Assembly (NCBI RefSeq): GCF_005843985.1
Contig: NZ_CP040463.1
Location: forward strand, 280,501-344,500
Direction: 5' to 3'
From: Caminibacter mediatlanticus TB-2
GTDB taxonomy: Bacteria > Campylobacterota > Campylobacteria > Campylobacterales > Nautiliaceae
DNA length: 64,000 bases
In this document: positions 1 through 64,000 of the stretch, piece by piece
Layout: the number at the start of each line of letters is the position of its first letter
Position numbering within the stretch: the stretch's first letter is position 1
Notes under the pieces: model-generated
What the model was told of the DNA's origin: nothing
Databases searched by the model: none
The model's input: only the letters and a program-made list of their open reading frames with translations
Made by a program: the position numbers and the translations under genes

Positions 1-1
1 T

Positions 2-835
2 TGTTATTACAAATATAAGGACATTCAAAATATAATACCTGTTACAAAAAATAGAGCTATTACATTTACAAAACAAAAAGACTATATTTTTTATGACCCT
101 TTTACAAAAATGTATGTAATTAAGAATAATGAATCTCCTATAAATTTTTATACTTCACCTAAACTTGGTTGGTTTATGGCTGCTATAAATCAAGATGTTG
201 TTTATGGTGGGACATATGCAGAAGATATGCTTTTTTTAAATCCAGCAAAATTAAGTGTGAGAGTACCTAAAAATACAATTATTTCAGATATATTTTGTAG
301 GTCTTATGGTGTTGGAAATGGAAAAGGGTTTATAAAAAGTGAATATATAAAACATTTTGTAAAATATGGATATTGGGGAGATAGTGGTATTGAAGTTAAT
401 CAAGATATGATAGTAAAATACATTGACCCTTTTTATGTTAAAGGAATAAAGCTTGGAGATAAAATTATCTCAATCAATAATAAAAAAGCAACTCCAAAAA
501 ATTTTTCAAAATATGTTTTACTTAGAAAAGTTGGAGAAGTTGTGTTAATAAAAACAAATAAACTTACTATTCCTTTAAGGATAAGAAGAAAAGTTTATAA
601 CTTTACACCTTTAATGCATTTTGGAATAGTTGTTGATAAAAATTTAAATGTTATAAAGCTTCCTAAATCAATTTCTCAAAAAACTTTTGTTAAAACACCA
701 GCAAAATTAGTTTCTATTAATGGTAAAAGAATTTATTCATTTGATGAGTTAAAACGAGTATTATCATTTTACAAAAATGTTACAATTACACTTCAAAAAG
801 ATGGAATTAAAATTACAATACCTCTAAGGCAGTAA
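2..835 (+). CDS. PDZ-domain periplasmic protein, 5' end outside the window
   Basis: The reading frame is open from base 2 with no stop, so the gene begins before the window. The first internal ATG (110) is probably not the true start. About 277 residues are visible. Two PDZ-like segments can be seen: one in the middle (a glycine-leucine-glycine-aspartate turn followed by an isoleucine-rich strand, near bases 440-560) and one at the C-terminus (valine-serine-isoleucine-asparagine-glycine, near bases 705-830). PDZ domains bind peptide ends, often in envelope proteases or scaffolds, but no protease motif is visible here. The order PDZ protein, ispA, tkt is the one I recall from Campylobacter. 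The stop codon directly abuts the ispA start, so the genes are probably co-transcribed. Exact function unknown. Confidence 0.75.
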   Translation, partial: CYYKYKDIQNIIPVTKNRAITFTKQKDYIFYDPFTKMYVIKNNESPINFYTSPKLGWFMAAINQDVVYGGTYAEDMLFLNPAKLSVRVPKNTIISDIFCRSYGVGNGKGFIKSEYIKHFVKYGYWGDSGIEVNQDMIVKYIDPFYVKGIKLGDKIISINNKKATPKNFSKYVLLRKVGEVVLIKTNKLTIPLRIRRKVYNFTPLMHFGIVVDKNLNVIKLPKSISQKTFVKTPAKLVSINGKRIYSFDELKRVLSFYKNVTITLQKDGIKITIPLRQ

Positions 836-1672
836 ATGGAAGAGTTTATAAAGAAAAATTTAATAAAACTTAATACTTTTCATCCAAATTTTGAGAAAGC
901 ATTAAATGAAATGTTACTTGCTGGTGGTAAAAGATTTAGACCAAAACTTTTGATTTCAGTTGTAAAAGCTTATAATCCACTACTTATAGATAATGCAAAA
1001 TATGCAGCTTTTGCAATTGAGCTTATTCATACCTATTCACTAATTCATGATGATTTACCTGCTATGGATGATGCAACTCTTAGAAGAGGTCATCCTACAC
1101 TTCATACAACTTATGATGAAGCTACTGCTATTTTAGTTGGAGATGGATTAAACACATATGCTTTTGAGGTGTTAAGTAAAGCGCCTATACATAATGATAT
1201 CAAAATAGAGCTTATCAAAATTTTAAGTGAAAATGCAGGTGTTAGTGGAATGGTATTAGGACAAGCGATTGATTTATATTTTGAAAATAAAAAATTAAAC
1301 TTAGATGAGCTTAAAGAACTTCATATTAATAAAACTGCAAAACTTATAGCAGCTTCTCTTAAAATGGGTGCTATAATTGTAAATAAATTTGATTTAGCAG
1401 AGAAGTTATATGATTTTGGAATAAAACTTGGGCTTTTATTTCAAATTCAAGATGATTTATTAGATTTAGAAGATGAAACAAAAATTGGTAAGACAACAGG
1501 AGTTGATGAGAATAAAAATACATTTGTAACAATTCTTGGAAAAGAAGAGAGTATAAAAAAAGCAGATAAGTTAGCAAATGAATTAAAAGAAGAATTAAAA
1601 AATTTTGATGCAAATTTACAAAACGAGTTAAGTTGGCTTGATAAATATCTTAATAGACATAAGGAGAATTAA
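836..1672 (+). CDS. ispA: Polyprenyl (farnesyl/geranylgeranyl) diphosphate synthase
   Basis: 278 residues, the usual length for short-chain isoprenyl diphosphate synthases. The enzyme condenses isopentenyl diphosphate with allylic diphosphates in the cytoplasm, feeding quinone and undecaprenyl-phosphate synthesis. The first aspartate-rich motif is at residues 72-79 (DDLPAMDD) and the second at 206-210 (DDLLD). The GGKRFRP substrate-binding stretch is near residues 30-36. The ATG directly follows the upstream stop, and the stop overlaps the tkt start by one base (TAATG), which suggests translational coupling. The product length class cannot be fixed from sequence alone. Its undecaprenyl role would also serve the glycan genes downstream. 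Confidence 0.93.
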   Translation: MEEFIKKNLIKLNTFHPNFEKALNEMLLAGGKRFRPKLLISVVKAYNPLLIDNAKYAAFAIELIHTYSLIHDDLPAMDDATLRRGHPTLHTTYDEATAILVGDGLNTYAFEVLSKAPIHNDIKIELIKILSENAGVSGMVLGQAIDLYFENKKLNLDELKELHINKTAKLIAASLKMGAIIVNKFDLAEKLYDFGIKLGLLFQIQDDLLDLEDETKIGKTTGVDENKNTFVTILGKEESIKKADKLANELKEELKNFDANLQNELSWLDKYLNRHKEN

Positions 1673-3537
1673 TGGATATTCAAATGAAGAAAAAAATGGC
1701 TGATACTATAAGATTTTTAGCGGCAGATATGGTGGAAAAAGCTAAATCAGGACATCCTGGGGCTGCATTAGGGCTTGCAGATGTAATGGTAGGACTTAGT
1801 GAAGTTATTAATTTAACTCCTCATAATCCAGATTTTATTAATAGAGATAGAATAGTATTTTCAGGAGGACATGCAACACCTCTTATTTATTCAATGCTTT
1901 ATTTGTGGGGGTATGATATTAGTTTAGATGATTTAAAAAATTTTAGAAAGTTAAATAGCAAAACTCCTGGTCATCCAGAATATGGTCATACTCCTGGAAT
2001 TGAAGTAACAACAGGGCCTCTTGGACAAGGTGTTGCAAATGCAGTTGGTTTTGCAATGGCAAAAGAGTTTTTATCAAGAAAATTTCCAGAAATAGACCAT
2101 AAGGTTTGGTGCTTATGCGGAGATGGAGATTTAGAAGAAGGAATTAGTTATGAAGCTTGCAGTATTGCGGGGAGTTTAGGACTTAAAGATTTAATTATTA
2201 TTTATGATAGCAATAATATTTCAATTGAGGGAGAAGTTGATAAAGTATTTAAAGATGATATTAAAAAAAGATTTGAGGCTCAAAATTTTAGAGTTTTAGA
2301 GATGAATGGTCATGATTTTGAAGATATTGAAAAAACTTTAAATGAAGCTAAAAATTCAGATAAACCTACTTTAATTATTGCAAAAACTATTATTGCAAGA
2401 GGGGCTGTTGGGCTTGAAGGTAGTGAAAAAACACACGGAGCACCTCTTGGAGAAGAAGTAATTAAAAAGAGCAAAATTGCAGCCGGATTTGACCCTGATA
2501 AAACTTTTTATGTACCTGATGATGTATTAATTAGATTTAGATGTGTAAAAGAAAAAGGTGAAGTGTTAGAGGCTGAGTGGAATAAAAAAGCAAGAATTGA
2601 AGAGATAAAAGCATTTTTTGAGAGAGACTTTTCAAAAATTTCTTGGCCAGAATTTAAAGAAGGGGAGAGTATTGCTACAAGAAAAAGTAATGGAGAGATT
2701 TTAAATGCTATTGCTAAGGCAATTCCTTCTTTTCTTGGAGGTAGTGCTGATTTAGCTCCATCAAATAATACATTACTTAAAGATGAAGATGATTTTCCAC
2801 ATGGAAGAAATTTACACTATGGTGTTAGAGAACATGCTATGGGAGCAATTAATAATGCGTTTAGTGCTTATGGGTTATTACCATATGCAGCTACATTTTT
2901 AGTATTTAGTGACTATTTAAGAGGTGCACTTAGAATTGCCGCACTAAGCAGTCATAAAAATTATTGGATTTTTACTCATGATAGTATTGTAGTTGGTGAA
3001 GATGGACCAACTCATCAGCCAGTTGAACATTTAACCTCACTTAGAAGCATTCCAAATCTTTATCTGTTTAGACCAGCTGATGCAAATGAGAATGTGAATT
3101 CTTGGAAAGTAGCACTTAATATTGATGCACCAGTTGCATTTGCTCTAAGCAGACAAGGACTTCCAAATATTACACCAAAAGAAGTGGATTTAAGCAAAGG
3201 TGCTTATATTTTAAAAGAAGGAGAAAATGATTTAACAATTATTGCAAGTGGAAGTGAAGTTAGCTTAGCTATGGAAGTTGCAAACGAGCTTAACGCAAGA
3301 GTTGTTAGTGTGCCTTGTTTTGATTTATTTGATGAACAAGATGATGAATTTAAAAATTCACTCCTAAAAGGAAAAGTAGTAGCAATTGAAGCAAATAGAG
3401 GATATGAGTGGTATAAATATGCAGATGAAGTTATTGGAATGGATAGTTTTGGTGCAAGTGGTAAAGGAAGTGAAGTTTATAAATATTTTGGATTTGATAA
3501 AGATAAAATTATTGAAAAAATAAAGGATACAAAATGA
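1672..3537 (+). CDS. tkt: Transketolase
   Basis: 621 residues, slightly short for the family but normal for Campylobacterota. It transfers two-carbon ketol units in the non-oxidative pentose phosphate pathway using thiamine diphosphate and Mg2+. Visible features are the GHPG substrate-site motif (residues 27-30), the thiamine-binding GDGD motif (150-153), the pyrimidine domain with a conserved HYGVREHAM stretch around base 2815, and a C-terminal transketolase domain. A strong Shine-Dalgarno AAGGAG at 1661-1666 supports the ATG at 1672. The stop overlaps the next start by four bases (ATGA). Confidence 0.95.
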   Translation: MDIQMKKKMADTIRFLAADMVEKAKSGHPGAALGLADVMVGLSEVINLTPHNPDFINRDRIVFSGGHATPLIYSMLYLWGYDISLDDLKNFRKLNSKTPGHPEYGHTPGIEVTTGPLGQGVANAVGFAMAKEFLSRKFPEIDHKVWCLCGDGDLEEGISYEACSIAGSLGLKDLIIIYDSNNISIEGEVDKVFKDDIKKRFEAQNFRVLEMNGHDFEDIEKTLNEAKNSDKPTLIIAKTIIARGAVGLEGSEKTHGAPLGEEVIKKSKIAAGFDPDKTFYVPDDVLIRFRCVKEKGEVLEAEWNKKARIEEIKAFFERDFSKISWPEFKEGESIATRKSNGEILNAIAKAIPSFLGGSADLAPSNNTLLKDEDDFPHGRNLHYGVREHAMGAINNAFSAYGLLPYAATFLVFSDYLRGALRIAALSSHKNYWIFTHDSIVVGEDGPTHQPVEHLTSLRSIPNLYLFRPADANENVNSWKVALNIDAPVAFALSRQGLPNITPKEVDLSKGAYILKEGENDLTIIASGSEVSLAMEVANELNARVVSVPCFDLFDEQDDEFKNSLLKGKVVAIEANRGYEWYKYADEVIGMDSFGASGKGSEVYKYFGFDKDKIIEKIKDTK

Positions 3538-4628
3538 TATTAGCAACACCAGGGCCAGTTGAAGTTCCTTTATTTGTAAGAGAGACTTTTTTAAAAGAGA
3601 TTATTCATCATAGAACTCCTGAATTTAAAGAGATTTTAATTGAGAGTTTAAATAGATTTAAAAATCTAACTCATTTAGATGAAGCAGTTTTTCTATCAAG
3701 CTCAGGTACAGGTGCTATGGAATCTGCTGTAATTAATGTTGTTAAGAAAAAAGCACTAACAATTAATGCAGGAAAATTTGGTGAGAGATGGGGTAAAATT
3801 TGTAATGCTCATAATATTGAGTTTAAAGAATTAAAATATGGTTGGGATACTCCTGCAAGTGTTGAAGAAATTGTAAGTGAAATTAAAAGTGGTGAGTATG
3901 ATAGTTTGTTTATTCAAATTAGTGAGAGTAGTGGAGGGCTTAGACATCCTGTTGAAGAGATTGCAGCTGAGATTAAGTTAATTAATCCAGATGTAATAAT
4001 TGTTGCAGATGGAATTACAGCATTAGGTGTTGAAGATATCGATACTACAAATATTGATATTGTAGTTGGAGGAAGTCAAAAAGCATTTATGCTACCACCT
4101 GGACTTAGTATGCTTGGACTTAGTGAAAAAGCAGTTGAGAGAATAGGGAGTGGAAGAGGATTTTATTTTAATTTAGCAAATGAAATTAAAAAACAAAGAG
4201 ATGGTTCAACTGCATTTACCCCGGCTGTTACATTAATTATTGCATTAAATGAAGTTCTTAAAAAATTAGAAGAAATAGGGCTTGAAAATCATTATGAAAA
4301 TACAGCAAACAGACACAAAGCCTTAATTTCAGCAATTGAGTCAATAGGGCTTAGTATTTATCCGCAGGTGCCTGCAAAATCAATGGCTGCTGTATATTTT
4401 GAAAAAGCAGAAGAACTTAGAAAAGTTTTAAAAACTAAATTCAAAATAAATGTGGCTGGTGGTCAAGATTTTATGAAAGGTAAATTATTTAGGATAAATA
4501 ATATGGGGCTTATTGATGAGTGGAAAATGAAGTATATTGTGGATAGTTTAGAATTAGTATTAGAAGAACTTGGAATTAGAAAATATGATTCAACTGCAAT
4601 AAAGGCGTATAATATTGATAGATTTTAG
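3534..4628 (+). CDS. Class V aminotransferase (alanine-glyoxylate/serine-pyruvate type)
   Basis: 364 residues, PLP-dependent fold type I, class V. The N-terminal TPGPV motif (residues 5-9), the SSSGTGAMES phosphate-binding turn (55-64), an aspartate that would contact the PLP ring nitrogen (D159) and the Schiff-base lysine K183 (GGSQKAFMLPPG) are all present. The family includes alanine-glyoxylate and serine-pyruvate aminotransferases and the small subunit of soluble hydrogenase in older annotation. In Campylobacterota a homologue is sometimes proposed to act in serine metabolism; the exact substrate cannot be read here. It overlaps tkt by four bases, and an apparent new promoter follows it. 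Confidence 0.85.
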   Translation: MILATPGPVEVPLFVRETFLKEIIHHRTPEFKEILIESLNRFKNLTHLDEAVFLSSSGTGAMESAVINVVKKKALTINAGKFGERWGKICNAHNIEFKELKYGWDTPASVEEIVSEIKSGEYDSLFIQISESSGGLRHPVEEIAAEIKLINPDVIIVADGITALGVEDIDTTNIDIVVGGSQKAFMLPPGLSMLGLSEKAVERIGSGRGFYFNLANEIKKQRDGSTAFTPAVTLIIALNEVLKKLEEIGLENHYENTANRHKALISAIESIGLSIYPQVPAKSMAAVYFEKAEELRKVLKTKFKINVAGGQDFMKGKLFRINNMGLIDEWKMKYIVDSLELVLEELGIRKYDSTAIKAYNIDRF

Positions 4629-4635
4629 TTTTAGG

Positions 4636-4657
4636 TATAATTTTGCAAAAAAAGAGG
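4636..4657 (+). promoter_or_regulatory. Candidate -10 box and RBS before the HisZ-like gene
   Basis: In the 33-base gap after the aminotransferase there is a perfect TATAAT at 4636-4641, followed by a purine-rich AGAGGAAA ribosome-binding site ending about 4 bases before the ATG at 4662. No clear -35 box is visible, which is common for sigma-70 promoters in Campylobacterota. The transcript leader would be short. Confidence 0.5.
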
Positions 4658-4661
4658 AAAA

Positions 4662-7115
<2,454 letters not shown>

Positions 7116-7134
7116 AGAAAATAAAGGTACTTTT

Positions 7135-7569
7135 TTGAATCAAAATAAAATTTATTTAACCCAAACAGACACAACTGTTGGATTTTTATCTAAAAATAAA
7201 GAAAAATTAAATAAGATTAAACAAAGGAATTTAAATAAAAAAATTTTAAGAGAAGTTGATAGTTTATATACTCTAAAAAAGTTTGTAAGAGTACCAAATA
7301 AATTTAAAAAGCAAGTTAGAAGAGCTAAAAAAACTACTTTTATTTATTCAAATGGTGAGAGTTTTAGAGTAGTAAGAGATAAAAAGCATTTGGAATTTTT
7401 AAAAAAATTTAAATGGATGTATTCAACATCTGCTAATTTAACAGGAAGATATTTTGATGAGGATTGGGCTAAAAGTGTAGCTGATATAATTGTTGGAAGT
7501 GACTTTTTTGAAGGAAAACCTTCAACTATTTATAAACTTTCTAAAACTAATATAAAAAGGATTAGATAA
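7135..7569 (+). CDS. Short Sua5/YciO/YrdC-family protein
   Basis: 144 residues with a TTG start at 7135, supported by AAAGG at 7123-7127. The family makes threonylcarbamoyl-AMP for tRNA t6A synthesis (TsaC/Sua5) or has unknown roles (YciO). Visible family traits are an N-terminal TQTDTTVG segment (residues 9-16), the KKFVRVP basic strand, and STSANLTG near residues 97-104, which corresponds to the conserved SxN turn. It is clearly shorter than typical TsaC (about 180-190 residues), so part of the usual fold is missing. Whether it is the t6A enzyme or a YrdC paralogue is open. Confidence 0.7.
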   Translation: MNQNKIYLTQTDTTVGFLSKNKEKLNKIKQRNLNKKILREVDSLYTLKKFVRVPNKFKKQVRRAKKTTFIYSNGESFRVVRDKKHLEFLKKFKWMYSTSANLTGRYFDEDWAKSVADIIVGSDFFEGKPSTIYKLSKTNIKRIR

Positions 7570-7570
7570 A

Positions 7571-8044
7571 TTGAAAACTAAAAAACTTTTATTTTTAACT
7601 TTTAACTTTTTACTTTTTACTTTTTTTACTGCTTGTAGCACAAAGACAACTCCAATTTATACTGTAATTAAATCTCCTAAAATAAAAATTGCAGACCAAG
7701 GTTTCTTAGAAAAAGGAGTTGGATATAAAAAAATAGTAATTTATAAAGCTGGTATGGAACCTTTTAGTATTACAATCAAAAATTCATTTATTTGCATTAA
7801 TAATAAGTGTCAAGACAAAAAAAACGTTATTAATTCGTTAAATAAACAATATCCAGCTGACTTTTTTGATAAAATTTTAAATCAAAAACCATTAGAGTTT
7901 TTGGGAAAAATTAGAAAAATCAATAATGGCTTTATTCAAACAAAAGATGCTTATTTGTATAAAGTAACAAAAAATAAGGTTTTGTTTAAAGATAAAAATG
8001 CTCATATTTTAATATTGATTAAATTTTTAAAGGGGAAAGGATGA
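7571..8044 (+). CDS. Putative lipoprotein
   Basis: 157 residues, TTG start at 7571. The N-terminus is a lipoprotein signal peptide: basic start, a phenylalanine/leucine-rich core, then lipobox FTAC with the modified cysteine at residue 22. The mature part is lysine-rich with no domain I can name. It resembles small conserved lipoproteins of Campylobacter and Helicobacter. The hydrophobic core is encoded by a heptamer array (7598-7625), see the repeat entry. The last codons of this gene are also the very strong ribosome-binding site (AAAGGGGAAAGG) of galE, whose ATG overlaps the stop by four bases. Confidence 0.65.
   Translation: MKTKKLLFLTFNFLLFTFFTACSTKTTPIYTVIKSPKIKIADQGFLEKGVGYKKIVIYKAGMEPFSITIKNSFICINNKCQDKKNVINSLNKQYPADFFDKILNQKPLEFLGKIRKINNGFIQTKDAYLYKVTKNKVLFKDKNAHILILIKFLKGKG
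7598..7625 (+). repeat. Heptamer array 1 in lipoprotein signal peptide
   Basis: Four successive 7-base units: ACTTTTA, ACTTTTT, ACTTTTT, ACTTTTT, with looser copies before (7585) and after (7628). The units encode the phenylalanine/leucine core of the lipoprotein signal sequence. Period 7 is not a multiple of 3, so the repeat cycles through all three frames. Confidence 0.7.
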
Positions 8045-9063
8045 TATTAGTAACAGGGGGTGCTGGATATATAGGAAGTCATGTAGTAAAACTTCTTCTT
8101 GAAAATAGCAACGAAGATATAGTAGTAATTGATAATTTAGTAAGCGGATTTAAATCTACAATAGATACTTTACAAAAAATTAGACCTTTTAAGTTTATTG
8201 AAACTGATTTAAGTAACTGGGATGAAATTAGAGGAATATTTAAATCATTTGATTTTGATTCGATAATACATTTTGCAGCAAGTTTGATAGTACCTGAAAG
8301 CGTTGAAAATCCACTTAAATATTATCTAAATAATACTGCAAATACAGCTAATTTAATAAAACTTGCAAATGAATATGGAGTTGAAAAGTTTGTTTTCTCT
8401 TCAACAGCAGCAGTATATGGCGAACCAGATATAAAAATAGAGAATGGAGAATTGAAAATGGACAATGTAGGTATTGATGAAAATTATCCTACAAATCCTA
8501 TTAACCCTTATGGATGGAGTAAACGTTTTAGTGAACAGATACTTCAAGATACTGCAAAAGCAAATCCTAATTTAAAATATGTAATTTTTAGATATTTTAA
8601 TGTTGCAGGTGCAAGTCCTGATTTAACAATTGGTCAAAAAACAAAAAATGCAACTCATTTAATAAAAGTAGCAAGTGAGTGTGCATGTGGTAAAAGAGAT
8701 AAAATGTATATATTTGGAAGCGATTATAATACACCTGATGGTACTTGTATAAGAGATTATATTCATGTAATGGACTTAGCTGATGCACATATAAAAGCAT
8801 TAGAATATTTAGAAAAAAATGAGAGTGATATATTTAATCTGGGATATAGCAAAGGTAGTAGTGTAAAAGAGGTTATTGATACAGTTAAAAAGGTAAGTGG
8901 AGTTGATTTTAAAGTAGAAAATGCACCAAGAAGAGCAGGAGACCCAGCTATACTTATAGCAAATGCAAATAAAGTAAAAGAAAAAATGGGATGGGTTCCA
9001 AAATATGATGATTTAGAATTTATTTGTAAAACAGCTTATGAATATGAAAAGGGGTTAAAATGA
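8041..9063 (+). CDS. galE: UDP-glucose 4-epimerase
   Basis: 340 residues, extended short-chain dehydrogenase. It interconverts UDP-glucose and UDP-galactose (or the N-acetyl forms), giving precursors for surface glycans. The NAD-binding glycine motif is at residues 6-12 (GGAGYIG), the catalytic serine/threonine is near 121-122 (SSTAAVYGEP) and the YxxxK pair is Y157/K161. Residues 134-143 are encoded by a four-unit heptamer array and lie in a surface loop between the active-site strand and the DENYP segment. It is the first gene of the nucleotide-sugar run galE-galU-ugd, each overlapping the next by 4 bases. Confidence 0.93.
   Translation: MILVTGGAGYIGSHVVKLLLENSNEDIVVIDNLVSGFKSTIDTLQKIRPFKFIETDLSNWDEIRGIFKSFDFDSIIHFAASLIVPESVENPLKYYLNNTANTANLIKLANEYGVEKFVFSSTAAVYGEPDIKIENGELKMDNVGIDENYPTNPINPYGWSKRFSEQILQDTAKANPNLKYVIFRYFNVAGASPDLTIGQKTKNATHLIKVASECACGKRDKMYIFGSDYNTPDGTCIRDYIHVMDLADAHIKALEYLEKNESDIFNLGYSKGSSVKEVIDTVKKVSGVDFKVENAPRRAGDPAILIANANKVKEKMGWVPKYDDLEFICKTAYEYEKGLK
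8440..8467 (+). repeat. Heptamer array 2 inside galE
   Basis: Four exact 7-base units in register: GAGAATG, GAGAATT, GAAAATG, GACAATG. It is in frame and adds about nine charged residues (134-143) to GalE. The words GAAAATG and GACAATG recur (one in reverse complement) in the arrays around the second four-helix-bundle gene near 52.7-53.1 kb. Confidence 0.8.
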
Positions 9064-9872
9064 TTAAAAAAGCACTATTTCCAGCAGCAGGATATGGAAC
9101 AAGATTTTTACCAGCAACTAAGTCAGTACCAAAAGAGATGCTTCCAGTTGTTAATAAGCCTTTGATTCATTATGGGATTAAAGAGTGTATGAATGCAGGT
9201 ATTTTTGAGATTGGATTTGTTACAGGAAGAAATAAAAGGGCAATTGAAGATTATCTTGACTTTTCACCTGAACTTGAAGAAAAAGTAAAAGATTCTTCAA
9301 AAGCAAAACTTCTTCATGAGACAAATGAAATGATTAAAAAATGTACTTTTACATATGTGAGACAAAAAGAGATGTTAGGTCTTGGTCATGCTGTTTTAAC
9401 AGGAGAGCCATTAATTGGGAATAATCCATTTGCAGTTATTTTGGCTGATGATTTGTGTGAGGGAGATGTGATGTCTCAAATGGTAAAGCTTTATAATAAA
9501 TTTAGATGTACTATTGTAGCAATAGAAGAAGTGCCAAAAGAAGAGGTAAATAAATATGGAGTTATTAAAGGTAAACAGATAGAAGATGGAATTTATATGG
9601 TTGATGATATGGTTGAAAAACCTGAGATTGATAAAGCACCAAGTAATTTAGCAATTATTGGAAGATATATCCTAACACCTGATATTTTTGATTTACTAAG
9701 AGATACAAAGCCAGGAAAAGGTGGAGAAATACAACTCACAGATGCACTACTAAAACAAGCAAAAGAAGGAATGGTCATAGCATATAAATTTAAAGGTAAA
9801 AGATTTGATTGTGGAAGTGTAACTGGCTTTATTGAAGCTACTAACTATTTTTATGAGAAGGAATTTAAATGA
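9060..9872 (+). CDS. galU: UTP-glucose-1-phosphate uridylyltransferase
   Basis: 270 residues, nucleotidyltransferase fold. It makes UDP-glucose from UTP and glucose-1-phosphate. The nucleotide-binding loop lies at residues 9-30 ([14 protein letters not shown] then PKEMLP), the aspartate pair for metal binding is in LADDLCEG, and the VEKP substrate motif is around residue 182. Length and motif order are those of bacterial GalU. It supplies both GalE and the following Ugd, with four-base overlaps on either side. Confidence 0.95.
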
Positions 9873-11035
9873 AAATAGCAATAGCCGGGACTGGATATGT
9901 GGGACTTTCTAACGCAGTGCTTTTAGCTCAAAATAATGAAGTTGTAGCACTTGATATAGTCCCTGAAAAAGTTGAACTTATAAATAAAAGAATCTCACCA
10001 ATTGAAGATAAAGAAATAACAGAATTTTTCCAAACAAAAAAACTAAATCTAAAAGCCACACTTGATAAAAAAGAAGCATATGAAAATGCAGAATATGTTG
10101 TAATAGCAACTCCAACTGATTATGACCCAATTACAAATTACTTTAATACAAAATCAATTGAGAGTGTAATAAAAGATGTGTTAGAGATTAATCCAACAGC
10201 TACAATTGTAATCCGCTCAACTATTCCAATAGGATATACAGAAAGAATAAAAAAAGAGTTTAATTACAAAAATATCTTTTTTGTACCTGAATTTTTGCGT
10301 GAGGGAAAAGCACTATATGATAGCTTATATCCAAGTAGAATTATTGTAGGAGAAAAATCAACTCGGGCTGAAATATTTGCAAACTTACTTAGAGATGGTG
10401 CTTTTAAAGAGACAATTCCACTTTTATTTACAAACAATACAGAAGCGGAAGCAATAAAGCTATTTGCAAATACTTATCTTGCAATGAGAGTTAGCTTTTT
10501 TAACGAACTTGATACATTTGCACTTGAAAAAGGCCTTAATACAAAAGATATAATTGAAGGAATTTGCCTTGATCCAAGAATAGGAAATCACTACAACAAC
10601 CCAAGCTTTGGATATGGAGGATACTGCCTTCCAAAAGATACAAAACAACTTTTAGCAAATTATACAATTGATAATATCCCTCAAAAATTAATAGAAGCAA
10701 TAGTAGATTCAAATACTACAAGAAAAGAGTATATAGCTAAAAAAATACTTGATAAAAAACCAAAAAAAGTAGGAATATATAGACTTATAATGAAAGCAGG
10801 AAGCGATAATTTTAGAAGTTCTGCAATATTTGATGTAATAAATATGCTAAAACCTTTTGTTGAGATGATTATATACGAACCTGCAAGTAAAGATAAAGAA
10901 ATTGATGGAATTAAAGTTACAAATGATTTAAATGTTCTTAATGAATGTGATATAATTTTGGCTAATAGAGTAGATGAAAATTTAGAAAAATTTAAAGATA
11001 AAGTGTTTAGTAGAGATATTTATAGGGAGAATTGA
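9869..11035 (+). CDS. ugd: UDP-glucose 6-dehydrogenase
   Basis: 388 residues. It oxidises UDP-glucose twice with NAD+ to UDP-glucuronate. The Rossmann motif GTGYVG is at residues 7-12, and the catalytic cysteine is C253 in the [11 protein letters not shown] signature. Domain order is the usual N-terminal NAD domain, central helix and C-terminal UDP-binding domain. The length is that of the shorter Ugd group. Its product is the natural substrate of the epimerase encoded at 46643-47689. Confidence 0.94.
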
Positions 11036-11915
11036 TGAAAGGCATAATCTTAGCAGGGGGAAGTGGTACGAGGTTATACCCAATAACAAGAGGGATAAGT
11101 AAACAACTACTACCAATATATGATAAGCCAATGATATATTATCCACTTTCAGTTTTAATGCTTAGTGGAATAAAAGATATTTTAATAATTAGTAATCCAG
11201 AGTATATTGATAATTATAAAGCAATATTTAAAGATGGAAGTCAACTTGGTATGAATATTGAATATGCTATTCAAAAAGAGCCAAGAGGTCTTGCAGAAGC
11301 ATTTATAATTGGGGAAGAATTTATAGGTGATGATAATGTATGTTTAGTATTAGGAGATAATATATTTTATGGACATGGATTAACTAATTTATTAAAAGAA
11401 TCAGTAAATATTGTAGAAAATGAAGATAAAGCAGTTGTGTTTGGATATTATGTAAATAATCCTAAGGCATATGGAGTAGTAGAGTTTGATGAGAATTTTA
11501 AAGCAATAAGTATAGAAGAAAAACCAGAAAATCCAAAAAGCAATTATGCAGTAACAGGACTTTATTTTTACCCAAATGATGTAGTAAAAAAAGCAAAAGA
11601 AGTAAAACAAGCAATAGAGGAGAACTTGAAATAACATCAATTAATGAGATGTATTTAAATGAAGATAGATTAAATGTAAAATTAATGGGAAGAGGGTATG
11701 CTTGGCTTGATACAGGTACTCATGATAATTTAATAGAAGCAGGAATGTTTGTAAAAGTTTTAGAGCAAAGAAAAGGTTTTAAAATAGCTTGTATTGAAGA
11801 GATAGCTTATGAGAATGGATGGATAGATAAAGACCAAATTAAAAAACTTGCTAAACCTCTTAAAAAAACAGAATATGGGGAATACCTTTTAAAAATTATC
11901 AATGAAGAATGTTAA
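11035..11915 (+). pseudogene. rfbA: Glucose-1-phosphate thymidylyltransferase, interrupted by a frameshift
   Basis: Two adjacent frames together make RfbA, the dTDP-glucose synthase that starts dTDP-rhamnose synthesis. Frame one (ATG at 11035, stop 11632-11634) holds the GGSGTRLYP loop (residues 8-16) and most of the catalytic domain. Frame two carries the [12 protein letters not shown] segment and the C-terminal GRGYAWLDTGTHD motif. Adding one A at the A4 run 11604-11607 joins them into 293 residues, the normal length; the A7 run at 11586-11592 is a less good alternative. The sequence is otherwise fully conserved, so recent mutation, phase variation or a sequencing error are all possible. 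A TTG at 11032 precedes the ATG but is unlikely to be the start. Confidence 0.88.
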
Positions 11916-11928
11916 ATTTTAAATTGAA
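11901..11928 (+). repeat. Heptamer array 3 at the rfbA/rfbC junction
   Basis: Four 7-base units: AATGAAG, AATGTTA, AATTTTA, AATTGAA. It covers the last codons of rfbA, its stop, and most of the spacer before rfbC. The AATGTTA word recurs at 12499, 13421 and 13442. Confidence 0.65.
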
Positions 11929-11936
11929 GGGCTAAA

Positions 11937-12500
11937 ATGAAATTTATACCAACTAAAATACCAGAAGTAGTAATAATAGAACCAAAAGTATTTGGAGATG
12001 ATAGAGGCTATTTTATGGAGACTTTTAGGCAGGATTTATTTGAAAAAAATATTAGAAAAATAGATTTTATCCAAGATAATGAATCAAAAAGTAAAAGAGG
12101 AGTTTTAAGAGGACTTCATTATCAATTGCCTCCATTTGCACAAAGTAAGCTTGTAAGAGTAATAAAAGGAAAAGTATTAGATGTAGCAGTAGATATAAGA
12201 AAAAATTCACCAACATTTAAACAATATGTAGCAGTTGAACTTAGCGAAGAGAATAAAAGACAACTTTTTATTCCAAGAGGATTTGCCCATGGATTTTTAG
12301 TATTGAGTGATGAGGCGATATTTACTTATAAAGTAGATAATTATTATTCTCCTGAGCATGATAGAAGTATAAGATTTGATGATTTAGAAATTGGTATAGA
12401 TTGGAATTTTCCAAAAGAAGAGTTGATTATTTCAGAGAAAGATAAAAATGCACCATTTTTAAAAGATGCAGAGATATTTGAGTCAATGGAAAATTATTAA
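11937..12500 (+). CDS. rfbC: dTDP-4-dehydrorhamnose 3,5-epimerase
   Basis: 187 residues, cupin fold. It converts dTDP-4-keto-6-deoxyglucose to the rhamnose configuration, the third step of dTDP-L-rhamnose synthesis. Diagnostic segments are DDRGYFMET (residues 22-30), QDNESKSKRGVLRGLHYQ with the catalytic histidine, and PRGFAHGFLVLS. The ATG at 11937 follows GAAGGG. Heptamer arrays lie directly before the gene and over its end (12492-12512), so its expression signals are partly made of repeats. Confidence 0.95.
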   Translation: MKFIPTKIPEVVIIEPKVFGDDRGYFMETFRQDLFEKNIRKIDFIQDNESKSKRGVLRGLHYQLPPFAQSKLVRVIKGKVLDVAVDIRKNSPTFKQYVAVELSEENKRQLFIPRGFAHGFLVLSDEAIFTYKVDNYYSPEHDRSIRFDDLEIGIDWNFPKEELIISEKDKNAPFLKDAEIFESMENY

Positions 12501-12512
12501 TGTTAAATTTAA
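12492..12512 (+). repeat. Heptamer array 4 at the rfbC/rfbD junction
   Basis: Three units: AATTATT, AATGTTA, AATTTAA. It covers the last codons and stop of rfbC and part of the 21-base spacer to rfbD. It uses the same words as the arrays at 11901 and 12583. Confidence 0.55.
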
Positions 12513-12521
12513 GTAGGGAAA

Positions 12522-13442
12522 ATGATGAATAATATTAATATATTAGTAACAGGGAGTAGTGGACAACTTGGAAGTGAACTTAGGATGTTAAATGATAAAT
12601 TTAAAATGTTAAATTATAGATGTTTTTTCACAGATAAAAATGAACTTGATATAACAGATTTTAAAAAAGTAAAAGATTTTATAGAAAAAAATGATATTAA
12701 GATAATTATAAATACAGCTGCATATACAGCGGTTGATAAAGCAGAAGAAGAAAAAGAGTTAGCAGAGCTTATAAATTATAAAGCAGTTGAAAATTTAGCA
12801 AAAATAAGTAAAGAAAAAGATATATTTTTAGTTCATATTTCAACAGATTATGTATTTAATGGGAAAAATTATAGACCATATGTAGAAGAAGACAAAACTG
12901 ACCCAATAAATTATTATGGACTTACTAAATTAAAAGGTGAAGAAGCAATAAAAAAAATAAATCCAAAAGGTGTAATTATAAGGACTTCTTGGGTATATAG
13001 TAGCTTTGGGAAAAATTTTGTAAAAACAATGCTTAATTTGGCAAAGACAAAAAAAGAATTAAATATTATATTTGACCAAATAGGAACTCCTACTTATGCA
13101 AGAGACCTTGCCGAAGTAATACTTCGAATTTTAGATGTTAAATTTAAAATTACAGATTCAAATAATAATTTAACATCTAACATTAAACATTTACCATCTA
13201 ATGTAGAAATTTATCATTATAGTAATGAAGGAGTTTGTAGTTGGTATGATTTTGCAAAAGCAATATTTGAGATAGAAGGGATTGATATAAAAGTTAATCC
13301 AATAGAGAGTAAGGACTATCCAACACCAGCAAAAAGACCATTTTATTCAGTACTTAATAAGTCTAAAATAAAAAAAGATTTTAATATCGAAATTCCTTAT
13401 TGGAAGGAGAGCTTAAAAAAAATGTTAAATGAAAGATTTTAA
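12522..13442 (+). CDS. rfbD: dTDP-4-dehydrorhamnose reductase with two repeat-encoded insertions
   Basis: 306 residues; two adjacent ATGs (12522, 12525). It performs the last, NAD(P)H-dependent step to dTDP-L-rhamnose. The cofactor glycine motif is at residues 11-17 (GSSGQLG) and the YxxxK pair is Y132/K136. The C-terminal region holds YHYSNEGVCSWYDFAKAI. Two stretches do not match the family: residues about 21-34 and 204-227, both encoded by heptamer arrays. The second lengthens the loop just before the SNEG segment by about 22 residues. Catalytic parts are intact, so the enzyme is probably active. The last codons and stop are also heptamers shared with the next gene. Confidence 0.92.
   Translation: MMNNINILVTGSSGQLGSELRMLNDKFKMLNYRCFFTDKNELDITDFKKVKDFIEKNDIKIIINTAAYTAVDKAEEEKELAELINYKAVENLAKISKEKDIFLVHISTDYVFNGKNYRPYVEEDKTDPINYYGLTKLKGEEAIKKINPKGVIIRTSWVYSSFGKNFVKTMLNLAKTKKELNIIFDQIGTPTYARDLAEVILRILDVKFKITDSNNNLTSNIKHLPSNVEIYHYSNEGVCSWYDFAKAIFEIEGIDIKVNPIESKDYPTPAKRPFYSVLNKSKIKKDFNIEIPYWKESLKKMLNERF
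12583..12624 (+). repeat. Heptamer array 5 inside rfbD N-terminal region
   Basis: Six contiguous units: GGATGTT, AAATGAT, AAATTTA, AAATGTT, AAATTAT, AGATGTT. It is read through in frame as residues 21-34 of RfbD, at the end of the first Rossmann helix, where family members vary. Confidence 0.8.
13131..13202 (+). repeat. Inverted heptamer array 6 inside rfbD, no gene between arms
   Basis: Left arm units TTAGATG, TTAAATT, TAAAATT, ACAGATT (13131-13158). Right arm units ATTTAAC, ATCTAAC, ATTAAAC, ATTTACC, ATCTAAT (13168-13202). Bases 13131-13144 are the exact reverse complement of 13167-13180, so a 14-bp hairpin with a 22-base loop can form. A 23-base stretch (13161-13183) is repeated exactly at 13807-13829 at the rfbB start. 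Confidence 0.85.
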
Positions 13443-13462
13443 ATGTTAGATGGAAATTTAAT
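13421..13462 (+). repeat. Heptamer array 7, left arm of four-helix-bundle cassette A
   Basis: Six units in register: AATGTTA, AATGAAA, GATTTTA, AATGTTA, GATGGAA, ATTTAAT. It spans the end and stop of rfbD and the start codon of the four-helix-bundle gene. ATGTTAGATG at 13443-13452 is the exact reverse complement of 13820-13829 in the right arm. Confidence 0.8.
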
Positions 13463-13811
13463 AGCAATTAAGAGTTATAATTTTGCATTCAACATAATAG
13501 AGCTATATAAGTTTTTATCAGAAAGTAAAAAAGAATATATTTTATCTAAACAGTTATTAAGATGTGGCACATCAGTCGGTGCAAATATTCAAGAAGCACA
13601 AGCAGGGATAAATAAAAAAGATTTTATTGCTAAAATGAGTATAGCAGCAAAAGAAGCATTAGAAACAAGATATTGGATAAATTTATTAATTGATAGTGGA
13701 TATATTTCAAAAGATAAACAAAAAACAAAATATATATTAGAAAAGATTGAATCAATAATAAAAATTTTAACAAAAATTATAAAAACATCTCAAAAGGAAA
13801 AAAATGAATAA
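13443..13811 (+). CDS. Four-helix-bundle protein A (S23/Avd-like, TIGR02436 type)
   Basis: 122 residues, start ATG immediately after the rfbD stop. It has the family pattern: a SYNFA helix near residue 11, LSKQLLRCGTSVGANIQEAQ (35-54), KKDFIAKM (59-66), and an acidic EALETRYWINLL helix (69-80). It has no signal peptide. Relatives are encoded inside 23S rRNA intervening sequences, and the accessory protein Avd of diversity-generating retroelements shares the fold and binds nucleic acid. Nothing links it to rhamnose synthesis, yet it interrupts the rfb operon between rfbD and rfbB. Both sides are heptamer arrays in inverted orientation. Roughly half its residues match the second copy at 52729-53073. 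Function is unknown; nucleic-acid binding is inference. Confidence 0.85.
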   Translation: MLDGNLIAIKSYNFAFNIIELYKFLSESKKEYILSKQLLRCGTSVGANIQEAQAGINKKDFIAKMSIAAKEALETRYWINLLIDSGYISKDKQKTKYILEKIESIIKILTKIIKTSQKEKNE

Positions 13812-14898
13812 TAATTTAACATCTAACATCAAAAATCTAAAATCAATATTAATTACCGGCGGGGCTGGATTTATAGGAAGTAATTTTATTCCATATTTTT
13901 TAGAAAAGTATCCAGAATATAATGTAATAAATCTTGATAAATTAACTTATGCAGGCAATTTAGAAAATTTAAAAGAAGTAGATGAAAATCAAAGATATAA
14001 ATTTATAAAAGGTGATATTTGTAATAGAGAATTAGTTGAATATATTTTTAATGAATTTGATATTGGGGGAGTAATTCATTTTGCAGCAGAATCTCATGTA
14101 GATAATTCAATTAAAAATCCAGATGTATTTGTAAAAACAAATGTAAATGGGACTTTTACTTTAATAGATGTTGCATATAAATATTGGATGCAAGGGCCTT
14201 TTAAATATAAAGAAAAATATAAAGATTGTAGATTCCATCATATATCAACAGATGAAGTATATGGGACATTATCTGATGATCCAAATGAATTATTCACAGA
14301 AGAGACACCTTATAGACCTAATTCACCATACTCTGCAAGTAAAGCAAGTAGTGATATGATAGTTAGAAGTTATCATCATACTTATGGAATGAATACAATA
14401 ATAACAAATTGTTCAAACAATTATGGACCAAAGCAACATGATGAAAAATTAATTCCTACAATTATAAGAAATGCTATAAATTTAAATCCAATACCAATTT
14501 ATGGAGATGGAAAAAACATAAGAGATTGGTTATATGTGTTAGATCATTGCAAGGGAATAGATTTAGCATATCACAAAGGAAAAAGTGGAGAGACATATAA
14601 TATTGGTGGAAGAAATGAAAGGACTAATATTTATATTGCAAATAAAATATGTGAAATCCTTGATGAACTTTATCCTATTGAACAAAATTCTAAATTCTCA
14701 ACTCTCAATTCTCAATTAAAAAGTTATAAAGACCTTATAACATTTGTATCAGATAGACCAGGACATGATAGAAGATATGCAATAGATGCAAGTAAAATTG
14801 AAAATGAACTTGGATGGAGAGCTGATGAAAATTTTGAAAGTGGGATTGTGAAAACTATTAAGTGGTATTTAAGGAAGTATTTAGATAATGCTAAGTAA
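13804..14898 (+). CDS. rfbB: dTDP-glucose 4,6-dehydratase with repeat-encoded ends
   Basis: 364 residues. It converts dTDP-glucose to dTDP-4-keto-6-deoxyglucose with bound NAD+. The glycine motif is at residues 19-25 (GGAGFIG), the catalytic TDE triad is 149-151, and Y176/K180 form the YxxxK pair. The first 14 residues before the first strand are not part of the family and are encoded by the right arm of the heptamer cassette. Residues 295-306, between DELYP and the conserved DLITFVSDRPGHDRRYAID segment, come from another array. Start at 13804 is supported by AAAAGGAA upstream. It overlaps the four-helix gene by 8 bases and wzx by 11. Confidence 0.94.
   Translation: MNNNLTSNIKNLKSILITGGAGFIGSNFIPYFLEKYPEYNVINLDKLTYAGNLENLKEVDENQRYKFIKGDICNRELVEYIFNEFDIGGVIHFAAESHVDNSIKNPDVFVKTNVNGTFTLIDVAYKYWMQGPFKYKEKYKDCRFHHISTDEVYGTLSDDPNELFTEETPYRPNSPYSASKASSDMIVRSYHHTYGMNTIITNCSNNYGPKQHDEKLIPTIIRNAINLNPIPIYGDGKNIRDWLYVLDHCKGIDLAYHKGKSGETYNIGGRNERTNIYIANKICEILDELYPIEQNSKFSTLNSQLKSYKDLITFVSDRPGHDRRYAIDASKIENELGWRADENFESGIVKTIKWYLRKYLDNAK
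13814..13848 (+). repeat. Heptamer array 7, right arm of four-helix-bundle cassette A
   Basis: Five units: ATTTAAC, ATCTAAC, ATCAAAA, ATCTAAA, ATCAATA. They are the reverse complement type of the left arm at 13421-13462. It encodes the extra N-terminal residues of RfbB. Bases 13807-13829 are identical to 13161-13183 inside rfbD, a direct repeat 646 bases apart that brackets the four-helix-bundle gene. Confidence 0.8.
14686..14720 (+). repeat. Heptamer array 8 inside rfbB C-terminal region
   Basis: Five contiguous units: AATTCTA, AATTCTC, AACTCTC, AATTCTC, AATTAAA. It is read in frame as residues 295-306 of RfbB (serine, leucine, asparagine and glutamine rich) in a loop before the last conserved segment. 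This word family (AATTCTN) also appears in wecB near 31057. Confidence 0.85.
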
Positions 14899-16153
14899 GC
14901 TAAAACAAAAACTTCAAAAAGAGGAATATAAAAGATTATTATCAAATTTTATATCATTAAGTGTATTACAAGGAGCTAATTATATATTGCCTCTTATTAC
15001 ATTTCCATATTTAGTAAGAGTGTTAGGAGTAGAAAAGTTTGGACTTTTAGCATTTGCAAATGCGACAATAGCATATTTTAATATTTTAACTGATTATGGA
15101 TTTAATCTTACAGCAACAAGAGAAGTTAGTATTTATAGAGACGATAAAGAAAAGTTAATAGAGATATTTAGTTCAGTAATGACTATAAAGTTTATATTAA
15201 CAATACTTTCTTTAATTTTACTTACTATTTTAGTTTTTAGTTTTGAGAAGTTTAGAAAAGATGCAATAATATATTATTTAACTTTTGGAATAGTGATAGG
15301 TCAAATATTATTTCCTCAATGGTTTTTTCAGGGAATGGAGAGAATGAAATATATTACATTTTTAAATATTACAGCAAAGATAATTTTTACAATAGCTATA
15401 TTTGTTTTTATTCATAAAGAGAGTGATTATTGGAAAGTACCATTAATAAGTTCATTAGGATTTATAATAGCAGGAATATTAGCTTTATATATAATTTTTA
15501 AAGATTTTAAAATAAAGTTTAAGATTCAATCATTTCCAACAATAATATATCATCTAAAAGAAGGATGGCATATATTTATTTCTGGAATTTTTACTACTAT
15601 ATATACAATATCAACTTTATTCATACTTGGAATTTTTACTAATAATATTATAGTGGGTTATTATTCTTTAGCTGAAAAAATTGTTAAAGCTATAAGTGGG
15701 TTATTTATCCCTATAAATAGTGCTATTTTTCCATATATATCAAATTTAGTTAATAAATCTCCAGAACAAGCAAAATTTTTTTTAAAAAGAATTACTTTAT
15801 ATTCTTCATTAGTAATAGGTATATTATCTATATTTGTTTTTGTTTTTTCACCAGAGATTATTTTTTTAATATCTGGTGATGTATTTAGTGAGTCAGTTAT
15901 AATATTACGAATTTTATCATTTTTCCCACTTATAATTACAATAGCTAGAATTTTTTCTATTGATTATCTAATAAATTTTCATTATCAAAATGAGTTATCT
16001 AAAATATATTTTTATAGTGCTATATTGAGTTTATTTTTTTCTTTTAGTTTAGTTCCCCTTTTTCATGCTGTTGGTTCTGCTCTAACAGTAATGTTTACTG
16101 AGTTATTTGCCACTACTTATATGTATATTATTATTAAAAAAAGGATTCTATAA
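14888..16153 (+). CDS. wzx: Wzx-type polysaccharide flippase (region I)
   Basis: 421 residues with about twelve hydrophobic segments, of the MOP/PST exporter superfamily. The N-terminus, a soluble basic stretch then FISLSVLQGANYILPLITFPYLVRVLG, is typical of Wzx/RfbX proteins. It would flip undecaprenyl-linked repeat units across the inner membrane. It overlaps rfbB by 11 bases and the next glycosyltransferase by one, so it belongs to the rhamnose operon. A second flippase in the window (31569-33020) suggests separate glycan pathways. It could alternatively flip the donor for PglB. Confidence 0.88.
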   Translation: MLSKLKQKLQKEEYKRLLSNFISLSVLQGANYILPLITFPYLVRVLGVEKFGLLAFANATIAYFNILTDYGFNLTATREVSIYRDDKEKLIEIFSSVMTIKFILTILSLILLTILVFSFEKFRKDAIIYYLTFGIVIGQILFPQWFFQGMERMKYITFLNITAKIIFTIAIFVFIHKESDYWKVPLISSLGFIIAGILALYIIFKDFKIKFKIQSFPTIIYHLKEGWHIFISGIFTTIYTISTLFILGIFTNNIIVGYYSLAEKIVKAISGLFIPINSAIFPYISNLVNKSPEQAKFFLKRITLYSSLVIGILSIFVFVFSPEIIFLISGDVFSESVIILRILSFFPLIITIARIFSIDYLINFHYQNELSKIYFYSAILSLFFSFSLVPLFHAVGSALTVMFTELFATTYMYIIIKKRIL

Positions 16154-17130
16154 TGTTTACTCGAGATAAATTAATTTCAGTAGTGATGGCAACATATAAT
16201 GGAGAAAAATTTTTAAGAGAGCAATTAGACTCTATTTTGAATCAAACATATAAAAATTTAGAAATTATTATTTGCGATGATTGTTCTACAGATAAAACTT
16301 GGAAAATTTTAGAAGAATATAAACAAAAAGATCAAAGAATAAAAATATTTAAAAATGAAACTAATATTGGTTATGTGAAAAATTTTGAAAAAGCGATTTC
16401 CTTATGTAAGGGAGATTTTATAGCCTTGAGTGACCAAGATGATATATGGATTGAAAACAAAATTGAAATTTTGCTAAAAAATATAAAAAATTATGATTTA
16501 ATACATTCTGATGCTTATTTAATAGATGAAACAGGAACTGTTATTCATAATAGTTATTCTTCTCTTTCAAAAAAATATTTATATCCAAAAGATATTGTTG
16601 AGTTGGCTTTTACTCCTAGTGTTACAGGTTGTACTTGTATGTTTACTAAAAGTTTAAAAAATAAGGCTATACCTTTTTGCAAAAATATTCATGTTCATGA
16701 TTTGTGGATTTCCTTAGTGGCTTTTAAAAATAATGGTATCATATATTATGATACACCATTAATAAAATATAGACAACATGCTAATAATCAAATTGGTGCA
16801 TTAAAACAAAAGACAAGTTTATTTGATAAGATTAAAAAGGTTAAGAATATATATAATATAAAAATCTCACTAAATAAATTTTTATCAAATAATTTAAATA
16901 GATTAAAATGTATAGAAAAGTATTTTATTTTAACACAAGAAGAGAAATCTTATCTAGAAAATGTAAAATGTATGTATAACTATTTATCTATGAAGAATGT
17001 TAGATTTTTTTATTATTTTTTTAAAGTAAAAAATAAGATATGGAAAGATTTGATATTTTATAATAAATTAAAAAATGTAATTCTAATTTATATTAAATTG
17101 ATTCTATTAGATTTTAAAGGTAAAAATTGA
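16153..17130 (+). CDS. GT2 glycosyltransferase
   Basis: 325 residues, GT-A fold in its first 220. The start shows SVVMATYNGEKFLREQLDSI and a metal-binding SDQDDIW motif at residues 93-99, a form common in rhamnosyl- and related transferases of O-antigen clusters. It acts in the cytoplasm on lipid-linked sugar. Position within the dTDP-rhamnose operon makes rhamnosyl transfer plausible but unproven. The C-terminal 100 residues are lysine-rich and less conserved. TAATG overlap with wzx. Confidence 0.8.
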   Translation: MFTRDKLISVVMATYNGEKFLREQLDSILNQTYKNLEIIICDDCSTDKTWKILEEYKQKDQRIKIFKNETNIGYVKNFEKAISLCKGDFIALSDQDDIWIENKIEILLKNIKNYDLIHSDAYLIDETGTVIHNSYSSLSKKYLYPKDIVELAFTPSVTGCTCMFTKSLKNKAIPFCKNIHVHDLWISLVAFKNNGIIYYDTPLIKYRQHANNQIGALKQKTSLFDKIKKVKNIYNIKISLNKFLSNNLNRLKCIEKYFILTQEEKSYLENVKCMYNYLSMKNVRFFYYFFKVKNKIWKDLIFYNKLKNVILIYIKLILLDFKGKN

Positions 17131-18125
17131 AAGTATGTGCAGTAATAGTAACTTATGGAGATAGATTTTATTTATTAAAACAAGTAATCGATGCTTGTTT
17201 GAAAGAAGGAATAGATAAAATAATTGTTGTAGATAATGCATCTGCTGAAAATTCAAGAAGACAGTTAAAAGAGTATGAAAAACAAATTGATAAATTAAAA
17301 GTAATATATCTTAATGAAAATACAGGTTCAGCTGGGGGATATAAAAGAGGATTACAAGAAGCTTATAATTGTGAAGAGTGTGAGTATATTTGGCTTTTAG
17401 ACGATGACAATATGCCAACAAAAGATTCTCTTAAAATTTTAAAAGACTTTTGGAATAAGTATGATTTAGAAGATAAAGAAGAAAATTTATGTTTATTATC
17501 TTTTAGACCTGATAGAGTTATTTATAAGGAAGCTATAATGACTAATAATCCGAATTTAGTTTTAGGTAGAAAAAATAGTTTTTTAGGATTTCACATAATT
17601 GATTTACCTAAAAAAGTTATAAGAGTTATAAAAAGAAAAATAGGTATGCAAACTTTTAAAGAAAATTCAAAAATTAGGTACGGGCAAGTAGCTGTTGCAC
17701 CATATGGAGGTATGTTTTTTCATAAGAAGTTGATTGGTAGTATTGGGTATCCTAAGGAGGAATTTTTCGTATATGCAGATGACCATGAATGGAGTTATAG
17801 AGTTACTAAAAAAAATGGAAAAATTATTTTAGTTTTAGATAGTGTATTGGAAGATATTGAAAAATCAGAAGGTTTTAGATACGGTAATAAATTGAATTAT
17901 TTTCAATTATTATTAAATATATCAAAGATGAGGTCATATTATTCTATTCGTAATAGAGTGTTTTTTGAAAAATGTTTATTAGTTCAAAATGATAAAATTT
18001 GGAGTTTAAATAGATTTATTTTTTTAAAAATTTTAGCTTTTTATGTTAGAGATAAAGATAATAAAAAAAATTATGAAAATATTTTAAAGGCAATTGAAGA
18101 TGGAGAAAATTTATGTTTTACATGA
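17127..18125 (+). CDS. GT2 glycosyltransferase, GlfT/rhamnosyltransferase-like
   Basis: 332 residues with a TTG start overlapping the upstream stop; AAAGG lies about 7 bases before. The N-terminus CAVIVTYGDR and the NTGSAGGYKRG turn (residues 65-75) with a DDDN metal site (92-95) resemble the GlfT galactofuranosyl- and rhamnosyltransferase group. A later segment, YADDHEWSYR (from about 17774), supplies a second acidic cluster typical of that group. The acceptor and the donor sugar cannot be read from sequence. It ends inside the start of the next gene. Confidence 0.75.
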   Translation: MKVCAVIVTYGDRFYLLKQVIDACLKEGIDKIIVVDNASAENSRRQLKEYEKQIDKLKVIYLNENTGSAGGYKRGLQEAYNCEECEYIWLLDDDNMPTKDSLKILKDFWNKYDLEDKEENLCLLSFRPDRVIYKEAIMTNNPNLVLGRKNSFLGFHIIDLPKKVIRVIKRKIGMQTFKENSKIRYGQVAVAPYGGMFFHKKLIGSIGYPKEEFFVYADDHEWSYRVTKKNGKIILVLDSVLEDIEKSEGFRYGNKLNYFQLLLNISKMRSYYSIRNRVFFEKCLLVQNDKIWSLNRFIFLKILAFYVRDKDNKKNYENILKAIEDGENLCFT

Positions 18126-19149
18126 AAATGGTGCTAAATCCCATTATAAAGGATTAGAATATTTATGTAAACAAAATAATATCAAAGTTGAGTATAGAGA
18201 ATTTAGTATAATTAAGTTATTTTTGAAATCTATTTTTAAAAAAGATTTTAAAGGTTTAAAAAAGCAATTTTTAAATTTTTTATTTTTGTTAAATTTATTA
18301 ATATCTAAAAATAAAAGGATAGTGTTTGGAATTGCTCCTTATGATTGGAGATTAATTTTTCTAAATAAAATTTTAAAAAATCATACAGTTTATTATCATA
18401 CTTCTTGGGTAAAGTGGAATAGAAAATTTTATCCAAAAAAATTATTTGCAAATTTAGCTTTAATAGAATTTTGGGAAAATTTTTTGAGAAATAAAGTAAA
18501 ATATATATTTTCTGTATCAGAATATACTAAAAAAGAAATAATAAGAAATTTAAGGATTGAACCTCAAAAAATTAATGTTGTATATCATTCATATGAAGAT
18601 GATATATTTTCTTATTCTGATAGAGAACTTGGAAATAGATTTTTATTTGTAGGTAGATTAGAAAAAGAAAAAGGATTAGATGAAATCTTAGAATTTTTTA
18701 TAGATAATAGAAAATATAACTTAACTATTGTAGGTGATGGGAAATTAAAATCAGTTGTTATTGATATTTCTAATAAATATCCTAATATTATCTACAAAGG
18801 ATTTATAAGCAATAAAAAAGAGTTGGCTTTTATTTACAATAATCATGATTATTTATTATTAAATTCGAAAAAAACTGATTATTGGGAAGAATTGTTTGGA
18901 ATGGTTATAATAGAAGCAATGGCATGTGGAGTTATACCTATTGCTACTAAACATAAAGGACCTTTGGAAATTATTATTAACAATAAAACAGGATTTTTAA
19001 TAGAAGAAAAAAATTTTATAAAATTTTTACAAAATTTTGATTTTGATAATAAAGAAGTTTTGGAAAAAATTAAATTTAATTGTATCAAATATTCTAAAAA
19101 ATTTAGTGTAAGAAATATAAGTAAAAAATGGAAGAAAGTTTTAGAATAA
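18100..19149 (+). CDS. GT4 glycosyltransferase
   Basis: 349 residues from the ATG at 18100, preferred over the TTG at 18094 because AAAGG (18086-18090) is then correctly spaced. GT-B fold: a variable N-terminal half, then RFLFVGRLEKEKGLDEIL and VVGDG-like strands, and a glutamate-rich donor site around 18885-18925 (EELFGMVIIEAMACG, an E-x7-E pattern). It is a retaining glycosyltransferase of the GT4 type acting on a lipid-linked intermediate. Donor unknown. The gene overlaps its upstream neighbour by 26 bases. Confidence 0.78.
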   Translation: MEKIYVLHENGAKSHYKGLEYLCKQNNIKVEYREFSIIKLFLKSIFKKDFKGLKKQFLNFLFLLNLLISKNKRIVFGIAPYDWRLIFLNKILKNHTVYYHTSWVKWNRKFYPKKLFANLALIEFWENFLRNKVKYIFSVSEYTKKEIIRNLRIEPQKINVVYHSYEDDIFSYSDRELGNRFLFVGRLEKEKGLDEILEFFIDNRKYNLTIVGDGKLKSVVIDISNKYPNIIYKGFISNKKELAFIYNNHDYLLLNSKKTDYWEELFGMVIIEAMACGVIPIATKHKGPLEIIINNKTGFLIEEKNFIKFLQNFDFDNKEVLEKIKFNCIKYSKKFSVRNISKKWKKVLE

Positions 19150-19166
19150 AAGGAGAAAAATACTTT

Positions 19167-20177
19167 ATGAATAAAAAGGTCTATATTATTATATTAAATT
19201 ATAATGGATGGCAAGATACAATAGAGTGTTTAGAAAGTGTATTAAAAAGTGATTATAATAATTATCAAATAGTTGTAGTTGATAATAATTCTCCAAATAA
19301 TTCAATGGATTATTTAAAAAAATGGGCAAAGGGAGAATTATGTTTGTGGTTACCAGACTCTAATCCTGTAAAAAGGTTATCTTTTCCTCTTGAAAAGAAA
19401 CCATTAGAATATGTATTTTATACAAAAGAAGAAGCATTAAAAGGTGGAATTAAAGAAAAAGAGGAAAAATATAAAAATCCTTTAATTTTTATACAAGCAG
19501 GAGAGAATAGGGGTTTTGCAGCAGGAAATAATATAGGTATTAAATATGCTTTGGTTAAAGACGACTTTGAGTATATTTGGCTTTTAAATAATGATACAGT
19601 AATTAAAAAAGATACTTTGAGTAAGTTAATTAATTATGCAGATATTAACCATATTGGTATTTGTGGAAGTGTGTTAAAATATTATGATAATCCTAATGAA
19701 ATTCAAGCATATGGAGGCAAAATAAATAGATTTTTTGGAACCACTTCTCATAATAAAAATATTAATGAATTAAAAAAAGGTTTAGATTATATAGTTGGGG
19801 CTTCTTTTATGATAAATAAAAAAGTAATAAATAAAATTGGATTAATGGATGAAAATTATTTTCTTTATATGGAAGAAACTGATTATTGTTTTAATGCTAA
19901 AAATAATGGATTTAAATTAGGTGTAGCTATTGATAGTATTGTGTATCATAAAGAGGGTGCTTCTACTGGTTCAACTTATAAATATAATGACAATAAAAGT
20001 GAATTTGTAGATTTATTAAGTATTAAAAATAGAATAAAGTTTCATAAAAAATATTTAGGAGAAGGAATGGGACTTTATATTGGATTATTTTTTACAATTT
20101 TAAATAGAATTAGAAGAAAACAGTATAAAAGAGTATTAAAAATATTAAATCTTATAAAAGAAGAGTATAAAAAGTGA
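19167..20177 (+). CDS. GT2 glycosyltransferase, rhamnosyltransferase-like (WbbL group)
   Basis: 336 residues from the ATG at 19167; AGGAG at 19151-19155 is 11 bases upstream. A longer frame opens at 19128 but lies inside the previous gene and lacks an RBS. It starts VYIIILNYNGWQDTIECLESVL and has a LLNNDT metal site after a long insertion (roughly residues 50-105) that is found in this rhamnosyltransferase-like subgroup. YMEETDYCFNAK matches the C-terminal acidic motif. With the rfb genes upstream, rhamnosyl transfer is the best guess. Confidence 0.77.
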   Translation: MNKKVYIIILNYNGWQDTIECLESVLKSDYNNYQIVVVDNNSPNNSMDYLKKWAKGELCLWLPDSNPVKRLSFPLEKKPLEYVFYTKEEALKGGIKEKEEKYKNPLIFIQAGENRGFAAGNNIGIKYALVKDDFEYIWLLNNDTVIKKDTLSKLINYADINHIGICGSVLKYYDNPNEIQAYGGKINRFFGTTSHNKNINELKKGLDYIVGASFMINKKVINKIGLMDENYFLYMEETDYCFNAKNNGFKLGVAIDSIVYHKEGASTGSTYKYNDNKSEFVDLLSIKNRIKFHKKYLGEGMGLYIGLFFTILNRIRRKQYKRVLKILNLIKEEYKK

Positions 20178-21485
20178 AAATTAAATTAAATTCTATTATT
20201 ATATTATTAATATTTATGTTATTTTTAACTTCTTCATTTGATATTTTTTTAAATATTAATTTAGGTGGTTTTCATTTAAGAATTGTTTATATAATTGAGT
20301 TTTTATTATTTAGCCTATTTTTATATAATTTAAAGCATTCTTATTTTAAGTTTAGAATAATTAATCGGCAATTACTTTTAATATGGATATTATTTTTAGT
20401 TATTTTTATTCCTAATACTAATTTTTTAATAAGAAATATTGGTTATGTATTTTGGTTGTTTTTATCTATAATTATGATAGCCTTATTAGGCACATTAATT
20501 AATAAAAAAAATTTTTTTAAAATTTTTGATTATTATGTTTTATCTTTTTATATTGTAGCAATCTTTGGATTTGTACAGTTTATTTTGGGTTTATTTGGAA
20601 TTTCTTTATTAACTACTCAATGGTGGATTTATGGAAAGCTTCCAAGAATAAATGGATTTAATTATGAACCATCGTATTTTGGTACCTATTTATTGATAGG
20701 TTGGAGTTTATTATTTTATTTAATAGCAAGAGATAGAATTTTAAAAAAAATATTATAAAAAATTTTTATTTATTACTTTAGTTATAATTTTATCAAGTTC
20801 AAGAATGACAATTTTATTTTTAATAATAATTCCATTAAGTTTTGCAATAGTAAGAATATTTAATGATTTTCTAAATAGATTTAGTATTAAAAAACATTAT
20901 GTAAAGTATATAATATTATTACTACTAATAATTTATTTTTTAATATTTATTACTGTCCATTATTGGGATGAAATTAAATTTTTATATGCTGGCTTAGGAA
21001 TAGGAGGAACATCTGCTCACTCAAGTGGAACAAGAATTAATCAAATGCTAGAAACCTTTGAGGTGTTTTTGAAAAGTCCTCTAATAGGATATAGTTTAGG
21101 AGGTATTCCTTCAGCAATAGGTTTATCACAAGATATAATTATTAATTCTCAAATTGAGGCTAAAAATTTTGAAGGAATGAATGTATTTTTAGAAATTTTG
21201 GCAGCAAGTGGAATAATAGGTTTTTTATTTTTTTTATTATATTTAATTTTTTTATTTTTTAAAGCTTTCAGTATAAGTAGGAAATTGAAAAAAACTGATT
21301 ATTTTTTTATTTTAATTGTGAAAGCTTTTGTTTTTTCATTGTTTTGGGAATTAATGATTTTAATGTTAAATCAAAATATTTTTAGACCTTATTTATGGAT
21401 ATTAATTGGGATGTTAAATGCAACTATATTTGTAGGAAGGGAATCTTTATATGAAACATATAATTATAGATTTTCGAATGCATAA
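20174..21485 (+). pseudogene. wzy: Wzy-type O-antigen polymerase, split by a frameshift at an A8 run
   Basis: Two adjacent frames, 20174-20758 (GTG start) and an open part reaching 21485, both code for strongly hydrophobic membrane protein. The first frame stops at 20756-20758, right after the A8 run 20743-20750. Removing one A gives a continuous 436-residue protein of about ten membrane segments. The join reads through ITLVIILSSSRMTILF, a serine-arginine pattern common in O-antigen polymerases. The large loop near residue 280 (GGTSAHSSGTR) fits the periplasmic loop. It would polymerise flipped repeat units. Slipped-strand phase variation, a real null mutation, or a sequencing error are all possible. 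Confidence 0.78.
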
Positions 21486-22530
21486 TGCATCAGGAATTGG
21501 AACTTATATTAAAAACATTGTTCCATTTTTATTAAATAATTTTGATATTACCTTACTGGCTAAAAGTGAGGAATTACAAAATTATAATTTGAAAAATAAG
21601 GTAAAAGTTATTGAATGCAACTCAAATATTTATTCTATAAAAGAACAATTTGAACTTTTTAAAAAAATACCTAAATGTGATGTTTTTTGGTCACCTCATT
21701 ACAATATACCAGTTTTACCTATAAAAGCTAAAAAAAGAATAGTTACTATTCATGATGTTTATCATCTTGCTTTTTATGATACACTTAATTTAAAACAAAA
21801 GTTATATGCAAAGTTTATGATAAATCAAGCAGTTTCAAAAAGTGATATTATTTTAACAGTTTCAGAATTTTCTAAAAATGAGATTATAAAATATACAAAT
21901 ACAAGAAAAGAGATAAAAGTTATTTATAATGCTATTAACTTTAATAAATTTAAAGTAATTAATAATAATTTAGAAAAATTAAAAAATAAATATAGTTTAC
22001 CAAATGAATTTATATTGTTTGTAGGGAATGTAAAGCCACATAAAAATTTAAAAAGATTATTATTAGCAATTAAAGATTTAGATATAAATTTAGTTTTTGT
22101 AGGGAAAAAAGATGGTTTTATTACAGGTGATGAGAATATTAAAAAATTAATAACTAAAAATAATTTAAAAGAAAGAATTTATTTTACTGGTTATGTAAAG
22201 GATGAAGATATACCAGTTATTTATAATTTAGCTAAATTGTTTGTCTTTCCCTCACTTTATGAAGGTTTTGGTATTCCTCCTCTTGAAGCACAAGCTTGTG
22301 GATGTCCTATTATTGTTTCAAATGTTGCAAGTCTTCCAGAAGTGTGTGGAGATAGTGCATTATATTGCAATCCTTATGATGTGAATGATATAAAAGAAAA
22401 AATAGAAGTTTTACTAAATAATAAACAATTAAGAGAAGAATTAATTCAAAAAGGATTTGAAAATATTAAGAGATTTAGTTGGGAAAAATCTGCAAAAAAA
22501 ATTATTGATGTAATAGAAGGATTAAAATGA
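21451..22530 (+). CDS. GT4 glycosyltransferase
   Basis: 359 residues; the ATG lies 35 bases inside the end of wzy and is preceded by a strong AGGAAGGGAA. GT-B fold: IIDFRMHNASGIGTYIKNI at the N-terminus, a LFVGNVKPHKNL strand-turn, and SLYEGFGIPPLEAQACGCP with the E-x7-E donor site. This subtype (GIGTY start) includes mannosyl- and other transferases of capsule and O-antigen clusters. Because its start lies within wzy, a frameshift in wzy could affect coupling between the two. Confidence 0.8.
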   Translation: MKHIIIDFRMHNASGIGTYIKNIVPFLLNNFDITLLAKSEELQNYNLKNKVKVIECNSNIYSIKEQFELFKKIPKCDVFWSPHYNIPVLPIKAKKRIVTIHDVYHLAFYDTLNLKQKLYAKFMINQAVSKSDIILTVSEFSKNEIIKYTNTRKEIKVIYNAINFNKFKVINNNLEKLKNKYSLPNEFILFVGNVKPHKNLKRLLLAIKDLDINLVFVGKKDGFITGDENIKKLITKNNLKERIYFTGYVKDEDIPVIYNLAKLFVFPSLYEGFGIPPLEAQACGCPIIVSNVASLPEVCGDSALYCNPYDVNDIKEKIEVLLNNKQLREELIQKGFENIKRFSWEKSAKKIIDVIEGLK

Positions 22531-23666
22531 AAAAAGCATTAGTTCATGATTGGTTTAGTGTATATGCTGGGGCTGAGAAGTGTGTTGAGAGCTTTACAAA
22601 TATTTGGGATGATTTTGATGTTTATAGTTTGATTGATTTTTTGAGTGATAAAGATAGAGAAATTATATTAAAAGGAAAGTATGCAAATACTTCTTTTATT
22701 CAAAAATTACCTTTTGCTAAAAAAAAGTATAGAAATTACTTGCCACTTTTTCCTTTTGCGATTGAACAATTTGATTTGAGTGAATATGATTTAATACTTT
22801 CATCATCTCATGCTGTTGCAAAAGGAGTATTAACTCATTCTACTCAGCTTCATATATGTTATATGCATACACCAATTAGATATGCTTGGGATTTATATTT
22901 TCAATATTTAAAAGAGAGTAATTTACAAAAAGGATTAAAAGGTTTAATAGCTAAATATTTTTTACATAAAATAAGAATATGGGATATTTCTACTATTAAT
23001 AGAGTTGATTATTATATTGCTAATAGTAAATATATTGCTAAAAGAATAAAAAAGATTTATGGAAAAAATGCAGATGTTATTTATCCTCCTGTTGATGTGG
23101 ATAAATTTGAGTTATGTGAAAAAAAAGAAGATTTTTATTTAACAGCTTCAAGGTTAGTCCCATATAAAAAAATAGATTTGATAGTAAAAACATTTAATGA
23201 ATTAGATAAAAAGTTAGTAGTTATTGGTGATGGTCCTGATATGAAGAAAATAAAAACAATTGCAAAAACAAATATAGAGATTTTAGGATACCAAAATGAC
23301 AAAGTTTTAATTGAGTATATGCAAAAAGCAAAAGGATTTGTTTTTGCAGCAAAAGAGGACTTTGGTATAATGCCAGTTGAAGCTCAAGCATGTGGTACTC
23401 CTGTAATATGTTTAGGAGAAGGGGGGACTAAAGAAACAGTTATAGATAAAATAACAGGTATTCACTTTGAATCTCAAACAGTTAATTCTTTAAAAAAAGC
23501 AATAGAAACTTTTGAAAAAATGTATGATGAATTTGATTTTAAATTGATTAGAAAAAATGCTGAAAAATATAGTAGGAAAAGATTTGAAAAAGAGATAAAA
23601 GATTATGTAGAAAATAAATATCAAGTGTTTGTTGATAAGGAGTTAAATGTTAAAAAGAGTATTTGA
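22527..23666 (+). CDS. GT4 glycosyltransferase, WbaZ/mannosyltransferase-like
   Basis: 379 residues. The start ALVHDWFSVYAGAEKCVES is characteristic of a GT4 subgroup often annotated as mannosyltransferase (WbaZ-like). The C-terminal half has ASRLVPYKKIDLIV, VVIGDGPD and EDFGIMPVEAQACGTPVI with the E-x7-E pair. It acts in the cytoplasm on lipid-linked chains. It overlaps its upstream neighbour by 4 bases and the following phosphoglycosyltransferase by 20. Confidence 0.8.
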   Translation: MKKALVHDWFSVYAGAEKCVESFTNIWDDFDVYSLIDFLSDKDREIILKGKYANTSFIQKLPFAKKKYRNYLPLFPFAIEQFDLSEYDLILSSSHAVAKGVLTHSTQLHICYMHTPIRYAWDLYFQYLKESNLQKGLKGLIAKYFLHKIRIWDISTINRVDYYIANSKYIAKRIKKIYGKNADVIYPPVDVDKFELCEKKEDFYLTASRLVPYKKIDLIVKTFNELDKKLVVIGDGPDMKKIKTIAKTNIEILGYQNDKVLIEYMQKAKGFVFAAKEDFGIMPVEAQACGTPVICLGEGGTKETVIDKITGIHFESQTVNSLKKAIETFEKMYDEFDFKLIRKNAEKYSRKRFEKEIKDYVENKYQVFVDKELNVKKSI

Positions 23667-24255
23667 TATTGTTTTTTCAAGTATTGTTTTAGTTTTGTTC
23701 TTTCCTTTATTTTTAATAATTGCATTAATTATAAAATTAACTGATAAAGGAAGTGTTTTTTTTAGGCAGGAAAGAATAGGGTATAAAAGAAAACCTTTTA
23801 AAATAATAAAATTTAGGTCTATGTATTCTGATGCACAAGAGAGATTAAAAGATATTTTAGAAAATGATAAAAAAGCAAAAGAAGAATGGGAGAAAAGTTT
23901 TAAATTAAAAAATGATCCAAGAATTACTCCTATTGGAAAGTTTTTAAGAAAAACTTCTCTTGATGAACTTCCTCAATTTATAAATGTTTTAAAAGGTGAT
24001 ATGAGTATAGTTGGTCCAAGACCTATTGTTGAAGAAGAGTTAAAAAAATATTATAAAGGAAAAGAATATATTTTTGATGTAGCCAAACCAGGAATAACAG
24101 GGCTTTGGCAAGTAAAAGGGAGAAGCGATATAGAAGATTATAATGAAAGAATAAAACTTGATGAAGAATATATAAAAAACCAATCTTTTTTATATGATTT
24201 AAAAATCATTTTAAAAACTATAAAAGTAATGCTAACAGGAAAAGGGGCTTATTAA
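23647..24255 (+). CDS. Undecaprenyl-phosphate sugar phosphotransferase (WbaP/PglC-like)
   Basis: 202 residues, monotopic phosphoglycosyltransferase. One N-terminal membrane helix (residues 6-28) is followed by the catalytic domain: FFRQERIGYKRKPFKIIKFRSM (near 38-59), the aspartate-glutamate pair in TSLDELPQF, VGPRP and GITGLWQV. It loads the first sugar-1-phosphate on undecaprenyl phosphate, starting the glycan. Size matches the minimal PglC form rather than full WbaP. GGAG at 23638 supports the ATG. It stands directly before pglB, so it may start the N-glycan. Donor sugar unknown. Confidence 0.87.
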   Translation: MLKRVFDIVFSSIVLVLFFPLFLIIALIIKLTDKGSVFFRQERIGYKRKPFKIIKFRSMYSDAQERLKDILENDKKAKEEWEKSFKLKNDPRITPIGKFLRKTSLDELPQFINVLKGDMSIVGPRPIVEEELKKYYKGKEYIFDVAKPGITGLWQVKGRSDIEDYNERIKLDEEYIKNQSFLYDLKIILKTIKVMLTGKGAY

Positions 24256-24270
24256 AAAGAAAGGGGAAAA

Positions 24271-26376
24271 ATGAATTATAAAATTGATAAAAAATATGCA
24301 TTCATATTAGTAATTGTTGCTTATGTTTTTAGTATTGTTGTGAGATTATATTATTATTTTTGGGCAAAAAATATTCCAGAATTTATTTGGAATAATACTT
24401 TAATTATAAATAATGTTGATGGATATTATTATGCTGCAGGTGCTTATGAAATATTACATAATTCTCATGTAATTGGGGATTTAAATCCCATTCATTCATT
24501 TCCGAGTATATTAACTGCTGTTATAGTTAAACTTTTTCCATTTTTAAGTCTTGATCAAGTAATATTATGGATGCCTGCTATTTTTGGCTCTTTAGTGGTT
24601 GTGCCTGTGTATTTAATTGGAAGAAGTTTAAAAAATGATTTTTTAGGATTTGGCGCTGCCTTAATATCTGGTATTGCGTGGAGTTATTATAATAGAACGA
24701 TGATTGGCTATTATGACACAGATATGTTAGTAATTACTTTATTAATGTTTGTGATATGGGGTACCATAGAATGGTTTGAAAATAAAACTAAATTAATGTA
24801 TATAATAGTGCCATTGTTTATTATTTTATTTGAATTATGGTATCCTCAAAGTAGGACATATTTATTAGCTTATTTCTTTTTATCAATAATTTATTGGTAT
24901 TTTAAGGATAGATCAAGAGATAGCTTATTTTTATTACTACTTGTAGGAGTCGCAATATTTCATTTTCCATTATATATTAATGCTATAATAATTTTATTAT
25001 TATTGATTGTTTTTAACAAAATACCTTCTTTGCTTTATAATAACAAATTTTTGTATTTATTAATTTTTTTAGTTATTTTAGGAGATTTGTTTAGCGGGAC
25101 TTTAAATGTTTTGATGAGTGAAATTAATGCATATATAAATAGAAAAAATAATAATATTTTAGGGCTTCATTACTATCATGTTTATAAAACAATTAGAGAA
25201 GCAAGTGCTATTCCTTATGATTTAGTAGCAAAAAGAATTAGTGGTAATGAAATATTATTTGGACTTAGTGCAATTGGATATGTATTGATGCTAATTAGAT
25301 GGCCGGTATTTATTATTACACTGCCTTTTGTTGGTATGGGAATTATGGCTCATAAAATGGGGTTGAGATTTACAATTTATGCAGTTCCTTTTTTTGCTTT
25401 AGGACTTGTACATTTAAGTTTTAGAGTTTCAGAATTAATAAAAACTCCAAAAATATATAAACTAATTATTCCTTTTTTTTTAGTTTCAATTAGCCTTTTT
25501 TATAATATCAAACATGTTATTTATTATAAAACTCCTACAACATTTATAAAACCAGAGGTTGCTTCATTAAATAAACTTTCAAAAATAGCAAAACCTGAAG
25601 ATTATGTTGTTACTTGGTGGGATTATGGACATCCAATTAGATATTATGCTCATACAAAAACTCTTATTGATGGAGGAAAACATAGTGGAGCAGATAATTT
25701 TCCTGTTAGTTTTATCCTAACACATAATCAAATTGCTGCTGCAAATATGGCAAGACTTGATGTAGAACTTACAGATAAAATCGAAGTACAAAAAGAGCTT
25801 GGAAAATATGATGATAATCGCTCATTAATTCAAATAATGATGGATAAATATGGATATAAAAATCCAAATGCATTTTTAAATGCTTTAAATAATCCTAATT
25901 TTAAACTTCCAAAAAAAACAAGAGATGTTTATTTATATTTACCTTTTAGAATGACAGATATATATCCTACCGTGGCTATTTTTAGCTCTATTGATTTACT
26001 AACAGGAAAAGTTAAACAACCAGTTATTTTAGCTACTTCTGTAAGAGGAATATCTAATAGAGGAATAGTGTTTAGTAATGGCATAGTATTAGATAATAGA
26101 GGCAATTTAATAATAAACAATCAAATAATACCTATAAACTCATTTTATATAAGTGATTATAAAAATAATAAATTTATTGTTAAAAAGAATAAAATTAATC
26201 CAAATTCAAATATATATGTGTTGTGGTATAGACCATTAAATAAAGTATTAATAGTGGATAAAAAAATATTTGATTCTACATATGTACAGATGTTTTTTCT
26301 ACAAAAATATAACAAAGAGATTTTTGAGCCTGTAATTTTAAATCCATACGTAAAAATATATAAATTAAAAAAATAA
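24271..26376 (+). CDS. pglB: STT3-type oligosaccharyltransferase (PglB family)
   Basis: 701 residues. The N-terminal half holds about thirteen membrane helices with the first loop aspartate in NNVDGYYYAAG (D50) and a DTD motif in the second loop. The periplasmic domain carries the WWDYG acceptor-binding motif at residues 449-453. PglB moves a lipid-linked oligosaccharide to asparagine in D/E-x-N-x-S/T sites in the periplasm. In Campylobacter the partner flippase is the ABC protein PglK. Here the upstream operon offers a Wzx flippase and a Wzy polymerase instead. A likely terminator follows. Confidence 0.92.
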   Translation: MNYKIDKKYAFILVIVAYVFSIVVRLYYYFWAKNIPEFIWNNTLIINNVDGYYYAAGAYEILHNSHVIGDLNPIHSFPSILTAVIVKLFPFLSLDQVILWMPAIFGSLVVVPVYLIGRSLKNDFLGFGAALISGIAWSYYNRTMIGYYDTDMLVITLLMFVIWGTIEWFENKTKLMYIIVPLFIILFELWYPQSRTYLLAYFFLSIIYWYFKDRSRDSLFLLLLVGVAIFHFPLYINAIIILLLLIVFNKIPSLLYNNKFLYLLIFLVILGDLFSGTLNVLMSEINAYINRKNNNILGLHYYHVYKTIREASAIPYDLVAKRISGNEILFGLSAIGYVLMLIRWPVFIITLPFVGMGIMAHKMGLRFTIYAVPFFALGLVHLSFRVSELIKTPKIYKLIIPFFLVSISLFYNIKHVIYYKTPTTFIKPEVASLNKLSKIAKPEDYVVTWWDYGHPIRYYAHTKTLIDGGKHSGADNFPVSFILTHNQIAAANMARLDVELTDKIEVQKELGKYDDNRSLIQIMMDKYGYKNPNAFLNALNNPNFKLPKKTRDVYLYLPFRMTDIYPTVAIFSSIDLLTGKVKQPVILATSVRGISNRGIVFSNGIVLDNRGNLIINNQIIPINSFYISDYKNNKFIVKKNKINPNSNIYVLWYRPLNKVLIVDKKIFDSTYVQMFFLQKYNKEIFEPVILNPYVKIYKLKK

Positions 26377-26385
26377 CATTTTATT

Positions 26386-26409
26386 TCATTCTTTTTTGGA
26401 ATGATTTTT
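26386..26409 (+). terminator. Probable Rho-independent terminator after pglB
   Basis: A six-base stem (TCATTC 26386-26391 with GAATGA 26399-26404) and a T-rich loop are followed by TTTTT. It lies 10 bases after the pglB stop and closes glycan region I. The stem is short and AT-rich, so strength is uncertain. Confidence 0.5.
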
Positions 26410-26411
26410 GC

Positions 26412-26512
26412 TACAATTTTACTTATCAAAAAGGGTCATTGATTTTTAGGGGAAAAGGATGAAAAGGGGAGATTTCTACTAAATTACTTCGTAAATCTCC
26501 CTTATATATAAG
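26412..26512 (+). promoter_or_regulatory. Leader region with micro-ORF and hairpin before gmm
   Basis: The 146-base gap before gmm holds, after the terminator, a TACAAT -10-like box (26412-26417). A very strong Shine-Dalgarno (AGGGGAAAAGG, 26448-26458) directly precedes a seven-codon ORF (26459-26482, MKRGDFY then stop). A 9-bp perfect hairpin overlaps the ORF: 26467-26475 with 26493-26501. A 12-base palindrome CTTATATATAAG follows at 26501-26512, then AAGG and the gmm start. The pattern resembles a translated leader, but there is no T-run after the hairpin, so attenuation by termination is not obvious. Control of gmm translation is possible. Confidence 0.4.
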
Positions 26513-26522
26513 GTTAAATTAA

Positions 26523-26993
26523 ATGTTTTTGCATTTTGAAGTATTTAAATGTATTGTTAAAAACACGCCATTAATTTCAATAGATTTTTTAGTAAAAAAA
26601 GAAAATAAATTTTTACTTGGTAAAAGAATAAATCCTCCTGCAAAGGGAGATTATTTTACAATTGTAGGTAGGATATTTAAAAATGAAACTATTCAACAAG
26701 CTCAAAAAAGAATTTTAAAAGAAGAACTAAGTATTTCTATAAATTATAATATGGAGTTTATAGGAGTATTTGGGCATTTTTATGAAGATAGTATATTTGG
26801 AAATGATATATCTACTCATTATGTTAATTTAGCTTATTTTGTTGAAATTAATAAATTAGATATTAATTATTTACCTTTTGAACAACATACTCAATATAAA
26901 TTGTTTTACTATGAAAATATTATAGATAATGAAAAAGTTCATACATATGTAAAAAAAACTTTTAAAGCAACAAAAGAAAAAGGAATTATATGA
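26523..26993 (+). CDS. gmm: GDP-mannose mannosyl hydrolase (Nudix, Gmm/WcaH-like)
   Basis: 156 residues. The family hydrolyses GDP-mannose or GDP-glucose to GDP and sugar, probably to tune GDP-sugar pools. The N-terminus (MFLHFEVF then [10 protein letters not shown]) and the middle ([32 protein letters not shown]) follow the E. coli Gmm order. The usual GGR turn of the Nudix box reads VGR here, with an otherwise recognisable KNE and EEL pattern. As in enterobacterial colanic acid clusters, it stands next to gmd and fcl. Four-base overlap with gmd. Confidence 0.83.
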
Positions 26994-28168
26994 GCAAAAA
27001 AGTAGCATTAATAACAGGAATAACAGGACAAGATGGAAGTTATTTAGCAGAGTTTTTGTTAAATAAAGGATATGAAGTTCATGGAATAAAAAGAAGAACA
27101 AGTCTTTTTAATACAAAAAGAATAGACCACTTATATAAAGACCCTCATGAAGAAGATGTAAATTTCTTTTTACATTATGGGGATATGACAGATAGTATGA
27201 ATTTAACAATGATTATTGAAGAAGTAAAACCAGATGAGATATATAATCTTGCAGCTCAAAGTCATGTTGCAGTAAGTTTTGAAGAGCCAGAATATACAGC
27301 AAATGCAGATGGAATAGGAACACTTAGAATACTTGAAGCAGTAAGACTTTTAGGACTTACAGACAAAACAAAAATATACCAAGCTTCTACAAGTGAGCTT
27401 TATGGGTTAGTCCAAGAAGTACCACAAAATGAAAAAACTCCATTTTATCCAAGAAGTCCTTATGCAGTAGCAAAACTTTATGCATATTGGATTACAGTAA
27501 ATTATAGAGAAGCTTATAATATGTTTGCGTGTAATGGAATTTTATTTAATCATGAAAGTCCTCGAAGAGGAGAGACATTTGTAACAAGAAAGATAACAAG
27601 AGGACTTGCACGAATTTTACTTGGACTTGATAATAAACTTTATTTAGGAAATTTAAGTGCCAAAAGAGACTGGGGGCATGCAAAAGATTATGTAGAAATG
27701 ATGTGGATGATACTACAATATGAAAAACCAGAAGATTGGGTAATAGCAACAGGAAGAACTATTGAGATTAGAGAGTTTGTAAGACTTGCAGGGCAATATT
27801 TAGGACTTAATATAGTTTTTGAAGGTAAAGGTATAGATGAAAAAGGAATTGTTGAGAGTATTGATGAAGATATATTTTTAGAAACTTTAGATGATATTGA
27901 TATATATAATAAAGATCATTTGGTAAATTATGCAAAATCTCTTATTGGCAAAGATATTATAAATGTAGATCCTAAATATTTTAGACCAACAGAAGTTGAT
28001 TTATTACTTGGAGATGCGACAAAAGCAAAAGAGAAACTTGGATGGGAACCAAAAATTACATTAGAAGAGATGACAAAAGAGATGGTAGAGAATGATTTAA
28101 AAGAAAATTATCAAGAATTAGTACTTAAAAAATGTGGATTTGAAGTACCAAAAAGTTGTGGAGTTTAA
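26990..28168 (+). CDS. gmd: GDP-mannose 4,6-dehydratase
   Basis: 392 residues. It converts GDP-mannose to GDP-4-keto-6-deoxymannose using bound NADP+. Clear signatures are [16 protein letters not shown] at the N-terminus, VHGIKRRTS, the STSELYG active-site segment, [10 protein letters not shown] (YxxxK) and [16 protein letters not shown]. It is slightly longer than usual, with extra residues in the C-terminal third (roughly 285-325). No GDP-mannose synthesis gene (manC/manB) is in the window, so the substrate must come from elsewhere in the genome. Confidence 0.95.
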
Positions 28169-28169
28169 A

Positions 28170-38536: not shown

Positions 38537-39566
38537 ATGGATAACAAACTGGGATGAAGTTTGGAATGATAATTTTATACATCAATGGAATGAATGGATG
38601 GATAAATCTAAAACAGCTCATGTGTTTTTTAATCCAGATGTAGCAAAAGTATGGGTGGATACATTTATGCCTATTAGAGATATAAAACCAATGTTTTGTA
38701 TAGCAAAATATAATAACACTACAATTTTTTTACCTCTTATTTTGTGGAGGAAAAACTGGAAAAATGCTTTTATAAAATCAATTATTCCCTTGGGGTATTC
38801 AGATTATGATTATCATGACCCAATTATTATTGGAGATGAAATTAATATGAATTTATTTTGGGAAAAACTTATTGATAATATTTATAAAAATTTTTCTTAT
38901 GATGAGTTTTTTATAGATGGAATATATAATAATAATCTAATAGATAAAAATGTTTTTTTTAAAAGTGATATTGCTCCTTATATTGATTTAAGATGTTTTA
39001 ATACTTTTGATGATTTTTTAATGTCTTTGAAATCTAAAGCAAGGAATGATTATAAAAGACAATTAAAAAGACTTTCAGAAATTGGTAATATTGAGTATAA
39101 AGTTTTTTTGCTTGAAGAAAAAACTGAAGCTATTAATGAATTAAATGATATGTTGTATTTTCATTCTAAGAGATGGCCAAATGCATACAAAGCACCCTAT
39201 TATCATTTTAATCTCATAAATAATTTGTTAGATAAAAATTTGTTACATTTTTCTACTTTAAAATTAAATAATACTACAATCAGTTGGAATTTAAGTTTTA
39301 AATATAAAAAGAAATTTTATTTTTATATGCCTGCTTATAATGAAAAGTATAATAAATATTCTCCAGGAAAACTTATAATGTTTTTATCTTTGAAAGATTC
39401 TATTGAAAAAAATTTTTTAATATATGATTTATTAAAAGGAGCAGAAAACTATAAAAAACAGTTACCGGTTATCGAAAATGATTTATTTAATTTATATATT
39501 AAAAACACTAACTTATTATCAATTTTTAAATTTAAAATTAATTCTTTTAAAAGATTGATAAAATGA
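38526..39566 (+). CDS. GNAT/FemAB-type acyltransferase (PF13480-like)
   Basis: 346 residues. The pattern of a tryptophan-rich start (WDEVWND, then FFNPDVAKVWVDTFM), a central LKSKARNDYKRQLKRLSE helix and a C-terminal YNEKYNKYSPGKLIMFLS strand-helix matches the GNAT/FemAB group found in exopolysaccharide clusters. These proteins are thought to N-acylate amino sugars. The 11-base overlap with the PIG-L gene makes a deacetylase/acyltransferase pair likely: swap of acetyl for another acyl group on a sugar. That joint role is inference. Confidence 0.77.
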   Translation: MKFEWITNWDEVWNDNFIHQWNEWMDKSKTAHVFFNPDVAKVWVDTFMPIRDIKPMFCIAKYNNTTIFLPLILWRKNWKNAFIKSIIPLGYSDYDYHDPIIIGDEINMNLFWEKLIDNIYKNFSYDEFFIDGIYNNNLIDKNVFFKSDIAPYIDLRCFNTFDDFLMSLKSKARNDYKRQLKRLSEIGNIEYKVFLLEEKTEAINELNDMLYFHSKRWPNAYKAPYYHFNLINNLLDKNLLHFSTLKLNNTTISWNLSFKYKKKFYFYMPAYNEKYNKYSPGKLIMFLSLKDSIEKNFLIYDLLKGAENYKKQLPVIENDLFNLYIKNTNLLSIFKFKINSFKRLIK

Positions 39567-40687
39567 AAAATGTTTTAATAGCAATTCCTTGCTTATTAAT
39601 AGGTGGAACAGAATATCAAACATTATATACTGTAAAAGCTTTAATAGAAAGTAATTATAAGGTAACTGTAGTATGTTATTTTGAATATGATGAATATATA
39701 ATTGAATTATATAAAAAAGCAGGTGCTAAAGTAATATTATTAAGTCCAAATAAAAAAAGACCTGATTCAATTTTAAAAACTGCTAAATTTTTATTTGTAA
39801 ATTTTAAAAAAATTTTAAAAAAACAAAAATATGATGTGGTTCATATTCAATATATGGCACCTGGAAGTTTGGCTTTTTTGATATTTAAAGTGTTAGGAGT
39901 AAAAAAAATTATTGTTCATGTACATACTCCAGGTCATATATATAAAAATAAAAAAATCCCAAGATTGATTATGAAATTATCAAATGCTTTTGTTTGTGTA
40001 TCTAAGTCATCTGAAAAATCTTTTTTTGATGTTGAAGGAGAATTATTTAATACAACATTGATTGAAAATGGAAGAAAACATTTTACAATATATAATTGTA
40101 TAGAATTACCCAAAAAGATTGAGAAAAATTGTAATCAAACATTTACAATTGGTGTTGTTTCAAGATTGACATATGAAAAGGGAATAGATATTTTATTAAA
40201 TGCAATTTTTGAATTAAAGAAAAAAATAGAAAATTATAAAGTAGTTATAATAGGTGATGGATATGAAAAAGAGAAATTAGTAAAACTTACAAAAAAATTG
40301 CAAATTGAAGATAAAATAGAATGGAAAGGTTTTATTCCAAAAGAAAATTTATCAAACTATTATAGTATTTTTGATGTAGTTGTAATCCCTTCACGATTTG
40401 AAGGGTTTGGGCTTACTGCAATTGAAGCAATGAGTTATAAAATACCTGTAATAGCATCGAATGTTGATGGATTAAAAGAGATAATAAAAGATGGTGAAGA
40501 TGGGTTGTTGTTTAATAAAGAAGAGAGTAAAATACTTGCAGATAAAATATTACAAATATATAAAGATCAAAGATTAAAGAATAAATTAGGAGAGAATGCT
40601 TATGAAAAAGTTAAACAAAAATTTTCTTATGAAGTATATAAGAATAAAATAAATGAGTTATATGAAATCATAATTAAGGAGAAATAG
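39563..40687 (+). CDS. GT4 glycosyltransferase
   Basis: 374 residues with a complete GT-B layout. N-terminal IAIPCLLIGGTEYQTLYTVKAL, then the linker, then VVSRLTYEKGIDILL, VIIGDGYEKEKL and RFEGFGLTAIEAMSYKIPV with the E-x7-E pair. It transfers a sugar from a nucleotide donor to a lipid-linked acceptor; which sugar is unknown. It directly precedes the polymerase/ligase-type membrane protein. Confidence 0.84.
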   Translation: MKNVLIAIPCLLIGGTEYQTLYTVKALIESNYKVTVVCYFEYDEYIIELYKKAGAKVILLSPNKKRPDSILKTAKFLFVNFKKILKKQKYDVVHIQYMAPGSLAFLIFKVLGVKKIIVHVHTPGHIYKNKKIPRLIMKLSNAFVCVSKSSEKSFFDVEGELFNTTLIENGRKHFTIYNCIELPKKIEKNCNQTFTIGVVSRLTYEKGIDILLNAIFELKKKIENYKVVIIGDGYEKEKLVKLTKKLQIEDKIEWKGFIPKENLSNYYSIFDVVVIPSRFEGFGLTAIEAMSYKIPVIASNVDGLKEIIKDGEDGLLFNKEESKILADKILQIYKDQRLKNKLGENAYEKVKQKFSYEVYKNKINELYEIIIKEK

Positions 40688-40688
40688 T

Positions 40689-41981
40689 TTGTATTTTATA
40701 ATAAACCTTGGAGCATTTATTATTTTGACATTATATGCAATAAAATTGATGTTTTCAAAGCCAAGTAAAGTAAATTTTAAAATTATAAAGGAATATAATA
40801 TTTTATTAAATGGCCCTGAAAAATTTATATTATTTACAGCATTAACAGGAATGTTTGAGGTTGGTCCTTTTTCATCTTTAAGATTATTAGTTTGGATTTT
40901 AATAATACTTGCTGCTTTTTTATATTATAAAAAGATAGTTAAGTTTAATATAGTTTTTATAATGTATCTATTATTTTTGAGTTGGATAATTTTAGCTTCG
41001 GTTTGGGCTCCAAGTATAGAATACTCTATTAGGGTTTTTTTAAAGTATTTATATCCATTTTTATTGATGCTTTTTGTTGCAACTTATGTGCAATCTACTA
41101 AATTGATTTTTATTTTAATAAAATTATTAATATTAGAAGCTTTGATTTTTTCTATATTTTTAGGTGGTTTTATGACGAATATAATAGGGATATGGTATTT
41201 CTATTTTGGGGGATTATTTTGGCCTATGTCTACATTAGCTGATGTTTTATCTATTGCAGCTGCTTTATCTTTTGTTATGTGGTGGAAAACAGGTGAAAAG
41301 AAATATCTTTTTTTAATAGGTTGGTTTTTGCTTTCAGATGTTTTACAAAGTGTTAGAACAGGTCTTTTAGGTATTAGTGCAGTTTTAGTAATTGGTAGTT
41401 TTTTAAGATATAAAATAGTTTCGTTACCTTATATTTTTGGAGCAATAGCATTAGCAATTTCAATAATTTTATATGTTCCACAAGTAAAAAATAAAATGTT
41501 TTTTAATCCTTCAAAAGTTCAAACAGTAGAAGATATTATTAAAGCAGATAAGCAAGGTAATATAAATACAAGTATGCGATCTACAATGTGGAGTGTTTTA
41601 TTGAATAAATTTTATAAAAGTAATGAATTAGTAGGTTCCGGAACAGGTTCTGCACAGCATTATATGTATACAAATTTTGTATTTGGAGGGTTAAAAGCTA
41701 TTCATAGTGATTATGTGCAGATGTTATGTGATGTTGGTAGAATAGGTTTAAGTTTATATTTAATGTTTTTTTTGTTTTTTATTTTGTATGTAAATAAATT
41801 ATTATTTTTTAAACCTAAAAATTATTTAAATATAAGTGCAATTTCTGGTTTTTTAACTTATATAGCAGTGTTAGTGTCTATGGGATTTGATAATGTTGTA
41901 AACTATAGTTTTGCTACTCATTCATATCCTTTTTTATTTATTGGGTTGTTTTTTGCATATAAAAATTTAAGGGGGGAATAG
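40689..41981 (+). CDS. O-antigen polymerase/ligase-family membrane protein (region II)
   Basis: 430 residues, about ten to twelve membrane helices, TTG start at 40689 with AGGAG at 40677-40681. The large periplasmic loop near residues 265-345 holds the arginine and histidine-rich motif area (TSMRSTMWSVLL and KAIHSDYVQMLCDVGRIGL), typical of the WaaL/Wzy (PF04932) superfamily. It could polymerise region II repeat units (Wzy) or ligate them. Because Wza/Wzc genes are present, polymerase is the better guess. It overlaps the next GTG start by one base. Confidence 0.83.
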   Translation: MYFIINLGAFIILTLYAIKLMFSKPSKVNFKIIKEYNILLNGPEKFILFTALTGMFEVGPFSSLRLLVWILIILAAFLYYKKIVKFNIVFIMYLLFLSWIILASVWAPSIEYSIRVFLKYLYPFLLMLFVATYVQSTKLIFILIKLLILEALIFSIFLGGFMTNIIGIWYFYFGGLFWPMSTLADVLSIAAALSFVMWWKTGEKKYLFLIGWFLLSDVLQSVRTGLLGISAVLVIGSFLRYKIVSLPYIFGAIALAISIILYVPQVKNKMFFNPSKVQTVEDIIKADKQGNINTSMRSTMWSVLLNKFYKSNELVGSGTGSAQHYMYTNFVFGGLKAIHSDYVQMLCDVGRIGLSLYLMFFLFFILYVNKLLFFKPKNYLNISAISGFLTYIAVLVSMGFDNVVNYSFATHSYPFLFIGLFFAYKNLRGE

Positions 41982-42928
41982 TGTTTAGTGTAATAATTCC
42001 ACTTTACAATAAAGAAGAATATATAAAAAGAGCTATAAATTCTGTATTAAATCAAACTTTTCAACAGTTTGAAATAATTATTGTTAATGATGGATCAACT
42101 GATAGGAGTGTGGAAAAAGTAAAAGAGATAAAAGATTCAAGAGTAAGATTAATTAATCAAGAAAATCAAGGGGTTTCAGCAGCAAGAAATAGAGGAATAA
42201 AAGAAGCAAAATATGATTTTATAGCATTTTTAGATGCAGATGATGAATGGGAAAAAGATTATTTAAAAACAATAGTAACTTTGATAAAAAAATATCCAGA
42301 ATGTAAAGTATTTGCAACTAATTATAAAATAGTGGAATCTAATGGAAATATAAGATATCCTCGAATAAATGGGTTACCAAAAAATTTTAAAGAAGGAGTA
42401 ATAAGTAGTGAGACTTATTTTGAAGTCGCTTCTAAATCTGATCCAATTTTGTGTTCATCTACAGTATGTGTAGTAAAAAATGCAATAAATAAGATTGGAG
42501 GATTTCCTGTAGGAGTTAAAGGAGGTGAAGATTTAATAACTTGGGCTAAATTAATGACAAAGAATAAATTAGCATTTAATTATAAAAAACATTTAGCAAT
42601 TTTTTATCGAAATACTAATATAAAAAATGACAATAATTCAAAAAATTATAGAATAGTAAGTTATGATAAAGATATTGTGGCAAAAGAATTAATGAAATTA
42701 TATAAGGAATATCAATTAGAGGGGTTAAAACAATATATAGCTTATTGGTTTAAAATTAAAATAAATATCTTTTTAAGAGCAAAAGAATATGAATTAGCTA
42801 AAAAAGAGTTTATTTTTTTTAAAAAATATTCAAAGAAAAATTTTAAATTTTTCTTTTATTTGTTTTTATTGAATTCTCCTGTTTTTATAAAAAAATTAAT
42901 AATAAAAAATTTGTGGGGTGAATTATAA
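41981..42928 (+). CDS. GT2 glycosyltransferase
   Basis: 315 residues, GTG start with a GGGGGG Shine-Dalgarno at 41971-41976. GT-A fold: FSVIIPLYNKEEYIKRAINS, VNDGSTDRS, and the DADDEW metal site (near residues 85-90). The C-terminal third is basic and helical and may touch the membrane. Donor unknown. It shares the EpsJ/WcaA-like form found in capsule clusters. One-base overlaps on both sides point to coupled translation. Confidence 0.83.
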   Translation: MFSVIIPLYNKEEYIKRAINSVLNQTFQQFEIIIVNDGSTDRSVEKVKEIKDSRVRLINQENQGVSAARNRGIKEAKYDFIAFLDADDEWEKDYLKTIVTLIKKYPECKVFATNYKIVESNGNIRYPRINGLPKNFKEGVISSETYFEVASKSDPILCSSTVCVVKNAINKIGGFPVGVKGGEDLITWAKLMTKNKLAFNYKKHLAIFYRNTNIKNDNNSKNYRIVSYDKDIVAKELMKLYKEYQLEGLKQYIAYWFKIKINIFLRAKEYELAKKEFIFFKKYSKKNFKFFFYLFLLNSPVFIKKLIIKNLWGEL

Positions 42929-43845
42929 TGAGTAACATACCAATTTTAATTTTTTCTTATATTAGATTAAATGAATTAAAGTTAACAATTGAGTCTTTAT
43001 TAAATAATAAAGATATTGATAAATATTATATTTTTATTTTTAATGATTATGTCAAAAATTTGGATGATAAAAATAAAATGATACAAGTTAGAAGATATAT
43101 TGAAAATTTAGAGAAAGAAAAAAAGTTTAAAAATTTAAAAATAATATTTAGAGAAGAAAATTATGGATTAGCTAAAAATATAATTGAAGGGGTTACTGAG
43201 ATTATAAATATTTATGGAAAAGTTATTGTTCTTGAAGATGATTTGATATTATCAAATAATTTTTTATGTTATATGAAAAAGGCTTTAAATCATTATGAGG
43301 ATGATGAAAATATTTTTTCAATATCTGGATATACTATGCCATTAAAAAGATTAGAAAACTATGAATATGATTCATATTTAGCACTTAGACCTTCCTCTTG
43401 GGGATGGGCTACTTGGAAAGATAGGTGGAATAAAGTCGATTGGGATGTCTCAGATTTTAATAATTTTATTAAAAATAGAGATAATATTAAAGCTTTCAAT
43501 AAAGGGGGTGTAGATTTAAGTAGAATGCTTAAGCATTATATGAAAGGTAAAAATAATTCGTGGGCTATTAGATGGGCTTATGGTATGTTTAAAAATGGAC
43601 AATATTGTGTATATCCTAAAATTTCTAAAGTTCAAAATATTGGATTTGGTTTAAATGCTACACATTGTAAAGGTATAAATATATACAAAACTAAATTAGA
43701 TAATACAAATAAATGTAATTTTAGATTTGTAAAAAATTTGATAGATGAACAAATTTTAAAAGAGTTTAAATATCAATATAGTTATCAAAATAAATTAATT
43801 AAAAGAATAAAATATTATTTTGGAAAGTTTTTCAATGAAGACTAA
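42928..43845 (+). CDS. GT-A type glycosyltransferase (GT2/GNT-I-like)
   Basis: 305 residues. PILIFSYIRLNELKLTIESL at the start, FREENYGLAKNI, and a VLEDDLILSNNF metal site near residues 106-117 show a GT-A fold of the group that resembles GNT-I. RPSSWGWATWKDRW (around residue 152) is a conserved tryptophan-rich segment of bacterial members. Acts on an unknown acceptor. It overlaps the following ATG by 11 bases. Confidence 0.77.
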   Translation: MSNIPILIFSYIRLNELKLTIESLLNNKDIDKYYIFIFNDYVKNLDDKNKMIQVRRYIENLEKEKKFKNLKIIFREENYGLAKNIIEGVTEIINIYGKVIVLEDDLILSNNFLCYMKKALNHYEDDENIFSISGYTMPLKRLENYEYDSYLALRPSSWGWATWKDRWNKVDWDVSDFNNFIKNRDNIKAFNKGGVDLSRMLKHYMKGKNNSWAIRWAYGMFKNGQYCVYPKISKVQNIGFGLNATHCKGINIYKTKLDNTNKCNFRFVKNLIDEQILKEFKYQYSYQNKLIKRIKYYFGKFFNED

Positions 43846-44935
43846 ATTATTATTTATTTTACATACTCCTCCACCAAATCATGGAGCAGCAAAAGTTGGA
43901 GAATTTATTGTTAATAGTAAAAAAATAAATAATTCATTTGAATGTAAGTTTATTTCTATTAAATCTTCTGATAATATTGGTGATATTGGAAAAATACAAT
44001 TTAAAAAGTTTTTTAGAATAGTTGAGCTATATTTTAAGATATTAAAAGAATTAATTATAATTAAACCAGATAAAATTTATTTTACATCTTCGATAAAATC
44101 GGTTGCTTTTTATAGAGATTTATTATTATCAACACTTTGGAAAACATATAAAAAATTTAAAAAATGTGATATTTATTATCATTATCATACTAAAGGTGTA
44201 AACGAATATATTTCTAAGTCACAATTAAATAAAAAACTTACTAATTTTTTTGTGAAAGATACAAATATTATTTTGTTATCTCCTATGTTAAAAAAAGATA
44301 TTGAAGGGTTATCAAGTTATAAAAATATTTATTATTTGCCAAATGGTGTTGAAAATAATTTAACTGAAGAAGAATTTGAAAAAAGTTTGATTAAATATAA
44401 AAAAAATCAAATAAATATGTTATTTTTATCTAATATGATTAAATCAAAAGGCTATTTTGATGTAGTATTATTAGCAAAAGATTTAAGACAAGAAAATGTG
44501 ATATTTCATTTTGCTGGTGGATGGCAAAATGAAAGTGATAAAAATGAGTTTTTTGAATTTATTGAAAAAAATAATTTAAAAAATATAATTTTTCATGGTT
44601 ATGTAAGTGGTAAAAAGAAAAAAGAGTTGTTTTTAAATTCTCATTTTTTAATTTATCCTTCAAAAAATGATGCTTTCCCGCTTACTTTATGTGAATCTTT
44701 ATCTTATGGGATTCCTGTTATTGCAAGCGATGAAGGTTCAATTCCTTATATTATAGATAAAAATAGTGGAGTTATAATAAGAAATATAAATACAAAAAAT
44801 TTAAAAAATGCTTTTTATGAAGCAAAGAAAAATTTGTTAAATAAAGAAACTGCTAAATACTGCAGAAAAAGATATTTAGAAAATTTTACATTAGAAAAAT
44901 TTGAAGATAATTTAATTAATATTTTAAAAGGATAA
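43835..44935 (+). CDS. GT4 glycosyltransferase
   Basis: 366 residues from the ATG at 43835; an upstream TTG (43820) lies inside the previous gene and is less likely. GT-B fold with FILHTPPPNHGAAKVGEFIV at the N-terminus (a glycine-alanine loop), FLSNMIKSKGYFDV and SKNDAFPLTLCESLSYGIPV, where the second E of the donor motif is present and the first is replaced by D. Sugar donor unknown. It is the last GT4 gene before the WecG/TagA enzyme. Confidence 0.8.
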   Translation: MKTKLLFILHTPPPNHGAAKVGEFIVNSKKINNSFECKFISIKSSDNIGDIGKIQFKKFFRIVELYFKILKELIIIKPDKIYFTSSIKSVAFYRDLLLSTLWKTYKKFKKCDIYYHYHTKGVNEYISKSQLNKKLTNFFVKDTNIILLSPMLKKDIEGLSSYKNIYYLPNGVENNLTEEEFEKSLIKYKKNQINMLFLSNMIKSKGYFDVVLLAKDLRQENVIFHFAGGWQNESDKNEFFEFIEKNNLKNIIFHGYVSGKKKKELFLNSHFLIYPSKNDAFPLTLCESLSYGIPVIASDEGSIPYIIDKNSGVIIRNINTKNLKNAFYEAKKNLLNKETAKYCRKRYLENFTLEKFEDNLINILKG

Positions 44936-44937
44936 GT

Positions 44938-45657
44938 ATGAAAACACTTAATATTTTAGGATATGATGTTTTTATAGAATCTCTTGATAAAATAAAACTT
45001 AAAGATAAAATAATAATTAATACAATAAATCCTCATTCTTATGTTGTAGCTAAAAATGACAATTTTTTTAAAAAAGCTTTGAAAAATTCTGATGTTCTAA
45101 TTCCTGATGGTAGTGGGATTGTTTTAGCAGCTAATTTTTTATATGGAGAAAAAATAAAAAAAATTGCAGGTGCTGATTTACATGAGTTTCTATTGCAGAA
45201 AATAAATAATGAAAATGGAAAAGTGTTTTATTTAGGCTCTTCACAAAATACATTAAATAAAATAAAAGAAAGAATAAAAAATGAATATCCTAATATATTA
45301 GTCGAAACTTTTTCTCCACCATATAAACCAGAGTTTAATGAGGAAGAAAATTTAGAGATGATTACAAAAATAAATAGTTTTAAACCAGATGTTTTATTTG
45401 TGGGAATGACGGCACCAAAGCAGGAAAAATGGTTAGAAGCTAATAAAGATAAATTAAATTTTAAAATAGCTGCATGTATTGGTGCTGTGTTTGATTTTTA
45501 TGCGGGAACTGTCAAGAGACCGTCACAATTTTGGATTAATATGCATTTAGAATGGTTGCCAAGATTTTTAAAAGAGCCAAAAAGGCTTTGGAGAAGAAAT
45601 TTTATTTCTACTCCTATTTTTATCAAAGATACCCTTTTAGCTAAAATAAACTTATAA
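44938..45657 (+). CDS. WecG/TagA/CpsF-family glycosyltransferase
   Basis: 239 residues, the normal length for GT26. Members transfer ManNAc or ManNAcA (TagA, WecG) or glucose to undecaprenyl-linked GlcNAc. Signatures: NTINPHSYVVAKND, LIPDGSGIVLAANFL, FLGSSQNTL, FVGMTAPKQEKWL and KRPSQFWINMHLEWLPR followed by the EPKRLWRR tail. WecB in the same cluster makes UDP-ManNAc, so ManNAc transfer is a sensible inference. Its last 6 bases overlap the end of the convergent - strand gene. Confidence 0.9.
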   Translation: MKTLNILGYDVFIESLDKIKLKDKIIINTINPHSYVVAKNDNFFKKALKNSDVLIPDGSGIVLAANFLYGEKIKKIAGADLHEFLLQKINNENGKVFYLGSSQNTLNKIKERIKNEYPNILVETFSPPYKPEFNEEENLEMITKINSFKPDVLFVGMTAPKQEKWLEANKDKLNFKIAACIGAVFDFYAGTVKRPSQFWINMHLEWLPRFLKEPKRLWRRNFISTPIFIKDTLLAKINL

Positions 45658-46539
45658 TCCTTTTCTTCCAATCATTACTTGAATTGTTTTGATAATTGTT
45701 TTAATTTCAAGTTTTAGTGACCAATTTTTAATATAATATAAATCATACATAAGTTTTTGTCTTGTGTCTTCCAAATTTTTTCCATAAGGATAATTTACCT
45801 GTGCCCATCCTGTAATTCCAGGAGCAATTATATGTCTTTGATGATAATATGGCCATACTTTTTCATAATTTTTTACAAGTTCACTCCATTCAGCTCTTGG
45901 GCCTATTAAATGCATTTCTCCTTTAAAAACATTAATTAGCTGAGGTAATTCATCTATTCTTGTTTGTCGCATAAATGCTCCCCAAGGAAAAATACGAGGG
46001 TCATTTTCTTGAGTATAATGATTAAAATAATCTATATTTGTTCTCATGCTTCTAAATTTATAACAAGTAAATTCTTTTCCATCTTTACCTATTCTTTTTT
46101 GAGTAAATAAAATTGGACCATCTGGGGACTCTTTTTTGATTCTATACATCGAATATAAAATAATAGGAAAAGTTAAAATCAATAAACATCCCCCTACAAA
46201 AAAATCAATAATTCTTTTTTGTATATATTGAAATTTATTCAGAGGTTTTATGTTTTTAATTTCGAATTTTTCTTCAAAATTTTCTGGTGAAGGAATATAA
46301 AGTTTGTGTAAAAATTCTTCTAAAAAATTTTCTATGTTAAATATTTTTTTATTTTTTAAATTTTCTAAGAATTTTTTTTCTTCGTCAGTTAATTGAATTT
46401 CATTTAAAATAATCCAATTGTGTTTTTGAATAAGCTTTTTATCAAAATTTAATATATATTTAATTTCATTAATTCCAAATTTCTTTAATTGATTTTTGTC
46501 TAAATCATTAAAAATATATTTATTTCCTATACAAAGCAT
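45652..46539 (-). CDS. Undecaprenyl-phosphate sugar phosphotransferase, only - strand gene
   Basis: 295 residues on the - strand. The N-terminal 95 residues are soluble, lysine and glutamate rich and lack the multi-helix domain of full WbaP/WcaJ. One membrane helix follows (residues about 108-130), then the phosphoglycosyltransferase core: FTQKRIGKDGKEFTCYKFRSM, TRIDELPQLINVFKGEM, GPRAEW and GITGWAQVNYPYG. It begins a glycan by loading hexose-1-phosphate on undecaprenyl phosphate. The start follows GGGGGG about 9 bases upstream. Facing the rest of the cluster, it may be expressed independently. It overlaps the GT26 gene tail to tail. Confidence 0.87.
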   Translation of the reverse strand: MLCIGNKYIFNDLDKNQLKKFGINEIKYILNFDKKLIQKHNWIILNEIQLTDEEKKFLENLKNKKIFNIENFLEEFLHKLYIPSPENFEEKFEIKNIKPLNKFQYIQKRIIDFFVGGCLLILTFPIILYSMYRIKKESPDGPILFTQKRIGKDGKEFTCYKFRSMRTNIDYFNHYTQENDPRIFPWGAFMRQTRIDELPQLINVFKGEMHLIGPRAEWSELVKNYEKVWPYYHQRHIIAPGITGWAQVNYPYGKNLEDTRQKLMYDLYYIKNWSLKLEIKTIIKTIQVMIGRKGL

Positions 46540-46572
46540 ATAATTTGACCCCCCCTATTTATTGTTCGTAGT

Positions 46573-46578
46573 ATTATA
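46573..46578 (-). promoter_or_regulatory. Candidate -10 box of the - strand phosphotransferase
   Basis: On the - strand, TATAAT (ATTATA on the + strand) lies about 34 bases before the start codon. The 103-base divergent gap also has a purine-rich tract (reverse complement of 46597-46611) and must hold the + strand promoter for the epimerase. A TAAAAT near 46617 is a weak candidate for that. Confidence 0.4.
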
Positions 46579-46642
46579 TAAATAAAAAATAACAAAATCC
46601 TTTCCCCTTTTTATGATAAAATTGTATCAAAAAAGGTGTACG

Positions 46643-47689
46643 ATGAAAATATTAATTACAGGGACAGCAGGGTTTATAGGATATCATTTAGCAAATAGGC
46701 TAATTAGTAGAGGTGATGAAGTAATAGGACTTGATAGTATAAATGATTATTATGATGTTAATTTAAAATATGGAAGATTAGAAACTGCTGGAATTAATAG
46801 AGATGAAATAGAATATAATAAATTAGTTGAGAGTAAAAAATATCCAAATTATAAATTTATAAAACTAAATCTTGAAGACAGAGAAAATTTATTTAAATTA
46901 TTTGAAAAAGAAAAATTTGATAAAGTATGTCATTTAGCAGCCCAAGCTGGTGTTAGATATTCTCTTACAAATCCATATGCTTATATTGATAGTAATGTAG
47001 TGGGTCATATGAATATTCTTGAAGCAGTTAGACACAATGGAGTTAAAGCACTAAGCTATGCAAGTAGTTCATCTGTATATGGACTTAACAAAAAACAACC
47101 TTTTTCAACTGATGATAATGTAGACCATCCAATTTCTCTTTATGCAGCTACTAAAAAAAGTAATGAGCTTATGAGTCATACATATTCATATCTTTATAAT
47201 ATACCAACAACAGGTCTTAGATTTTTTACAGTTTATGGCCCCTGGGGAAGGCCAGATATGGCACTGTTTAAATTTGTAAAAAATATCCTTGAAGATAAGC
47301 CAATTGATGTATATAATTATGGAAAGATGCAAAGAGATTTTACTTATATTGATGATATAGTAGAAGGACTTGTTAGAGTTATTGATAATCCACCAAAACC
47401 AAATCCAAATTGGGAAGGAAACCCAAGTGAAAGTATAGCGCCATATAAGATATATAACATAGGAAATGGTTCTCCTGTGAAACTTATGGATTTTATTGGA
47501 GCTATTGAAGAGATTTTAGGAAAAGAAGCAAAGAAAAATTTAATGCCAATTCAACCAGGAGATGTCCCAAGTACATATGCAGATACGACAGATTTAGAGA
47601 GAGATTTAGGATATAAACCATATACTCCAATTAAAGAAGGTGTGACTAAATTTATTGAATGGTATAAAAATTTTTATAAAATTTCTTAA
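46643..47689 (+). CDS. UDP-glucuronate 4-epimerase-type NAD-dependent epimerase
   Basis: 348 residues from the ATG at 46643. An in-frame ATG at 46613 lies within the promoter/RBS zone (AAAAAGG at 46630-46636) and is unlikely. Extended SDR: ILITGTAGFIGYHLANRL at the start, HLAAQAGVRYSL, SSSSVYG and YAATKKSNE (YxxxK), FFTVYGPWGRPDMA and QRDFTYIDDI. This combination is diagnostic for the UDP-glucuronate 4-epimerase (LpsL/Cap1J/WbnF) group, giving UDP-galacturonate. It would use the product of Ugd at 9869-11035. Its separate position, 36 kb from ugd, ties the two regions together. Confidence 0.9.
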   Translation: MKILITGTAGFIGYHLANRLISRGDEVIGLDSINDYYDVNLKYGRLETAGINRDEIEYNKLVESKKYPNYKFIKLNLEDRENLFKLFEKEKFDKVCHLAAQAGVRYSLTNPYAYIDSNVVGHMNILEAVRHNGVKALSYASSSSVYGLNKKQPFSTDDNVDHPISLYAATKKSNELMSHTYSYLYNIPTTGLRFFTVYGPWGRPDMALFKFVKNILEDKPIDVYNYGKMQRDFTYIDDIVEGLVRVIDNPPKPNPNWEGNPSESIAPYKIYNIGNGSPVKLMDFIGAIEEILGKEAKKNLMPIQPGDVPSTYADTTDLERDLGYKPYTPIKEGVTKFIEWYKNFYKIS

Positions 47690-47713
47690 AAAAGTATAAA
47701 GTAAATTTTGTTT

Positions 47714-47743
47714 TTACCGATAATACTTATGACCCCTTTTCAT
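47714..47743 (-). other. Possible micro-ORF on the - strand between epimerase and wza
   Basis: In the 134-base gap before wza, the - strand has AAAAAAAGGGAAAGG directly followed by ATG and a nine-codon ORF (MKRGHKYYR then stop). It shares the AAAGGATGAAAAGGGG core with the micro-ORF before gmm (26459). A TATAAT is also present on this strand upstream (within 47767-47775). It may only be a chance match of purine-rich DNA. Confidence 0.25.
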
Positions 47744-47769
47744 CCTTTCCCTTTTTTTATTATTTATAT

Positions 47770-47820
47770 TATAATTCTGACAATTCTTTATATATTTAGT
47801 TTTGTAATGTTTAAGGGGAT
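47770..47820 (+). promoter_or_regulatory. Candidate promoter and RBS of the wza-wzc operon
   Basis: TATAAT at 47770-47775 is preceded by a T-rich stretch and no clear -35 box. A second weaker box (TGTAAT, 47803-47808) lies closer. AAGGGGATAGG before the ATG at 47824 is a strong ribosome-binding site. Confidence 0.45.
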
Positions 47821-47823
47821 AGG

Positions 47824-48558
47824 ATGAAAAAAATAATATTAATGGGAATATTTTTATTTTTTATAGGATGTAGTAATAAAAATTATATACTTTTCCAGCA
47901 AGACACTAATACTACTGCAATTAAAACTTCTAAAAAACAAAATCAAACAGAAATTGTCTATGAATACAAGATTATGCCAGGTGATATTTTATCTATAACT
48001 ATATATAATCATCCTGAATTAAGTACTGCTTCTAAAGAAGGTGTAAGTGGGATAGAAGTTTATAAAGATGGTACAATAATGCTACCTTTAATAGGAAAAG
48101 TCAAAATTGCTGGACTTACCAAACAAGAAGCCACTCTTAAACTTCAAAAATTATATGCACAATATTTAAAAAAACCTTATGTAAGTGTTAATGTATTAAA
48201 TAAAAAAATTTATGTATTAGGAGAAGTTAAATCTCCTGGTACTGTACCACTAATGGGAGATTATACTAATTTAATTGATGTTATATCTCAAAAAGGTGGT
48301 TTTACAGATATGGCAAGAAGAGATCATATTTTAATAATTAGTGGTGGATTAAAACATCCAGTTATAAAACAAGTTGATTTAACAAAAATTAGTTCTTTAA
48401 ATTATAATAATTTAATTTTAAAACCAAATGATATTGTTTATGTTCAACCTGTAAATATTAAACCTCTTGATGTAAAAGTTCAAGGATATATGCCAATTCT
48501 TAATTTTATAAATACACTTTTTGGTACATTTGCAAATATAAAATATATATCTAAATAG
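47824..48558 (+). CDS. wza: Polysaccharide export outer-membrane lipoprotein (Wza-like)
   Basis: 244 residues. Lipoprotein signal peptide with lipobox FIGC (cysteine 16), a Poly_export domain (YKIMPGDILSITIYNHPELS, then VYKDGTIMLPLIGKVKIAG) and an SLBB-type segment (KIYVLGEVKSPGTVPL). It is shorter than E. coli Wza (about 380), with fewer SLBB repeats. It would form the outer-membrane exit for capsule or exopolysaccharide. With wzc and the PHP phosphatase gene it makes a typical export and control set. Confidence 0.9.
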   Translation: MKKIILMGIFLFFIGCSNKNYILFQQDTNTTAIKTSKKQNQTEIVYEYKIMPGDILSITIYNHPELSTASKEGVSGIEVYKDGTIMLPLIGKVKIAGLTKQEATLKLQKLYAQYLKKPYVSVNVLNKKIYVLGEVKSPGTVPLMGDYTNLIDVISQKGGFTDMARRDHILIISGGLKHPVIKQVDLTKISSLNYNNLILKPNDIVYVQPVNIKPLDVKVQGYMPILNFINTLFGTFANIKYISK

Positions 48559-48567
48559 GGAGAGAGG

Positions 48568-50841
48568 ATGAATGAAATAAATAGAAATGATGTTTTAGAT
48601 ATTAAAGAAGTATTCCAAATAATAAAAAGAAATATTGTCTGGATATTATTTTTTATATTATTATCTGTTGGAGCAGCTTTGGTATATTTATATTTTGCAA
48701 CTCCTATGTATAAAACTTATGGTACTGTAGAGGTTTCAACTGGAAATTCTCAATCTGCTGGAAATGATATTTTAGCTCAGGCATTAAATTTAGATGTGAT
48801 GGGACCTAATGCTATAAATACTGAAATGCAAATTTTAAAATCAAGAAGAATGATTGAGAGGGTATTAAATCACATTAATTTTACAAGAAGATATTTTATT
48901 ATAAAGAATTTTAAAACAAAAGAAGTTTTAGAAAAATCTTCTCCAATAATAATTAAAGTTTTTAATGGAGAAAATATTGTTTTAACAATTAAACCATTAA
49001 ATCAAAGACAGTTTAAATTGTTAAAATATAATAACATAGACATAGACAAAATTTTTGAATTTAATAATACAATTAAGTTAAATAATATTAAATTTGAAAT
49101 AATTAAAAAATCTCCGTTAGATTTAGATAGTAAATATAAAATATTAAATCTAAATAAAGTAAAAGTAGCTGATGCATTGAAAAATAAAGTAAATGTTTCT
49201 TTATTGGCTCAAAAATCAAGTATTTTAAAAGTAGAATATAGCGATAATATACCTAGTAGAGCTGCTAATTTTATTAATACACTACTTAATGTTTATATTC
49301 AAGAAAGTATTCAAAATAAAACAAAACAGGCAAACCAAACGTTAGAATTTATAGATAAGCAATTAAAAATTATCTCAAAGAAATTAGCAGAGTCTGAGCT
49401 TGCACTTGAAAATTATAAAAAAACTCATAAAATTGTAGATTTAACAACAGAAGCTCAAAATATTTTAATGAAACTAAATGATTTAGAAACTCAATATAAT
49501 AGTTTAAAATTAAAAGAAAATTTAATTAAATTTATAGAAGATAAAATAAAAAATGGGAGTGATATTTCTATTATTTCAGCAAATATTTTAGATGATAAAG
49601 TTTTAAGTGAGTTAATTTCTCAATTACAACAATTAATATTAAAAAAACAAAATTTACTTTTAGAATATACTGAAAAGTATCCAGAAGTTGTAAGTGTTAA
49701 TAATCAAATAAAAACTATTAATCAAATGATTCTAAATAGAATTCAAAATTTAAAAAGTGTAATTGAATCAAATAAAAAAACATTAGAGAATATGATTTTA
49801 AATTATGAAAATATGCTTTCAAATATGCCTCAAAATGAAAGAAAACTTATTGATTTACAAAGAGTCTATCAAGTTAATGAAAAAATATATTCATATTTGC
49901 TTGAAAAAAGAGCTGCAACAGCTCTTGCAAAATCAAGTATTATTAGTAATAATAGAATTATAGATTCTGCATTAATTCCAAATTCTCCTTATAAGCCTAA
50001 AAAAATAAGATTAATAATAATTGCAATTATTGTTGGCTTATTTATTGGGCTTGCTTTTATTTATATAAAAGAATTGTTTAATGATAAAATTAGAAGTATT
50101 GAAGATATAGAAAAAGAAACAGATGCTCCTATAGTTGGAACAGTTCCTCATTTTAAAAAAACAAATATAATATTAAAAGTTTTTGAATCTCCAAAATCTT
50201 CAATTGCAGAAGCTTTTAGAACAATAAGAACAAATATTAGATTTTTATCAAAAGATGCAAGATTAATAACTGTAACTTCAACTGTCCCAAATGAAGGTAA
50301 AACTACTCTTTCTTCTAATTTAGCAAGTATATATTCATTAGCTAAGAAAAAGACAGTTGTGGTTAATTTAGATATGAGAAAACCAACGCTGCATACAGTT
50401 TTTAATGTCCCAAATGATGTGGGTGTGAGTAATATTTTATCTGGTGAAGTTGAAGTAGATAAAGCAATTAAAAAGACAAAATTTTCTAATTTAGATGTTA
50501 TTACCTCAGGACCAATTCCTCCAAATCCTGGGGAATTAATTCAAAATGAAGAAATGGATAAAATGATTAATTATTTAAAAAATAATTATGATATTATAAT
50601 TTTTGATACTCCACCTGTAGGACTTGTTGTAGATGCCATATCAGTTTTAACAAAAGCAGATGTAAATTTATATATTTTTAGAGCAAATTATTCTAAAAAA
50701 GAATTTATCAAAACATTAAATGATTTAAAGAATAATAAGAAGATACCTGGACTTGGTATTGTGCTAAATGATGTAAAAGATAAAAGTGTTTATGGATATG
50801 GATACGGATATGGATACGGATATTATACGGATAAAAAATGA
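48568..50841 (+). CDS. wzc: Wzc-type tyrosine autokinase and chain-length regulator
   Basis: 757 residues. An N-terminal Wzz domain with membrane helix at about 22-43, a long periplasmic coiled coil (roughly 250-430), a second membrane helix near 475-495 and a cytoplasmic BY-kinase domain. Walker A has lysine K578 (PNEGKTT), Walker A' is VVNLDMRKP (597-605), and Walker B FDTPP is at 679-683. The C-terminus from residue 742 is a tyrosine cluster of alternating Y and G with seven tyrosines, coded by a near-perfect hexamer repeat. Cycles of autophosphorylation here control polymer length with Wza. It overlaps the phosphatase gene by 4 bases. Confidence 0.93.
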   Translation: MNEINRNDVLDIKEVFQIIKRNIVWILFFILLSVGAALVYLYFATPMYKTYGTVEVSTGNSQSAGNDILAQALNLDVMGPNAINTEMQILKSRRMIERVLNHINFTRRYFIIKNFKTKEVLEKSSPIIIKVFNGENIVLTIKPLNQRQFKLLKYNNIDIDKIFEFNNTIKLNNIKFEIIKKSPLDLDSKYKILNLNKVKVADALKNKVNVSLLAQKSSILKVEYSDNIPSRAANFINTLLNVYIQESIQNKTKQANQTLEFIDKQLKIISKKLAESELALENYKKTHKIVDLTTEAQNILMKLNDLETQYNSLKLKENLIKFIEDKIKNGSDISIISANILDDKVLSELISQLQQLILKKQNLLLEYTEKYPEVVSVNNQIKTINQMILNRIQNLKSVIESNKKTLENMILNYENMLSNMPQNERKLIDLQRVYQVNEKIYSYLLEKRAATALAKSSIISNNRIIDSALIPNSPYKPKKIRLIIIAIIVGLFIGLAFIYIKELFNDKIRSIEDIEKETDAPIVGTVPHFKKTNIILKVFESPKSSIAEAFRTIRTNIRFLSKDARLITVTSTVPNEGKTTLSSNLASIYSLAKKKTVVVNLDMRKPTLHTVFNVPNDVGVSNILSGEVEVDKAIKKTKFSNLDVITSGPIPPNPGELIQNEEMDKMINYLKNNYDIIIFDTPPVGLVVDAISVLTKADVNLYIFRANYSKKEFIKTLNDLKNNKKIPGLGIVLNDVKDKSVYGYGYGYGYGYYTDKK

Positions 50842-51548
50842 TTTTTTTTAAAAAAATCAAAAAAATTGAATTAAAAACAGATATTCACTCTCATCTATTA
50901 CCTGGAATTGATGATGGAGTTAAAACAATAGATGAGAGTTTGTTGCTTATTAAAGAATATATTAATCTTGGATATAAAAAACTAATTATAACTCCTCATG
51001 TGATGTATGATTCTTATAATAATTCTACTGATTTAATTTTGGAAAAAATAAATTATTTAAAAAATGAATGCTTTAAAAACAATTTAAATATAGAACTTGA
51101 AGTAAGTGCAGAATATAATTTTGATGAGGAGTTTGTTGAGAGAATAGAAAAAAATGATTTATTGCCAATTAACAAGAAATATATTTTGTTTGAATTTTCG
51201 TTTTATCAAAAACCAGTAAATTATGAGAATATAATTTTTAAACTTAAATCAAAGGGATATATTCCAATATTAGCTCACCCTGAGAGATATAGATATTTTG
51301 ATTTAGAAGATTTCAAAAGTTTAAAAGAATTAGAAGTAATGTTCCAATGTAATATTATATCATCAATAGGTTTTTATGGTAAAACTCCGCAAAAAAAATT
51401 TAAAGAATTAGCTAAAAATAAAATGATAGACTTTTTAGGAAGTGATGTACATTCTTTTAACTATATGGAAGCTCTTAAAATATCTTTCAATTCATCTTCT
51501 TTTAATAGACTTGTTAGTAATCTGCATATAAAAAATTCTTATTTATAA
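50838..51548 (+). CDS. PHP-type tyrosine-protein phosphatase (CpsB/CapC/YwqE-like)
   Basis: 236 residues. PHP metal motifs: DIHSHLLPGIDDG (H17, H19 and the DD pair), ITPHVM, the glutamate in SAEYNFDEE, LAHPERYRYF and SDVHSF. This class dephosphorylates the tyrosine cluster of Wzc-type kinases, a pairing best known in Firmicutes; low-molecular-weight Wzb is more usual in enterobacteria. It lies directly behind wzc with ATGA overlap, which strongly supports the role. It is the last gene before the efflux operon. Confidence 0.9.
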   Translation: MIFFKKIKKIELKTDIHSHLLPGIDDGVKTIDESLLLIKEYINLGYKKLIITPHVMYDSYNNSTDLILEKINYLKNECFKNNLNIELEVSAEYNFDEEFVERIEKNDLLPINKKYILFEFSFYQKPVNYENIIFKLKSKGYIPILAHPERYRYFDLEDFKSLKELEVMFQCNIISSIGFYGKTPQKKFKELAKNKMIDFLGSDVHSFNYMEALKISFNSSSFNRLVSNLHIKNSYL

Positions 51549-51550
51549 TA

Positions 51551-51579
51551 TTGACATATCAACATTTTTGATTTATAAT
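51551..51579 (+). promoter_or_regulatory. Consensus sigma-70 promoter of the efflux operon
   Basis: TTGACA at 51551-51556, a 17-base spacer and TATAAT at 51574-51579: a perfect match to both consensus boxes. It lies in the 50-base gap between the phosphatase stop and the efflux gene start at 51599. The leader would be only about a dozen bases, with AAAAAGGA as ribosome-binding site. No obvious operator palindrome overlaps it. Confidence 0.8.
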
Positions 51580-51598
51580 TTTCTAAAAAAGGATTATT

Positions 51599-52726
51599 TT
51601 GAAAAAGAAAATTGCTATTGTTGTATTTATTATTTTAATTGTTATCTCTATAATTGGATTATATAAGTATTATGTTTTTAATAAAAACTACGCTTCAAGC
51701 AATGCTGTGTTTGTAAAATCTGACTCTTTAACATTTCTTTCATTTAAATTACCAGGAAAAATAGAAAAAATTTATGTAAATGAAGGTGATAATGTAAAAA
51801 AAGGAGAGTTACTTGCAAAACTTGATACTAAAAATTTAGAAATTCAAAAAAAAGAATTAGAGTTTAATATAAATGCTCTTGCTAAAAATATTGAAGCTTT
51901 GAGTTTGCAAAAAGAAAAACTTAAAAAAGATATAAATACAAATTTAAAAATTAATGCTATTGAATTAGCTAAATTACAAGATACAATAAAAGCAAAAGCA
52001 TTTGGAATTGATGCTAAAATATATAAGCGTAATAAATTAAAAAATGATTATTTAAGATTTGAGAGACTTTTTAAAGAAAATAAAATTTCAAGAGAAAAGT
52101 ATGAAACTATAAAAACAGCTTTTCTTGCTTTAAAAGATGAAATTAATGCTGATAAAAGTATGCTTGATTCTTTAATTAAAAATAAAAAACTTTTAATGCA
52201 AAAAAGAGAATTAATACTTAATTCAAAAAAAGAGATTGAAAGATTAAAAAAAACAATAGAATCTTCACAACAAAAACTACAAGCATTAAATGAAAAACTT
52301 GCTTTAATCAATCAAAATATCAAAGATAGTTATCTTTACGCTCCATTTAGTGGAAAAATAGCTAAGAAGTTTGCAAATAATAATGAAGTAATTGGTGCAG
52401 GTATGAAAGTTTTAAGTTTAGTTAATTTAAATAATTTATATGTTTTAGATTTACTTGAAGAGACTAAAATGAAAGGAATAGGAAAAGGTTGTGATGTAAA
52501 AATTCATATTGATGCATTAAATAAAGATTTTGATGGGTATATTGAAAAAATCCTTCCAGCCAGTGCAGCAACTTTTGCCTTAGTTCCAAGAGACATAAGT
52601 AGCGGAGAATTTACAAAACTTGCTCAAAGGTTTTATGTAAGAATAAGATTTAAAAAAATCCCTAAAAATGTATTAGTTGGAATGAGCGGAGAAGTTGTTA
52701 TAAAAAAATGTAAAATGGAAAATTGA
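51599..52726 (+). CDS. HlyD/EmrA-family membrane fusion protein
   Basis: 375 residues, TTG start supported by AAAAAGGA. One N-terminal membrane helix (residues 5-23), a first lipoyl half-motif (PGKIEKIYVNEGDNVKKGELL), a long coiled-coil hairpin rich in lysine and leucine (about 85-235), the second lipoyl half (SGKIAKKFANNNEVIGAG) and a beta-barrel domain. It links an inner-membrane pump to a TolC-type channel. The nearest matching pump is the DHA2-type MFS gene 336 bases on, with a four-helix-bundle gene wedged between. Its last residues and stop are made of heptamer repeats. Confidence 0.87.
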   Translation: MKKKIAIVVFIILIVISIIGLYKYYVFNKNYASSNAVFVKSDSLTFLSFKLPGKIEKIYVNEGDNVKKGELLAKLDTKNLEIQKKELEFNINALAKNIEALSLQKEKLKKDINTNLKINAIELAKLQDTIKAKAFGIDAKIYKRNKLKNDYLRFERLFKENKISREKYETIKTAFLALKDEINADKSMLDSLIKNKKLLMQKRELILNSKKEIERLKKTIESSQQKLQALNEKLALINQNIKDSYLYAPFSGKIAKKFANNNEVIGAGMKVLSLVNLNNLYVLDLLEETKMKGIGKGCDVKIHIDALNKDFDGYIEKILPASAATFALVPRDISSGEFTKLAQRFYVRIRFKKIPKNVLVGMSGEVVIKKCKMEN

Positions 52727-52744
52727 AAATGGAAAATGAAAATG
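52704..52744 (+). repeat. Heptamer array 10, left arm of four-helix-bundle cassette B
   Basis: Units AAAAATG, TAAAATG, GAAAATT, GAAAATG, GAAAATG and a final AAAATG. It covers the last codons and stop of the hlyD gene and the start codon of the four-helix-bundle gene. Its 28 bases 52711-52738 match the reverse complement of 53083-53110 at 24 positions. Confidence 0.85.
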
Positions 52745-53073
52745 TAATTTTAGATAAAAGTTACAATTTTGCTTTAAGAATAATAAAAGTTTATAAATTT
52801 CTAAATACTCAAAAAAAATTTATTTTATCTAAACAACTTTTAAGAAGTGGTACAAGTATAGGGGCAAATATTACAGAGGCCCAAGAAGCTATATCTAAAA
52901 AAGATTTTAAAAATAAAATGTTTATTGCTTTAAAAGAAGCAGCAGAGAGTAGATATTGGGTTAAATTGTTAAAAGATAGTGAATATTTAACTCAAAAACA
53001 AGCAAAAAGTTTATTAGATGATTTAGAAGAAATTATAAAAATACTCTCAAAGATTGTAAAAAATGCAAACTAA
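52729..53073 (+). CDS. Four-helix-bundle protein B (S23/Avd-like, TIGR02436 type)
   Basis: 114 residues from the ATG at 52729; a TTG at 52723 overlapping the hlyD stop is an alternative. Family segments are SYNFALRIIKVYKFL, LSKQLLRSGTSIGANITEAQ, KKDFKNKM and KEAAESRYWVKLL, in the same order as copy A (13443-13811). Roughly half of all positions are identical between the two. It has no signal peptide and no link to efflux. Relatives occur in 23S rRNA intervening sequences and the fold is shared with retroelement Avd. It is bracketed by inverted heptamer arrays and interrupts an EmrA-EmrB-like pair. Role unknown. Confidence 0.87.
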   Translation: MENENVILDKSYNFALRIIKVYKFLNTQKKFILSKQLLRSGTSIGANITEAQEAISKKDFKNKMFIALKEAAESRYWVKLLKDSEYLTQKQAKSLLDDLEEIIKILSKIVKNAN

Positions 53074-54568
53074 ATCATTTTCCATTTTACATTTTACATT
53101 GTCCATTTTATTAGTGATAACAGGTGCTTTTATGGCTGTTTTGGATACAACAGTTGTAGATATAATTGTCCCTCGTCTAAAAGGACCTCTTTCAACTGAT
53201 ATTTATGGAGTCCAATGGGTAATAACAGCATATATGATAGCAGCAGCAGTTGGGCTTTTAGTTGTTGAGTGGTTAATTAAAAAGTATGGAAGTACTAAAA
53301 TATATTTAATAGGTGTTGCCGTATTTACTCTTGCTTCTTTTATGTGTGGGATTTCAAATTCACTTGTAGAGATTATAACAGCAAGGGTTATTCAAGGATT
53401 CGCAGAAGCGTTAGTTATGGTAACAGCCCAAGCTATTATTTTTAGTCTTTTCCCTCCTGAGAAAAGAGGAATAGCAATGGGAATTTTTGCTCTTGGAGTT
53501 GCATTTGCCCCAGCTGTTGGACCAACTCTTGGAGGGTATTTGACTGAGTGGTTTTCTTGGAGGGCTGTATTTTTTGTAAATGTGCCGATTGGAATTATTT
53601 TAGTCATTTTTGGAAGTTTGCTTTTACCAGATATTGGAGAGAGAAAACCTTATAAACTAAATATAATCTCTTTAATATTCCTTACAATTTTTACCGTAGC
53701 CCTTCTTATAATGCTCTCAAAAGGTCAACAATATGGATGGTTTAGTAGCGATTTTATCGTATATTTAGCATTTATAAGTTGGTTTGGATTTTTATTTTTT
53801 GTAATAAATGAATATTTTAGCAAAAATAAACTATTTGATTATTCTTTATTCAAAAACTATTACTATACTATTGGAATTTTAGTTTATTTTATTTTGCTTG
53901 GATTTTCAATGTATCAATATTTTTATTTAATTCCAATTTATTACGAGCAATTAAAAGGCCTTCCTTCAATTCAAACAGGACTTGGGGTTTTAGGATTTGG
54001 AATTTGGATAGGAGTTTTTAGTTTAATTGCAGGAGTCCTTAGTGATAAATTTTCACCAATTCCTGTTTTAATAATAGGTGCTTTGATTTATTTATATGCA
54101 GGATATTTTCTTTTTCCTACTTTAAATTACTACACTCCTTTTTATGAAGCAGTTTTAAAAACAATGCCATTTGGAATTGCAATGGGACTTTTTTTTGCAC
54201 CTATTACTGTTTTAGTTATGAATAATTCAAATGGAAAAATCGAACAAGGCATTATGACAATGGATTATGTTAGATTTATTGGAGGAAGTTTTGGGACAGC
54301 AATAGCAACTAATAATTTAGTTTTTTATAAAAATAAAGAGTTTGATGGAATGGTTACTTTACAAGAGTTTCATATAGTAAATGATTTTTTACAAACAATT
54401 GAAAAATTTTTTGGAATAGCTGGAAGGGAAGTTTTTAGAATGTATGAAGAGTTTATGAGTTTTAATTATGGATTTAAGTATGTATGGCTTAATGCTGCAT
54501 TTTGGGGGCTTATTGGTAGTTTATTTATTTTTGCTTTATTATTTAAAAGGAGAAACAATGAAAATTAA
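53063..54568 (+). CDS. DHA2-family MFS efflux transporter (EmrB-like)
   Basis: 501 residues, fourteen predicted membrane helices. The first helix ends in AVLDTTVVDIIVPRL, and the motif C-like GVAFAPAVGPTLGGYLTEW is typical of DHA2 drug/H+ antiporters. With the HlyD-type protein and the TolC-type channel it can form a tripartite pump. The start at 53063 lies inside the four-helix gene. The codons for residues 5-16, before and into helix 1, are the right-hand heptamer array, so the N-terminus has been rebuilt by repeats. Substrate unknown. Confidence 0.88.
   Translation: MQTKSFSILHFTLSILLVITGAFMAVLDTTVVDIIVPRLKGPLSTDIYGVQWVITAYMIAAAVGLLVVEWLIKKYGSTKIYLIGVAVFTLASFMCGISNSLVEIITARVIQGFAEALVMVTAQAIIFSLFPPEKRGIAMGIFALGVAFAPAVGPTLGGYLTEWFSWRAVFFVNVPIGIILVIFGSLLLPDIGERKPYKLNIISLIFLTIFTVALLIMLSKGQQYGWFSSDFIVYLAFISWFGFLFFVINEYFSKNKLFDYSLFKNYYYTIGILVYFILLGFSMYQYFYLIPIYYEQLKGLPSIQTGLGVLGFGIWIGVFSLIAGVLSDKFSPIPVLIIGALIYLYAGYFLFPTLNYYTPFYEAVLKTMPFGIAMGLFFAPITVLVMNNSNGKIEQGIMTMDYVRFIGGSFGTAIATNNLVFYKNKEFDGMVTLQEFHIVNDFLQTIEKFFGIAGREVFRMYEEFMSFNYGFKYVWLNAAFWGLIGSLFIFALLFKRRNNEN
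53076..53110 (+). repeat. Heptamer array 10, right arm of four-helix-bundle cassette B
   Basis: Five exact-register units: CATTTTC, CATTTTA, CATTTTA, CATTGTC, CATTTTA, the reverse complement type of the left arm at 52704-52744. It encodes the start of the first membrane helix of the MFS protein. CATTGTC is the reverse complement of GACAATG, a unit in the galE array 45 kb away. Confidence 0.85.
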
Positions 54569-55889
54569 AAATGAAAAGTGTAAAATGAAAAATTTAGGAA
54601 AAGTATTTTTATTATTACCTTTATTTTTAAGTGCTGAGAGTTTTAGCGATATTCAAAAAGATGTTATAAATTCACTAACTTATAAAATGGCAAAAGAGAA
54701 GATAAAAATTTTTAAAAAGAAATTAGAAATTGTTAAATCAAAGAATTATGGTAGTGTAGATGTAAAATATTCATATGCTCATCTTTTTAATCAGCCTATT
54801 TTAAAAATGAATACTATGCAACCTGTTGCAGTCAATCCTGTGACAAATTTATTAATTTATAAAGAAATATACACAGAATTTCCAGCAGGACCTCAAAATA
54901 TCTATTCGTTTGAAGCAATCTATTCTTACCCAATATTTACTGGGTTTGCAATTTCAAATAATATTAAAAAATCAAAACTTGAACTAATAAAAACAAAATT
55001 AGAAGCTAAAAATGTAAAAAGAGTTTTAATTTTAAAAGCAGCAGAACTTTATTCTAATATTTATGCATTAAATAAGCAAATAAAAGCTCTAAAAGTAGCT
55101 AAAAATTCACTTCTTGATGCAAAAAATCAAGTAGAGAGTTTATATAAAGAAGGACTTACTGCAAAATCAAATGTTGATATCATTAATGCAAAATATTATG
55201 AGCTTTTAGCAAAAATAAAAGAAGTTAAATCTCAAAAAAATCGATTATTAAATATGCTAAGTTTTCTTTTGAATAAAAAAATAACTAATATTGATGGAAT
55301 TAATTTAAATCAAAAACTTCCAAAGCCAAATTTTGAAAAAAGGGTTGATGTAAAAGCTTTAAAAACAGCACTTAATATTTCTAATAAAGATATAAAGCTT
55401 GCAAAATCTCTTCTTTATCCAAAAGTTGGATTACAAATAGGATTAAAAAAAGAGGCTCAAAATCTATTTCTTACAAAAAACGATTATCAAAATATAGACC
55501 GCTCGTTTGTTGGAGTTGGGATTGAGTGGAGTTTTGATTTAGGCAAAAAATCTCAAATAGAAATGGCAAAAATAGCTAAAAATATTGCACTTACAAATTA
55601 TCATAACTATTTAAATCAAATAAAAACAGAGTATCAAAATGATTTAGATACTCTAAATGCACTTAAATATCAGTTAAAATCAGCAATTGCTGAGGTAAGT
55701 GCAAGAAAAAGTTATTATGAGGAAATAAAAGCTAAATTTAATCAAGGACTTGTTGATAGTGTGAAATTAAAAGATGCAATTAGTAATTTAGCTATTGCAA
55801 GGGCAAAAAGAGATTATATAAAATCTCAAATTTTCTTTATTAAAACAAAACTTATTTTAAATTCAGGAGTAAGTGATGCAAATAATTAA
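54558..55889 (+). CDS. TolC-like outer-membrane efflux channel
   Basis: 443 residues from the ATG at 54558, chosen because AAGGAG (54547-54552) precedes it. A longer frame from 54468 lies inside the MFS gene. A signal peptide (LGKVFLLLPLFLSAES) follows an unusual lysine/asparagine-rich prefix coded by a heptamer array. Two OEP repeats with long helices follow, including the GLVDSVKLKDAISNLAIA segment near the end. It provides the outer-membrane duct for the MFS pump upstream, the ABC exporter downstream, or both. It overlaps the upstream gene by 11 bases and the next by 14. Confidence 0.85.
   Translation: MKIKNEKCKMKNLGKVFLLLPLFLSAESFSDIQKDVINSLTYKMAKEKIKIFKKKLEIVKSKNYGSVDVKYSYAHLFNQPILKMNTMQPVAVNPVTNLLIYKEIYTEFPAGPQNIYSFEAIYSYPIFTGFAISNNIKKSKLELIKTKLEAKNVKRVLILKAAELYSNIYALNKQIKALKVAKNSLLDAKNQVESLYKEGLTAKSNVDIINAKYYELLAKIKEVKSQKNRLLNMLSFLLNKKITNIDGINLNQKLPKPNFEKRVDVKALKTALNISNKDIKLAKSLLYPKVGLQIGLKKEAQNLFLTKNDYQNIDRSFVGVGIEWSFDLGKKSQIEMAKIAKNIALTNYHNYLNQIKTEYQNDLDTLNALKYQLKSAIAEVSARKSYYEEIKAKFNQGLVDSVKLKDAISNLAIARAKRDYIKSQIFFIKTKLILNSGVSDANN
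54561..54595 (+). repeat. Heptamer array 11 at the start of the TolC-like gene
   Basis: Five units: AAAATTA, AAAATGA, AAAGTGT, AAAATGA, AAAATTT. It starts at the second codon of the gene, also covers the stop of the MFS gene, and adds about ten charged residues ahead of the signal peptide's hydrophobic core. Confidence 0.8.
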
Positions 55890-56994
55890 AAAATATGGGG
55901 TTATTTTTTTAGTATTCTCTCTTTTTGTAATAGGAGCTTTTTTTATATATCAAAAATTAAATCCAAAAAAATTGCCTACTTATTTAGTAGAAGCTGTCGG
56001 ATTTGTAGATGGGGATTTAATTCATTTAAATACAAAATATCCAGGTAGAGTTGAAAAGATTTATGTAAAAGCAGGAGATAATATAAAAAAAGGAGAAGTT
56101 TTAACAAAACTAAATAGTCAAGAATTTTTAGATAAATTAAAAGTTATAAATGAAGAGATAAAATCAAAAGAAAAAGAATTAGAATTTGCAAGTAAAAACT
56201 TAAATTTAACAATAAAAGAAGCTAATTTAAATATTAATGCTAAATTAAATGAGATAAAAGCTTTGAATTATCAGATAGATACATTAAAAGCTGTTATAAA
56301 GCAAGATAAAAAAGATTTAAAAAGAATTGAAAAACTTGTTTTACAAAATAAAGCACCTCATCATAAACTTGAACTCTCTATTCTTAAACTTACAAAAGAT
56401 AAAAATGAATTAAATGCATTAATTAAAAAAAGAGATATTTTAAATGTGGCTTTAAATGTTGCCAAAACTAATTTAACAAAGGCAAAAACATCTTATCTTA
56501 AAATAAAAGCTCTAAGTAATGGTATAAATGCTTTAAAAGCTAAAAGAGATGAAATAAAAACTATTATAAATGAACTTACCTTAAAATCTCCAATAAATGG
56601 ATATGTTGAGAGTAAAATTGCAAATGAAGGAGAAGTAATAGGAGCTGGTGGAGTAGTATTAGATTTAATAGACCCAAGCAGTTTTTACTTAAAAGTATAT
56701 GTAGATACTTTAACAAATGATAAAATAAGATTAGGACAAAAGGCTGAAATTTTTCTTGATAGTGATTTAAACTCTCCAATTCCAGCAAAAGTTGTTTATA
56801 TTTCAAAAAAAGCTGAATTTACACCAAAGGAGGTTGCAGTTAGAAGTGATAGAATCACAAGAGTATATGAAGTGTGGCTAAGACCTTTAAAACCTGATAA
56901 TAGATTAAAACTTGGTCTTCCTGCAATTGGAGTTATTTTACTTGATAATAACAAAACACTTCCAAAAACTCTAAAAGGATTACCTGTTTTATGA
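55876..56994 (+). CDS. HlyD-family membrane fusion protein (YbhG-like)
   Basis: 372 residues from the ATG at 55876 (AGGAG at 55865-55869); a GTG one codon upstream is possible. N-terminal membrane helix (about 8-25), lipoyl half (PGRVEKIYVKAGDNIKKGEVL), coiled-coil hairpin (roughly 85-215), second half (INGYVESKIANEGEVIGAG) and barrel domain. Unlike the first fusion protein it is directly followed by ABC genes, so it most likely pairs with them, as YbhG does with YbhFSR. ATGA overlap with the ATPase gene. Confidence 0.86.
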   Translation: MQIIKKYGVIFLVFSLFVIGAFFIYQKLNPKKLPTYLVEAVGFVDGDLIHLNTKYPGRVEKIYVKAGDNIKKGEVLTKLNSQEFLDKLKVINEEIKSKEKELEFASKNLNLTIKEANLNINAKLNEIKALNYQIDTLKAVIKQDKKDLKRIEKLVLQNKAPHHKLELSILKLTKDKNELNALIKKRDILNVALNVAKTNLTKAKTSYLKIKALSNGINALKAKRDEIKTIINELTLKSPINGYVESKIANEGEVIGAGGVVLDLIDPSSFYLKVYVDTLTNDKIRLGQKAEIFLDSDLNSPIPAKVVYISKKAEFTPKEVAVRSDRITRVYEVWLRPLKPDNRLKLGLPAIGVILLDNNKTLPKTLKGLPVL

Positions 56995-58559
56995 GAGCTA
57001 AATTAAAAGTATTTTATAAAGACTTTTTGGCTGTAAGTGGAGAAGTTGAGGGGAAAATTGGCGAAGTAATTGGATTTATTGGTCCAGATGGAGCTGGTAA
57101 AAGCTCATTTATGAAAGCATTAGCAGGCGTTAAAGAGTTTGTAGGTGAGATAGAATATTTTGATAAAAAATATATAAAAATGAAAGATTTAGAAAAAATA
57201 AAAGACAAACTTGGTTTTATGCCACAAGGTCTTGGTCTTGTTTTATATGATTTTTTATCTGTAAAAGAGCATATTGAATTTTTTAGAGATTTAAGAGGAA
57301 TTAAAAAAGATAAAATTTATGAAGATAGACTTTTAAAAATGGCAGGTCTTGATAGATTTTTAGATAGAAGGGCTAAAAATTTAAGTGGAGGAATGAGACA
57401 AAAACTATCATTAATTTTAACTCTTCTTCATAAACCAAAAATTTTAATCTTAGATGAACCAACAACCGGAGTTGACCCTATAAGTAGAGCAGAACTTTGG
57501 GAGATAGTAAATGAGATGAAAAGTGAAATGATTGCATTTGTTTCTACTTCATATATGAGTGAAGCAAGTAAAATGGATAGAGTTTATGTTTTTGATGAAG
57601 GAGAGATAATTGATAACGGGAAAAGTGAAGAGTTAACTAATAAAATAAAAGATTATGTTTATGAAGGAGAGTTTGAGTGTGATGGATGTATTAGTGCCTT
57701 TAATAAAACCTATTCTCTAAAACCTCTTGACAAACCAAAAGCCAAACCAAGTTTAGAAGGGGTGTTTTTTATAAATGCTATTAAAAAAAATAAAATTCCT
57801 CCTAAAATTTCTCTTCCAAAAGAGAATATTTCTCTTCCTGATATTGTATTAAAAGGAGTAGGACTTACTAAAAAATTTGGGGATTTTATAGCAGATGATC
57901 ATATTGATATAGAACTTAAAAAAGGAGAAATATTAGGACTTCTTGGAGCAAATGGAGCTGGAAAAACAACGTTAATAAAAATGATTTTAGGACTTTATCC
58001 AATTGATGAAGGTGAGCTTTATTTACTTGGAGAGAGAGTTAAAAATAATAGAGATAAACTTAAAAAATCAATTGGTTATATGTCTCAGCTTTTTTCACTT
58101 TATGATGATTTAACAATTTATGAAAATATGAGATATTTTGGAAAATTAAGAGGAGTTGAAAATTTAGAAGAAGAGATACAAAAATATGCTGAATTTTTAG
58201 GTTTTATTGAGTATCTTCATTTTTATCCAAAAGAGCTTCCTTTAGGAATTAATCAAAGGTTTTCGCTTGCTCTTGCCATTTTTCATAAGCCAAAGATTCT
58301 AATACTTGATGAGCCAACAAGTGGAGTTGATCCGATTGCAAGAAGTCAGTTTTGGAAAATTTTAAGGGAGATTAAGTTAAATTGGGGTATATCAATTTTA
58401 GTTACGACTCATTATATGAATGAGGCTGAATATTGTGACAGAGTTGTTGTTTTAAAAAGCGGTAAAAAAATTTTAGATGAAGAGGTTAAAACTCTTCTTG
58501 CTAAATACAATACAGATAATTTTGAAGAGATTTTTTTAAAGGTTTATAGTGGGAGTTAA
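56991..58559 (+). CDS. Double-ATPase ABC transporter subunit (YbhF-like)
   Basis: 522 residues with two fused ABC domains. Domain 1: Walker A GPDGAGKS (31-38), signature LSGGMRQ, Walker B ILILDEPTTGVD; its H-loop histidine is replaced by tyrosine (STSYMSEA). Domain 2: Walker A GANGAGKTT (319-327), a degenerate signature (LPLGINQR), Walker B ILILDEPTSGVD and a proper H-loop (TTHYMNEA). The complementary defects are what one expects if the tandem forms one good and one poor ATP site, as in YbhF. It powers the two permeases that follow. The N-terminal 20 residues lack a usual A-loop. Confidence 0.92.
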   Translation: MRAKLKVFYKDFLAVSGEVEGKIGEVIGFIGPDGAGKSSFMKALAGVKEFVGEIEYFDKKYIKMKDLEKIKDKLGFMPQGLGLVLYDFLSVKEHIEFFRDLRGIKKDKIYEDRLLKMAGLDRFLDRRAKNLSGGMRQKLSLILTLLHKPKILILDEPTTGVDPISRAELWEIVNEMKSEMIAFVSTSYMSEASKMDRVYVFDEGEIIDNGKSEELTNKIKDYVYEGEFECDGCISAFNKTYSLKPLDKPKAKPSLEGVFFINAIKKNKIPPKISLPKENISLPDIVLKGVGLTKKFGDFIADDHIDIELKKGEILGLLGANGAGKTTLIKMILGLYPIDEGELYLLGERVKNNRDKLKKSIGYMSQLFSLYDDLTIYENMRYFGKLRGVENLEEEIQKYAEFLGFIEYLHFYPKELPLGINQRFSLALAIFHKPKILILDEPTSGVDPIARSQFWKILREIKLNWGISILVTTHYMNEAEYCDRVVVLKSGKKILDEEVKTLLAKYNTDNFEEIFLKVYSGS

Positions 58560-59622
58560 AGCATATTTAAAAAAAGAGTTTATAGATTTAGTAAGAACTA
58601 AAATGATTTTTTTAGTCTATATTTTTCCATCTCTTGTATTGCTTTTATTTGGAGGAGGAATTAAGCTAAGTGTAAATCATATAAGAACTGTTATAGTAGA
58701 TTATGATAATTCTAAAATCTCAAACGATATTGCACAAAAATATGTAGCTTCAAAATATTTTGATGTAGAATTTTTAAATAATGAAAAAGAGGCTTTTAAA
58801 CTTTTAAAAAATGGCAAAAAAGATCTGCTAATAATATTTCCTCAAAATTTTTCAAAAAATCTTATAAAAGATAAAGCTGAGGCTGGAATATTTGTAGATG
58901 GAGCATTTCCTTTTAGAGGGCTTATGATAGAAAATTATGCAAAAGGTGTATTTTTAAGTTTAATCCCAAATAAAATAAAGCTTGATTATAGGTTTTTGTA
59001 TAATCCTTCTCTTAGAGATGAAAATTCAATAGTCCCAGGAGTTATTGGACTTGCTTTATTAATAGCCCCTGCAATTTTAGCAGCACTTTTAATTGTAAAA
59101 GAAAAAGAAAACGGGACTATTTTTAATTTTTATTCTTCAAAAGTCTCAAAAACATCTTTTATTATTGCAAAATTACTGCCTCCATTTTTATTGCATTTTG
59201 TAAATGTTTTTATTTTGTTTTTAATTGCAGTTTATATTTTTGAGGTGCCATTTAGAGGTAGTTTTTTGCTTTATGTAATCGCAAGTATTTTTTATTTAAT
59301 AGTGAGTATTGGAATAGGACTTTTAGTTTCAGTTATTACATCAACTCAAATAGCAGCTTTAATTTTAACAATTCTTATAACTTTAATTCCTGGATTTTTA
59401 TACTCAGGCATAATAATGCCAATTTCATCTATGAGTGGAGAAGCCTATATTGAAGCACATCTTTTTCCTGTAATGTATTATAATCACTTAATTTATGATG
59501 CTTTTTTAGGGGGAGTTGGGTTTAATTCAACTTTAAATTTAAAATACCTTTTAATACTTTTTTTATATGGAGTTTTTTTAATTTTAATAGGTTCATTGCT
59601 GCTTAGAAAAGGTGAAAGATGA
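58549..59622 (+). CDS. ABC-2 type permease (YbhS-like)
   Basis: 357 residues, GTG start at 58549 overlapping the ATPase gene by 11 bases; AAAGG precedes it. Layout of the ABC-2 family: one N-terminal helix (about 19-37), a periplasmic domain to about residue 155, then five helices in the C-terminal half, with the KEKENGTIFNFYSS coupling segment. Forms a heterodimer with the next gene product. Substrates of such YbhFSR-type pumps include cationic drugs and dyes; specificity here is unknown. Confidence 0.88.
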   Translation: MGVKAYLKKEFIDLVRTKMIFLVYIFPSLVLLLFGGGIKLSVNHIRTVIVDYDNSKISNDIAQKYVASKYFDVEFLNNEKEAFKLLKNGKKDLLIIFPQNFSKNLIKDKAEAGIFVDGAFPFRGLMIENYAKGVFLSLIPNKIKLDYRFLYNPSLRDENSIVPGVIGLALLIAPAILAALLIVKEKENGTIFNFYSSKVSKTSFIIAKLLPPFLLHFVNVFILFLIAVYIFEVPFRGSFLLYVIASIFYLIVSIGIGLLVSVITSTQIAALILTILITLIPGFLYSGIIMPISSMSGEAYIEAHLFPVMYYNHLIYDAFLGGVGFNSTLNLKYLLILFLYGVFLILIGSLLLRKGER

Positions 59623-60674
59623 TATCAATTATTATAAAAGAATTTTTGCAGTTTTTTAGAAATAAAGGGCTTGTTATTTTTATATTATATGCATTTACTC
59701 TTGATATTTATATTGCTGCAACAGGTATAAAAATAAAACCTCAAAATATAGGGGTTGGAATATTAGACTATACAAATAAAGGAATTAGTACAAAAATTAT
59801 TTCTCATCTTCATAAGCCTGAATTTAAAAAACCAATCTATTTTTATAACGAAAATGAATTAAAAAAAGCAATTTATAATAAAAAGATTATGATAGGTCTG
59901 ATTTTTGATAATGATTTTGATAAAACAATGCATTTAAAAATAATCGCCGATGCAACAGCCGCATCTCAAGCACAAATGGCAATAATTTATCTTCAAAATA
60001 TTTTATATAATCTTCTTCCAAAAGAGAAATTACGACTTGATATTGCTTCGCATAAACTATTTAATCAAAACTCTAATACTCCTTGGTTTATGGGACTTAG
60101 TGAATTTATGAGTGTTGTTACTATGATAATTTTAATTTTAAGTGCAATTACTTTTGTAAAAGAGAAAGAAAAAGGGACTTGGGATATTATGCTTTTAACT
60201 CCAATTGATTCTAAAAAAATTATTTTTGCAAAACTATTATCTCAAATGCTTATTATTTCTATTTTTATGGTAATTGCAATAGGTATTATTATTTTTAAGG
60301 TTTTAAATACGCCTATAAATGGAAATTTATTTTTATTTTTTATTGCAAGTTTTATATTTTTCTTTGCTCTATCAGGAATTGGTCTTTTTATAGCTTCTAT
60401 TTCAAATACCATTTTAGAAGTCGGTCAATATAGTGGGATAATTATGATGCCTATGATTTTTTTAAGTGGAGCTTGGACGCCTGTTTATTCTATGAATATT
60501 GTTAATCAATTTTTAGCCTATTTTTCCCCTTTATATTACTATATTGAAATAACACAAGATATATTTTTTAGAGGAAGTGAGATTTATATATTAATTCCAA
60601 AATTACTAATGTTAACTTTAATAGGTATAGTTTTGTTTTATTTAGGGTATCGAAAAATAGGGAAGCTTTTTTAG
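59619..60674 (+). CDS. ABC-2 type permease (YbhR-like)
   Basis: 351 residues, same fold as its upstream neighbour: N-terminal helix, a periplasmic domain, then KEKEKGTWDIMLLTPI (coupling segment) and five helices ending in a LGYRKIGKLF tail. The SGIIMMPMIFLSGAWTPVYSM stretch is typical of the YbhR/YhhJ group. It is the last gene of the efflux operon; a hairpin follows 14 bases after its stop. Confidence 0.88.
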   Translation: MISIIIKEFLQFFRNKGLVIFILYAFTLDIYIAATGIKIKPQNIGVGILDYTNKGISTKIISHLHKPEFKKPIYFYNENELKKAIYNKKIMIGLIFDNDFDKTMHLKIIADATAASQAQMAIIYLQNILYNLLPKEKLRLDIASHKLFNQNSNTPWFMGLSEFMSVVTMIILILSAITFVKEKEKGTWDIMLLTPIDSKKIIFAKLLSQMLIISIFMVIAIGIIIFKVLNTPINGNLFLFFIASFIFFFALSGIGLFIASISNTILEVGQYSGIIMMPMIFLSGAWTPVYSMNIVNQFLAYFSPLYYYIEITQDIFFRGSEIYILIPKLLMLTLIGIVLFYLGYRKIGKLF

Positions 60675-60688
60675 AAATAGTTCCATAC

Positions 60689-60711
60689 TTTTTCCTTTTA
60701 ATAAGGAAAAA
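60689..60711. terminator. Inverted repeat between the efflux and S10 operons
   Basis: Nine-base perfect arms (TTTTTCCTT 60689-60697 and AAGGAAAAA 60703-60711) with a five-base loop. It lies 14 bases after the last efflux gene. No T-run follows on the + strand, so it is not a textbook Rho-independent terminator, but its place between two operons suggests that role or transcript-end protection. Confidence 0.45.
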
Positions 60712-60727
60712 ATACTATAAAAATCTC

Positions 60728-60756
60728 TTGTAAAAGTGCTTAAAATCAAATATAAT
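60728..60756 (+). promoter_or_regulatory. Promoter of the S10 ribosomal operon
   Basis: TTGTAA at 60728-60733, a 17-base spacer and a perfect TATAAT at 60751-60756. It is the only good promoter in the 131-base gap before rpsJ and gives a leader of roughly 43 bases. Confidence 0.7.
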
Positions 60757-60770
60757 TTCACTCCAAACAG

Positions 60771-60784
60771 CGTGGGAATCCACG
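60771..60784 (+). promoter_or_regulatory. Small hairpin in the rpsJ leader
   Basis: CGTGG (60771-60775) and CCACG (60780-60784) flank a GAAT loop. It is a GC-rich island in otherwise AT-rich DNA, between the promoter and the AAAAAGGA ribosome-binding site. It may be an autoregulatory site of the operon; no match to a named leader motif could be checked. Confidence 0.4.
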
Positions 60785-60805
60785 AGATCTTTAAAAAGGA
60801 ATGCA

Positions 60806-61114
60806 ATGGAGAAAATAAGAATTAAACTTCAAGCATATGATCATAGAGTGCTTGATAAAGCAGTAAGTATTATTACGGATGCTATTAAAAGAACTGGTGC
60901 AGAAGTAAAGGGACCAATTCCTCTACCTACAAAAATTAGAAGATATACAGTATTAAGATCACCTCACATCAATAAAGATAGTAGAGAACAATTTGAAATA
61001 AGAATTCATAGAAGACTTATTGATGTTGTTAATGCGTCACCTGATACAGTTGATCAGCTAATGAAATTAGAATTAGCTCCAGAGGTAGACGTAGAAGTTA
61101 GGGCATTAAGTTAA
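60806..61114 (+). CDS. rpsJ: 30S ribosomal protein S10
   Basis: 102 residues, full length. Begins [17 protein letters not shown] and has the [31 protein letters not shown] core of S10. Part of the 30S head; also NusE in antitermination. First gene of the S10 operon, followed after 10 bases by rplC. The loop with R-S-P-H near residues 51-54 lies at the NusB-facing region in the family. Confidence 0.98.
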
Positions 61115-61124
61115 GGAGAATTAA

Positions 61125-61703
61125 ATGGAATTTATCGTTGAAAAAATAGGAATGAGTAGAACAGTAGGAGAGAAAAGTATCCCTGTTACTTTATTAAAAA
61201 TTGTACCAGCAAAAGTTTGCGAAGTTAAAGAAGATGGAAAAGCATTAGTTGCTTATCCAAAAGGTAAAAAAGTTAATAAACCAATTGAGGGTATGCAAAA
61301 AAAATATGGATTAAGCAAAGAATTCAATAGGTTTGTTGAATTAAAAGTTGCAAACACTGAAGCTGGAGATTTATCACTTGAACCTTTAAATGAAGCTAAA
61401 AAAGTAAAAATTACTTTTAAAAGCAAAGGAAGAGGTTTTCAAGGTGTTGTAAAAAGATATGGCTTTGGTGGTGGTCCTGGAAGTCATGGTAGTAGATTTC
61501 ATAGAGCACCTGGTTCAATAGGTAACTGTGAATTTCCAGGAAGAGTTATGCCAGGTAAAAAAATGCCAGGACATTATGGAAATAAAAATGTAACAGTAAA
61601 TGCAGAAGTAGTAGAATTTAATCCTGATATGGGAGTACTTGTAATTAAAGGAAGTGTTCCTGGGGCAAATGGAAGCTTAGGGAAAATAAGGATTGTGAAA
61701 TGA
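61125..61703 (+). CDS. rplC: 50S ribosomal protein L3
   Basis: 192 residues. [25 protein letters not shown] and the [13 protein letters not shown]-type stretch (here [13 protein letters not shown]) are diagnostic of bacterial L3, which nucleates 50S assembly near the peptidyl transferase centre. AAGGAG lies before the ATG. The stop overlaps rplD by four bases. Confidence 0.98.
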
Positions 61704-62287
61704 GTGTTGAAATTAAAAAAATAAATCAGTTACCAGAAGATTTTCAAGGAATTAATCCACATAACCTTTATTTATATGTAAAAGCTTATCTTGCAAATCA
61801 AAGAGCAGGTACAGCTCATACTAAAACAAGAGGTGAAGTAAGCGGTGGTGGTAAAAAGCCATTTAGACAAAAAGGTTTAGGTAGAGCAAGACAAGGTAGT
61901 ATTAGAGCACCTCATTTTGTTGGTGGTGGTGTAGCTCATGGACCAAGAAATGAAAGAGATTGGTCTCAAAAACTTAATAAAAAGCAAAAAAGAGTTGCAT
62001 TAAAATATGCTTTAAATGAAAAAGCTGAAAATGAAAAAATTTATGTAGTACCAGAAGTAAAAATTGAATCTGGAAAAACAAAAGATGCAGTTAAATGGTT
62101 AAATAACTTTAATGAAAGAGATTATTTAATTGTTGTTGATAATATGGATGAAAAAACATATTTAGCATTTAGAAACATTCCAAATGTTTATATTATTACA
62201 CCAGAAGAATTAAACGCTTATTATGCAAGTGTATTTAAATCAATTATTTTTGATGAAGCTGCATTTGATAAAGTTATAAAGGGCTAA
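61700..62287 (+). CDS. rplD: 50S ribosomal protein L4
   Basis: 195 residues. [27 protein letters not shown] is the conserved extended loop that lines the exit tunnel. In E. coli L4 represses its own operon through the S10 leader; whether the small leader hairpin here serves that is unknown. Start overlaps rplC (ATGA). Confidence 0.98.
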
Positions 62288-62290
62288 GCT

Positions 62291-62572
62291 ATGGCAGATA
62301 TTACAGATATTAAATCAATTGTGTATACAGAAAAAGCACTAAATTTACAAGAACAAGGTGTTTTAGTTGTTCAAACATCACCAAAAGTAACTAAAAATCA
62401 ATTAAAACAAATTTTTAAAGAATATTTTGGTGTAACACCTATTAAAATTAATTCATTAAGGCAAAAAGGTAAAGTTAAAAGATTTAGAGGTATTGAAGGT
62501 AAAAGACCAGATTACAAAAAATTCTATGTTAAATTACCTGAAGATGCAAAACTTGAAAGCCTAAGTGTATAA
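62291..62572 (+). CDS. rplW: 50S ribosomal protein L23
   Basis: 93 residues. [16 protein letters not shown] at the start and the [22 protein letters not shown] segment match L23, which sits at the tunnel exit and docks trigger factor and SRP. It starts 3 bases after rplD and its end overlaps the region just before rplB. Confidence 0.97.
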
Positions 62573-62582
62573 AGGAAAAAGA

Positions 62583-63407
62583 ATGGCAGTAAAAAAATAT
62601 AAACCATATACACCGTCAAGAAGGTTTATGACCACACTTGATAACAGTGATATTACATCTAAACCAACAGTTAAAAAATTACTTATTAAACTTCCAGCAA
62701 AAGCTGGTAGAAACAATATGGGAAGAATTACTTCTCGCCATAGAGAAGCTGGACATAAAAAACTTTATAGAATTATTGATTTTAAAAGAAATAAATTTGG
62801 AGTACCTGGTAAAGTAGTTACTATTGAATATGACCCATACAGAAATTGTAGAATTTGTTTAATTTCTTATGCTGATGGAGATAAAAGATATATTATTCAA
62901 CCAGAAGGTTTAAAAGTTGGTGATATAGTAATGGCAGCTGAGAGTGGTCTTGATATTTTACCAGGTAATGCTATGAAACTTAAAAACATTCCAGTTGGTA
63001 CAGTAGTTCATAATGTTGAGATGAAACCTGGAAAAGGTGGACAAATTGCAAGAGCTGCTGGTAACAGTTGTCAAATTATGGGTAGAGAAGATAAATATGT
63101 AATTTTAAGACTTCCATCTGGTGAAATGAGAAAAATTCTTGGTGAATGTATGGCAACAATTGGAACAGTTGGTAATGCTGATTATCAAAATATCACAATT
63201 GGTAAAGCTGGTAGAAGCAGATGGCTTGGAATTAGACCTCAAACAAGAGGTATTGCTATGAACCCAGTTGACCATCCACATGGTGGGGGTGAAGGTAGAA
63301 GTAAAGGTAATCATCCTGTTACACCTTGGGGTATGCCAACTAAAGGTTATAAAACTCGTAAGAAAAAACAATCTGATAAATATATAATTTCAAGAAGAAA
63401 GAAATAA
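62583..63407 (+). CDS. rplB: 50S ribosomal protein L2
   Basis: 274 residues from the ATG at 62583 (AAAGGA upstream). A GTG at 62565 lies inside rplW and is unlikely, because L2 begins [13 protein letters not shown]. Core motifs [14 protein letters not shown] and the C-terminal [17 protein letters not shown]-type loop (here [17 protein letters not shown], with its functional histidine) are intact. Needed for subunit association and peptidyl transfer. Confidence 0.98.
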
Positions 63408-63416
63408 GGATAGCTC

Positions 63417-63698
63417 ATGGCTAGAAGTTTAAAAAAAGGTCCTTTTGTAGATGACCATTTAATGAAAAAAGTACTTAAAGCAAAAGAAGAAAAAAATCCA
63501 AAACCAATTAAAACTTGGTCAAGAAGAAGTACAATTGTTCCAGAAATGATTGGACTTACTATTAATGTTCATAATGGTAGAGATTTTGTACCTGTTTATA
63601 TCACTGAAAGACATGTAGGTTTTAAACTTGGTGAATTTGCACCAACAAGAACTTTTAGAGGACATAAAGGTTCAGTCCAAAAGAAAATTGGTAAGTAA
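63417..63698 (+). CDS. rpsS: 30S ribosomal protein S19
   Basis: 93 residues. Begins [18 protein letters not shown], followed by [15 protein letters not shown] and the [14 protein letters not shown] tail of S19, a 30S head protein that contacts S13 and 16S rRNA. Nine bases after rplB; rplV follows after nine bases. Confidence 0.98.
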
Positions 63699-63707
63699 GG
63701 ATAGGTG

Positions 63708-64000
63708 ATGAGTAAAGCAGTATTAAAATTTATAAGACTTTCACCAACTAAAGCAAGACTTATTGCAAGAGAAATTCAAGGAATGAATGGTGAAGAAGCT
63801 CTTGCAAAATTAGAATTTATGCCAAATAAAGCTGCAAGAGTAATTGCAAAAGTATTAACAAGTGCAATTGCAAATGGTGGTTTTGATGCAAATGAAGTTG
63901 TAGTTAAATCTTGTAGAGTTGATAGAGGTCCTTATCTTAAAAGATTTAGACCAAGAGCAAGAGGTATGGCAAGTAGAATTCAAAAACCAACTGCTCATAT
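63708..64000 (+). CDS. rplV: 50S ribosomal protein L22, 3' end outside the window
   Basis: Open from the ATG at 63708 to the window end, 97 complete codons. [19 protein letters not shown] and the basic loop [22 protein letters not shown] are those of L22, whose long loop reaches the exit tunnel (macrolide site). A GTG directly before the ATG is a possible but less likely start. Follows rpsS as in other S10 operons. Confidence 0.96.

Follow-up and report, generated by a model that had tools for sequence, protein, structure and literature searches.

An S23 gene enclosed by inverted arms of tandem heptamers, termed here an S23 cassette, is almost certainly a real and general genetic unit. Two such cassettes, A (gene at 13443-13811) and B (gene at 52729-53073), are present in the window, a stretch of 64,000 nucleotides (25% GC) from the 1.69-Mb, single-contig genome of Caminibacter mediatlanticus TB-2 (G000). 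A search of this genome revealed no other genes matching PF05635, the family to which S23 proteins belong. We know of no function for PF05635 proteins, which are widespread and are annotated as "four helix bundle protein." A description of a general S23 cassette outside rRNA was not found in the literature searched, which lay mostly outside subscription journals. Our findings suggest a much wider occurrence of this poorly understood insertion element than is described in the literature we found.

Cassette B is located between an EmrA/HlyD-like gene (51599-52726) and an EmrB-like MFS gene (53063-54568). These neighbors, the parts of both cassettes, and a third heptamer array described below are on the forward strand. 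Its S23 / 23S_rRNA_IVP four-helix-bundle gene encodes a protein of 114 amino acids that matches PF05635 (E = 5e-30) with 104.3 bits in a Pfam profile search, against a curated cutoff of 33.8. The nearest solved structure is 2RLD (E = 2.8e-33). Both 2RLD and a second solved relative, 2GSC, have five chains, and a homopentamer has been reported for XCC0516. The left arm (52705-52744) is a C-poor series of ∼6 tandem 7-nt units, GAAAATG/TAAAATG, that holds the stop codon of the EmrA-like gene (52724-52726) and runs into the first codons of the S23 gene. The right arm (53076-53110) is G-poor and carries an inverted copy of the left-arm word in five units, CATTTTC/CATTTTA. The EmrB-like gene begins 5′ of this arm, with a start codon that overlaps the end of the S23 gene, and the right arm is read as codons of the EmrB-like N-terminus.

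The first-pass annotation of this DNA had proposed this gene, these neighbors, the arms, and their overlap with the upstream stop and the first downstream codons. Pfam and TRF agree on these points, with TRF calling 7-bp arrays at 52705-52744 (AAAATGG x5.9) and 53076-53110 (CATTTTA x5.0). The left arm matches the reverse complement of the right arm at 30 of 35 positions in a single ungapped block, in line with the 24 of 28 positions claimed before. The term "four-helix-bundle gene" was likewise correct, but the link to the 23S rRNA IVS/S23 element was missing. Both arms qualify as simple heptanucleotide SSRs (tandem 7-nt units with variable copy number), with the inverted pairing around a gene as an additional feature.

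When arms are scored as matches minus mismatches, cassette B reaches 27, whereas the maximum is 19 at 1548 other positions of the window and 18 in 4000 Markov sequences. Chance in AT-rich DNA is therefore ruled out for cassette B, whose arms are equaled by 0 of 1548 window positions and 0 of 4000 random sequences. Cassette A encodes a PF05635 protein 59% identical to that of cassette B. Its left arm (13420-13459) is made of degenerate ATGTTAG/ATGTTAA words, and its right arm (13814-13850) of AACATCT words that are read as the N-terminus of a dTDP-glucose dehydratase-like protein. The strongest period-7 sites of the window include the right arm of cassette A and both arms of cassette B. However, the cassette A arm score of 17 is equaled at 6 of 1548 window positions and in 2 of 4000 Markov sequences, so cassette A is convincing mainly in company while cassette B is beyond chance alone. 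The earlier argument against chance, from two loci with one layout, holds for cassette B and is weaker for cassette A taken by itself. Two observations had been named in advance that would speak against it, equal scores in random sequence and other copies lacking such flanks. Neither was found: random controls do not reach the arms of cassette B, and PF05635 loci in other genomes do carry such flanks.

PF05635 genes are present in 10 of 21 genomes of the same family, where most flanks are mirrored heptamers with differing words, and matches occur in 37 of 298 genomes of the phylum. The survey of period 7 in other Campylobacterota that had been called for gave a clear signal. Across 95 scored loci of Campylobacterota, the mean of the highest period-7 score is 18.6 in one flank and 19.9 in the other (out of 28), compared with 12.1 in distal windows of these loci; period 14 is raised as a multiple of 7, period 8 slightly, and other periods hardly at all. 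The inverted arm match has a mean of 19.1 within a locus, versus 9.2 for arms of different loci and 9.5 for the non-inverted comparison. The own-locus score is in the top 5% of swapped loci at 75 of the 95 loci, and about a fifth of loci are without a clear arm match. A second set of 80 loci was drawn from Bacteroidota, Clostridia, Patescibacteria, Proteobacteria, Chloroflexi, Spirochaetes, and others; in the 77 that could be scored, the match is 19.8 within a locus and 9.8 after swapping. PF05635 loci share descent and these counts are not independent trials, and the swapped-locus control addresses composition rather than phylogeny. Arrays were called at 149 of 176 PF05635 loci (period 7 at 133 and period 8 at 16, the only two periods offered). 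The arms thus proved to be a conserved part of the unit, as had been supposed, and this hypervariable, inverted period-7 packaging gives PF05635 proteins a common element biology.

Arms are also present at most S23 genes in IMG/VR contigs and at five of five Nostocales plasmid loci, and the phage records searched held no S23 match. The plasmid cassettes (L238-L242, from Calothrix, Trichormus, and Nostoc) have GGGTGTA/GGGAGTA-like arms, or CAGAATT-like arms in Trichormus, and resemble described cyanobacterial heptamer repeats. Five bAvd genes that exceed their cutoff have arm scores of 7-10 and no period 7, which indicates that mirrored heptamers are not a property of the fold in general.

Cassette B has the defining arrangement of a 23S rRNA IVS, an S23 ORF between complementary ends. 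IVSs with an S23p ORF are known from Leptospira and Coxiella, and the Coxiella IVS carries tandem heptamers (GACAGAT) in its 5′ arm, with a copy number that varies by strain (PMC4990558). Within this phylum, G041 has three PF05635 genes with identical scores, all within 23S rRNA (L048). The arms of this IVS are alternating GGAATAC/AGATTAC units mirrored over about 43 nt, and the insert replaces the hairpin GGCTTGATTTATCAAGC of G038, whose rRNA is empty and nearly identical on both sides. This comparison reveals a hairpin replacement with no clear target-site duplication, and the boundary of the emrA/emrB insertion is blurred. Given the heptameric arms in G041 and the 5′-arm heptamers in Coxiella, free-standing S23 cassettes and 23S rRNA IVSs are treated here as one kind of element, which they appear to be. 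They share the PF05635 protein and the enclosure of its gene by inverted repeats (an IVS stem of ∼28-bp). They differ in that L048 lies in a 23S rRNA helix, whereas the window cassettes occupy mRNA junctions between protein genes and have right arms translated into the next protein. Also, the arms of the cassettes are generally heptameric and have locus-specific words. The common packaging ties the rRNA IVS to many insertions in protein operons, and the long-open question of IVS origin and mobility becomes testable. In the species represented by G041, the S23 IVS is found in all three rRNA operons, and its congener G038 has none, so the pair is well suited to studying how an IVS is gained or lost.

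Other known systems resemble the cassette only in part. Avd of diversity-generating retroelements (PF22296) has a related four-helix-bundle fold, but the window S23 genes are not DGR Avd genes: the match is weak (24.8 bits, below the 40-bit cutoff), true bAvd genes (n = 5) are without arms, the window cassette is without an RT, and the RVT_1 hits of G000 are outside the window. Mobility that depends on an RT in cis was rejected, as G017 and G018 (two and five S23 genes) have no RVT_1 match. Like MITEs and insertion sequences, the cassette is a short unit with inverted ends at many sites. Unlike them, it has no transposase or fixed terminal sequence. A target duplication was not consistently seen at the sites compared; an element with a conserved terminal inverted repeat was rejected because cassettes of one genome have unrelated words. 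The dispersed heptameric SSRs of Xanthomonas and Nostoc (GGGAATC and GGGGATT; PMC4692102) and cyanobacterial STRR repeats share 7-nt units, many sites, inverted pairs, and variable copy number. However, in the available part of that source, the SSRs have one main word per genome and no link to S23, whereas each S23 cassette has a private word.

The words of the arms are locus-specific, travel with the gene, and change fast. Left-arm similarity across genomes is 0.63 where the proteins are at least 75% identical and 0.32 at 60-75% identity, and it is at background level for less similar proteins. Among low-identity cassettes, word similarity is 0.21 within one genome and 0.20 between genomes. 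These values and the swapped-locus scores support the earlier claim that the arms are not fixed terminal repeats and that the word is common within a locus but not between loci. They also rule out one genome-wide word for all arms across Campylobacterota, even though the cassette B word is dispersed in G000. Orthologous cassettes whose genes are 94.5% identical differ in unit number and composition, and the second of these genes is interrupted by stops. Recently duplicated cassettes at two sites of a single genome could reveal whether arms travel, but a search for them found none.

The emrA/emrB junction illustrates this turnover. Its cassettes in eight genomes form one clade (support 97/91), which is consistent with a single ancestral insertion. 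At this apparently ancestral site the word is no longer the same in all genomes, and several lineages have altered it in both arms: it is GAAAATG in G000, AAAAGTG in G012, and GGAGAAT/GAGAATT in G013 and G018, with both arms in agreement. The arms are partly different in G017, G019, and G001, and none are left in G011. The junction of G006 is empty, with an intact EmrB N-terminus and no array. In three genomes (G016, G008, and G015) the S23 gene is missing but one heptamer array is present at the EmrB N-terminus, and we read these solo arrays as probable scars.

The first-pass annotation suggested that arms are made or copied locally. Copying of one arm from the other as an ordered block is ruled out, since shuffling unit order in one arm leaves the arm match undiminished (33 loci, Fisher p = 0.87). 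Furthermore, one arm alone has been homogenized to a new unit in L079/L085. Arm mismatches have no G-U excess (149 versus 235 the other way). Since neither a shuffling effect nor a G-U preference was seen, what the two arms have in common is probably a word, which slippage renews, and not an aligned sequence that base pairing protects. As an account of cassette B, local making is too restrictive, its word being a heptamer dispersed across the whole of G000.

The cassettes are oriented with the operons that host them. Both neighbors are codirectional with the S23 gene at 140 of 165 loci, and adjacent control pairs agree in 69 of 93 cases. Left arms contain 8% C and 31% G, and right arms 8% G and 31% C. 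The upstream ORF stops within the left arm at 65 of 122 loci. Selection for stop codons was rejected as the origin of left-arm words: the strand asymmetry mostly follows from the G/C skew, and the stop excess over unit-permuted arrays is small and present in right arms too. On the other side, 60 of 128 loci have an ORF that opens just 5′ of the right arm, crosses it, and joins a long ORF; the count is 20 of 128 when the array is inverted in place. Starts preceded by Shine-Dalgarno-like sequences 5′ of the right arm are in frame in 29 of 47 cases, more than one third. Right arms that are read through would yield N-termini such as MKHNNLSTHPPIHSSTHPLILVTGGAGYIG, and such translation may explain the odd N-terminal tails of many annotated proteins.

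Heptamer arrays are also spread beyond the cassettes, to adjacent junctions and, in genomes of this family, to sites across the genome. The density of period-7 arrays at 0.3-1.5 kb from Campylobacterota cassettes is 0.22/kb, against 0.015/kb in ten stretches taken at random. Of these flank arrays, 47% are at gene ends, where 14% would be expected, and in the combined set 26 of 73 match the word of their own cassette in the top 5%. Some may be arms of a neighboring S23 gene outside the fetched stretch. In the window, a third heptamer array (54552-54593; GAAAAAT/AAAATGA), similar in word to cassette B, is at the emrB/tolC junction, at the start of a TolC-like gene. Arrays at this junction in G018 and G019 have words also present in their emrAB arms, and the junction has no array in G006, G001, and G017.

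Searches and sampled stretches of G000 located the cassette B word at about 14 other places, many within genes and all in sense orientation; a reversed control pattern of GAAAATG gave no arrays in this genome. For example, L292, L295, and L301 are GAAAATG arrays in or beside ORFs, G-type on the coding strand, that are apparent short in-frame insertions. A small set of 20-kb samples showed dispersed arrays in the S23-bearing genomes of this family and also in G015, where a scar but no intact S23 gene is present. Their density is 0.02-0.13/kb in the stretches sampled from several Nautiliaceae-like 4HB+ genomes, and the word dialect varies by genome. About 550 kb sampled from genomes without S23 genes had no dispersed arrays; period-7 matches in stretches of G002, G003, and G006 were masked N runs and were discarded. 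All 34 classified arrays are G-type on the coding strand, versus a baseline of 81-83% (P about 0.001-0.002).

We regard as somewhat better than evenly probable a mechanism in which a free-standing S23/IVP cassette in an operon junction is mobile, has words copied at the DNA level, and uses its S23 protein. The element comprises a single S23 gene between two inverted arms, each a tandem series of 7-nt (occasionally 8-nt) words, and appears to be the ORF-bearing 23S rRNA IVS placed in an operon junction. It would be mobile and largely selfish, and mRNAs would probably tolerate it since upstream translation ends in the left arm while the right end gives a start codon and an open linker. Arms may grow and homogenize by slippage, with the common word reseeded within a locus by template switching or ectopic conversion; in some genomes such copying could reach nearby and distant sites. 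The S23 protein would serve this cycle, perhaps by holding the folded arms. The cassette encodes no mobility enzyme, no transposition event was observed among the loci compared, and empty sites could be losses. The mechanism also depends on a hypothetical step of word copying.

If the arms were instead RNA hairpins under selection in the transcript, then RNase III might cut the S23 cassette from mRNA as it does the IVS from rRNA, uncoupling the neighbors. The arms in the cassette B transcript are indeed predicted to pair (MFE -78.4 kcal/mol, z -3.9), their C-poor and G-poor compositions favor inter-arm pairing, and RNase III cuts the Coxiella IVS in the stem that contains the 5′-arm heptamers (PMC4990558). 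However, the start codon of the next gene is inside the loop at many loci, so excision would remove it, and a single arm can homogenize by itself. Because words are not shared as ordered copies and mismatches have no G-U bias, RNA pairing alone is an insufficient explanation of the arms, and we consider this scenario unlikely. We think it very improbable that the right arm is a contingency switch, in which 7-nt slippage shifts the downstream reading frame and causes phase variation. A unit length that is not a multiple of 3, the position of an arm that at many loci separates the start codon from the gene body, and the in-frame SD-preceded starts fit a switch, and neuO is a known phase-variable heptanucleotide gene. 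Nevertheless, a switch needs no left arm, and arms also exist in rRNA and at loci without read-through into a gene.

Dispersal of the cassette B word raises another scenario, that the arms reflect a general heptamer process collecting around S23 genes. Arrays would then be products of a repeat process that acts genome-wide and independently of S23 (slippage-prone or dispersed 7-mers), with S23 genes as passengers that landed in or next to them. The roughly 14 additional GAAAATG places in G000 and the arrays in 4HB+ genomes and G015 favor this proposal, as does the over-representation of heptameric SSRs in bacteria, many of them inverted pairs in Xanthomonas, reported in PMC4692102. In contrast, neither the unoccupied emrAB site in G006 nor the G038 rRNA, which lacks the insert, has an array, and arms are present in genomes with few dispersed arrays (1 in 120 kb across six other 4HB+ genomes). 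Moreover, cassettes of one genome carry unrelated words, and the dispersed arrays are all G-type in sense whereas the right arm of a cassette is C-type. We therefore judge the passenger scenario rather unlikely and retain the mobile cassette with DNA-level word copying. More speculative, and quite doubtful, is the idea of a sequence-agnostic system, with S23 proteins as members, for writing or propagating tandem 7-nt words. It would seed the inverted arms of its own gene at each landing site and carry the same word into neighboring operon junctions and, in some genomes, into coding sequences genome-wide, with a transcription-dependent orientation. Heptameric repeats are in unexplained excess in bacteria, and S23 cassettes may be one of their sources.

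Several individual arrays can be added. A run of about 50 GAGAATT units is present in G017 (G017:C1:725816-726171). In the window, a C-type array at 7587-7625 (TTTTACT x5.6) contributes codons to the signal peptide of a putative small lipoprotein and has no S23 gene near it. An AATTCTC x4.6 array (14686-14717) lies within the dTDP-glucose dehydratase-like gene and is probably translated.
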